Source of the DNA: Deltaproteobacteria bacterium | Lineage (GTDB): Bacteria; Desulfobacterota; Syntrophobacteria; BM002 | Assembly: GCA_019309045.1 (NCBI GenBank) | Contig: JAFDGZ010000020.1 | Span: 1 to 40,917 of the forward strand | Reading direction: 5' to 3' | Length of the DNA: 40,917 bases | The notes under the pieces: generated by a model | Database searches by the model: none | Seen by the model: only the letters and a program-made list of their open reading frames with translations | What the model was told of the DNA's origin: nothing | Program-made: the position numbers and the translations under genes | Shown: positions 1 through 40,917 of the stretch, piece after piece | Layout: each line of letters starts with the position of its first letter | How positions within the stretch are numbered: position 1 is the first letter of the stretch

Positions 1-450
1 GACACGGAAGTAGATCTGGCTGCAGTTCTCAAAAAGCAGCTCGAGGCCACCGGGGTGATGCAGGTGAGAGTGAGATCAGCGGAATGGGCCACCTACCGGG
101 ACAACTGGAAAAACAAGGTAATGCCGACATTTCTGCTGGGCTGGTATCCCGACTATATTGATCCTGACAACTATACCGCTGCCTTTGCTGGCACTGCAGG
201 ATCCAGGGGCCTTGGCATCTATTTTTCCAATCCCACCTGGGATAAAATGTTTGTCGAGGGTCAGACCACCACTGGTCTGAAAAACAGAACAGCAATCTAC
301 GAGAAGATCCAGAAGATGTGGACTGACGAGGTTCCCACGGCGCCAATCTTCCAGGGAACCCTTTACGTGTTCGCCCAGAAGAACGTTCGGGGGATTATGC
401 TGTCGCCCACATTGCAATTCAACTATGCCCCGATTTACATCGAGAAGTAA
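1..450 (+). CDS. Peptide ABC transporter substrate-binding protein, C-terminal part (5' end outside window)
   Basis: This reading frame is open from the first base of the window, so about 149 residues of the C-terminus are visible and the start lies upstream. The visible part resembles the end of SBP family 5 (DppA/OppA type) periplasmic binding proteins: a tyrosine/aspartate-rich stretch (YPDYIDPDNY), then the segment that lists the last residues contacting the ligand and a final beta-strand ending NYAPIYIEK. The protein should capture peptides or related solutes in the periplasm and hand them to the permeases encoded directly downstream on the same strand. The order binding protein, permease, permease, ATPase, ATPase is the classic order for this transporter class. 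Substrate cannot be told from the fragment. It is truncated only by the window edge; no internal frameshift is seen. Confidence 0.88.
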   Translation, partial: DTEVDLAAVLKKQLEATGVMQVRVRSAEWATYRDNWKNKVMPTFLLGWYPDYIDPDNYTAAFAGTAGSRGLGIYFSNPTWDKMFVEGQTTTGLKNRTAIYEKIQKMWTDEVPTAPIFQGTLYVFAQKNVRGIMLSPTLQFNYAPIYIEK

Positions 451-458
451 TACTTTCC

Positions 459-491
459 CGGGGAGCCAGGCAGCGACCAGCTGGCTCCCCG
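459..491 (+). promoter_or_regulatory. Intercistronic stem-loop between binding-protein and permease genes
   Basis: The sequence has a perfect inverted repeat, GGGGAGCCAG (460-469) and CTGGCTCCCC (481-490), with one more C-G pair outside and an 11-base loop. It lies 9 bases after the binding-protein stop codon and about 14 bases before the first permease ATG. There is no T-run after it, so it is more likely an RNA-stabilising or partial-attenuation element than a strong terminator. Such a hairpin would favour more binding protein than membrane subunits (inference). Confidence 0.6.
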
Positions 492-504
492 CACCGCAAC
501 TCCT

Positions 505-1521
505 ATGAAAAATCTCACCAGGTACATCATCACCAGACTTTTTCTCACCATTCCCATGGTCTTTATCCTCCTGAGCATCGTCTTTGTGGTGCTCAGGGTC
601 ATGCCGGGCGACCCGGTGTCTTCCATGCTGGGCGGCCATGCTCCTGAAGCTGTCATTGAACAGAAGAAGGCAGAGCTTGGTCTCAATCGGCCCATTACCA
701 TCCAGTATCTAGATTACCTCTGGCAGGTGTGCCGGCTGGACCTGGGTGAATCCATGGTTTTCAAACAGCGGGTAACCACGGCAATCCTTGAAAAGCTGCC
801 GGCCACTGTGGAGCTGACCATGGGCGGTATGCTTATTACCATCATCCTCGGTGTGTTCCTGGGGGCCTATGCTGCCGACAAACGGCGCACCATCCGCGAC
901 AGCTCCATACGGCTGTACGGCATTGTCATATTCTGCATCCCGGTATACTGGCTGGGGCTCATGTTGCAGCTGGTATTCGGCGTCTGGCTCGACCTGCTGC
1001 CCATTGCCGGCCGCACCGGCCCCAGGGTGTTCGCCTCTACCTTCGAACATACCGGCTTCTATATATTGGACACGATCATGGCCGGCGATTATGCGGCCCT
1101 GGGAGACGTCCTGCTGCACCTTGTACTGCCAGCCGTCACCCTCGGTCTGGTCTTGTCCGGTATATTTGTCCGTCTTACCAGAACCAATATGCTGGACATT
1201 CTCAAGGCCGACTATATTCTGGCCGCAGAAGCCAGGGGCATCCATCACCGCAAGATCGTCTACAAGCATGCACTGAAGAATGCCCTGATTCCTATCTTGA
1301 CAATGATGGGCATGCAGTTCGCACTGTTAATGGCAGGGGCCGTGCTTACTGAAACCACTTTTTCGTGGCCGGGAATGGGCCGCTTGCTGCTGGAGAGGAT
1401 TTACCTCAGGGATTATCCGACTATTCAGGGGGTAATCATTGTCATTGCCCTGTTTGTCGCTTTGCTTTCACTCATCGTGGACATAGTCTATGCCATGGTA
1501 GATCCGAGAGTGCGATACTAG
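505..1521 (+). CDS. Peptide ABC transporter permease, DppB/OppB type
   Basis: This 338-residue integral membrane protein is one half of the transmembrane channel of a dipeptide/oligopeptide importer. The N-terminus has the usual single helix after a short basic start (MKNLTRYIITRLFLTIPM), followed by the MPGDP segment near residue 35 that is characteristic of the DppB family. The binding-protein-dependent transport domain fills roughly residues 95-335. The cytoplasmic EAA loop that docks the ATPase is visible as EARGIHHRKIVYKHALKNA (about residues 242-260). The C-terminus ends in the family-typical VDPRVRY. Length fits the family (300-340). The Shine-Dalgarno signal before the ATG is weak, and the stem-loop just upstream may influence its translation. 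It overlaps nothing and is followed 8 bases later by the second permease. Confidence 0.93.
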   Translation: MKNLTRYIITRLFLTIPMVFILLSIVFVVLRVMPGDPVSSMLGGHAPEAVIEQKKAELGLNRPITIQYLDYLWQVCRLDLGESMVFKQRVTTAILEKLPATVELTMGGMLITIILGVFLGAYAADKRRTIRDSSIRLYGIVIFCIPVYWLGLMLQLVFGVWLDLLPIAGRTGPRVFASTFEHTGFYILDTIMAGDYAALGDVLLHLVLPAVTLGLVLSGIFVRLTRTNMLDILKADYILAAEARGIHHRKIVYKHALKNALIPILTMMGMQFALLMAGAVLTETTFSWPGMGRLLLERIYLRDYPTIQGVIIVIALFVALLSLIVDIVYAMVDPRVRY

Positions 1522-1529
1522 GAGTAGAA

Positions 1530-2414
1530 ATGCGCTATTCCCCTGCAGCCGCTACGGCAAGACTCCTGTCACACTTCATGCGAATGGGGAAGAAGTACGG
1601 CCTGGAATGGTGGATACTGGTGGTGGGCGCTCTCATTGTGCTGGCCATTGTTTTCATGGCAGTGTTCGCTGGCTCACTCGCCCCTTTTGATCCTCTGGCG
1701 CAGAACACCGGCCCCCAGCTTGCTCCCCCTGGAGGCGCCCATCTTATGGGCACAGACAATCTGCAGAGAGATGTCTGGTCCCGCATCATCTACGGCTCCA
1801 GAACCATCCTCAGGGTTGCAGTGCTGGCAGCAGTCATATCTTCCCTCATCGGCATCACCCTCGGATTGATATCAGGTTTTGTGGGTGGCATTATCGACAG
1901 GGTTCTCTCTCTCGTCATGGACTCGGTATATTCTTTTCCCGGGCTCATCCTGGCAATTGCCTTCGCCGCCATGCTCGGGCCGGGCGTGATAAACATCACC
2001 CTGTCAGTGGCAGTAATATACGTTCCCACCTATTTTCGCTTGGTCAGGGGCCAGACGCTCTCCATCAAGGAAGAGCTCTACGTGGAGGCAGCCAGAGCCA
2101 TAGGCGCCTCATCTCCCACTATTCTGGCAAAGTATATCTTCCCCAATGTGATCGCCACCACAGTAGTGGTGTTCACCTTGAACGTTGCTGATGCCATTAT
2201 GATCGAAGCTGCTCTGACTTATCTGGGACTGGGTCTGCCGCCCTCTATTGTGGACTGGGGCATGGATCTGTCCATGGGCAAAAAATATCTTCCGTCAGGT
2301 CAGTGGTGGCTCATTACCTTTCCCGGAGTGATGATCTCCTTGCTTGCCCTGGGCTTCACCATGCTTGGCGAGGGTTTGGCCGAGATTCTCAATCCCAGGC
2401 TGCTGGAGCGCTGA
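1530..2414 (+). CDS. Peptide ABC transporter permease, DppC/OppC type
   Basis: This 294-residue protein is the second permease subunit of the plus-strand peptide importer. I chose the ATG at 1530 because AGGAG (1520-1524) lies 5 bases before it; a longer in-frame reading back to 1365 would overlap the upstream permease and has no family similarity. The protein shows an N-terminal helix (about residues 28-50), then the DppC-type motif FDPLAQNTGPQLAPP followed by HLMGTDNLQRDVWSR, both typical of this subunit. The EAA loop that contacts the ATPase is EAARAIGASSPTILAKYIFPN near residues 188-208, and the end NPRLLER is also typical. It should pair with the preceding DppB-like subunit in the inner membrane. 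Confidence 0.93.
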   Translation: MRYSPAAATARLLSHFMRMGKKYGLEWWILVVGALIVLAIVFMAVFAGSLAPFDPLAQNTGPQLAPPGGAHLMGTDNLQRDVWSRIIYGSRTILRVAVLAAVISSLIGITLGLISGFVGGIIDRVLSLVMDSVYSFPGLILAIAFAAMLGPGVINITLSVAVIYVPTYFRLVRGQTLSIKEELYVEAARAIGASSPTILAKYIFPNVIATTVVVFTLNVADAIMIEAALTYLGLGLPPSIVDWGMDLSMGKKYLPSGQWWLITFPGVMISLLALGFTMLGEGLAEILNPRLLER

Positions 2415-2418
2415 CAGC

Positions 2419-3375
2419 ATGGACAATATCCTGGAAATAGAAAATCTCAGTGTCCACTTCCCTATCAATATCGGCACAGTACGCGCCGTATCGCACGTGG
2501 ACCTCCAGGTGCCTCAGGGCAAGGTAATGGGATTGGTGGGGGAGTCCGGCTGCGGTAAATCGACCCTGGGTTTCTCTATTCTGCGACTCTTGAGACCCCC
2601 CGGCAGGATTGTCTCTGGCCGCATTCTTTACCATGGCCGTGATATTGTGCAGATGAGCCCCAGGGAAATTCTTGCCCTGCGCGGCAGAAAAATTGCCATG
2701 ATTTTCCAGGACCCCCTCACATCTCTCAATCCACTCTTTCGGATCGACCAGCATTTTATCGAGACTATCGCCACCCATGAGAAGGGTGTGGACAAGAAGG
2801 AAGCGCTCAGGCGAGCTGCCGACATGTTGGAAAAACTGGGCATTGCCTCGGAGCGTCTCTACGAGTATCCCCACCAGATGTCAGGAGGCATGCGGCAGAG
2901 AATCATGATCGGCCTGGGCCTCATACTGCAGCCCGATCTCCTCATTGCAGACGAACCCACCACAGCTCTGGATGTGATCGTAGAAGCCCAGTTTTTAGAT
3001 CTTCTTGCTGACCTGCAGAAGGAGTATCAGCTGTCAATTATCCTCATTACCCACAACCTCGGCAATGTGGCCCAACTGGCCCATCGGATCACTGTAATGT
3101 ATGGGGGATCTATAGCTGAAGTGGGAGATTCGCAAGAAATTTTCGCCAATCCCCTTCATCCCTATACCCGGGGTCTCCTCTCTTCCATCCCCAATATCAA
3201 GCTCGATCAACCCAAACTGGCCACCATGCCGGGCAGCCCGCCCGATCTGGTCGAACCGCCGCCGGGCTGCGTTTTTCATCCCCGCTGTCCACATGCCATG
3301 GATGTATGCAGAGCAGAAAGACCCCAACTGACTGCCAAAAACGGCCATCTTGTTTACTGCTGGCTCTACGGGTGA
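2419..3375 (+). CDS. Peptide ABC transporter ATP-binding protein, DppD/OppD type
   Basis: This 318-residue cytoplasmic ATPase powers the importer. Walker A is GESGCGKS (41-48), the Q-loop is IFQDP (95-99), the signature is MSGGM (154-158) and Walker B is LLIADEP (174-180). The C-terminal oligopeptide-transporter domain is present, with the cysteine-containing segment PPGCVFHPRCP that in this subfamily can hold an Fe-S cluster or metal. The ATG at 2419, 4 bases after the upstream stop, matches the family N-terminus (MDNILEIENLSVHFP); a longer frame from 2344 would run into the permease gene. Translation is probably coupled to the permease gene. Substrate specificity cannot be read from this subunit. 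Confidence 0.94.
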   Translation: MDNILEIENLSVHFPINIGTVRAVSHVDLQVPQGKVMGLVGESGCGKSTLGFSILRLLRPPGRIVSGRILYHGRDIVQMSPREILALRGRKIAMIFQDPLTSLNPLFRIDQHFIETIATHEKGVDKKEALRRAADMLEKLGIASERLYEYPHQMSGGMRQRIMIGLGLILQPDLLIADEPTTALDVIVEAQFLDLLADLQKEYQLSIILITHNLGNVAQLAHRITVMYGGSIAEVGDSQEIFANPLHPYTRGLLSSIPNIKLDQPKLATMPGSPPDLVEPPPGCVFHPRCPHAMDVCRAERPQLTAKNGHLVYCWLYG

Positions 3376-3381
3376 TATGAA

Positions 3382-4383
3382 GTGCCGACACTAATAGAAG
3401 TCATCAACCTGCGAAAGTATTTCCCCCTGCAAAAGGGGCTGCTCGACAGATTTCTGGCGAAAGAACGCGGTTTTGTCAGAGCAGTAGACTCTGTCTCTTT
3501 TACTATTGAAAAGGGTGAAGTGCTGGGGCTGGTGGGGGAAAGCGGCTGCGGCAAGACCACCACAGGAAGGCTTCTTTTGCGGCTTGTTGAACCAACCTCT
3601 GGTGATGTGCTCTACAAAGGGCAGTCCATCTTTGCCATTCCCAAAAAGGGCATGCGGCACCTGCGGGAAAAGATCCAGATTATCTTCCAGGACCCTTACG
3701 CCTCACTGAGTCCGAGAATGTCTATAGGCAAGGCCATCAGCCACCCTCTGCTGATTCACAACCACCTTGCCAAGTCCGAGGTCAAGCAGCGCTGCCTGGA
3801 GATCATGGAGAAGGTAGGTCTGACACCCGCCTCTTTTCTTTACGAGAAATATCCCCACCAGCTCTCGGGCGGCCAACGGCAGAGAGTGGTGATTGCCAGG
3901 GCCCTGGTGACCAACCCTGAATTCGTGGTTGCCGACGAGCCAATTGCCATGGCCGATGTGTCAGTGCGGGCTCTCATCCTCGAACTGATGGCGCAGCTGA
4001 AAGAGGAGTTCGACCTCACCTACCTTTACATCACCCATGATCTGGCCACCTGCAAGTACATCTGCGACCGGGTGGCCATCATGTATCTGGGAAAATTGGT
4101 GGAACTCGGTCCTCTGGATGTGGTCTTCAAGAATCCTCTCCACCCATACACAGCCACCCTGCTGGCCGCCGTACCAGTGCCGGACCCCAAGTACCGCAGA
4201 ACCCAGCCCATTCCAAGAGGTGAGATACCCAGTCCCATCAAGCCGCCGCCCGGATGCCGTTTTCATCCCCGCTGCACCGCGGCAGAGCCGGAGTGTAAGA
4301 TTGAAGAACCACAGCTGCTGGAAGTAGCCCAGGGGCACTGGGTGGCCTGTCGGTTTGCCTGGCAAACTCCGGCACAGCAATAA
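3382..4383 (+). CDS. Peptide ABC transporter ATP-binding protein, DppF/OppF type
   Basis: This 333-residue protein is the second ATPase of the plus-strand importer and should form a heterodimer with the preceding DppD-like subunit. Walker A is GESGCGKT (52-59), the signature is LSGGQ (161-165) and Walker B is FVVADEP (181-187). The oligopeptide C-terminal domain with PPPGCRFHPRC follows. It appears to start with GTG at 3382, 6 bases after the upstream stop; the ATG at 3377 is out of frame. One oddity is the D-loop: where most relatives read SALDVS after the Walker B DEP, this protein reads AMADVS, which keeps the aspartate but changes its neighbours. It is the last gene of the operon and converges on a minus-strand operon. 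Confidence 0.93.
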   Translation: MPTLIEVINLRKYFPLQKGLLDRFLAKERGFVRAVDSVSFTIEKGEVLGLVGESGCGKTTTGRLLLRLVEPTSGDVLYKGQSIFAIPKKGMRHLREKIQIIFQDPYASLSPRMSIGKAISHPLLIHNHLAKSEVKQRCLEIMEKVGLTPASFLYEKYPHQLSGGQRQRVVIARALVTNPEFVVADEPIAMADVSVRALILELMAQLKEEFDLTYLYITHDLATCKYICDRVAIMYLGKLVELGPLDVVFKNPLHPYTATLLAAVPVPDPKYRRTQPIPRGEIPSPIKPPPGCRFHPRCTAAEPECKIEEPQLLEVAQGHWVACRFAWQTPAQQ

Positions 4384-4425
4384 CTGCTCGGAGAATGGCT
4401 GCTGCGGTCCAGTCTTAATCTCTGC

Positions 4426-4438
4426 GTGGGCTGCCCAC
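4426..4438. terminator. Short palindrome in the convergent gap, possible weak terminator
   Basis: GTGGG-CTG-CCCAC (with one more C/G flank) forms a short perfect hairpin about 45 bases after the plus-strand operon's stop and about 50 bases after the minus-strand secreted-protein gene's stop. There is no clear T-run on either side. The location between convergent operons is the main argument for a terminator role. Confidence 0.25.
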
Positions 4439-4487
4439 TCTTACCACTGCAAGCCCATCTCACCAGCGCGGCAACTGCGAGCTTCTC

Positions 4488-4907
4488 TCAGGGCTGGCTT
4501 TTCGGCTGCAGGTGCCGCATCTGCGCCCGGCCTGGCACCGTACTGGTGGGGAAAATGGGCTTCATGCCCAAATCCCTGTCAGGATACTTGCCATAGGGAC
4601 TCCCCCGGTGGCACCCCGGCCAGCAGCGGATCCGGTAGTAGCGCACTGGATGTTCAGGCAGAGGGCCATCCCCCGGATACCAGATGCCAGGGGCAATGGG
4701 GTAGGCCCACCTCTGGCCACCTGCTGTTCCGCTTGCACTGGCCTCCATACCAACAGGCGTCACAGCCTCCTCACCACTTCCTCGGGCCTGAGCCTGCACC
4801 CACCTGGCATTCTTGGCCAGAGCAATGTTGGCCTCTTCCACAGCCATGCTGCCCAAGGCAACTGCAAGAGCAATAGACACGGCCAAACTGAATACCAACT
4901 GTCTCAT
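4488..4907 (-). CDS. Small secreted protein of unknown function
   Basis: This 139-residue reading frame starts at an ATG preceded by a good ribosome binding site (AGAGGTGAGAA) and begins with a clear Sec-type signal sequence (MRQLVFSLAVSIALAVALGS), so the product is probably exported. The mature part is low in hydrophobics and rich in Gly, Pro, Tyr and Arg, with a central stretch WAYPIAPGIWYPGD and a cysteine pair in CWPGC, then YGKYPDRDLG. I do not recognise a named family. It lies 55 bases downstream of the minus-strand permease gene and could be the last gene of that operon or a separate small gene. The signal peptide and the ribosome binding site argue that it is real; the absence of a known domain keeps confidence moderate. 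Confidence 0.6.
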   Translation of the reverse strand: MRQLVFSLAVSIALAVALGSMAVEEANIALAKNARWVQAQARGSGEEAVTPVGMEASASGTAGGQRWAYPIAPGIWYPGDGPLPEHPVRYYRIRCWPGCHRGSPYGKYPDRDLGMKPIFPTSTVPGRAQMRHLQPKSQP

Positions 4908-4962
4908 TTCTCACCTCTTACACGCTCATTTCACCTTTATTCCTGTTATGGAAGCCGCCTCC

Positions 4963-5850
4963 TTATCGCTGTCTTTCTATCTTGGGATTGAGCTCTTCAC
5001 GGAGCCAGTCGGCAAAAAGGTTGATCCCCACCACCAGCAGCACCAGCGCCGCCCCTGGAAAGACAATCATCCACCACATGCCGGCATAGATATAGTCCTT
5101 GCCGATGGCTATCATCATCCCCAGAGAAGGCTCCGTTATGGGAACCCCCACCCCCAGAAAACTGAGGGTTGCCTCCAGCATGATGACCACTGCCAGATCC
5201 ACTGCCACCACCACCAGAATCGGCGGCAGGGCATTGGGAAATAGATGTTTGAAAAGAAGCCGCAAATCGCTGGCGCCGGTGGCCTTCGCTGCCATGACAT
5301 AGCCTTCCTCCTTCACCTCCAGTACACTGCTCCTCATAGTTCGGGCGTAACGCACCCAGTCTGCGATGCTGATGGCGGCGATCACAGTAACAAGGCCACT
5401 CCTCTTGAATACACCCAGCAACAGAATAGCCAGCAGAGTGGTGGAAAATGAGAACAGGGCGTCGGCGAAGCGCATGGTCACCGAATCTATCCAACCGCCG
5501 TAATAGCCAGCCAGCAGCCCCATGAGCACCCCGAAACTGCCGGCAATCAGCACCACGCTGAAGCCCACAATGAGCGAAGTCCTGCAGCCGTAAACAATCG
5601 TACTGAGAATCCCCCGTCCCTGGTCGTCCGTTCCAAGAATAAAGGGCTTCTGGCCGCCCTCCATCCAGATGGGAGGTTTGAGAAAATCCTCCAAGCTTAC
5701 TGCTTTGAGATCATAGGGATTCTGCGGCGTGATCCATGGCGCCAGCAGAGAGGCTATCACAAACAGCATGACGAGGATGCTTCCTGCCATAGCCGGCGGA
5801 TCATGCAAATAGCTATAGAGAATCCTGGATTTGATGCGGCGCCTAATCAT
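4963..5850 (-). CDS. Peptide ABC transporter permease, DppC/OppC type
   Basis: This 295-residue inner-membrane protein is the second permease of the minus-strand operon. After a basic N-terminus (MIRRRIKSRIL) comes a first membrane helix (about residues 20-40), then the DppC-type segments TPQNPYDLKA and FILGTDDQGRGILS. The transport domain holds the ATPase-docking EAA loop near residues 187-207 (MAAKATGASDLRLLFKHLFP). The C-terminus reads LREELNPKIERQR, like other DppC proteins. Its ATG lies 8 bases inside the end of the upstream permease gene, so the two are likely translationally coupled. It belongs with the binding protein and ATPases further upstream on the same strand, and with the peptidase genes at the operon head. 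Confidence 0.93.
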   Translation of the reverse strand: MIRRRIKSRILYSYLHDPPAMAGSILVMLFVIASLLAPWITPQNPYDLKAVSLEDFLKPPIWMEGGQKPFILGTDDQGRGILSTIVYGCRTSLIVGFSVVLIAGSFGVLMGLLAGYYGGWIDSVTMRFADALFSFSTTLLAILLLGVFKRSGLVTVIAAISIADWVRYARTMRSSVLEVKEEGYVMAAKATGASDLRLLFKHLFPNALPPILVVVAVDLAVVIMLEATLSFLGVGVPITEPSLGMMIAIGKDYIYAGMWWMIVFPGAALVLLVVGINLFADWLREELNPKIERQR

Positions 5851-6808
5851 AACGGATCTTTGGGTTCAAAACTGCGTAAAGAATATCCACCACAATGTTG
5901 ATGGTAATGATGAGAAAAGCAGCCAGCATGATGTAGGTCACGATAACAGGCTGATCTGTCTCATAAATGGATGTAAGCAAAAGATTGCCCATCCCCGGCC
6001 ACTGGAAAATGGTTTCCGTTACAATGGCAAAGGCAATCAGTTCTCCAAACTGCAGTCCTGCCATGGTTACCACTGGAATCAGGACATTTCTGAGCGCATG
6101 TTTGAATATCACCTTCCTTGGCGGCAGTCCTTTGGCCCAGGCCGTTTTGATGTACTCCTCTGCCAGCACTTCCCTCATGCCGGCCCGGGTAAGCCGCAGC
6201 AGCACGGCGAGTTGATACATGGCCAGAGTGAAGGCCGGCAAGATGAGATGCTTTACCCCGCTCATAGTCAAGAAACCGGTTCTCCAGAAGCCCAACTGTA
6301 CTGTGTCGCCCCGGCCAAAGGGTGGCAGAATGCCAGCGTAGACCGCGAATATCATAATGAGGAGAATACCGGTGAGGAAAGTGGGAATGGAGATGCCAGC
6401 TAACGAGCCGGCCATGACTGCTCGACTGTGCCAGGCATATGGCCTCAGAGCTACCAGCACGCCAAAACCGACTCCCATGACAAAGGAGATGCAAATGGCT
6501 GTGATGGCCAGCTCGAAGCTTGCCGGGAACCTCTCCAGGATGAGATCCAGAGCAGAAATGCGGCTGACATATGACTTGCCAAAATTTCCATGGGCTGCAT
6601 TCCATAGGAACTTGCCGAATTGAATATAGACTGGTCTGTCCAGACCGAAGGCCCTGCGCACCTCAGCGATCTCGGCTTGGGTAGCGTATCGTCCGGCAAG
6701 AGTGAGCACCGGGTCGCCCATGTAACGAAATATCAAGAAACAGATCATGGAAACTACTAGGACGACAACCACACCTTGGAGCAATCTTCTGAAGATGTAC
6801 GTTCCCAT
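5843..6808 (-). CDS. Peptide ABC transporter permease, DppB/OppB type
   Basis: This 321-residue membrane protein is the first permease of the minus-strand importer. It opens with the family pattern MGTYIFRRLLQGVVVVLVVS, and has the MGDPV segment near residue 30 and the ATPase-docking EAA loop (AWAKGLPPRKVIFKHALRN) around residues 222-240. It ends LNPKIRYD, as is usual. The ATG has no strong Shine-Dalgarno sequence, and a stable stem-loop lies about 20 bases upstream, between this gene and the binding-protein gene. That arrangement would let membrane subunits be made at a lower level than the binding protein. Its end overlaps the start of the next permease by 8 bases. Confidence 0.93.
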   Translation of the reverse strand: MGTYIFRRLLQGVVVVLVVSMICFLIFRYMGDPVLTLAGRYATQAEIAEVRRAFGLDRPVYIQFGKFLWNAAHGNFGKSYVSRISALDLILERFPASFELAITAICISFVMGVGFGVLVALRPYAWHSRAVMAGSLAGISIPTFLTGILLIMIFAVYAGILPPFGRGDTVQLGFWRTGFLTMSGVKHLILPAFTLAMYQLAVLLRLTRAGMREVLAEEYIKTAWAKGLPPRKVIFKHALRNVLIPVVTMAGLQFGELIAFAIVTETIFQWPGMGNLLLTSIYETDQPVIVTYIMLAAFLIITINIVVDILYAVLNPKIRYD

Positions 6809-6828
6809 TGTTGATGCAATTCAACCAT

Positions 6829-6856
6829 AGGGGGGAGGCCAGTATGGCATCCCCCT
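6829..6856 (-). promoter_or_regulatory. Intercistronic stem-loop between binding-protein and permease genes
   Basis: Inverted repeat AGGGGG (6829-6835 region) and CCCCCT (6851-6856), with a nested GCC/GGC stem inside. It lies in the 161-base gap between the binding-protein stop (6970) and the permease start (6808). No T-run follows on the minus strand, so partial attenuation or 3' end protection of the binding-protein message is more likely than full termination. The plus-strand operon has a hairpin at the same relative place. Confidence 0.5.
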
Positions 6857-6969
6857 TTGTGGTAAGCAGCAAATTCCAGTGGGCGCCATTCACGAGTCAA
6901 CTAGCTGTCGGAATAAGGAAAAGCACCCACTGGCAGAGGCTTCCTGTTACTCCACTTCTAGACCAGCCG

Positions 6970-8502
6970 TCACTTGGAAATCTCTTTGTACACCATCCAC
7001 CTGTCCGGCCGAGGTTGGAACTTGATTCCCTTGCCTTTCTGCATGGCATAGAGGTCTTCCTGATAATGAAGCGGAATCCAGACAATCAGGTCTTCCATGG
7101 CCATTCTATTCAATTCCTGCAAAGTCTTCTTGCGCAGGGCGGGATCAACTATGCTCGCTGTGGACTCCAGCAGCTTGTCGAGTTTGGCATTGCTGTAATT
7201 GGTGCCGTTCAAGCCACCATAGCCCTTTTCCTTATCGCGGCTGTGAGCGATCTTGAAGTAGGTCCTGCCCATGTCAAAGGTGCCGTCGAACCAGCCGATC
7301 AGATAGAATTCCAGCTTACCTTCTGCCACTTCAGGGAAGAAGATTGATTTGGGCTTTACGTCTAATTTTGCTCTGATACCGACTTTGGCCAGATACTTGG
7401 CCACGGCCTCGGCAATCTTTTCATCCTGGACATAGCGGTCATTGGGTCCGCTGAGGGTGACGTCGAAACCATTGGCGTAGCCGGCTTCCTTGAGCAATTT
7501 TCTAGCCATCTCCGGGTTATACGGCAATCTCTTGATGTCGGCATTATAGCCAATGGTCGGTGGGTCGGGGACCTGCGCAGCCGGTGAAGCATGTCCCCGC
7601 ATGATCTTCTCGATGATCTCGTTTTCATTTATAGCCATATACATAGCCTTGCGCACGCGAATATCCGCCATGGGCGTACCGGGCTTGTTTCCCAGCGCCA
7701 GAAAGATAGAGCGCCGCGCAGGCCTGCTGATCACCTGCAGCTTCTTGTTGGCCACCACCTTGTCATAGAGCTCCACTGGCACACCCGTTACAATGTCCAC
7801 CTGACCGGAAATGAGGGCAGCAAAACGCGTGGAGGCCTCTTTGATAGGACGCACCTCCACTTTCTTGATGGGCGGCGCCCCTTCCCAATAATCTTCATTA
7901 GCCGCCATGCGCACGTAGGAACCCTTGGCCCATTCCTCCAGCTTATAAGCCCCTGTGCCAATGGGGTGGACCATTACATCACCGGGGTCTCGCGACTCGG
8001 TCGATTCCTTGTCCATGATAAAGATTTGATGCATGTTGTTGGCGAACCAGGGAATCGGCTGCTTGGTTTTAATTTCCACAGTATAGTCGTCAATGATCTT
8101 AATCGAATCGATCGACTTACCTGTGTTGATGAACTCTGACACCTCCGGGTTGCTCAATCTCTCGAATGAAAACTTGACATCCTCGGCAGTGAACGGATTG
8201 CCATTGTGAAACTTTACTCCTTTGCGCAGATAGAATCTCCAGGTCAGCAGATCTGGATGTTCCCAGCGTACCGCCAGTGCTGGCGCCAGAGTTCCTTCAG
8301 GACCTTTCCGTTGCAGCAGGCCGTCAAAAAAGTTGGCCATATACTGCAACCCCGCATCCGAATCGTCGCCATGGGGATTCATCATTCTGGGACCCACATC
8401 CTGGGCCACCACAATGGACGAGGCAGCCAATCCTTGCCCCTGCATCACCAACAACACTGCCAGACACATGCTGATTGCCAGCACTAAGTAGCTCTTCTTC
8501 AT
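6970..8502 (-). CDS. Peptide ABC transporter substrate-binding protein (SBP family 5)
   Basis: This 510-residue protein is a full-length periplasmic binding protein of the DppA/OppA class. It begins with a Sec signal peptide (MKKSYLVLAISMCLAVLLVM, cleavage probably after the AA near residue 27). The family signature region is visible around residues 85-125: TWRFYLRKGVKFHNGNPFTAEDV. Later comes the HPIGTGAYKLEEW segment. The ATG has a strong ribosome binding site (AGGAGG, 9 bases upstream). The gene lies between the ATPase genes and the permease genes, so the operon order is ATPase, ATPase, binding protein, permease, permease. Together with the isoaspartyl dipeptidase and gamma-glutamyl hydrolase genes upstream, the likely ligands are short peptides or isopeptides, which is an inference from context. 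Confidence 0.94.
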   Translation of the reverse strand: MKKSYLVLAISMCLAVLLVMQGQGLAASSIVVAQDVGPRMMNPHGDDSDAGLQYMANFFDGLLQRKGPEGTLAPALAVRWEHPDLLTWRFYLRKGVKFHNGNPFTAEDVKFSFERLSNPEVSEFINTGKSIDSIKIIDDYTVEIKTKQPIPWFANNMHQIFIMDKESTESRDPGDVMVHPIGTGAYKLEEWAKGSYVRMAANEDYWEGAPPIKKVEVRPIKEASTRFAALISGQVDIVTGVPVELYDKVVANKKLQVISRPARRSIFLALGNKPGTPMADIRVRKAMYMAINENEIIEKIMRGHASPAAQVPDPPTIGYNADIKRLPYNPEMARKLLKEAGYANGFDVTLSGPNDRYVQDEKIAEAVAKYLAKVGIRAKLDVKPKSIFFPEVAEGKLEFYLIGWFDGTFDMGRTYFKIAHSRDKEKGYGGLNGTNYSNAKLDKLLESTASIVDPALRKKTLQELNRMAMEDLIVWIPLHYQEDLYAMQKGKGIKFQPRPDRWMVYKEISK

Positions 8503-8554
8503 CTTTTCCTCCTCTTTCTTATCATCGGTTACAGCCTAAGGAGGTCCGAACTCA

Positions 8555-8589
8555 GCTGCCCTGGCACCCCAGCAAGCGGCGCCAGCAGC
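8555..8589 (-). promoter_or_regulatory. Stem-loop in the gap between ATPase and binding-protein genes
   Basis: GCTG-CC-CTGGC (8555-8565) pairs with GCCAG-CAGC (8581-8589), giving a nine-pair stem with a two-base bulge and a 15-base loop. It sits in the 109-base gap ahead of the binding-protein gene on the minus strand, and may set the relative amounts of upstream and downstream messages. Confidence 0.35.
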
Positions 8590-8611
8590 AACAGTCATGG
8601 GACCTCTCCTA

Positions 8612-9580
8612 TCAACCATACAAAAAACAACTCACTTGATGTCCCCCACCTATATCCCTGAGGCCAGGCTCCTTCTGGTCGCACATCTCCAACCGGTACG
8701 GACAGCGAGGATGAAAGTTGCAGCCTGATGGCGGCTGCATGGGGCTCGGCACATCTCCCTGCAAAATGATGCGCTTTTTTTGTGCTCCGGGGTCAGGAAT
8801 CGGTACTGCAGAAAGCAGTGCCTCAGTATATGGATGTTTTGGGTTAGTATAAAGTTCACGATAATTGCCAAGCTCGACTATTTTCCCCAGATACATCACT
8901 GCAATCCTGTCACAGATGTATTCCACCACCGCCAGATCATGGGCGATAATTATGTAGGACAGGCCAAACTCCTGCTGCAGGTCGATAAGAAGATTGATGA
9001 TCTGCGCCTGAATTGACATGTCCAGAGCAGACACTGGCTCGTCGCCAACGACTATCCTCGGATCAAGACTCAAAGCCCTGGCAATACCGATTCTCTGTCT
9101 CTGGCCGCCGGAAAATTCATGCGGATACCTTCGGCCGTGTTCAGGAGACAGCCCCACTTTTTCCAGCAAATAATCAATTCTCTCCTGTCTTTCTTTGCCG
9201 GGGTAAAGGCCGTGGATATCCATGGGATCGCCCAGAATCTCATTGACCGTCATCCGGGGGTTCAAGGAAGAATAGGGATCCTGAAATATCATTTGCATCT
9301 CTTTGCGGAGCGGCCGCAACTCCGACCTGCTCATCTGGCTAATTTCCCGGCCTTCATAGCGCACGGAACCGGAGGTAGGCTTCACCAGATTCAATATTCC
9401 AAGGCCGGTAGTGGTCTTGCCGCAGCCACTTTCGCCCACGAGACCAAGGGTCTCACCCTTTTGCAAGACCAGCGATACCCCGTCGACAGCATAAACGTAC
9501 CCCACTGTCCTGGAAAAGACGCCCTTTCTAATGGGAAAGTGAACCTTGAGATCATCAACCTGCAGCAGCATGGCTTCCAT
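8612..9580 (-). CDS. Peptide ABC transporter ATP-binding protein, DppF/OppF type
   Basis: This 322-residue ATPase is the DppF-like partner in the minus-strand importer. Walker A is GESGCGKT (49-56), the Q-loop is IFQDP, the signature is FSGGQ (156-160) and Walker B is RIVVGDEP (175-182), followed by a normal SALD D-loop. The oligopeptide C-terminal domain ends with [18 protein letters not shown]. The ATG at 9580 directly abuts the stop codon of the preceding ATPase gene; a second ATG three codons later (9571) is an alternative start. The two ATPases should form a heterodimer that drives the downstream-encoded permeases. Confidence 0.94.
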
Positions 9581-10576
9581 CTACCTGTTCTCATCATACA
9601 ACCAGCAGCGAGCCATATGACTATCATCTACTTTGCAGAGATTGGGCGGCCGCTGTCGACAAACAGTCATCACCTCCGGACATCTCGGATGAAAAGTACA
9701 CCCGGGCGGCAGATCCAACAGTCCTGGAACCATGCCTTTGATCTCTGCAAGCCTCTGTCGGCCAGTACAAGCCCGCTCACCCAACTTTGGAATAGATTTC
9801 AGCAGCCCTCTGGTATATGGATGCCTGGGCTCGTAGAACAGTTCTGTTGTTTCGGCCTCTTCAACCACCTTGCCCGCATACATCACTACCACCCGTTTGG
9901 CAATCTCTGCTATAACCCCCAGGTCATGGGTAATCATCATGATTCCGGTATCGTAGTCATGCTGGAGCTGCGTCATCAGTTCCAGTATCTGCGCCTGCAC
10001 TGTTACATCTAGAGCTGTAGTGGGCTCATCGGCAATGAGAATTTCCGGATTGCACGCCAGGGCCATAGCAATCATTGCTCTCTGGCGCATGCCGCCAGAC
10101 AGTTGATGCGGATACTCGTGCACCCGTTTTTCAGGAGCAGGAATTTGCACCTTTTTCAGCATCTGAATGGCTCTCTGCCAACTATCGCGCTTGCCGAGTT
10201 TCTCATGCAGCATGAACATCTCGGCTATCTGATCGCCGATGGTGAAGACCGGGTTCAGGGCAGTCATCGGCTCCTGGAAAATCATAGAGATCCTGTTGCC
10301 GCGTATAGTTCTCATCTCATCCATGGAGAGCTTCACCAGGTCCCGGCCGTCAAAGAGGATCTGACCGTTGACTATTTTACCTGGCGGCTCCGGCACGAGA
10401 CGCATCACTGATTGGGCAGTGACACTCTTGCCACAACCAGACTCACCAACCACGCCCAGAACCTCACCCTTGTCCAGAAAAAAAGAAACGCCATCCACGG
10501 CCTTGGCAATACCGTCAAAGGTATAGAAATACGTCTGCAATGCTTTCACATGGAGAAGATGTTCGCGGGGATGCAT
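9581..10576 (-). CDS. Peptide ABC transporter ATP-binding protein, DppD/OppD type
   Basis: This 331-residue ATPase is the DppD-like subunit. Walker A is GESGCGKS (44-51), the Q-loop is IFQEP (99-103), the signature is LSGGM (159-163) and Walker B is ILIADEP (179-185), with a TTALD D-loop. The oligopeptide C-terminal domain with [17 protein letters not shown] is present. I chose the ATG at 10576 because GGAG lies five bases upstream; an in-frame ATG at 10615 would add 13 residues but has no clear ribosome binding site. It follows the gamma-glutamyl hydrolase gene after a 92-base gap on the same strand and abuts the next ATPase gene, so transport and peptide cleavage genes appear to be co-transcribed. 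Confidence 0.94.
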
Positions 10577-10668
10577 AGATCTCCGACACCATATGGGATC
10601 GTTGAGATGCTGCATTCACATATATCATTTAGGAGAAAAACTGGCAAGTCCAGAAAACAACAGGGGGA

Positions 10669-11406
10669 CTAGAGGATTTCCCGCGATGCTGCCGCCAAGG
10701 CACGGAAGAATTTCTTGGAGTGAGGGTCACTTTTCCAGGTGCCCTCAGGATGCCACTGCACTCCCAGAACAAAGGCTCGTGATCGGTGTTCCACACATTC
10801 GATCACACCGTCCGGGGCCCTGGCACTGACCCGCAGTTCCTCTGCTAGATCCTTGATTGCTTGATGATGTCTGCCATTGACCCAGATCACCTCTTCTCCT
10901 ATGAGGCGGTGAAGCAGGGTGTCCTTTTCAAGGTGCACCGTGTGAGTATTGACCCCCTTGTCTGCCTGCTGACTGTGATTGATGCTCCGCCTCACCTGCC
11001 TGCCTATATCCTGATACAGAGTCCCACCCAGAGCCACATTCAACACCTGTATACCTCGGCAGATGGCCAGAAGCGGCAGATCCTTTTCTACTGCCATTCT
11101 GGCTACAGCGAGCTCCATCAAGTCGAGCTCCTCATCCACATCCCCCAGCCCCTTCAATGGCTGCTCCCCATAGAATCTGGGGTGCACATCCGGCCCCCCG
11201 CTGAGAATAAGGCCATCCAGACGGGAAATAATGCTCTCCAGTGAATCTTGTCCGTGCACCGCCGGGATCAGCATAGGCGCTCCCCCGCATGAGTGCACAG
11301 CCTCGCTGTATTCGGCAAATGTATAATCCATGAAGTGACCCCTAGAGTAGAGGCCCCAGGCGCCGCCAACAAGCCGTGAACAGGTAATGCCAATCAAAGG
11401 TAACAT
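10669..11406 (-). CDS. Gamma-glutamyl-gamma-aminobutyrate hydrolase family protein (peptidase C26, PuuD-like)
   Basis: This 245-residue cytoplasmic enzyme has the class I glutamine amidotransferase fold. The nucleophile elbow is AICRGIQ with Cys116, and the His-Glu part of the triad is in GVQWHPE (His219, Glu221). The segments LILSGGPDV and VNGRHHQ are typical of the peptidase C26 group, which hydrolyses gamma-glutamyl bonds: PuuD cleaves gamma-glutamyl-GABA, and relatives cleave gamma-glutamyl-amino acids or folates. The exact substrate cannot be assigned. The gene starts 12 bases after the iadA stop and precedes the ABC transporter genes, so gamma-glutamyl isopeptides entering through the transporter are plausible substrates (inference). 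Confidence 0.88.
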   Translation of the reverse strand: MLPLIGITCSRLVGGAWGLYSRGHFMDYTFAEYSEAVHSCGGAPMLIPAVHGQDSLESIISRLDGLILSGGPDVHPRFYGEQPLKGLGDVDEELDLMELAVARMAVEKDLPLLAICRGIQVLNVALGGTLYQDIGRQVRRSINHSQQADKGVNTHTVHLEKDTLLHRLIGEEVIWVNGRHHQAIKDLAEELRVSARAPDGVIECVEHRSRAFVLGVQWHPEGTWKSDPHSKKFFRALAAASREIL

Positions 11407-11418
11407 ACCGGATTCCCC

Positions 11419-12579
11419 TTACTCTTCAAAAGTACCTTTCACCACGGGCCGCCCCTGCTCTACCAGAAAACGTCCTCTTGCCATGACGTATTCGATTTTC
11501 ATCTCAGGGTCGACAATGAGCAGATCCGCGTCCTTTCCCTGCGTCACACTGCCTTTTCGCTGAAAGATTCCCATTCTCTTGGCTGGATTGACTGTCACCA
11601 ACTGCAGCACATCTTCCAGGGAACGGCCGCCATTTACCAGTTTTCTGCACTCCTCGTACAGATTGCCAATATCTCCCACTGCTAACCGCACAACCTCCAG
11701 CTTCTCATTGAAGATGGGCATGGAGCCATTGGAGTCGGAACTCAGGCTGAGATGCTCGAGGGGAACACCCTCCTCCAGGGCCATGCTCAGGGCTTCAGCA
11801 GTATCCACCGCAAAAGTCAGCTCGAGCGGACTCGCCGTCAGATCAATATAGCCGCCCATTTTGGCAAACTCCATGGCCTGCTGCCACAGGGCCCGTGTTC
11901 GCGTTACATGGGTAGGAAGGAATTGGCTGATGGGAATTTCGGTTTGTCGAATTACAGCGATCACTGGCTCCAGCCCTCTGTCACCACTTCCCACATGAAG
12001 ATGAACTACCCCTGCTTTGCCGCCAATCATACCACCAACCCTTGCCTCGGCAGCCAGTCGGCAAAGTTCTGCAAAGCTGGGCTGCGAAGAGCGATGATCT
12101 GAAATGGCCACTTCGCCCACACCAACCACCTTCGGGATGAGCGCTATGTCTTTTCTGACGCTGCCCGTGATAGTCGCCGGGGGTAATTGATAGGAGCCGG
12201 TGTAGATGTAGGTGGAGACACCTTCCTCTTCGAGCTGCATGGCCTTGGCCAGAAGAGACTCGGGCTTGCGAGTCACATCGTCTGTACCCAGACACCCTAC
12301 CACAGTGGTTACCCCGGCAGTGCTGATCTTTGACAGTGTAATCTCAGGAGTCCTCGAGCCAAAGCCAGCCTCTCCTCCGCCACCCAGAATGTGCACATGA
12401 AGGTCTATGAAGCCGGGCATCACTATTTTGCCGCTAGCATCTATCAGGCGGACATCAAGGCCGTCGGGAAGGAAAATCTGCTCAGCAATCCTGGCAATCA
12501 CATTGCCTGCCACCAGAATGTCCTTTTTTCCTTGTTTCGCAGGAGAATACAGGGTCGCATCTTTTATGAGTGTAAACAT
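11419..12579 (-). CDS. iadA: Isoaspartyl dipeptidase (beta-aspartyl-peptidase)
   Basis: This 386-residue amidohydrolase-superfamily enzyme hydrolyses beta-aspartyl (isoaspartyl) dipeptides. The HxH metal motif is in PGFIDLHVHILGGGGEAG (His61, His63). Later landmarks match E. coli IadA: ITGSVRKD, AISDHRS, GGMIGGKAGVVHLH, LPTHVTRT and LSSDSNGS with the catalytic aspartate. The ending FLVEQGRPVVKGTFE also matches. One difference from E. coli is that the bridging metal ligand region reads GVGEVAISDHRS, with a glutamate where E. coli has the carbamylated Lys162. The ATG is preceded by AAAGGAG. It is the first gene of the minus-strand operon and is followed by the C26 hydrolase and a full peptide ABC transporter. 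Confidence 0.93.
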   Translation of the reverse strand: MFTLIKDATLYSPAKQGKKDILVAGNVIARIAEQIFLPDGLDVRLIDASGKIVMPGFIDLHVHILGGGGEAGFGSRTPEITLSKISTAGVTTVVGCLGTDDVTRKPESLLAKAMQLEEEGVSTYIYTGSYQLPPATITGSVRKDIALIPKVVGVGEVAISDHRSSQPSFAELCRLAAEARVGGMIGGKAGVVHLHVGSGDRGLEPVIAVIRQTEIPISQFLPTHVTRTRALWQQAMEFAKMGGYIDLTASPLELTFAVDTAEALSMALEEGVPLEHLSLSSDSNGSMPIFNEKLEVVRLAVGDIGNLYEECRKLVNGGRSLEDVLQLVTVNPAKRMGIFQRKGSVTQGKDADLLIVDPEMKIEYVMARGRFLVEQGRPVVKGTFEE

Positions 12580-12652
12580 GGCACTCCTTTCTACTCCTCT
12601 TCTAACATCGCCAAATCTGCTGCCAGTAGGAAGCCATCAACAAATCAGCCAC

Positions 12653-12681
12653 ACTCTAGCAAACTGCCGGCCTTATGCCAA
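12653..12681 (-). promoter_or_regulatory. Predicted sigma-70 type promoter for the iadA-transporter operon
   Basis: On the minus strand TTGGCA (12681-12676) and TAGAGT (12658-12653) are separated by exactly 17 bases. Transcription would start near 12646 and give a leader of about 66 bases before the iadA ATG. Matches to the consensus are five of six and four of six, so this is a reasonable but untested prediction. Confidence 0.42.
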
Positions 12682-12836
12682 TCCTGCGGCACCTGCAAGG
12701 ACAGAGACTCCCCTGCTGCATGCAAGGATCTGTTGGTTATCAGTTATCCGGGCATGGAGCTTGAGGTTGTCCCCTGATGGAGAAAAGGAGTACAACAGAA
12801 TACGTGGCCGCAAACAAAGGTGAAAATATGGTGAGA

Positions 12837-12874
12837 GGAAAAAAAAGATTTGCTCGATCGCGGCAGCATGCCGC
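12837..12874 (-). terminator. Candidate terminator after the FHA-cNMP-PilZ gene
   Basis: On the minus strand GCGGCA-TGC-TGCCGC (12874-12860) forms a perfect six-pair hairpin about 57 bases past the stop codon, followed after 13 bases by a run of eight T. The distance between stem and T-run is longer than in a canonical terminator. The 12580-12930 gap holds otherwise only the operon promoter, and I see no gene in it. Confidence 0.4.
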
Positions 12875-12930
12875 TCACACAGCAAAGATATAGATTGACT
12901 GTTGACATCCAGGTCAGTAACCTGCCGGCC

Positions 12931-14157
12931 TCATTCCCCGAACTGAACCGAGTCATCTGTTGAGGCCATGTTCATGGTGTGTTCAAAAAGAAAACGTTCC
13001 AGTCTCTTTTGATAGGTGGTGAGTATATTGGTAAATTCGACACCCAGATATACCCAGTGCTCCTCATCGGATGATTCAGACAGATTTCGCAGAGTGCCGA
13101 TGCAGCGAATTGAATCCCACGGAGCTGGCAGGAGGATTTCCATGCGCAGCTGACACCCCACCGGCAGCTCGAGCAGGGATGGCTCTTTCACCTTGACGCG
13201 AACGCCTGATATTGAAATGTTGGTCGTAATGCAGGAATACTCTGTGTCTGCTGTGGCAATAGAGACCCCACTGGCGGGTGAGACTGAAAATCTGGCTTCC
13301 AGCTCCATCTGGTACCGCGGATGTCGACGCCGCTCAAAAGGCCTGATGTTCTTGTTCTTTTCGAGCTCCTGCAAGCGTTCCCGCTGATACTGTTCCAGCA
13401 TGGCCTTCACAATCGGAAACTCCTGCATAATCTGCCGTACTGCTTGAAAGCTCAGTTTGCCAAGGAGAGTATCCTGCTCTGCCTGCACCATGGCGGTTCG
13501 GGGCACCTTTATCAGCAGGGAAATCTCACCAAAAAACTGGTTTTCCGAAAGGTAACCGAGCAGAACCTCACCGCCCTGATCGTCATAGGTGAATACCCTG
13601 ACCTTGCCGTCCAGAATTACATAAAGAGAGTCGCCCCACTCTCCCTGTTCAATGATGGTCTTTCCCTGATCACAGGTGACAAGTTGCACAGCCTGACCTA
13701 TCCGCCGCAGGGCCTCCTCATTGAGACCGAGAAAAAGGGGAACCTTGGATATGGCCTCGATCACTCTCCTGGAACTGCGTGAAGGAGTGCTGCAATGTGA
13801 GTCGTCGGTCCTGGTTACGGTAAATTCATGGGTATCCTTCAGATCTATCTGCGCTGTGGATTCATCTTCCTGGAAAAAACGCAGCTTCACCTTGCCAATC
13901 TGGATCTTGTCGCCATTGACGAGAACTGCCTTTTTGATCTGTTCACCATTTACAAAAGTACCATTAAAGCTGCCAAGATCTTCCACAATACATTGACCGT
14001 CACGGCGATAAACTATGGCGTGCTTCTTTGATACTGTGCGATCCGACAGGTGGATGTCGTTGTCTATCTTCCTGCCGATGGTAAGGTGTTCTTCTATGGC
14101 AAACACCTTCTCGCCCAGAAGGCCTTCTTCAATTGCAAAATAAGATTTCAGTGCCAC
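12931..14157 (-). CDS. Signalling protein with FHA, cyclic-nucleotide-binding and PilZ domains
   Basis: This protein of about 408 residues joins three ligand-reading domains and has no catalytic or DNA-binding domain. The FHA domain (about 20-95) keeps Gly28-Arg29, Ser43, His46 and the NGTFVNG loop (65-71), so it should bind phosphothreonine. The cNMP domain (about 140-255) has the phosphate cassette FGEISLL (209-215) with Arg220-Thr-Ala. The PilZ domain (about 275-400) keeps both c-di-GMP motifs, RxxxR (Arg277 to Arg281) and NxSxxG (313-318). I chose the GTG at 14157 because GGAGG lies seven bases upstream; the adjacent GTG at 14160 and a GTG at 14250 are alternatives. It is divergent from the kinase-HDOD gene, a natural source of the phosphothreonine its FHA domain reads (inference). 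Confidence 0.85.
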   Translation of the reverse strand: MALKSYFAIEEGLLGEKVFAIEEHLTIGRKIDNDIHLSDRTVSKKHAIVYRRDGQCIVEDLGSFNGTFVNGEQIKKAVLVNGDKIQIGKVKLRFFQEDESTAQIDLKDTHEFTVTRTDDSHCSTPSRSSRRVIEAISKVPLFLGLNEEALRRIGQAVQLVTCDQGKTIIEQGEWGDSLYVILDGKVRVFTYDDQGGEVLLGYLSENQFFGEISLLIKVPRTAMVQAEQDTLLGKLSFQAVRQIMQEFPIVKAMLEQYQRERLQELEKNKNIRPFERRRHPRYQMELEARFSVSPASGVSIATADTEYSCITTNISISGVRVKVKEPSLLELPVGCQLRMEILLPAPWDSIRCIGTLRNLSESSDEEHWVYLGVEFTNILTTYQKRLERFLFEHTMNMASTDDSVQFGE

Positions 14158-14605
14158 CACTATTCCTCCCGGAAACCAAGCCAACTCCGGTACCGTGAAA
14201 AGATGCCAACTGCGGTCATTGTCACTGTCTATGTTGCAGCCCTTGACCACGCCACTGCTCGTTCACGGTCTTGCCACCTCACAAACAAAACGAGCAGACC
14301 TCGAGTGATTTGCTTTGCCAGCAGTGTGGATTCCTCCCGCAGAGAATCGAATTTTACCCACTGTGAGCCTCTACCAGCCAATATGGCACTGGCAGAAGAA
14401 GAGAAGTATAGCCACCCATATCCTGCACTGTGACCGAGCCAAGCCTGGTGGCCATGGTATCCAACTCGGGCAGCAATGGTCGCCTGCGGTTGTCTTGTGG
14501 ATGCAAAAACCGGACCTATCTTGAGCGGCCGTCACCTGTTGCTGTGGCCGGCACAGAGTTTGCTTCTAGATCAAGCAAGGCCCGCTAGAAAGTTCGAGGA
14601 GTAAG
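14158..14605. other. Divergent intergenic region between FHA-cNMP-PilZ and kinase-HDOD genes
   Basis: This stretch should hold the promoters of two divergent signalling genes. The right end carries the kinase ribosome binding site (GAGGAG, 14597-14602). I found no convincing sigma-70 hexamer pair, no small gene and no strong hairpin. The left 90 bases could encode an N-terminal extension of the FHA protein if its GTG at 14250 is used. Confidence 0.5.
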
Positions 14606-16471
14606 ATGGAAAACCAGCAGCTCGACAAGATTGGCCGCTTCAAGGTTCTGAGCAAGCTCGGCAAAGGTTCTCAAGGTACGGTATACCTGGCCCTTGATCC
14701 CTACCTGGAACGCAAAGTTGCCATAAAAACACTCAACGCGCGAAGTCCTGCAGGCGGCGACCGGCGGACGCAGCTTCTTCAGGAAGCAAGAATAGTGAGT
14801 AAATTGCAACACCCCAACATCATACCCATCTTCGAGGTGGGGGCCCACAAGGATCTGCCCTATCTCGTCTTTGAATATATCGATGGGACCTCTTTGAAAG
14901 AGTTGATCAGAGCGCAGGACCAGTTCCCTATTCCTGGTGCTGTGGGCCTTATGACACAGATAGTCGATGGCCTGGCCTATGCTCATCAGCGCGGCATCAT
15001 TCACCGGGATCTCAGTCCGGCCAATGTCCTTATTGGCAGCAACGGAGTTCCGAGAATAATGGACTTCGGCATCTCAAAGATGCTCAACGGCTCTGCTGAG
15101 ACTGCTGCTGATCTCCGAGGCACACTGCGCTACATGTCCCCGGAGCATTTCGCCAACAAACCCATAACCCCGGCCTCTGACGTCTTTGCTCTCGGCTTGA
15201 TCTTCTACGAACTCCTGGTGGGCACTGCTGCTGTGGATGGTGACAATGATTTTTCTGTGATGTACAAAATAGTAAACGAACCCATTGTGCCGCCCACCAG
15301 CTTGAATCCAAAGGTGGACCCAGAACTGGAGCGCATAATACTCAAGGCCCTCGAAAAGGACGCCTCTTCCAGGTATGCCGATGCCCAGGAAATGAAAACC
15401 GCTCTGGAGCTATACCAGAGCAAACAGCCGGCAGCCAGTATAAAGGGGCCCGGGGGCACAGGGACGCACAGCACCGTAGAATTTCTCCTGCGGCGCATGC
15501 GCCAGAAAAGCGACTTCCCTGCACTGTCCAACTATATCGTCCAGGTAAACGATATGACCTCTTCCTCCAGTGCAGCATCCGCCAAACAACTCGCCCAGGT
15601 TATTCTCAACGACTACTCTCTGACCAACAAGCTGCTGAAACTGGTAAACTCCGCCTATTATGGCCAGTTTACTGGAGGGGTAACCAGCATTTCCCAGGCT
15701 GTGGTGCTCCTCGGCTTCGAACAGGTGAGATTGGCAGCAACCAGTCTCATATTGTTCACCCATTTGCATGGAAAATCCACCTCCTCCAGGCTGGGAGATC
15801 CTCTTATAAGGTCCTTCACCAGCGCCATTATTGCCCGGGACCTGGCAATGATGCTGGGTATTCAGGAAAGGGAAGAGGCCTTCATCTGTGCCCTTTTCCA
15901 CGACCTCGGCAAGAACCTGGCCGCATACTATTTTTCCGACGAATACATAGAGATAGAGGAACTGGTGCTCAAGAGGGGATTCGACGAACAGGCAGCTTCT
16001 CGTCTCATTCTTGGCATATCTTACGATGAACTCGGAGTGAATGTGGCAAAAGAATGGAAGTTCCCGGAGAGAATAGTCTACAGCATGCGGAGTCTGCCCG
16101 AAGGAAAAGTGGAGAAGCCGAGCTCCACTCTAGATCTACTGCGCCACTTCTCAGCTCTTGCTAACCAGCTCTCGGCTGCTGCCGCCACTACTGCACCCAA
16201 GAAAAAGCTGCAAACTCTGGAGGAAATTGCCTGTAGATTTCAGCCCAGCCTCACCACAACCCCGGCAGAGCTTGCCACTTTGCTCGAAGGAGCTGTGGAC
16301 AAGCTCCTGAATTATTCTGAATTTCTTGGCATCAATACCAAGAAGAGCTCTTTTATCCAGCGGCTTATTCAGTGGTCCAGGGAGAAGTTGGACAATGGTT
16401 CAATCCTAGCTGAGAATGCTGACTGCTGCCAGATCCCGGCGGACAGCGGTTCCACTGAATTGGAAGCCTAG
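14606..16471 (+). CDS. Serine/threonine protein kinase fused to an HDOD domain
   Basis: This 621-residue protein has an N-terminal Hanks-type kinase and a C-terminal HDOD domain. The kinase (about 11-270) shows the glycine loop LGKGSQGTV (18-26), the ATP lysine VAIK (Lys41), Glu60 of helix C, the catalytic loop HRDLSPAN (133-140), DFG (153-155) and SPE (178-180). The catalytic loop has Ser137 where most kinases have lysine. The HDOD domain (about 300-500) includes ILNDYSLTNKLLKLVNSAYYG and FHDLGK (431-436). HDOD domains are usually non-catalytic regulatory modules; this one keeps the His-Asp pair. There is no transmembrane helix, so it should be cytosolic. The ATG at 14606 follows GAGGAG closely. 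It probably phosphorylates partners read by FHA proteins encoded nearby (inference). Confidence 0.92.
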   Translation: MENQQLDKIGRFKVLSKLGKGSQGTVYLALDPYLERKVAIKTLNARSPAGGDRRTQLLQEARIVSKLQHPNIIPIFEVGAHKDLPYLVFEYIDGTSLKELIRAQDQFPIPGAVGLMTQIVDGLAYAHQRGIIHRDLSPANVLIGSNGVPRIMDFGISKMLNGSAETAADLRGTLRYMSPEHFANKPITPASDVFALGLIFYELLVGTAAVDGDNDFSVMYKIVNEPIVPPTSLNPKVDPELERIILKALEKDASSRYADAQEMKTALELYQSKQPAASIKGPGGTGTHSTVEFLLRRMRQKSDFPALSNYIVQVNDMTSSSSAASAKQLAQVILNDYSLTNKLLKLVNSAYYGQFTGGVTSISQAVVLLGFEQVRLAATSLILFTHLHGKSTSSRLGDPLIRSFTSAIIARDLAMMLGIQEREEAFICALFHDLGKNLAAYYFSDEYIEIEELVLKRGFDEQAASRLILGISYDELGVNVAKEWKFPERIVYSMRSLPEGKVEKPSSTLDLLRHFSALANQLSAAAATTAPKKKLQTLEEIACRFQPSLTTTPAELATLLEGAVDKLLNYSEFLGINTKKSSFIQRLIQWSREKLDNGSILAENADCCQIPADSGSTELEA

Positions 16472-16777
16472 AGGCCCCACGAGCCGTACTTCATGACTCG
16501 ATTTGAATCTCAGCAGGATGCCACTTCCGGGGGTAAAAAGGCTGCAAGATACATAGGATAGCATACAGGGGAGCCAGTCTAGGGCAAAAAATCTATTGGA
16601 CTGCGGTTAGAGAACCGCTCCTGCTCAAACAGCTCACCATAAGACAATTTCCTGCAAGAGTGGCTCTCTAGCCACGACCTGGATATAAAATGGACCTGCT
16701 CCGCTTTCAAGCACGGATGAAAATCAGCTGAGAAAAGATCATTGGAAGACGCCCAACCGTCGTATCATGCACCGCTC
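16472..16777. other. Convergent gap with one short hairpin
   Basis: No gene is supported here. The only notable structure is GCGGTT-AGAG-AACCGC (16603-16618), a perfect six-pair hairpin with a four-base loop, about 130 bases past the kinase stop and 160 bases past the HD-GYP-like gene stop. It lacks an adjacent T-run, although AAAAAA at about 16586-16591 gives a distal T-run on the minus strand. It may act as a weak bidirectional terminator. Confidence 0.35.
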
Positions 16778-17974
16778 TTATAGCTCTCCTTCCGATTGAG
16801 ACCTGATGAGCCTTCGGAACCGCTTGTAGAGCACAGGGTGGAAACGAGTGCCAACCTGGGAGTCCATCCAGCGAATGGTGTCCGCCAGTGATAATGCAGC
16901 GCGACCAGGCCGATGTTCACGCCTGTTGTCGAATGCATTGGCTATGGCAACCACCAGGCTGGCCAGATTGAGCTGCCTGGGTCGCTCCTGATGGGGAAAG
17001 CCACCACCGTCATAGTAAAGATGATGCTCGTAAGCCACGATGGGTACCAACTCCGGCAATCCTTTACTTGCCGCCAGGAACTTGGCCCCCCGTATTGGAT
17101 GCTCCCAGCTCTGCATTTTCAGGTCCAGGCTCGAGGTGGTACTCATGGACTCTGCCGAGGTGGCAAAGAGATGAAATCCGATATCATGCAGCAGACCGCC
17201 CAGCCCTATATCGAGAAGCACACCTTCCTCGAGATGCAGCTGTCGTCCAAGGATCATGCTGAAAGCAGCCACATTAAAAGCGTGCAGGAACGGCTCCGGT
17301 TCGGGATGCCGCTGATATATGATCATCTTCAGTGGTATCTCTCCGTCTACAGCCATGCGGTATATGCTGGCGACAGTTTCCCGGGCCATGGAAAGTTTGG
17401 CAGCAGACAGTGTGGTGGTCACTCCAGCAAACAGGTCCCTCAACTGCTGCGATAGAGAAAAAAGTGCCTGACGCGAGCCTTTCAATGCGCCGGCAAGCTC
17501 CTCGAAAGAAAATTGGCTGCTGACATCGAGCGGTAAACTACCCACAGCAACGTGGGGCAGCTGCTTGATGCCAGAATCCAGTGGAGCGCCTTCCTTATTG
17601 GCAGAGGTCTCGAGAAGTCTGAGGAGAATGTCCAGGAAACGGAGGAGCTCTTCTTTTTTGAGGCCACGACTGAACATGAGCCGTTGCAGCTTCAGCTGTT
17701 CGAGTCGTTCGAGGACTCTTGCCAGGGTCTTGCCAATATCCGGAAACGGTACGTTTTCGACAACGACCTCTTGCGGTACGAAAAGGATGGTCAGATTGGG
17801 ATGCAGTTTCAGATATTTATCGAGAGCAGAAAACAGTAAGCCGGTTTTTTTCTCTATCTCGGGGTGTCCTGTAGGATAGAGCTTGAGAGCGCGCAGAGTA
17901 CCGAACAACTGCAGCACCACACTCCGGTAGAAAGCATGCAGTTTTGTGTTCTCCTCTGGAGCGATCACTGTCAT
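16778..17974 (-). CDS. HD-GYP-like domain protein with a conserved N-terminal domain
   Basis: This protein of about 398 residues carries a C-terminal HD-GYP-like phosphohydrolase domain. Metal ligands are visible: LLHDIGF (His263, Asp264), HPIRGAKFL, YEHHLYYDGGGFP (Asp322) and NAFDNR. The usual HDxGK lysine is replaced by phenylalanine and GYP reads GFP, so activity on c-di-GMP is uncertain. The N-terminal half (about 10-130) has a helix, LRALKLYPTGHPEIEKK, then short strands and FSRGLKKEELLRFLDIL. This matches the N-terminal region of the HEAT-repeat protein encoded just upstream. I chose the ATG at 17974, which follows AAGGTGCAGG; an upstream start at 18022 would overlap the HEAT gene. The gap to that gene is only 13 bases, so the two form an operon. 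Confidence 0.82.
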   Translation of the reverse strand: MTVIAPEENTKLHAFYRSVVLQLFGTLRALKLYPTGHPEIEKKTGLLFSALDKYLKLHPNLTILFVPQEVVVENVPFPDIGKTLARVLERLEQLKLQRLMFSRGLKKEELLRFLDILLRLLETSANKEGAPLDSGIKQLPHVAVGSLPLDVSSQFSFEELAGALKGSRQALFSLSQQLRDLFAGVTTTLSAAKLSMARETVASIYRMAVDGEIPLKMIIYQRHPEPEPFLHAFNVAAFSMILGRQLHLEEGVLLDIGLGGLLHDIGFHLFATSAESMSTTSSLDLKMQSWEHPIRGAKFLAASKGLPELVPIVAYEHHLYYDGGGFPHQERPRQLNLASLVVAIANAFDNRREHRPGRAALSLADTIRWMDSQVGTRFHPVLYKRFRRLIRSQSEGEL

Positions 17975-17987
17975 CCTGCACCTTCTT

Positions 17988-20036
17988 TCAAAGAAGACTG
18001 CGACACAAGGTGCGCAAGTCACCGCGGCACTGTTGGGCAGCCCTCTCCAGGGCTGACTTTGCTCCAGCCGTGCCTATCTCTGCCAGAGCGCGAGCAGCAG
18101 CCTTCTTCTGAACCATATCTTTTCTGGTTCTCAACCAGGACTTTTTCATGAGCATATCACTGAGACTGGCAACCACCCCATCCGCCCGCATCTTCCCAAG
18201 AACCTCGATGGCTTTCAGTCTTACCTGCATATTGCGGTGGTTCAACAGCCCTTCGACCTGGGGGAGACATCGCTTTGCCTCACATATAGTTACAAGTGAA
18301 AGAAGCCGGGGCAGCAGTGCTTCTGATGCTGTTTGCAGCTTGCGGCTCAAAGGTTTGCTGAGTCCAGTTCCAAGACTGCCCAGGGTAGCAAGAAGCCAGC
18401 GGTGCTTTTCGCTCTGCTCTGCCTCCGTCAACTCCAGCACATCCAGCAGAAAGCTGCCGGCCTTCCCGACAAAGAGCTGACACACTGCATTGATCGCCAC
18501 TGTCTCATTTGGGCTGTATGTTTTGCATCTTCCAATAAGATGCTCCAGGAGAGTTCTTATGTCATCCTCGCTCATTTGCGACTCTATGGTACGGGCGGCA
18601 AGATCTCGTTGCGGATGATTGGCCAGCTTGAGATACAGCTGACGGAGCATCAGACCAGCATTGAGGAATCTGTCGTCATTTATGAGCCGGCTGATAGTCT
18701 TGCCCACATCCTGCAGCAGAGGCAGGAGCAGGGCCTCGCCCCATGGCGACCGATCCCTGTCGATCAACTCGATGATGAGTTCACACCTGGAGACCTGGAG
18801 CACCTCGGGCAATAATGTCTTCAAGAGACGATCAATTTCCTCATCTTCGGCAAGAGGCATATCAAGGTGGAGGGTGGTCTTGAGTCCTTCGATTTCTTTG
18901 CGGTACTGCTCGTTTAATTCCTCTGCCTCCTGCCTTTCTACAATGAGCTGCTCGAGAAGCTGCCATTTGCTGAGGAAATCTCTTTCGCCCTCTTCCAAGG
19001 TCCTGTGCATTTCTGAGCGCACCAGAGTGAGCAGTACCGCAGGATCCCTGTATCTTGCCAGCGCATGCTGAAAGAGATTCCTGTAATGGGGGGCCAGAGC
19101 CGTGTCATGTTCCACGGTTGCTGCCAGCAGCCATACCAGTTGGCGGTCGGGCATCTCCTGCACAAGCTCATGGATAATAGTATTCTCCCCGGAAGTCTTT
19201 CCTGGAGCAGCCACAGCACCAAGGATTTGCATGCTGAGCTCCGGCTCCAGGGATTCCAGAGCAACGCTCACCTGGCGGACGAAATTGGCTCTTTCTGCAG
19301 AATTCACACTGGCAAGGGTGGCGGCAAGATTTTGAATAAAATTTGCCAACAGCACGCCTTTGGCACTGTTTGTTCCAGCAACTTCTGAAGTGCTGAGAGA
19401 TGCATCCAACTGCTCCAGCAGCTTCTGGAATTCTCTGGCATCCTGCCATACACGCAACAGTTTGCCAATCTGCTCTGGATGAAGATGAAATATGCCAGCC
19501 CCGGCAGGGACAAGAATGAGCTGCCTCCACATAGCCTCTTCAGAACTGTTGGCAGCAAAATTCGTGGAAACAGCAGCAGCGCTTGAAAAGATAGAGTAGT
19601 CCACAAAGCCTACTCGCACCCGCTGGATGTTTTCTCGACTCAAGGCAGCATCAATGGCCTCTCCCTGGCCGCGGCGGGCGGTGGCAATAAGCTCCACCAC
19701 AGTTTCGAGCTCTGCCAGTTTGACACCCTTGTCTACCAAAATGTAAGAAATTCTCAAGGCATGAATAAAAGAGACGAACTTGTTCAAAGCGGGTTCCGCC
19801 ACCCGGTAGAAATCACCCTCCCAGTACAAGGCATCTCTGGCAAAACCGAGAAAGAGAAAGTCCCGCCCCTGGAAAATAATCGCCAGCTTTGCCTGAAACT
19901 CTTTGCTGTGTTGTTTGAAAAGGTCATGGGTCTTGGCATAGAGTCTGGCAGTATTCAGCACCCGTATAAAAGCGACCAGAAAATCGCGCACAGGGCCAGG
20001 AAGAGATTTATTGCTGCTTTTTTTGTCCTCAGCCAT
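17988..20036 (-). CDS. HEAT-repeat-containing protein of unknown function
   Basis: This protein of about 682 residues is mostly helical. The N-terminal domain (about 15-140: FIRVLNTARLYAKTHDLFKQH, then DFLFLGFARDALYWEGDFY, then YILVDKGVKLAELETVVELI) resembles the N-terminal part of the HD-GYP-like protein encoded downstream. A charged coiled-coil-like stretch follows near residues 350-390. The C-terminal 130 residues contain HEAT/PBS-like repeats such as LLNHRNMQVRLKAIEVLGKM and MVQKKAAARALAEIGTAGAK. No signal peptide or membrane helix is seen, so it is probably a cytosolic scaffold. The ATG at 20036 (MAEDKKSSNK) is the best start; a reading from 20141 would add 35 low-complexity basic residues. 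The role is unknown, but the operon and shared domain suggest it works with the HD-GYP-like protein. Confidence 0.75.
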   Translation of the reverse strand: MAEDKKSSNKSLPGPVRDFLVAFIRVLNTARLYAKTHDLFKQHSKEFQAKLAIIFQGRDFLFLGFARDALYWEGDFYRVAEPALNKFVSFIHALRISYILVDKGVKLAELETVVELIATARRGQGEAIDAALSRENIQRVRVGFVDYSIFSSAAAVSTNFAANSSEEAMWRQLILVPAGAGIFHLHPEQIGKLLRVWQDAREFQKLLEQLDASLSTSEVAGTNSAKGVLLANFIQNLAATLASVNSAERANFVRQVSVALESLEPELSMQILGAVAAPGKTSGENTIIHELVQEMPDRQLVWLLAATVEHDTALAPHYRNLFQHALARYRDPAVLLTLVRSEMHRTLEEGERDFLSKWQLLEQLIVERQEAEELNEQYRKEIEGLKTTLHLDMPLAEDEEIDRLLKTLLPEVLQVSRCELIIELIDRDRSPWGEALLLPLLQDVGKTISRLINDDRFLNAGLMLRQLYLKLANHPQRDLAARTIESQMSEDDIRTLLEHLIGRCKTYSPNETVAINAVCQLFVGKAGSFLLDVLELTEAEQSEKHRWLLATLGSLGTGLSKPLSRKLQTASEALLPRLLSLVTICEAKRCLPQVEGLLNHRNMQVRLKAIEVLGKMRADGVVASLSDMLMKKSWLRTRKDMVQKKAAARALAEIGTAGAKSALERAAQQCRGDLRTLCRSLL

Positions 20037-20212
20037 GATCACCACCAGGCGACAGGGGCATCTTCTGCCTCTTTTTGACTTCTGTCCAAAATTTGTGGAT
20101 AATCGGGGCGTAGATTGTTGATGCAAATTTGAGGCCACCACCTACTATCACCAAGTAACCTGTCAAAATAAAGGAACAATTACAGGAAATCTGTAAACCG
20201 GAGAATGCAATA

Positions 20213-21151
20213 GTGAGCAACCGCAGCAAAGGCAACTCTGCCTCAAGACTTCCCTTGCCGGCTGTAATCAGGAGTATGCTGGCATGTCCCCAGTGCAAAG
20301 CGGTGCTGTCGGAGACCACAGACGGTTTTTGCTGCGATTTCTGTCGTCAGCAATATCCAGTGAACCAGAGAGGACAGCTAGATCTTCGTTTGCGGGAACC
20401 CCAGAGGCGTTGCATCTCGGTAACAATAGGCGATAGCAAAGATTTATCGGCTGACATCCAATTGCAAAGGCTTGTCAGGCACCCGAGGCCTGCAGTTGAT
20501 TTCTCCGGACTACCAGTGCCGCCGCACCTCGATGTGGAAATCCTCAGTCATTTTCCCCGGGCAACAACGACAAAGAGCATTGCCCTTGACCTGGGCTGCG
20601 GTAGTGAGGTCCATAGAGAAGTCCTGGAGCACTGTGGCTTTGCCTACTGCGGCATAGACTATCGTTCCCCAGGATCAACAATACTGGCTGACGCCCATGC
20701 TATCCCACTGGCTGACTCGAGCGTGGAACTTGTCCTCTGTCTGGCAGTGCTCGAGCACGTGCGTTATCCTCTGGTAGTGAGTGCAGAGATATCACGAGTA
20801 ATGAGAACAGGGGGCAAGCTTATCGGCACTGTAGCATTCTTGGAACCCTACCACGATCTGAGCTTCTATCACCCTACTCATCTCGGAGTTGCCGACCTTC
20901 TCTCGCAGGCAGGCCTGACAGTAACCCATCTTGCGCCGAGCAAAGGCTGGTCAATTTTTACTGCTGCAGCGTCGATGGCACTTTTTCCAAAGTTTCCCAA
21001 GAAACTCAGTAAAGCACTGATGTTTCCAACACATTTTTTGCACAGACTCTGCTGGAAGCATCAGTATCGGAGAACTGCAGCCTACAGATGGAGTGAAACA
21101 TATCGAGTTCTCTCTACCACTGCAGCCTTCACCTTTATTGCCAGCAAATGA
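20213..21151 (+). CDS. Class I SAM-dependent methyltransferase with N-terminal zinc ribbon
   Basis: This 312-residue protein starts with a Trm112-like zinc ribbon (LACPQC at 23-28 and CDFC at 41-44, followed by YPV). A methyltransferase of the type 11 group follows: motif I IALDLGCG (123-130), acidic Asp149, then DAHAIPLADSSVELVLCLAV and EHVRYP. The end (about 240-312) has a hydrophobic, aromatic stretch that may contact membrane or a greasy substrate. The substrate is not known. The likely start is the GTG at 20213, with GGAG nine bases upstream; an ATG at 20205 runs straight into a stop. It is divergent from the HEAT gene, and the 176-base gap should contain both promoters. After it comes a 199-base gap with no gene before the acetyltransferase pair. 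Confidence 0.82.
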   Translation: MSNRSKGNSASRLPLPAVIRSMLACPQCKAVLSETTDGFCCDFCRQQYPVNQRGQLDLRLREPQRRCISVTIGDSKDLSADIQLQRLVRHPRPAVDFSGLPVPPHLDVEILSHFPRATTTKSIALDLGCGSEVHREVLEHCGFAYCGIDYRSPGSTILADAHAIPLADSSVELVLCLAVLEHVRYPLVVSAEISRVMRTGGKLIGTVAFLEPYHDLSFYHPTHLGVADLLSQAGLTVTHLAPSKGWSIFTAAASMALFPKFPKKLSKALMFPTHFLHRLCWKHQYRRTAAYRWSETYRVLSTTAAFTFIASK

Positions 21152-21350
21152 ACAACAAGCACATTTTTCTCTTTCATTGTCCAGCATCATCTTGTAGCAT
21201 TCTCGAGGGAATCACTGAGGAGCTCCCTTGTGAGGCATCTCTCTGTTTTCTGTGTCCTTGATTCTGCAAATTTGGAAAATAGAGATCTGCTCCCCGGTGA
21301 GTAGCCCGTGTTGACAGTTTGCATCATTGAGATAGGAAGGAGACCTGAAC

Positions 21351-21908
21351 ATGGAGGCACTGAAAAGCTACCCTCACTCGGTGGTCCTCAACGATGGCAC
21401 GCAGGTCACTTTGCGACCGCTAGCCCGGAAAGACAAGGCCAAGCTCATCGATTTCTTTTCCCGAGTCCCAGCCGAAGACCGCCTCTACCTTCGAGACGAT
21501 GTGACCAACAAGGATCTGGTCGCCGGTTGGGTGGATAATCTGAATTTTGACCTGGTGCTGCCCATCATCGCCGAGGTCCAGGAACAAATAGTGGGAGATA
21601 TCACCTTGCAGCGGCGAAGATTCGGCTGGAAAAAGCATCTTGGCGACGTGCGCGTGGTGGTAGCCAGGGAGTTCCAGAAAAAAGGACTGGGCAGTGTGCT
21701 GATCAAAGACATCATCACCCTGGCAACTGAGCTCGGCCTGGAAAAACTCATGGTGGAAGTTCCAGTCAAGTCCATCGCAGCTATCAAAGCCTTCAGCCGC
21801 TGTGGCTTCCAGCGCATTTCCGTGCTCAACGATCTGGTGAAAGACCAGAGTGGTCAATATGCCAGTATCTCAGTAATGGTATATGATTTGCGGCCACCTG
21901 AATTCTAG
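21351..21908 (+). CDS. GNAT family N-acetyltransferase (first of a tandem pair)
   Basis: This 185-residue protein belongs to the GNAT superfamily and should transfer an acyl group from acyl-CoA to an amine of an unknown acceptor. The start YPHSVVLNDGTQVTLRPL resembles the entry strand of Pat/RimI-like enzymes. The CoA pyrophosphate loop is FQKKGLGSVLI (108-118). The gene starts at ATG 21351 after AAGGAG. The next gene, about 70 bases downstream on the same strand, is a paralogue with the same length and the same landmark residues (AED, LRDDV or LKEDV, GDxxL), so they probably arose by duplication. The acceptor may be a protein lysine or a small molecule; the sequence does not decide. Confidence 0.86.
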   Translation: MEALKSYPHSVVLNDGTQVTLRPLARKDKAKLIDFFSRVPAEDRLYLRDDVTNKDLVAGWVDNLNFDLVLPIIAEVQEQIVGDITLQRRRFGWKKHLGDVRVVVAREFQKKGLGSVLIKDIITLATELGLEKLMVEVPVKSIAAIKAFSRCGFQRISVLNDLVKDQSGQYASISVMVYDLRPPEF

Positions 21909-21978
21909 CTTGACCCAGCTGCCGTTTGACCATGGTCTGACTGTAGCGGTGCTGGCTATATCTGGAGGAGGAATTCAA

Positions 21979-22539
21979 ATGAATGTGAGCACTTACAGAA
22001 AATTTATCACGCTGGCAGACGGCTCTCGAGTCCTGTTTCGACCTTTGGTCCATGCTGACCAAGAAAAACTGGTGGCCCTTTTTCAACAGGCTTCGGCTGA
22101 GGATGTCCTGTTCCTCAAGGAGGATGTCCGAAACCCGGAGCTGGTTGGTTCTTGGGTGAGGGAACTGAACTATGACAAAGTAATACCGATTGTGGCTGTC
22201 CGCAACGAAGAGATCATCGGCGATGCTTCTCTTCATCGACGTACAGGGACCAAGCGTCACACCGCAGAGGTGAGAATATTCCTGGCCCCGGCATTCCGGG
22301 GCATCGGCCTCGGCTCCGTCATGGTATCGGAACTCGTTGCCCTGGCGAAAAACCTGGGTCTGAGACTTCTCGAGGGCCAGATTGTGGTCGACCAGGTCAA
22401 CGTGATCAAGGCCTTCCGCAAGTTAGGATTCAAACGGGTGGCTGATATCGACGACTACTTTATGACTCAGGACGGCCGCACCCACGACGTTGCCCTGATG
22501 ATCCTGGAACTGAAAGAAGAGCGGGAGTACAGGTTCTAG
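21979..22539 (+). CDS. GNAT family N-acetyltransferase (second of a tandem pair)
   Basis: This 186-residue GNAT protein is the paralogue of the preceding one. The start ITLADGSRVLFRPLVHADQ aligns with the same region there. The acetyl-CoA binding loop is FRGIGLGSVM (106-115), in which the RxxGxG form is better conserved than in its neighbour. I chose ATG 21979 because GGAGGAGG lies about nine bases upstream; a frame from 21883 would overlap the preceding gene. The two genes differ at many surface positions, so they may have different acceptors. The nearest downstream gene is the glycerophosphodiesterase on the same strand after a 142-base gap without clear features. Confidence 0.86.
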   Translation: MNVSTYRKFITLADGSRVLFRPLVHADQEKLVALFQQASAEDVLFLKEDVRNPELVGSWVRELNYDKVIPIVAVRNEEIIGDASLHRRTGTKRHTAEVRIFLAPAFRGIGLGSVMVSELVALAKNLGLRLLEGQIVVDQVNVIKAFRKLGFKRVADIDDYFMTQDGRTHDVALMILELKEEREYRF

Positions 22540-22681
22540 CCTATCATCATCCAAAGTGAGAAATTGAGCATCTTTACCACTCCCATATGCTGGGACCGGC
22601 TGGCTGAGCCCACTCTGGACTGAGGCGACAATAATACAGCAGGCTTCTGTGGTACTCTGCTAAAGTGCACGAATTGGTAAC

Positions 22682-23512
22682 GTGAGCAATCATGCCTTCT
22701 TTAAGCAAGAGCGGCCTAAACCTCTAGTTATGGCCCACCGTGGCGGCGCCGGTCTCTGGCCCGAAAACACCCTCTATGCCTTCGAGCAAGCCATCTCTCT
22801 TGGGGCAGATGTTCTGGAAACAGACATGCACAGCACGGCAGATGGGGTGCTGGTGTTGATCCACGATGACACTGTCGACAGAACCACAAATGGCTCTGGA
22901 CCAGTCTCCAGCTATACTTTGGAGGAACTCAAGAAGCTTGATGCGGGCTTTTGGTGGTCTCGGGACAATGGTCTGACATTTCCCTACCGCGGCCAGGGCT
23001 TGACTATCCCCACTTTGCGAGAAGTTCTGCAATCCCTGCCTGAGACGCCAATGAATATTGATATCAAACAGCAGACTCCCTCTCTTGTCAGGCCACTGTG
23101 CCAAATGATTCGCCAGCATCGCCTCAAGGACAGCATAGTAGTGGCATCTTTCCCGGCAAAGACAATTAGGCAATTTCGCCGCACCTGTCCTGAGGTTGCC
23201 ACCTCGGCTGCAAGAGAAGAAGCACGATTGTTCATAGCCCTCGCCACGCTTTGCCGCAGAGCTGCACCCAGGTCAGCCAGCTATCATGCTTTGCAGCTAC
23301 CTGCATTTACAACCCATTTCCCCTTACTTACCAGACGGTTTGTCAGGGCAGCCCACAGTCACAATCTACAAGTACACATCTGGACTGTGAACAGTATTGG
23401 CAAGATGCGTCAACTCGTCGAACTGGGCATAGATGGCATAGTTACCGACTATCCCGATCGTTTGCTGAAAATGCTTGGCAGGTCTGGCAAAGGTGCGGGG
23501 GGCAGTGCATAG
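22682..23512 (+). CDS. Glycerophosphodiester phosphodiesterase family protein
   Basis: This 276-residue protein hydrolyses glycerophosphodiesters to glycerol-3-phosphate and an alcohol if it acts like its family. The catalytic segment is MAHRGGAGLWPENT (His19, Arg20, Glu28), followed by the ligand set ETDMHSTADGVLVLIHDDTVDRTT with the metal-binding acidic residues and catalytic His. The TIM barrel closes with VHIWTVN and LGIDGIVTDYPD near the C-terminus. No signal peptide is visible, so it is probably cytosolic, like E. coli UgpQ. The start appears to be a GTG at 22682 with a weak ribosome binding site; the next ATG is inside the catalytic motif. Phospholipid headgroup recycling is the likely role. 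Confidence 0.9.
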   Translation: MSNHAFFKQERPKPLVMAHRGGAGLWPENTLYAFEQAISLGADVLETDMHSTADGVLVLIHDDTVDRTTNGSGPVSSYTLEELKKLDAGFWWSRDNGLTFPYRGQGLTIPTLREVLQSLPETPMNIDIKQQTPSLVRPLCQMIRQHRLKDSIVVASFPAKTIRQFRRTCPEVATSAAREEARLFIALATLCRRAAPRSASYHALQLPAFTTHFPLLTRRFVRAAHSHNLQVHIWTVNSIGKMRQLVELGIDGIVTDYPDRLLKMLGRSGKGAGGSA

Positions 23513-23580
23513 GGCTGTGGTAACAAAGCCCCTATCGGCAACCAGCTTACGGCAACGCTAAAAATTACCATGCCATGCCT

Positions 23581-23608
23581 GGCCGCTAACGATGCGCGCA
23601 TCGCGGCC
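23581..23608. repeat. Nested palindrome in intergenic region
   Basis: CGATGCGCGCATCG (23590-23603) is a perfect 14-base palindrome, and GGCCGC (23581-23586) pairs with GCGGCC (23603-23608) around it. A further short hairpin, GCGG-CCGC, follows at 23631-23645. The region lies between the convergent glycerophosphodiesterase and cNMP-protein genes, where termination or a mobile palindromic unit is plausible. The 23513-23922 gap holds no gene. Confidence 0.5.
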
Positions 23609-23778
23609 GCAGCCCTAGCCGTCTCCCAGCGCGGCAGTATACCGCTCCCGCATGTAGGTGGATATCTCTTACGACTTGTAGGAGCAGCATCACTCTGCCA
23701 TACACATAAGAAAAACCAGCATACCTCATTCTCGCAGGGCTGCTCTTCGTATGGTCCAACGGCCATCTCCTGCGTTCA

Positions 23779-23798
23779 GGCGGGTACGGAGACCCGCC
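23779..23798. repeat. REP-like palindrome GGCGGGT/ACCCGCC
   Basis: GGCGGGT-ACGGAG-ACCCGCC is a perfect seven-pair hairpin with a six-base loop. A degenerate version (GGCGAGT-GTGGG-ACCCGCC) is at 38885-38903, close to the second copy of the 152-bp repeat. The recurrence suggests a dispersed palindromic unit rather than a single-use terminator. Confidence 0.45.
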
Positions 23799-23922
23799 CT
23801 GCTTCAGGACCAGCGTCCCACGGCGACAGGTAGATCCGTGGTAAATGGCAGGAGGAATTGCTTACTCAATGAAATCTGCTCGTTGAGCCACAGATACAAA
23901 AGAGAAGCAGTGGCTCCAATGT

Positions 23923-24327
23923 CTATGATGGCTGCCTCGCCTGGGCGGCGAGTCTTGTTGCACGTTCGGTTGTGGCCCGCAGCCTGTGCACCAGGGTAAG
24001 AATTACCTTGCGGAAGTCCGGAGAAAGTGAATTGTATTCTCGTTCCAATCTGTCTCGATCGAGCACGCCAAGCCTCACCTCTTCTACAGCAACTGCAGAG
24101 GCAGATCTGCGCACCTTGCCAGTCTCCAGAAAGGCAAGTTCGCCCAGAAAGTCCCCCTCCTTCAGGGTGGCCACCGTCACTAGGCCCTCTGCGGTATTCT
24201 TCTGCACCTTGACCTGCCCTTTCAGCACCACATAAAGCCAGTCTGTGGGGCTTCCCTCTCGAAAAATGGTATCCCCGTTACGGTATTCTTCCTCTTCGAC
24301 AATAAAAAACTGATCAATGCCAGACAC
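23923..24327 (-). CDS. Single-domain cyclic-nucleotide-binding (CRP-like) protein
   Basis: This 134-residue protein consists of one cNMP-binding domain and a C-terminal helix. The phosphate cassette is LGELAFLETG (61-70), followed by an arginine and Ser-Ala (Arg74, Ser75, Ala76), close to the usual RTA or RSA. There is no helix-turn-helix after it; the last 30 residues (VILTLVHRLRATTERATRLAAQ) look like an amphipathic dimer helix. It therefore cannot bind DNA itself and may act as a cNMP-responsive partner. The GTG at 24327 is preceded by GGGAGGG. It is divergent from the cysteine desulfurase gene and is one of three cNMP proteins without DNA-binding domains in this window. Confidence 0.85.
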   Translation of the reverse strand: MSGIDQFFIVEEEEYRNGDTIFREGSPTDWLYVVLKGQVKVQKNTAEGLVTVATLKEGDFLGELAFLETGKVRRSASAVAVEEVRLGVLDRDRLEREYNSLSPDFRKVILTLVHRLRATTERATRLAAQARQPS

Positions 24328-24472
24328 CGCCTCGCCCTCCCTTCATGACCCCAAGAAGCTGATGCCAGCGGCAGCAGTAAGCCCTCGCATCAGCGCCATG
24401 CATTGGCGCCACAGCCATGGCAACAAGCGTTTCAAAGCGAAATGTGGAGATAATAACACGATTATGTTCTAA

Positions 24473-24501
24473 TGGAAAAACCATATTTGTCCTGCTATAA
24501 G
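24473..24501 (+). promoter_or_regulatory. Predicted promoter of the cysteine desulfurase gene
   Basis: TGGAAA (24473-24478) and TATAAG (24496-24501) are 17 bases apart, matching the sigma-70 consensus at four and five of six positions. The leader to the ATG at 24616 would be about 108 bases. The 24328-24615 gap is divergent and holds no other feature I can support. Confidence 0.3.
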
Positions 24502-24615
24502 TAATGTTGCCCTGTGTCTCCAAAGTAGGGTGCAGCTCGACAGAGCATGGCTGTATTTCTAACTCTTGGCAGACCACGAATCCGCTTCATTGTTGTATTT
24601 TTCAACTACAGGTCT

Positions 24616-25773
24616 ATGAATATGAAACCTATTTATCTCGATTTCAATGCCACCACCCCCATTGACCCGGAGGTTGCTGAAGCTATGCTGCCTTACCTCC
24701 ATGAGCACTTCGGCAACCCCTCCAGTTCACACTGGTTCGGTTTGCAGGCAAGAAAGGCTGTTGAGCAGGCCAGGCAGCAGGTTGCTGCCCTGCTGGGATG
24801 CGCGCCCGAGGAGATCATTTTTACCAGCGGCGGCAGCGAAGCAAACAACATGGCAATCAAGGGAGTCGCCTTCAGACACCAGCACAAAGGCAACCACATC
24901 ATTACTTCCACTGTCGAACACCCTGCGGTAATCGAAGTCTGCAAGTATCTGCAAGAGAGAGGTTTCGAGACAAGCTATCTGCCGGTAGATCAGTTCGGCC
25001 TGGTGGACCCACAACAGCTGGAACAAGCCATAAGACCGCAAACCATCCTCATTACCATCATGCACGCCAACAATGAAGTGGGAACCATTCAGCCCGTTGG
25101 CGAAATTGGTGCTATTGCCAGAGGCCACTCCATACTGTGTCATACTGATGCCGCCCAGTCTGTTGGCAAAATACCTACACGAGTTAGTGAACTGCAGGTT
25201 GATCTTCTGTCTGTAGCAGGCCACAAACTCCATGCGCCCAAGGGTGTGGGCGCCCTCTATGTTCGAAAGGGTACAGAACTGGATAAGCTCATTCACGGTG
25301 CTTCTCAAGAGCAGAACCTCCGCGCCGGCACTGAAAACGTGTCGCAAATAGTGGGCCTTGGCAAAGCGTGTGACATAGCCGCCCGCAATATGGCCAGCCA
25401 CATGAAGCACATGCAGGAAATGCGCGATTTGCTGTTCCATACTCTGCAGGAACGAATCCCTGAGCTGCGCTTGAATGGCCATCCTCAGCAACGTCTACCC
25501 AACACCTTGAGTGTGGGCTTCAAGAATGTGGCAGTGGGGGCCTTGCTCTCGGAGGTGACAGAAATCGCTGCTTCGGCAGGCGCTGCCTGCCATGCCAGCA
25601 CTGTAACAATATCTCCGGTTCTCGAAGCAATGTCGGTGCCCCTGGAGTATGCCGCGGGCACGGTTCGCTTCAGTACAGGCAGAACAACTACTCGAGAGGA
25701 GATTCTGCAGGCCGCTGACAGCATTGTCCAGGCCGTGCGCAGACTGGCAAGAGAGAAAGACCGGACGCCCTAG
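24616..25773 (+). CDS. Cysteine desulfurase family protein (NifS/IscS-like)
   Basis: This 385-residue PLP enzyme removes sulfur from cysteine to leave a persulfide on an active-site cysteine. Landmarks are YLDFNATTPIDPEV at the start, TSGGSEANN, HANNEVGTIQP, HTDAAQSVGK, the PLP lysine in AGHKLHAPKG (Lys204) and the catalytic Cys325 in SAGAACHAS. The C-terminal segment GTVRFSTGRTTTREE is usual for the NifS/IscS group. I chose ATG 24616 because it matches the family N-terminus; a reading from 24547 adds 23 residues without similarity. No scaffold protein (IscU, NifU, SufU) or tRNA-thiolation gene is adjacent, so its partner is encoded elsewhere. It could serve Fe-S assembly or selenium or thio-cofactor pathways. 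Confidence 0.9.
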   Translation: MNMKPIYLDFNATTPIDPEVAEAMLPYLHEHFGNPSSSHWFGLQARKAVEQARQQVAALLGCAPEEIIFTSGGSEANNMAIKGVAFRHQHKGNHIITSTVEHPAVIEVCKYLQERGFETSYLPVDQFGLVDPQQLEQAIRPQTILITIMHANNEVGTIQPVGEIGAIARGHSILCHTDAAQSVGKIPTRVSELQVDLLSVAGHKLHAPKGVGALYVRKGTELDKLIHGASQEQNLRAGTENVSQIVGLGKACDIAARNMASHMKHMQEMRDLLFHTLQERIPELRLNGHPQQRLPNTLSVGFKNVAVGALLSEVTEIAASAGAACHASTVTISPVLEAMSVPLEYAAGTVRFSTGRTTTREEILQAADSIVQAVRRLAREKDRTP

Positions 25774-25874
25774 TGTCTTCTAGCGCCAGAACACTGAGGA
25801 ACTCGGTGGGGCAGCGCCACAACTTGGACGACCTGGCGGAGAGGGCTGTTCATCTCACACCATTTATTGCATTG

Positions 25875-26624
25875 CTATCCCACGGTGAGTTCAAACACAT
25901 ACGGTGAACTTACAGCACCCAGGATGAGTCGATGCGAGCCCTTGCTGAGAGCAAATCTCTTGCTCTCTTCCCGGCCGCCGATTCGCACGGAATCGACAAT
26001 GGTACCCTTGCTGCTCACTGAATCAACAAGGTAGTACTGACCATCTACCGCGGTTATCAGACAGTGGCAGCGAGATATCTGGTAGGGTTCTATATCTTGC
26101 AGGTCTAGATCATTGGTACCGAATATGCTCTGTTTGGTGGCTCTGCCGATTTGGAAGGGAATTTTCTTAATTTGCACGCTTTCTCTTCCCAACGCCCGTC
26201 GAGATTCTTCGGTGAGGGCTCTGATAGTGATCAGCAGTGCTTCGCTCTCCTGGGCCTCTATCTCGGTGGGATCACAAAAAGCAGCAACCATCTGGTTCAG
26301 ATATCGCACACGGCTGAACACCTGCCGAAGCACAGGCAACAGCATTTTGGGGTTTTGCTCCAATATCGATTCGAAAGACTTCCGGTCAATCACGCGCACC
26401 TCGGTGTCCTCGAGAGCAGTAACGGAAGCGGATCTCGGTTTTTCATCTATCAGGCTCATCTCACCAAAAATGCTGCCTACGCCCAATTTGGATAGGACTA
26501 CTTCTTCACCTCCCACTTTCTTGGACACCTGCACACTGCCAGACCGTATGACGTAGGCTACGGAGCCAACGCTTCCCTCTTCTATAATCACCTGGCCTTT
26601 GTTGAACTTCTTCACCGCAACCAT
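25875..26624 (-). CDS. Cyclic-nucleotide-binding domain fused to an FHA domain
   Basis: This 249-residue protein has a cNMP domain (about 3-115) with the cassette FGEMSLI (53-59) and Arg64-Ser-Ala. A linker helix follows, then a C-terminal FHA domain (about 150-248) with IGR (159-161), ISRCHCLI (183-190) and YYLVDSVSSKGTIV (197-210). In the FHA phosphothreonine loop the usual Asn-Gly before the threonine is Lys-Gly (KGT), which may alter or weaken phosphopeptide binding. I chose ATG 26624 with AGAGGTGA seven bases upstream; in-frame ATGs at 26657 and 26762 are alternatives. There is no effector domain, so it is a reader or adaptor. Its domain order is the reverse of the FHA-cNMP-PilZ protein at 13-14 kb. 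Confidence 0.86.
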   Translation of the reverse strand: MVAVKKFNKGQVIIEEGSVGSVAYVIRSGSVQVSKKVGGEEVVLSKLGVGSIFGEMSLIDEKPRSASVTALEDTEVRVIDRKSFESILEQNPKMLLPVLRQVFSRVRYLNQMVAAFCDPTEIEAQESEALLITIRALTEESRRALGRESVQIKKIPFQIGRATKQSIFGTNDLDLQDIEPYQISRCHCLITAVDGQYYLVDSVSSKGTIVDSVRIGGREESKRFALSKGSHRLILGAVSSPYVFELTVG

Positions 26625-26894
26625 AGCATCACCTCTGCTGCCTTCTTTGGAGTCCATACTGAGGACAAGCAGCAAATCACTGAATCGTACTATGCACGAG
26701 TCAGCAAGAGGTTCAACCCTCTTCCATTGCTGCCACACAGATGCAGACGTATATGTTGACACGCAATAAAGATGCCAACATGAGCGTCAGCAGCAGCTTG
26801 AGCAATGCTTGGCTTGCTGATCAAGAAAAGAAACCGCTTCATGGAAGGTGTGAAGGAAAAAGTTTATTGAATCGCGGCAAAATATGGTGCAATT

Positions 26895-27046
26895 GCTCGC
26901 CGGAATAGATATCAACACAGGACAACGCATGCTGAAGCCTGCGGCTACCAACTCGTTGCCGTGCCTCCAATCCCCTGTCACGCCTAGTTAACGTTACTGG
27001 TTATCAGGTGCACTTTCATCCTGCCATCAACCGATAACCGATAACC
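26895..27046 (+). repeat. 152-bp dispersed repeat, copy 1
   Basis: This segment aligns without gaps over 152 bases with 38917-39068, with 131 matches by my count (about 86 %). It includes a near-palindrome at 26929-26944 (GCATGCTGAAGCCTGC), the block CTCGTTGCCGTGC, and a terminal tandem GATAACCGATAACC. It ends 9 bases past the stop codon of the minus-strand DUF4139-like gene. The rest of the 26625-27055 gap holds no gene. It has no coding potential and resembles a REP/MITE-type intergenic element. Confidence 0.8.
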
Positions 27047-27055
27047 ATCACCCCC

Positions 27056-28189
27056 TCACCTCAGATTGCGCCGCAGGTAGCGCATGTAGAGTTCTTTCTC
27101 CCCATGGGCCTCCAGGTCTATGTCAAACTGCAGGGTATAGGCATCTTGGCGTGTGTATTTCATATTGCATTCCACCATGTCCCACTGGCCATCGATATGT
27201 TGGATCATGGTGAGTTTTGCGGGATTCTCTTTGAAATTTTCAATTTTTGCCTTGATCACCTCTTCCAGGTCATAGAGCACCACCGCATTGTCGCTATTTC
27301 GTCTGACATTTACCCTCTTCTCGGACATTTTTCGCTGGGTCACCACTATATCTCTACTTTTACCAATGCTGATCTCCATGTCCTCCCCCACAGGCACCAG
27401 GCCGGTTCTGTCTTCTCCCAGAAAGATGGTGCTGTGGTGACCATCGTCCTGATATACTCGCACCTTGCCGGGCCAGAGGGCAGCCTCTCCCAGACCATTT
27501 GCTTTGCTGTTGCCCAGGCGATAGCTCACCGGAATACCCACATTGCCGCTCACCTCCTGCGGATCCCATGGCTGCAGCGCTGCATCGAATGTCCAGACTT
27601 TTTCGATATGAACCTTGTGCTGATGAAAAAGAAGCAACCGTTTGGTTTCCTCGTGATTTATCTCCACAGCGAATGGTTCACCATAGTTGAGAAATATACT
27701 GCTCTTGTGAAAATCCTCTCCGGAGAAGTTGCGCAGTATCAAGAAACTCCGTAAATCAACGTATTGTTCATTTTTGTCTGCCACTGCCTTGTATGCCACC
27801 AGACGGTCTATGTGCGCCAACAGATAGCTGACACGAACCTTTTCCTCCCAGGCACCAGCGCTGCTAATTTCCCATACCAGGGCATCTTCGTGGGGAGGAT
27901 AACTCACATTCAGCAGCTTCACCCGATCAGGATGGGAAAGCACGGTAAACCGGATAGAATCAGGATCAATGCTTACCCCCTTCCAGGAAAAGTCTATCCT
28001 GTTTATGCCCTCCTGCAAGGTCAGGAGGCGTTCTTCCTCAATAAGGGTGGCCTGTGGATTATCCAGCCGTATCACCGTGCCAAGTCTGTCGGGCAGAGCC
28101 ACCATCTTGATGCGCGCCCCAGTCGGCGCCGCCAGAATCAACTGGGCTGCCAAGAACCCTATGGTCATAGCAAGCTGTGCTCTTCTCAC
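27056..28189 (-). CDS. Secreted DUF4139-like protein (second of a tandem pair)
   Basis: This 377-residue protein has an N-terminal signal sequence (LAMTIGFLAAQLILAAPTGA) and is probably periplasmic or outer-membrane associated. The region after it (RLDNPQATLIEEERLLTLQEGINRI, then DPDSIRFTVLSHPDRVKLL) resembles the first domain of DUF4139/DUF4140 proteins. The later part (GKVRVYQDDGHHSTIFLGED, then VPVGEDMEISIG) fits the DUF4139 beta-rich domain, which has no assigned chemistry. The GTG at 28189 follows AGGAGGACAGA, a strong ribosome binding site. Its upstream neighbour is a longer paralogue with the same landmarks, so the two likely form an operon separated by 149 bases. Confidence 0.78.
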   Translation of the reverse strand: MRRAQLAMTIGFLAAQLILAAPTGARIKMVALPDRLGTVIRLDNPQATLIEEERLLTLQEGINRIDFSWKGVSIDPDSIRFTVLSHPDRVKLLNVSYPPHEDALVWEISSAGAWEEKVRVSYLLAHIDRLVAYKAVADKNEQYVDLRSFLILRNFSGEDFHKSSIFLNYGEPFAVEINHEETKRLLLFHQHKVHIEKVWTFDAALQPWDPQEVSGNVGIPVSYRLGNSKANGLGEAALWPGKVRVYQDDGHHSTIFLGEDRTGLVPVGEDMEISIGKSRDIVVTQRKMSEKRVNVRRNSDNAVVLYDLEEVIKAKIENFKENPAKLTMIQHIDGQWDMVECNMKYTRQDAYTLQFDIDLEAHGEKELYMRYLRRNLR

Positions 28190-28338
28190 TCTGTCCTCCT
28201 GTGCATCTCTTTGCTCTTCTCGACAAGGTGGTCAGGGCTGCCTCCAGCCTGCAGAAATCAACCGTCTCTTTGGCGGGCCGCAGCCCATACCTCAGGCGAA
28301 TTCAGACGGCCGTGACCTTGCCTGCTCAGCTGCCGCAC

Positions 28339-29661
28339 CTACTCTGCCCTTGTCCCATGGTGGCTGGTGAGCCTATAAGAAAACTTCTTGCTACTGTTTG
28401 CCGGCAGCTGCACAGTGAACTTGACTGTATCGAGATCAACCTTCTGGTAATGATCGTAATCCCCCGTGACCTCTATATCCCAGTTGGATGTAGAAAAGTT
28501 GCGCCACACCTCCACGCCTACCGCTACATTCCTGGTATTCTTGAGCAGTACTGTAAAGCGGCGCACTTCATCCCAGCCGCTGACATTTCCTTTATTGTCA
28601 AAAAGGTAATTCCTGGTCTCGTAGTGCATGAGCTTGGGTTCAACCATTACAGTTTCCACCCTGCCCAGATTCAACTCCACATCCTCGCCAATAGGGACAT
28701 ACTTGAACCTTGATTGTCCTTCATAGGTGAGGTGGGATGTCTCCCCCACCTGCCGATACACTTTGAGTACCCCCCCAGGTATTGTAGTAAAGCCAAGGCC
28801 GTGCTCCCTGTCATTCTTGAATTTCAGGAACCTGACCACGCCGGCGCCATAGCGCTCCTCATCAAACTTGTAAAGATTTGTCACCGCCACCCTGGCAGCC
28901 GTAAAACTCGGCAGCCGTTTAGACCAGCCATCCGCAATGCTCTCCCGGCCTTCAATAGTGTACAGGTAATACTCACTTATGGCCTCTTTCTCAATCTTCT
29001 TTGGCAGAGCTGCTGGGATTGCTCGCGCCTCCGCCTCTTCGAACGCCATCCTTGCCTTTTTCCCGGCAAGCATCTCGGGCCGTGGGGCGGCTATGCCCGG
29101 CCTGCCATAGGGATAACGCTGCCGGGCCAACCGGGCAATTTGCTCGAGAAGGTGAACCCTGCCAACAATAACCCTGGTCTGGGCCTTCTCATAGTCCTCA
29201 CCGCTGTGGTTGCTCACCCGCACAAAGGCCTGCAACTCCATGCTGGCTTCATCCTTAGCCAGTGTTCCCAGGTAAAAGGCTCGCCATGTGAGGCCACTGG
29301 TCAGATAGACAATTTCAACCGGCACTTTGCCGCTGATGCCGCTTCTGATATGCCAGAGTCCCAGATTCTGGATGCGGGGCGGATAGGTAAGGTCCAGGAC
29401 ATCGATGCGGTCGGCATGAGAGCGAAGCACCATTTCCAGGCTGGTGGGGTCGATGAGGGTGTTTGCCCAGGAGAATTGCAGTTCGTTCAGTCCCTTCTTT
29501 AAAGTTAAAACCCGGCGCTCACGAACCAGAGTCAGATCGGCAGAATTGTATATAGTGAGCTGCACCGAATCTCTGCCTGGCAGCGTTACCAGATCCACCT
29601 TTGCCCAGCTGGGGCAGCAAAGAGCAATAATGACCACTGTAGTGAATATGATGCCTTTCAT
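28339..29661 (-). CDS. Secreted DUF4139-like protein (first of a tandem pair)
   Basis: This 440-residue protein starts with a signal peptide (MKGIIFTTVVIIALCCPSWA) at an ATG preceded by AAGGAG. The mature part repeats the pattern of its downstream neighbour: LTIYNSADLTLVRERRVLTLKKGLNELQFSW, then DPTSLEMVLRSHADRIDVLDLTYPP, and later GGVLKVYRQVGETSHLTYEG with VPIGEDVELNLG. Compared with the neighbour it has an added segment of about 70 residues (about 190-260) rich in charged residues. A conserved C-terminal NYLFDN... RRFTVLLKNTRN beta region follows. The function is unknown; cell-envelope location is inferred from the signal peptide. The start of the gene is 317 bases from the divergent XRE-cupin regulator gene. 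Confidence 0.8.
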   Translation of the reverse strand: MKGIIFTTVVIIALCCPSWAKVDLVTLPGRDSVQLTIYNSADLTLVRERRVLTLKKGLNELQFSWANTLIDPTSLEMVLRSHADRIDVLDLTYPPRIQNLGLWHIRSGISGKVPVEIVYLTSGLTWRAFYLGTLAKDEASMELQAFVRVSNHSGEDYEKAQTRVIVGRVHLLEQIARLARQRYPYGRPGIAAPRPEMLAGKKARMAFEEAEARAIPAALPKKIEKEAISEYYLYTIEGRESIADGWSKRLPSFTAARVAVTNLYKFDEERYGAGVVRFLKFKNDREHGLGFTTIPGGVLKVYRQVGETSHLTYEGQSRFKYVPIGEDVELNLGRVETVMVEPKLMHYETRNYLFDNKGNVSGWDEVRRFTVLLKNTRNVAVGVEVWRNFSTSNWDIEVTGDYDHYQKVDLDTVKFTVQLPANSSKKFSYRLTSHHGTRAE

Positions 29662-29871
29662 GGGAACTCCTTGCCACAGGATGTCTGGCCCCGGCATTGG
29701 CCTGGGGGCTCGGCATGACGTGGGATCTCTATAGCTCTTCTCAGGAAATCAATGCCTTCACAATGCCCCATTATCCACAAAAATGCAAGAACCGTAAGGT
29801 AATGCAGAATGGGGAACCCGGAGCAGGGAAGATGAAAGTGGAAGTTGTTTTTTTATTGCAAACTTTTTTTG

Positions 29872-29900
29872 TTTTCAGCAAACTCTTTCTGGGGTAAAAT
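29872..29900 (+). promoter_or_regulatory. Predicted promoter of the XRE-cupin regulator gene
   Basis: TTTTCA (29872-29877) and TAAAAT (29895-29900) are 17 bases apart in a strikingly A+T-rich stretch (29845-29925). A perfect TATAAT also occurs at 29908-29913 without a good partner. The neighbouring TTGCAAAC and AGCAAACT could form part of an operator for the regulator itself. The rest of the 29662-29978 divergent gap shows no gene. Confidence 0.4.
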
Positions 29901-29978
29901 ATGACCATATAATACAATATAGCAGCGGGCAGTCTTCGACTATGGCAACATCATATCGATAGAGTTGTGAGGAGAAAA

Positions 29979-30581
29979 ATGAGGCGTTCTCAAGAAGACA
30001 TCAACCTGGAAGTCAAGGCACTCAAACTGGGGAGCAAGGTAAGGGAACTGCGGCAAAAAAACAAATATACCCTGCAGGACATCGCCGCCAAGACTGGCCT
30101 GTCAAAACCTTTTCTCTCGCAGATAGAGAATGATCGGGTAGTTCCACCGGTGGCTACTCTGCTGAAACTGGCCAGGGCCCTCAATGTTGGTATGGCCTAT
30201 TTCTTTCATGAGGAGGAAAGCAGCGACAGGATTGCCGTCACCAGACGCAATGAAAGAGTAAGGAGCGAACGCCGGCCGCATCACCGCAAGGGAGAAGTCA
30301 ATTACATTTACGAGGCCCTGGAAACAAAGCGCACCGACAAACACATGGAGCCGTTTCTTGTGGAATTTCCCTCGCGAGACACCAGTGAAATGGTCTTCGT
30401 CAGCCACGAGGGGGAAGAATTCCTCCACCTGCTGGAGGGCAGACTGGAGTTTCGCAGCGTAGACCGGGTGGAAGTGCTGGAGGCTGGAGACAGCATCTAT
30501 TTCGATTCCGACCTGAGCCACAGTTTCCGTTGTCTGAGCGAAGAAAGGGCAAAGGCACTGGTGGTGGTCTGGAGTCCCTAG
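29979..30581 (+). CDS. XRE-family transcriptional regulator with C-terminal cupin domain
   Basis: This 200-residue protein couples an N-terminal helix-turn-helix (about 14-68: LGSKVRELRQKNKYTLQDIAAKTGLSKPFLSQIEN) to a C-terminal cupin (about 125-198: HEGEEFLHLLEGRLEF and AGDSIYFDSDLSHSFRC). Such regulators usually sense a small molecule through the cupin and control adjacent catabolic or redox operons. I prefer ATG 29979, five bases after GGAG, over the GTG at 29967. The gene precedes the 2-oxoacid:ferredoxin oxidoreductase operon by about 130 bases on the same strand, so that operon is its probable target or it may be co-transcribed with it (inference). The ligand is unknown. Confidence 0.88.
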   Translation: MRRSQEDINLEVKALKLGSKVRELRQKNKYTLQDIAAKTGLSKPFLSQIENDRVVPPVATLLKLARALNVGMAYFFHEEESSDRIAVTRRNERVRSERRPHHRKGEVNYIYEALETKRTDKHMEPFLVEFPSRDTSEMVFVSHEGEEFLHLLEGRLEFRSVDRVEVLEAGDSIYFDSDLSHSFRCLSEERAKALVVVWSP

Positions 30582-30710
30582 TCCATTGTCGAAACTGCAG
30601 GCAAATCTAGCCTTGTGCTCTGGCAGGACAATGTTTTGCTGCCACAAAGTCAGGGCCGGCTCTTGATAAACGTTGGTACAGTTTCTCCAACCAGCCACTG
30701 GGGCAGGTTT

Positions 30711-31319
30711 ATGATAGAGATTCGCTTTCATGGTCGCGGCGGTCAAGGTACAGTAGTTGCCACCATTCTACTGGCCAAAGCATTTTTCCAGGATGGTTTC
30801 TACGTGCAGACCTTCCCACTTTTCGGCGTCGAACGCCGAGGAGCTCCTGTAGAGGCCTACCTGAGATTAGACAGTATCAAGATTCTGGTGAGAACCAATC
30901 TCTATACACCAGATCACGTGGTAGTGCTCGACAGCACCCTCCTCCAAGGAGTCGACGTGACGCAGGGTCTGAAACCCGGTGGCTGGATACTGCTCAACGC
31001 ACCGGAACCCCCGGAAGACCTCTCTTCATTTGCCAATTTCCGGTTGGCCTATGTGGACGCCACCCACATTGCTCTGAAGCACAAATTGGGCACCCGGACT
31101 CACCCCATCGTCAATACCGCCATGATGGGAGCACTGGCTCGGGTGTTGAATATACCACCCTTGCAGGCCATTGCTGCAGCCATTCGCCAGGAGGTTCCGA
31201 GCAGACCACAACGCAACATCAATGCTGCCGAAGAGGCCTATTCCAGGGTGATTCTCCTGGATGGCGGCCGTACTGCTGCCAGCGGAGCAGGGGATGACAG
31301 GGGCAGAAGTCCATTGTAG
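30711..31319 (+). CDS. 2-oxoacid:ferredoxin oxidoreductase, gamma subunit
   Basis: This 202-residue protein is the gamma subunit of a pyruvate/ketoisovalerate-type ferredoxin oxidoreductase. It starts with the family's nearly invariant IRFHGRGGQGTV and shows FPLFGVERRGAPVEAYLR near residues 33-50. These multi-subunit enzymes decarboxylate a 2-oxoacid with CoA and thiamine diphosphate and reduce ferredoxin. I chose ATG 30711 because it matches the family N-terminus; a longer frame from 30615 adds 32 unrelated residues. It is the first gene of a four-gene set (gamma, flavoprotein-ferredoxin, alpha, beta) on the same strand. Confidence 0.92.
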   Translation: MIEIRFHGRGGQGTVVATILLAKAFFQDGFYVQTFPLFGVERRGAPVEAYLRLDSIKILVRTNLYTPDHVVVLDSTLLQGVDVTQGLKPGGWILLNAPEPPEDLSSFANFRLAYVDATHIALKHKLGTRTHPIVNTAMMGALARVLNIPPLQAIAAAIRQEVPSRPQRNINAAEEAYSRVILLDGGRTAASGAGDDRGRSPL

Positions 31320-31385
31320 ACACTTTATGAGTCAGAGCCCGGCAGGAATGTGAGTGAGCTTGTCAGCAGCATACAAGGTGAACGG

Positions 31386-33143
31386 ATGAAAACAGAACAG
31401 CGAACAACAAGAGGAACCGCGCTTCTCATTCCATGTTCATACCTCACTACCGAAGGCAACAAGACCGGCAGCTGGCGCTTCCTCAGGCCGAAGTATGACT
31501 ACAAGAATGCTCCTTGCAGCGTTGCTTGCCCTGCCGCCGAAGACATCAGCCGCGTGCAAATGCTCACAGCTCAAGGTCTTTTCAAGGAAGCCTGGGAAAC
31601 TATACTCCAGGAAAATCCACTTCCTGGAATATGTGGCCGGGTCTGTTACCATCCCTGTGAAAGTGTCTGCAACAGGCATGAATTCGATGAGGCTGTTGCC
31701 ATACATGTTATAGAAAGATTCCTCTCTGATACTGCCATCCGCTACGACCTGAAGCCATCTCTGGAAAGAATGCCAGCAAAATCGCCAAAGATTGCCGTGA
31801 TAGGTGCAGGACCCAGCGGTCTGGCAGCCGCCTATTTTCTGACACGCTTGGGCTACAGCGCAGAGGTGTTTGAAGCCGCCTCGGAGCCTGGTGGAGTACT
31901 CCGCTGGGGAATCCCCCCCTACAGGCTGCCCCTGGCGGTCCTCAAACATCACCTAGCTCTTCTGCAAGAGTTCGGCGTCCGCATCCATTGCAACAGAGCT
32001 GTAGACCGCAGCTTCCTCCAGCGCGCCCATGAGCACTTTGACGCCATCTACCTGGGCTGCGGCCATTCCGGCGCTGTTGATCTTGGCATTCCGGGCACTG
32101 GTCTGAACGGCGTCCAAGATGGCCTCGAATTTCTCCGACAGGTTCGCCTGGGTAAAGCCAATCCTTTGCAGGGCGCCGTGGCAGTTATTGGAGGGGGCAA
32201 CACAGCCATCGACGTAGCCAGAGCAGCAGCCCGCCTGGGCGGCAAACCGCTGGTGATCTATCGACGAAGGCGCCAGGATATGCCTGCTTTCACAGATGAA
32301 ATTGAAGCCGCTCTGGAAGAAGGTGTTGAACTGCTCGAACTTCACACTCCCGTAAAGATCGAACGCCACGGCGATTTCCTCGAGGTCGTTTTGCAAAAGA
32401 TGAAGGTCAGCGGTGAAGACCGACAGGGCAGGGCTTTTGTGGTACCTGATGGCAACAGAGGCAGAGAAATCCAGGTACATCATCTTTTCAAGGCAATCGG
32501 CGCTGCAGCATCGGAAGACTGGTACGAGCCTCCCAAAAAGGGCCGGGGGCACCTGCGTCTGAGCAACTGCGTCTTCAGCCACCGGCTCAAGGGAATTCCC
32601 CTGGTCTACGGAGGAGACCTGGTTGCTGACATCAAGAGCGTGGTACATGCAGTAGCTTCAGGCAAGCAGGCTGCCATGGCCCTGGACGCCTATTTCAGCG
32701 AAGGGCCTCAGGCGATTAAACCACGGCTGCAGGCTGCTGTGGTTGGGCATGGCCCCTCGCTTTCCATGGAAGTTTACCTGGGAGGCCCGCGCTCCCAGAG
32801 AAATCAACTCACCGTGGGGTTCCAGGATCTCAACACTGACTATTTTCTCTTTGCTGAACGAATTTCCCAGCCCCGATTGCTGCCGCATGAAAGGCTGCAG
32901 TCCTTCGCTGAAATAGATTTGAAGATCGCCGCCAATGTCGCTATTCGTGAGGCGGAAAGATGCTTCAACTGTGGCCTTTGCAATCACTGCGACAACTGCC
33001 GCCTTTTCTGTCCTGATCTCGCCGTCAACTTTGACAGCAGCTCACAGACCAGGGCTATAAACTACGATTACTGTAAGGGCTGCGGCCTTTGCGTGGTGGA
33101 ATGCCCTCGCAACGCCATGAGTCTAGAGGAGGAAAGTGCGTGA
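31386..33143 (+). CDS. GltD-type NAD(P)H flavoprotein fused to a ferredoxin domain, delta-like subunit of a 2-oxoacid oxidoreductase
   Basis: This 585-residue protein has three parts. The N-terminal Fe-S region (about 40-100) has Cys44, Cys48, Cys83, Cys87, Cys91 and Cys95, as in glutamate synthase small subunits. A GltD-like flavoprotein follows, with the FAD motif VIGAGPSG (138-145) and a second dinucleotide fold VIGGGNTAID (about 267-276) followed by a basic YRRRR, which favours NADPH. The C-terminal part (about 525-585) has two ferredoxin-like cysteine sets starting at Cys526 and Cys563; the first contains extra cysteines (CFNCGLCNHCDNC). It would link NAD(P)H and ferredoxin in the oxidoreductase complex. 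I prefer ATG 31386 after AAGGTGA over a GTG at 31350. Its stop overlaps the alpha gene start. Confidence 0.9.
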   Translation: MKTEQRTTRGTALLIPCSYLTTEGNKTGSWRFLRPKYDYKNAPCSVACPAAEDISRVQMLTAQGLFKEAWETILQENPLPGICGRVCYHPCESVCNRHEFDEAVAIHVIERFLSDTAIRYDLKPSLERMPAKSPKIAVIGAGPSGLAAAYFLTRLGYSAEVFEAASEPGGVLRWGIPPYRLPLAVLKHHLALLQEFGVRIHCNRAVDRSFLQRAHEHFDAIYLGCGHSGAVDLGIPGTGLNGVQDGLEFLRQVRLGKANPLQGAVAVIGGGNTAIDVARAAARLGGKPLVIYRRRRQDMPAFTDEIEAALEEGVELLELHTPVKIERHGDFLEVVLQKMKVSGEDRQGRAFVVPDGNRGREIQVHHLFKAIGAAASEDWYEPPKKGRGHLRLSNCVFSHRLKGIPLVYGGDLVADIKSVVHAVASGKQAAMALDAYFSEGPQAIKPRLQAAVVGHGPSLSMEVYLGGPRSQRNQLTVGFQDLNTDYFLFAERISQPRLLPHERLQSFAEIDLKIAANVAIREAERCFNCGLCNHCDNCRLFCPDLAVNFDSSSQTRAINYDYCKGCGLCVVECPRNAMSLEEESA

Positions 33144-34321
33144 AACAGGTCATTGAAGGCAGTCATGCGGTGTCCGAGGCAGTGCGCCTGGCCCGGGTAC
33201 AAGTGATATCCGCCTATCCCATAACTCCTCAAACCCACATAGTGGAAAGGCTTTCAGAATACTGTGCTGCCGGCAGCCTCGCTGCACGCTTCTTGCGAGT
33301 CGAGAGCGAGCACTCAGCCCTGGCAGCACTTATTGGAGCCGCCAGCAGCGGGGTTCGTACGTTTACGGCCACCTCCTCGCAGGGTCTGGCGCTTATGCAC
33401 GAACTCTTGCACTGGGCTGCGGGCGCCAGACTCCCCATTGTTATGGCCGAGGTAAATCGTGCCCTGGCACCGGGTTGGAACATCTGGACCGACCAGACTG
33501 ACAGCCTGGCCCAGCGGGACACCGGCTGGCTGCAGCTCTATTGTGAGGACGGTCAGGAAGCTCTGGACACCACCATTCAGGCATTCTGCTTGGCTGAAAA
33601 GGTCAACCTTCCGGTGATGGTAATCCTGGACGCCTTTTTTCTTTCTCATACCTACGAGCCGGTGGACATCCCTGAGCAGGAAGCAGTAGATCGTTTTCTG
33701 CCGCCCTTCCGAGCCAAATTCAGGCTGGACCCCACAGCTCCTCGTGCCTTCAACCAGTTAGCGCCTCCCAACATTTACATGGAAATGCGCTACAACATGC
33801 AGGAAGCCATGAGCGCGGCTCTGGAGAGCTTTCATGCTTTGCAGCAGGATTTTGCCGCCGTCTTTGGTCGCGGTCATGGCGCCCTGGAGACAGTGGCCTG
33901 CGAAGACGCTGACATCATCATTGTTACCGCTGGGACTATGACCAGCACCAGCCGTCAGGTAGTTGCCCACCTCCGGGCCCGGGGTGAAAAGGTCGGCCTG
34001 TTGAAGTTAAAGCTCTTTCGCCCATTTCCTGTGGAGCAAATCAGGCAAGCGCTGAAAAGAGCGGCAAAGGTGGCTGTAATCGATCGCAATTTCTCCTTCG
34101 GTGCAAGCGGCATTTTTGCTCAGGAAGTACGGGCTGCCCTCTGCAACCTTGACAACCGTCCCCGGGTGCTCGGCTTTGTTGCCGGACTCGGGGGTCGTGA
34201 TGTCACCACCGATGTGATCGAAGACATATACTGGCGCACCAAGAAAATGAAGGGCTCAGATCAGGAAAATCTGTGGGTGGGACTCCATGAGGTGGATCAT
34301 GCAATTGGAAGCCTTGAATAA
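33140..34321 (+). CDS. 2-oxoacid:ferredoxin oxidoreductase, alpha subunit
   Basis: This 393-residue subunit carries the N-terminal pyrimidine-binding domain for thiamine diphosphate and the C-terminal domain II. The start VIEGSHAVSEAVRLA and the AYPITPQTHIVE motif (25-36) are typical of PorA/KorA. RVESEHSALAALIGAASSG and TATSSQGLALMHE follow at about 55-95. GTG 33140 is the likely start: GGAGG lies nine bases upstream and the GTGA overlap with the upstream stop implies coupled translation. The gene then overlaps the beta gene by 23 bases. Domain features fit pyruvate- or branched-chain-type enzymes; the true 2-oxoacid substrate is not fixed by sequence alone. Confidence 0.92.
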   Translation: MKQVIEGSHAVSEAVRLARVQVISAYPITPQTHIVERLSEYCAAGSLAARFLRVESEHSALAALIGAASSGVRTFTATSSQGLALMHELLHWAAGARLPIVMAEVNRALAPGWNIWTDQTDSLAQRDTGWLQLYCEDGQEALDTTIQAFCLAEKVNLPVMVILDAFFLSHTYEPVDIPEQEAVDRFLPPFRAKFRLDPTAPRAFNQLAPPNIYMEMRYNMQEAMSAALESFHALQQDFAAVFGRGHGALETVACEDADIIIVTAGTMTSTSRQVVAHLRARGEKVGLLKLKLFRPFPVEQIRQALKRAAKVAVIDRNFSFGASGIFAQEVRAALCNLDNRPRVLGFVAGLGGRDVTTDVIEDIYWRTKKMKGSDQENLWVGLHEVDHAIGSLE

Positions 34322-35186
34322 TGAATACATGTGTTCCGGCCATGTGGCTTGCCCCGGCTGCGGCGCTGCCGTGGCCATGCGCTTTCTACTCAAGGCCCTG
34401 GGGGAGAAAACCGTGATGATAATTCCCGCCTGCTGCTGGTCCATCATAGCAGGGCCCTACCCTCAATCAACTCTCAAAGTCCCGGTGCTCCACACTGCCT
34501 TCGAGACCGGCGGTGCCGTAGCCAGCGGTGTGCGGGCCGCTCTAGACATCCTCGGTGATACTGAGACAACCGTGGTGACCTGGGCTGGCGACGGCGGCAC
34601 CTTTGATATCGGCTTTCAGGCTCTCAGCGGCGCAGTCGAGAGAAACGAAAACTTTCTCTATGTGTGTTATGACAACGAAGCCTATATGAACACCGGCATC
34701 CAGCGAAGTTCTTCCACCCCCTACGGCGCCTGGACAACCACCACCCCGGGGCAGCAATGGAAGAGGCTGCGCAAGAAAAACATCGTGGAAGCCCTGGTCG
34801 CACACCGCATTCCCTATGCGGCCACGGCCAGCATTGCCTTCCCTGAAGACCTGATTGCCAAGGCTCGCAAAGCTAGAGAGATGAAAGGCGCCAGATTCCT
34901 GCACATCTACTCCACTTGCCCTACTGGTTGGCGCATCCCCTCCGAGATGTCCATCAAGATCGCCAGGATGGCAGTACAGACCAACATCTTCCCCCTCTAT
35001 GAAGTGGAAGACGGCCTCCGCTACACCATCAACTACAGCCCAAAAGGATATCTGGTTGATGAATACTTCCGGCTGCAGGGGCGCTTCAAACACCTGACTG
35101 ATGAGGATCTCCGACAGATCCAGGAGATGGTAGACGAGGACTGGGCCCTGCTTTGCCGCAAAGCGGGCAACAGTCCTCGAGCCTAG
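34299..35186 (+). CDS. 2-oxoacid:ferredoxin oxidoreductase, beta subunit
   Basis: This 295-residue subunit binds the thiamine diphosphate pyrophosphate and one 4Fe-4S cluster. Visible cluster cysteines are Cys18 and Cys21 in ACPGCG, Cys45/46 in PACCW, and the one in YSTCPTGW near residue 210. The pyrophosphate motif is GDGG (97-100) ending in YDNEAYMNTG (124-133). PorB proteins of the pyruvate/2-oxoisovalerate type share this set. ATG 34299 follows GAGGTGGATC; ATG 34287 is four codons earlier and possible. The gene closes the four-gene operon; a 112-base gap without features leads to the patatin gene. Confidence 0.93.
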   Translation: MQLEALNNEYMCSGHVACPGCGAAVAMRFLLKALGEKTVMIIPACCWSIIAGPYPQSTLKVPVLHTAFETGGAVASGVRAALDILGDTETTVVTWAGDGGTFDIGFQALSGAVERNENFLYVCYDNEAYMNTGIQRSSSTPYGAWTTTTPGQQWKRLRKKNIVEALVAHRIPYAATASIAFPEDLIAKARKAREMKGARFLHIYSTCPTGWRIPSEMSIKIARMAVQTNIFPLYEVEDGLRYTINYSPKGYLVDEYFRLQGRFKHLTDEDLRQIQEMVDEDWALLCRKAGNSPRA

Positions 35187-35298
35187 CACAAAAATTGCAA
35201 AAAATACCCGCCAGCACCATGAAAAACAATAGCCTCAAACCATTCAGGCAGCTTGTGCCTCTTTGGTGGGCGACAACGACATAGGCAACTGAACAGCC

Positions 35299-36228
35299 AT
35301 GAGCACATATCGCATCTTATCTCTGGATGGTGGAGGCATACGGGGACTCCTCACGGCAATCATCTTGGAACGGTTGCTTGCTCAGGTGGTAGATTTCCTG
35401 GACATGGTGGATCTTATAGCCGGCACATCCACTGGCGGCATACTCGCCCTTGGGCTCGCTCGCGGACGCTCTCCTTCTGAACTGAGAAAACTTTACCAAG
35501 AACAGGGCAAGAAAATTTTCGACGATTCCTTCTGGGATGATCTAGTTGATCTAGGCAAGCTGCGAGGCGCAGACTACGACAACCGTGGTCTTCGAAGTGA
35601 GCTGAAAAAGACTCTCGGCAGCAGAACAACTCTTGCGGATCTAGACAAAAAGGTCCTTATCACCGCCTTCGACCTGGACAATAAAGATCCACATCCGGCC
35701 AGACGAACCTGGAAGCCCAAGCTCTTTCACAATTTTCCGGGCATTGACAGCGATGGTGACGCTCTGGCCTACAAAGTGGCCCTCTATACCAGTGCAGCTC
35801 CCACGTATTTCCCTTCTGTAGACGGCTTTATAGACGGAGGCGTTTTCGCCAACAATCCAAGCATGGCAGCCCTGGCCCAGTGCCAGGATCCGAGAACTCA
35901 CAGCCAGCCACCAGCCATGGAGGACATTAGGCTCCTTTCACTGGGCACGGGCACATCACTGACTTATATTACCGGGAAAAAATTGGACTGGGGATATACT
36001 CAGTGGGCAAAGCCGCTGATTTCTCTGATGATGGACGGCGCTATGGGCATCGTCGATTTCCAGTGCGCCAAGATGCTGCACGAAAATTATCACCGCCTGG
36101 CGCCTGTGTTTCCTCCTGGCACATCTATTCCATTGGATAATGTGGACAAAGTCCCCGAAATTATAGACTTTGCCCAGGCAGTTGACATATCAGCTACAGT
36201 CCACTGGTTGCAAGACCACTGGATCTAG
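35299..36228 (+). CDS. Patatin-like phospholipase family protein
   Basis: This 309-residue protein is a patatin-fold lipid acyl hydrolase. The oxyanion loop is DGGGIRG (10-16), the nucleophile elbow is GTSTG (Ser44), and the catalytic aspartate is in DGG (Asp179). These form the complete Ser-Asp dyad, so the enzyme should be active. No signal peptide is visible, which points to a cytosolic enzyme acting on the inner membrane or on intracellular lipids. The ATG lacks a strong ribosome binding site. Although some bacterial patatins of this type are effectors of anti-phage systems, no nucleotide cyclase or other defence gene lies near it. A housekeeping lipid-turnover role is the simpler reading. 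Confidence 0.9.
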   Translation: MSTYRILSLDGGGIRGLLTAIILERLLAQVVDFLDMVDLIAGTSTGGILALGLARGRSPSELRKLYQEQGKKIFDDSFWDDLVDLGKLRGADYDNRGLRSELKKTLGSRTTLADLDKKVLITAFDLDNKDPHPARRTWKPKLFHNFPGIDSDGDALAYKVALYTSAAPTYFPSVDGFIDGGVFANNPSMAALAQCQDPRTHSQPPAMEDIRLLSLGTGTSLTYITGKKLDWGYTQWAKPLISLMMDGAMGIVDFQCAKMLHENYHRLAPVFPPGTSIPLDNVDKVPEIIDFAQAVDISATVHWLQDHWI

Positions 36229-36583
36229 AATAGCCTTCCTTCCAGTCTGACAGCCAGCCGCCGCCAGATTTGCAAATCCTTGACAAACTTCGCCCTTACA
36301 TGATTTTATATAATAAGCAACTGTTGTATTATGCGGTTTCTAAATTTGAGGCGATTACTGTCTTGCCCGGCTGTTTCATGAACGCTGCGCCGCCGTCCCA
36401 GAGGTTACTGCGTCTCCAGATGCCCGCGGATGTTCACTCTCAGTTAGAGATGGATGATATTCAGAGCTCGGCCGTTTTGGTTTTCATGATCTGGGAGACT
36501 GCCTTACTGAAGAAGCCAACTTTCAATTGTCTGCTCCATGAGCCGTGAAATACCCGGGCCTGTTAGCTTGAGAGACAAGCGCC
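36229..36583 (+). promoter_or_regulatory. Long leader region upstream of the radical SAM gene, with a candidate promoter
   Basis: A perfect TTGACA is at 36280-36285. TTTTAT at 36304-36309 is 18 bases downstream; TATAAT at 36309-36314 is a better hexamer but 23 bases away. Either would leave a leader of about 265 bases before the radical SAM ATG at 36584. A 92-codon frame inside it (36270-36548) has no signal or domain and is not supported as a gene. I do not see a recognised riboswitch core. Confidence 0.35.
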
Positions 36584-38062
36584 ATGAATGTATTACTTGT
36601 ATATCCCCAGTATCCCGTCACTTTCTGGAGTTTCAAACACGCCCTCAAGTTCATTGCCAAGAAGGCCGCTTATCCGCCTCTGGGTTTGTTGACAGTGGCG
36701 GCCATGCTGCCTGCAGAGTGGCAACTGCGCCTGGTAGACTTGAATTTTGAAAACCTGGACGAGCAAGATCTCAAATGGGCAGATTTCATCATGATAAGCG
36801 CTATGCTGGTCCAGAAGAAATCAGCCCTGGAGGTGCTGGCCCGCGCCCGGCAAAATTCCACCAAGATAATCGCTGGAGGGCCGCTGTTCAGCAGCACACC
36901 TGAAGAATTTCTCTCTCTGGTGGACCACCTGATTCTCGATGAGGCTGAACTTACCCTGCCACCCTTTCTGGAAGATCTTGCAAACGAGTCGCCCCGCAAG
37001 ATTTATCGAGCGGATGGCTATCCCGACCTCTCCTCAACACCCATTCCGCGGTGGGACCTCATTGATCTCAACAATTACGCAACTCTCATGCTGCAGGTCT
37101 CGCGTGGCTGTCCCTTTGACTGCGAATTTTGTGATATTACAGCCCTTTTCGGACGAAAACCGCGCCTGAAGACACCCCAGCAGCTCCTCGCTGAACTGCA
37201 ATGCATCTATGATCTCGGCTGGCGCCAGAGCGTCTTTGTCGTGGATGACAACTTCATCGGCAACAAGAAAAAGATAAAGAGAATGCTCTCCCTGGTAATT
37301 GAGTGGATGGAGGCACATAACCACCCCTTCACCTTTATCACTGAGGCCTCCATCAATCTGGCTGACGACGACGAACTCATAGAGTTGATGGTACGGGCAG
37401 GTTTTGACACGGTGTTCATCGGGCTCGAAACACCAGATGAGGCAAGTTTGCTGGAATGCGCCAAGGTGCAGAACTGTGGCCGTGACCTGGTGGGTTCCAT
37501 CAAGAAGCTGCAAACAGCAGGCTTAAAAGTTTTCGGCGGCTATATTGTCGGCTTTGACAACGATGATGAAGGCATCTTTTCCCGCCAGATCAAATTCATC
37601 CAGGAATCTGGTGTGGTAACAGCCATGGTCGGGCTCTTGAACGCTGTGCCGCGGACCAGGTTGTGGAAAAGGCTCATGGCGGAGAACCGGCTGCAGCTGG
37701 ACGCCACTGGCGACAACACTGATGGTACCATCAACTTCATGCCGCGCATGGGACGGGAGAAGTTGATCGAAGGGTATCGAGCTATAGTGCGAACAATCTA
37801 TAGTCCGCGCTATTACTACCAGAGAGTCTGCCGCTTCCTCGAATACTACAAGCCGTATCGCATTCAGCCGATCAAAGGCGAGGAGATTATGGCTTTCCTC
37901 AAGTCTATATTCTACCTGGGGTTTTTAGGAAATGGCCTGTCGCAGTGGTATTACTGGAAAATGCTTTTCAAGTCGATTGTCTGTCACCGCAGACTCTTTG
38001 GAGAAGCTATGCGTCTCATGGTCTATGGCCACCATTTTCGCAAGGTAGCCAAGAAGATCTGA
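36584..38062 (+). CDS. B12-binding domain radical SAM protein, DUF4070-type
   Basis: This 492-residue protein has an N-terminal cobalamin-binding-like domain (about 1-130: MNVLLVYPQYPVTFW, YPPLGLLTVAAMLP, GPLFSSTPEE) without the DxHxxG histidine motif. This is usual in class B radical SAM enzymes. The radical SAM core (about 165-360) binds its cluster through Cys176, Cys180 and Cys183 in SRGCPFDCEFCDI. Later landmarks are VFVVDDNFIGNKKKI and DTVFIGLETPDE, typical of the group with a C-terminal DUF4070 region (about 360-490). Relatives act as methyltransferases on unactivated carbons, and some modify hopanoids, but I cannot assign a substrate. Upstream is a long possible leader; downstream after 79 bases is an HAD phosphatase gene. 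Confidence 0.9.
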   Translation: MNVLLVYPQYPVTFWSFKHALKFIAKKAAYPPLGLLTVAAMLPAEWQLRLVDLNFENLDEQDLKWADFIMISAMLVQKKSALEVLARARQNSTKIIAGGPLFSSTPEEFLSLVDHLILDEAELTLPPFLEDLANESPRKIYRADGYPDLSSTPIPRWDLIDLNNYATLMLQVSRGCPFDCEFCDITALFGRKPRLKTPQQLLAELQCIYDLGWRQSVFVVDDNFIGNKKKIKRMLSLVIEWMEAHNHPFTFITEASINLADDDELIELMVRAGFDTVFIGLETPDEASLLECAKVQNCGRDLVGSIKKLQTAGLKVFGGYIVGFDNDDEGIFSRQIKFIQESGVVTAMVGLLNAVPRTRLWKRLMAENRLQLDATGDNTDGTINFMPRMGREKLIEGYRAIVRTIYSPRYYYQRVCRFLEYYKPYRIQPIKGEEIMAFLKSIFYLGFLGNGLSQWYYWKMLFKSIVCHRRLFGEAMRLMVYGHHFRKVAKKI

Positions 38063-38141
38063 TTCGATCCTTTTGTTTCGCACTGATAGAAGAGCAAGTC
38101 CTCTTACCGGTCTTCTTTGCTAGAAACTCGAGAGGGGTTCC

Positions 38142-38795
38142 ATGGTCTACAGAGGTGTTCTCTTTGATCTGGACGGCACTCTGCTCGATACCCTGGAGGA
38201 TCTTGCCGGTGCAGTAAATCGCCTCCTGGCAGAGCGCGGCTATCCCACACATAGTGTGGACAGCTATCGTTATTTTGTCGGCGACGGTCCCCTCATGCTC
38301 ATTACTAGAGCCCTTCCTGAAACAGCCCGGCAACAGGAGATAATCTCAGCCTGTCTGGAAGCATTTCGCGCCGACTACCGAAAAACCTGGCAGGTGCACA
38401 CTAGACTCTACCCTGGGGTGGCAGAAATGCTTGACGGCCTGAGTTCCCGGCGACTGCAGCTGGCAATTCTTTCCAATAAACCGCATGACTTTACTCTGAC
38501 CTGCGTTGACAAGATGCTCAATCAGTGGAATTTCTCGGTGGTGCTCGGATTGCGCGACTCTGTTCCAGCCAAGCCTGATCCCGCAGGTGCTCTTGAAGTG
38601 TCTCATGCTGTAGGGATTCCTCCTGAAGAATTTCTCTATCTTGGCGACACCTCAGTAGACATGAAAACTGCTGTTGCCGCTGGCATGCATCCCGTGGGAG
38701 TGCTGTGGGGCTTCCGCTCTCCTGAAGAGTTGCAACAGAGCGGCGCCCGGATGCTCCTCGAGCGGCCACAGGAGATATTCCAGCTGCTCGGTTAG
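38142..38795 (+). CDS. HAD family hydrolase, phosphoglycolate phosphatase-like
   Basis: This 217-residue haloacid-dehalogenase hydrolase has all four motifs: FDLDGTLLDT with nucleophile Asp9 and acid Asp11, the threonine/serine motif LSNKP, the lysine KPDP, and the acidic pair GDTSVDM. The cap domain sits between motif I and II (about 15-85), as in Gph-type enzymes that dephosphorylate 2-phosphoglycolate and similar small phosphates. The ATG at 38142 follows GAGAGGGG. Its substrate could be phosphoglycolate, but HAD paralogues vary and the sequence does not settle it. It is the last plus-strand gene before a convergent exchanger gene. Confidence 0.9.
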   Translation: MVYRGVLFDLDGTLLDTLEDLAGAVNRLLAERGYPTHSVDSYRYFVGDGPLMLITRALPETARQQEIISACLEAFRADYRKTWQVHTRLYPGVAEMLDGLSSRRLQLAILSNKPHDFTLTCVDKMLNQWNFSVVLGLRDSVPAKPDPAGALEVSHAVGIPPEEFLYLGDTSVDMKTAVAAGMHPVGVLWGFRSPEELQQSGARMLLERPQEIFQLLG

Positions 38796-38806
38796 AAATT
38801 ATTGCC

Positions 38807-38822
38807 GCGCTAATGGGAGCGC
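38807..38822 (+). terminator. Weak hairpin after the HAD hydrolase gene
   Basis: GCGCT-AATGGG-AGCGC forms a five-pair stem 12 bases past the stop and is followed by TCTCTTAT, a poor T-tract. It is a plausible but weak terminator between convergent genes. Confidence 0.3.
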
Positions 38823-38884
38823 TCTCTTATCCCCCTAATGTGCGCCTGATCTCCCTTTCAGCCATTGATCAAAACCTGCATTGA

Positions 38885-38903
38885 GGCGAGTGTGGGACCC
38901 GCC
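38885..38903. repeat. Degenerate GGCGGGT/ACCCGCC palindrome
   Basis: GGCGAGT-GTGGG-ACCCGCC has the same stem as the perfect palindrome at 23779-23798 with one mismatch, and lies 13 bases before copy 2 of the 152-bp repeat. It may be part of a larger intergenic unit. Confidence 0.35.
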
Positions 38904-38916
38904 TTGCGCATAACGA

Positions 38917-39068
38917 GCTTGCTGAAATAGATAACAACACAGGACAACGCAGGCTGAAGCCTGCGGCTACAAACTCGTTGCCGTGCCCCCAATCCCCTGG
39001 CACGCCTGGTTGACAATGAAGGTTGTCAGGTGCATTCTCATTATGCCATCAACCGATAACAGATAACC
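38917..39068 (+). repeat. 152-bp dispersed repeat, copy 2
   Basis: This copy aligns without gaps with 26895-27046 (131 of 152 identical by my count). It contains the perfect palindrome GCAGGC-TGAA-GCCTGC (38949-38964) and ends with CCGATAACAGATAACC. Like copy 1 it lies just past the stop codon of a minus-strand gene, here 29 bases from the exchanger stop, and in the same orientation. The 38796-39097 gap has no gene. Confidence 0.8.
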
Positions 39069-39097
39069 GCAAACCCGCAACCCGCCTCCGTGCCTTG

Positions 39098-40147
39098 CTA
39101 GCCGCTCAGACTACCAAGATTAAAGGTGTATTGCAGAAACAGATAAAGCAGGTAAACCCCGAGAATCCATATCCCCTGCCACCTCTTGAATCTGCCGTCT
39201 TTGTTCATAAATATAAAAGCTCTGAAGGAATAAAGGATAATAAGCATTGCCGGGAAGTGGAACAGGTAGAAATTGGTTTGGATGAACAGGGGTTTGGCAA
39301 CAGCCGCAGCACCGATTACAAAGAGGCAGTTGAGAACATCCGCACCCACCACGTTGCCGATCATTATCTCCGGGTGGCCCTTGCGCACAGCAGAAATGGC
39401 AGTTATCAACTCGGGCACCGAGGTGCCGAAGGCAACGAGGGTTGCGGCAATAACATCATCAGGAACACCCACCCTGTGAGCGCTTTCTGCTGCCACGGGC
39501 ACCAGAACCCTGCTGCCTACAATGACGCCAAATAGACCGCCTATAGTGAACAGCACAGCTTTCACCAGAGTAGTCCCCCCTGCAGGCTTCTCTTCCAGGG
39601 CAAGACTCTGGCCTTCCTTGGCCCATAAATAGGTTATGTAGAGGTAGCAGATCAGGAGGTAAAGGAAAAGCACCCCTATGCTTCGGCTCAAGTAGGGCTC
39701 CCCATTGCTGGTCGCCAGGGCATTGAGGGCTAGCACCACCAGCAGGGTAGCTGCTCCCACCTGTACCCAGCCCGTCCGATTCAGGATATAGCGATTTACC
39801 GGTGGAGGATTTAAAATGCACATCAGACCAAAAATAAGACCAGTATCACATATGATCGAGCCCACGCCGTTTCCCAGGGCCAGACCTGGATCTCCCATCC
39901 AGGCTGCCATAGTGGAGACAAACATCTCTGGCATGGTGGTTCCAAGAGAAATTATGGTTGCCCCGATGACAATCCTTGGCAGCTGCATGCGCTCTGCCAG
40001 GGAAACGGCTCCATCTATGGCCCAGTTGGCACCTTTGAGGAGCACAACAATTGCACAGACCAGTACGGCTATCAGCCACACACCAGGCAGACCGGAAACA
40101 AATCTGTTCAGTACATGTTCATCTAGAAGCAGATAAAGAAAGTGCAT
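39098..40147 (-). CDS. Sodium/calcium exchanger family protein (CaCA superfamily)
   Basis: This 349-residue membrane protein has about ten hydrophobic segments arranged in two inverted halves. The first alpha repeat is GATIISLGTTMPEMFVS (62-78) and the second is AATLVAFGTSVPELITAISA, followed by the ion-coordinating GNVVGADVLNCL. In known CaCA proteins these repeats coordinate calcium and sodium in the exchange path. The N-terminal half also has GNGVGSIICDTGLI, matching the GNxxGS signature. The cytoplasmic loop between halves is short, without calcium-sensing domains. It probably exports calcium in exchange for sodium or protons across the inner membrane. It converges on the HAD gene; a 188-base gap with no clear feature separates it from the TctA-like gene upstream. 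Confidence 0.91.
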   Translation of the reverse strand: MHFLYLLLDEHVLNRFVSGLPGVWLIAVLVCAIVVLLKGANWAIDGAVSLAERMQLPRIVIGATIISLGTTMPEMFVSTMAAWMGDPGLALGNGVGSIICDTGLIFGLMCILNPPPVNRYILNRTGWVQVGAATLLVVLALNALATSNGEPYLSRSIGVLFLYLLICYLYITYLWAKEGQSLALEEKPAGGTTLVKAVLFTIGGLFGVIVGSRVLVPVAAESAHRVGVPDDVIAATLVAFGTSVPELITAISAVRKGHPEIMIGNVVGADVLNCLFVIGAAAVAKPLFIQTNFYLFHFPAMLIILYSFRAFIFMNKDGRFKRWQGIWILGVYLLYLFLQYTFNLGSLSG

Positions 40148-40335
40148 TGGCGTAAATCCACATCTCTGGCAAGAATCTTTGACCGTGTTTCAGCAGCCCT
40201 GCATGAAAACAGTTACCCAAGAAGTTATTCTTTTCTCTGCTCAAAGGCATAACCGCCGCAGCAATGCCAATCCACAGATTAGCACACTGGCTGGCAAGAG
40301 TTTCACAGAATAAACAAGGACGGCACGAGATATGC

Positions 40336-40917
40336 TCATGCCTCTTCTTCAAAGGAAGCCTCTCTGGCAAGACGAAACTGTCTCGATTTCTCTAGAAGAT
40401 AAGGCAACGCCAGAAACAGAACGGCGCCAATAAGCAGGGCCAGTGAGATTGGTTCTCGGACAAAAATCAGCAGACTTCCACGAGAAATAATGAGAGCCTG
40501 CCGAAACGACTGCTCCATGCGTCCGCCAAGGATCAACCCCAAGAGCACAGGCGCCAGCGGGTAGTCATGGCGACGCATGTAGTAGCCAATGACTCCACAA
40601 ACTCCCATGATTATCAGATCCATGCCACTGTAACTCAAAGACCATACGCCTATGGTCGATATGACCAAAACGATAGGCATAAGATAGCGCGCCGGGATTG
40701 TCATGATGCGGGCAAAGAGATTTACCAGGGGCCAGTTGAGAATCAGGAGCAGGAGATTCCCCAGATACATGCTGCCGATGAGTCCCCAGACCAGTTGGGC
40801 GTGTTTCTGAAAGAGCAGAGGTCCGGGTGTAATGTCCAGCATCATCAGGGCGCCGAGCATAACAGCGGTTGCGCCCCCCCCTGGGATCCCTAGAGTGAGT
40901 AGCGGCAAGAGGGCTCC
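40336..40917 (-). CDS. Tripartite tricarboxylate transporter permease, TctA-like, C-terminal part (5' end outside window)
   Basis: The frame is open to the window edge, so about 193 residues from the C-terminus are visible. The segment GALLPLLTLGIPGGGATAVMLGAL matches the signature of TctA permeases, the large multi-span subunit of tripartite tricarboxylate transporters that work with a periplasmic TctC binding protein and small TctB. The later part contains YLGNLLLLILNWPLVNLF, GVIGYYMRRHDYPLAPVLLGLILG and a typical EQSFRQALIIS segment. At least five further hydrophobic spans follow to the end. Substrates are usually carboxylates such as citrate, but this cannot be read here. Partner genes would lie beyond the window. 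Confidence 0.9.
   Translation of the reverse strand, partial: GALLPLLTLGIPGGGATAVMLGALMMLDITPGPLLFQKHAQLVWGLIGSMYLGNLLLLILNWPLVNLFARIMTIPARYLMPIVLVISTIGVWSLSYSGMDLIIMGVCGVIGYYMRRHDYPLAPVLLGLILGGRMEQSFRQALIISRGSLLIFVREPISLALLIGAVLFLALPYLLEKSRQFRLAREASFEEEA

Follow-up and report, generated by a model that had tools for sequence, protein, structure and literature searches.

Cross-talk of Hanks-type kinases, cAMP or cGMP, and c-di-GMP in bacteria has mostly been inferred from separate proteins, and the closest described analogues are two-way systems, namely the FHA–GGDEF protein DgcB, the CNB–EAL protein Bd1971 (CNB, cyclic-nucleotide-binding domain) and the kinase–PilZ protein Pkn1. The phosphothreonine switch itself has been described for GarA, the FHA domain of which binds an ETTS phosphosite located in the protein's own unstructured extension (PMC5448819), and for DgcB (Bd0742) of Bdellovibrio, whose FHA domain binds its own phosphorylated N-terminal tail (PMC6733907). 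Bd1971 of Bdellovibrio binds cAMP and carries the 14-residue cassette FGEMALIDNQNRSA (PMC6717892). Pkn1 of Myxococcus xanthus is a Ser/Thr kinase–PilZ protein, the PilZ domain of which has been predicted to be unable to bind c-di-GMP, a messenger that is not bound by PlpA (PMC8316039).

The protein considered here is encoded in a stretch of 40,917 nucleotides, referred to as the window, and comprises an FHA, a CNB and a PilZ domain. Like GarA and OdhI of Actinobacteria, it is a small cytoplasmic FHA protein with a threonine motif in a disordered stretch separate from the FHA domain, but the GarA phosphosite is N-terminal to the FHA domain and GarA has neither CNB nor PilZ, whereas the candidate site of the window protein is C-terminal to it and its phosphorylation is putative. 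With DgcB it shares the coupling of an FHA domain to c-di-GMP signalling; however, DgcB makes c-di-GMP, while the window protein, which has a CNB, would be limited to sensing it. Bd1971 likewise connects a cAMP-sensing CNB and c-di-GMP in one chain, with a cassette of equal length that holds the key arginine, yet its output is enzymatic (EAL) and it lacks FHA and PilZ. Pkn1 combines Hanks-type phosphorylation with a PilZ domain and is analogous to a PilZ–CNB–kinase of the window protein's own genome, but it is a kinase and not a phospho-reader, and no CNB has been reported for it. In agreement with the initial annotation, which knew of no characterised protein with this combination, the open-access literature, covered with 5.39 million papers, has yielded no description of FHA, CNB and PilZ in one protein.

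Gene and Ligand Sites

The open frame 14250–12931 (−) spans 439 codons and is open back to a GTG at 14250. As GGAGG precedes the GTG at 14157 at a spacing of 7 nt and the N-termini of the homologs coincide with this point, the likely gene is the one initially annotated, which encodes 408 aa (Table 1). Residue numbers refer to the 439-aa frame, and those of the 408-aa protein are obtained by subtracting 31.

Three Pfam matches exceed their cut-offs, for FHA (residues 57–119, 71.8 bits against 20.7), cNMP_binding (residues 193–277, 71.8 bits against 27.5) and PilZ (residues 306–423, 43.9 bits against 22.5). The residues previously read as intact have all been found, i.e., the phosphothreonine-site residues R60 (in GR), S74 and H77 (in SxxH) and N96 (in N[GT]) of the FHA domain, the CNB cassette FGEISLLIKVPRTA with E242 and R251, and both c-di-GMP motifs of PilZ, R308-x-x-x-R312 (RRHPR) and N344-I-S-I-S-G349. 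Judged by these motifs, all three ligand sites of the window protein are intact. The residue that follows the cassette arginine is a threonine (PRTA), which by itself does not discriminate between cAMP and cGMP. In PDB searches by sequence and by fold, the CNB matches PKG, PKA-R and CRP-type domains, and GarA matches the FHA domain at 1.5e-15 in the PDB sequence search. Since the 50 fold matches listed are all CNB structures or CNB-containing proteins, the assignment of FHA and PilZ rests on sequence profiles; the AlphaFold2 model, built from 3 sequences (pTM 0.37), is uninformative on the domain arrangement. The earlier statement that the protein has no output domain is doubtful, because PilZ domains commonly act through bound partners.

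Table 1. Features of the FHA–CNB–PilZ gene and of its divergent neighbour (window coordinates).
Feature	Position	Strand	Basis
FHA–CNB–PilZ protein, 408 aa, GTG start	12931..14157	−	ORF, Pfam, homolog starts
Ribosome-binding site GGAGG, 7 nt before GTG at 14157	14165..14169	−	Sequence
FHA domain (phosphothreonine site R60, S74, H77, N96)	13894..14082	−	Pfam PF00498, 6.6e-20; same position in a second PF00498 scan
Linker T140 codon (T109 in the 408-aa protein), D-T-H-E-F, candidate phosphosite	13831..13833	−	Conservation, rate rank, motif count, pLDDT
Cyclic-nucleotide-binding domain	13420..13674	−	Pfam PF00027, 4.6e-20; PDB sequence and fold matches
Phosphate-binding cassette FGEISLLIKVPRTA (E242, R251)	13492..13533	−	Motif; length as in Bd1971 FGEMALIDNQNRSA
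PilZ domain	12982..13335	−	Pfam PF07238, 3.1e-11
PilZ motif RxxxR = RRHPR, R308–R312	13315..13329	−	Motif reading
PilZ motif [D/N]xSxxG = NISISG, 344–349	13204..13221	−	Motif reading
Ser/Thr kinase–HDOD protein, divergently transcribed	14606..16471	+	Pfam Pkinase 1e-53, HDOD 6.9e-40; VAIK, HRD, DFG intact

Distribution and Phylogeny

Altogether, 30 full-length FHA–CNB–PilZ proteins have been found in three bacterial families (f1, f4 and f26) of one phylum, besides 11 FHA–CNB siblings of ∼285 aa without PilZ. The class (56 genomes) holds 25 full-length copies, distributed over 12 of the 13 f1 genomes, with up to four in each, and all three of f4, the other families of the class having none. Across the phylum (395 genomes), further full-length copies have been seen, among the matches listed, only in f26 (G075, three in G112, and G147). 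The window belongs to f1, and its genome contains a second copy (C24) that is 31% identical. As the assembly lacks 16S rRNA, the organism has been placed through its relatives. The top relatives among the matches listed share 39–41% identity across ∼390 aa, with full-length homology and the same domain order. A single-sequence scan of 84,980 genomes gave 0 matches. The occurrence in other phyla has been judged from the best 80 loci of a profile scan, among which Deltaproteobacteria bacterium CTSoil_058 and bin63 (both 'Deltaproteobacteria' MAGs) carry full-length members and all others are without a second family domain in frame. Mobility by phage or plasmid is unsupported, as viral contigs have given no FHA–CNB–PilZ match and no plasmid record covers 80% of the query.

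In the tree calculated from the FHA–CNB columns, the window protein clusters with the copies from f26 and with a group of two-domain proteins (support 99/97), outside the larger f1 clade; long branches make the identity of its immediate neighbour uncertain. FHA–CNB–PilZ is a real, conserved architecture and apparently constitutes an undescribed variant of known multi-domain signalling adaptors. Its earlier presentation as unusual holds, but with 30 full-length members the protein is not unique.

Constraint on the Core and Lability of PilZ

When 390 sites are ranked by slow rate over 41 relatives, the FHA residues S74, N96, H77 and R60 take ranks 1, 5, 6 and 13, the linker residue T140 rank 10, and E242 and R251 of the CNB ranks 15 and 21. 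Regarding these positions within the first 21, the FHA and CNB residues are under constraint and do not represent a chance match. The PilZ residues R312, S346, G349, N344 and R308 follow at ranks 31, 32, 41, 94 and 100, and the mean site rates are 0.90 for FHA, 0.80 for CNB and 1.30 for PilZ. Within the full-length members, all four FHA residues are kept in 29/30, the CNB residues in 30/30 and all five PilZ residues in 22/30; the eight proteins with decayed PilZ motifs have intact FHA and CNB residues. In the clade characterised by this decay, R308 has been lost in 7/9 and S346 in 8/9 members.

No PilZ remnant, frameshifted ones included, has been detected within 2 kb downstream of the 11 two-domain siblings. 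The FHA–CNB tree requires six changes between the two- and three-domain architectures, at least five of them on well-supported branches, and since none of the major branches is without three-domain forms, loss on several occasions is the more likely direction; PilZ has apparently been lost at least five times. Based on these losses and on the motif decay, FHA–CNB emerges as the constant core and PilZ as the variable part of the family. Many relatives lack PilZ or carry a decayed one, so that integration of three signals is not a trait shared by the entire family, and the family evidence indicates that FHA and CNB matter most. For the window protein, three-way signal integration is plausible: this earlier suggestion is backed by three intact and mostly strongly conserved ligand sites and by matching writers in the genome, but has to be qualified in that the three readers are unequally constrained.

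A Conserved Threonine in the Linker

The linker between FHA and CNB is variable and gappy, and it is predicted to be disordered, with a pLDDT below 50 at residues 99–128 of 408 (AlphaFold2, 3 sequences). T140 is a threonine in 39/41 relatives, in all 39 located 12–13 residues past the FHA domain and embedded in [ED]-T-x-[EQ]-[ILMF], with D-T-H-E-F as the window version. An alignment-free count has found T-x-[EQ]-[ILMFV] in 31/41 linkers, compared with a mean of 5.0 and a maximum of 13 in shuffled ones. A conserved threonine motif is therefore situated in a predicted disordered segment near the FHA domain, as would be expected of a self-docking switch. FHA domains often read the +3 residue, and some favour a hydrophobic one. 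T140 is thus a candidate self-docking phosphosite like those of GarA and DgcB, and by analogy to these proteins we infer its phosphorylation and its binding by the protein's own FHA domain. The linker threonine could also serve as a docking motif without phosphorylation.

Gene Neighbourhoods, Kinases and Messenger Enzymes

The window gene is divergent from the kinase–HDOD gene, with which it shares an upstream region of 448 bp, and by this position the kinase–HDOD protein is a candidate for the cognate kinase. Adjacency to a kinase has been rejected as a family trait, because relatives are found without it and only one of them (L086) has a kinase fragment nearby. The other neighbours of the window gene encode an amidohydrolase, a peptidase C26 and an oligopeptide ABC transporter, which contain no hint of the output; nor does this neighbourhood hint at c-di-GMP turnover or at a pilus or secretion machine. 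Near the kinase gene, 16778-18022 (−) encodes a protein with an HD domain that contains LLHDIG and in which a divergent YDGGGFP replaces the HD-GYP signature, possibly an atypical c-di-GMP phosphodiesterase.

In 9/9 genomes of the clade marked by PilZ motif decay, a gene that keeps an intact GGEEF motif lies downstream on the same strand (L067:5747-8795 (−) and eight equivalents), and the one scanned with Pfam encodes a dCache–HAMP–GGDEF protein. Of the three copies in G112, G112c is bordered by genes for a receiver–HD_5 (HD-GYP-type) protein and a hybrid histidine kinase, and G112b is followed by genes for a T2SSE–MshEN ATPase, a T2SSF protein and a PilM-like protein. A further member, G012c, lies directly downstream of a T2SSE–CNB fusion, a secretion/pilus-type ATPase with a C-terminal CNB (L080:5361-7424 (+)). 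Such neighbourhoods point to an action of some members at c-di-GMP turnover and at pilus or secretion machines.

The genome of the window encodes eight Ser/Thr kinase domains, five matches to class III nucleotide cyclases (one weak), five GGDEF matches (one partial), 38 PilZ matches and 12 FHA matches. Among its kinases is a PilZ–CNB–Ser/Thr kinase fusion (L253:350-2134 (−), contig C96), in which RxxxR, NxSxxG, GEIALLTGEPRTA and the kinase motifs are intact and which could be gated by both c-di-GMP and a cyclic mononucleotide. Seven further f1 genomes encode full-length counterparts of this protein that are 58–63% identical to it, G004 encodes a shortened one, and the f26 genome G112, in which three relatives of the window protein occur, has one of 50% identity. 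None has been found in G003, G005, G007, G009, G075 and G147, and a few f6 genomes without an FHA–CNB–PilZ reader carry distant versions. As the window's genome and G112, a genome with the closest relatives, encode this kinase, a putative writer and a putative reader share two sensor types there; owing to the patchy co-occurrence, with no such kinase found in six genomes and no reader in these f6 genomes, the link between both remains suggestive.

Proposed Mechanism and Alternatives

We propose, with a probability of about one half, that the window protein is a non-enzymatic, phosphothreonine-switched adaptor, the output of which is protein binding tuned by a cyclic mononucleotide and c-di-GMP. 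A Ser/Thr kinase would phosphorylate the conserved threonine of the flexible FHA–CNB linker, a partner protein, or both, and the FHA domain would dock on the phosphothreonine of its own chain or of another copy of the protein. Docking would reset the arrangement of CNB and PilZ, and the cyclic mononucleotide bound at the CNB and c-di-GMP bound at PilZ would tune the same conformational switch. The output would consist in the binding or release of partners, plausibly of secretion/pilus ATPases or c-di-GMP enzymes such as those encoded beside several relatives. Ligand binding, self-docking, partners and output of this adaptor are what we infer from the sequences.

Doubtful, and still the most probable of the alternatives, is that the functional core is FHA–CNB, a cNMP-gated phosphothreonine adaptor, with PilZ as a dispensable protein-binding accessory under little or no c-di-GMP control. 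In favour of this reading are the 11 siblings that lack PilZ and show no trace of it in the 2 kb downstream, the minimum of five well-supported architecture changes, the decay confined to the PilZ motifs in 8/30 members and the faster mean rate of PilZ (1.30, against 0.90 and 0.80). All PilZ ligand residues are, however, kept in 22/30 proteins, the window protein included, R312, S346 and G349 still rank 31, 32 and 41 of 390, and the genome has GGDEF proteins together with 38 PilZ matches. Many CNB and PilZ domains of other bacteria bind no ligand. In the case of c-di-GMP, this applies to PlpA and, by prediction, to the PilZ domain of Pkn1 (PMC8316039). One or more of the sites might accordingly be non-sensing, i.e., scaffold folds with ancestral motifs in an adaptor that plays a structural part in a pilus, secretion or envelope machine. 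The position of two relatives next to T2SSE-type ATPases, one of them CNB-fused, is consistent with this. We regard this as improbable, since the slowest sites include ligand residues and not fold residues alone, and the window gene adjoins no pilus or secretion machine.

Even less probable is that the window protein is the dedicated partner of the divergent kinase–HDOD protein, as its substrate or its regulator. FHA proteins are often encoded near kinases, and the divergent arrangement around a shared 448-bp upstream region and the intact catalytic motifs of the kinase fit such a pairing, but it is not conserved, no other relative having such a kinase beside it apart from a fragment near L086, and the genome contains seven other kinase matches.

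Returning to the phosphothreonine-switched adaptor, a more elaborate version may be postulated, in which FHA–CNB–PilZ and the PilZ–CNB–kinase constitute a writer–reader circuit, both gated by a cyclic mononucleotide and c-di-GMP, with the self-docking linker as the switch. We hold this circuit to be rather unlikely. If true, it would form a signalling hub that reads the second-messenger state twice, at the writing and at the reading of the phosphate. The matching PilZ–CNB–kinase suggests that coupling of these messengers may be a designed feature of a whole lineage, and the FHA–CNB–PilZ family may connect signalling by protein kinases with two nucleotide messengers. With three intact readers and a candidate phosphosite in one small soluble chain, and with variants without PilZ at hand, integration becomes directly testable with purified protein.

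Other Combinations of the Same Modules

The same modules occur in several combinations within the genome, namely PilZ–FHA, CNB–FHA and PilZ–CNB–kinase. Two PilZ–FHA fusions (L026:910-1863 (−) and L027:907-1881 (−)) are each located downstream of a same-strand gene that, by sequence reading, encodes a sigma-54-type AAA+ activator. In the window, 25875-26762 (−) encodes a protein in which a CNB precedes an FHA domain, the latter with SRCH and with SKGT replacing the usual NG. The window also contains, at 21351-21908 and 21883-22539 (+), tandem genes for similar proteins that read as GNAT acetyltransferase-like.
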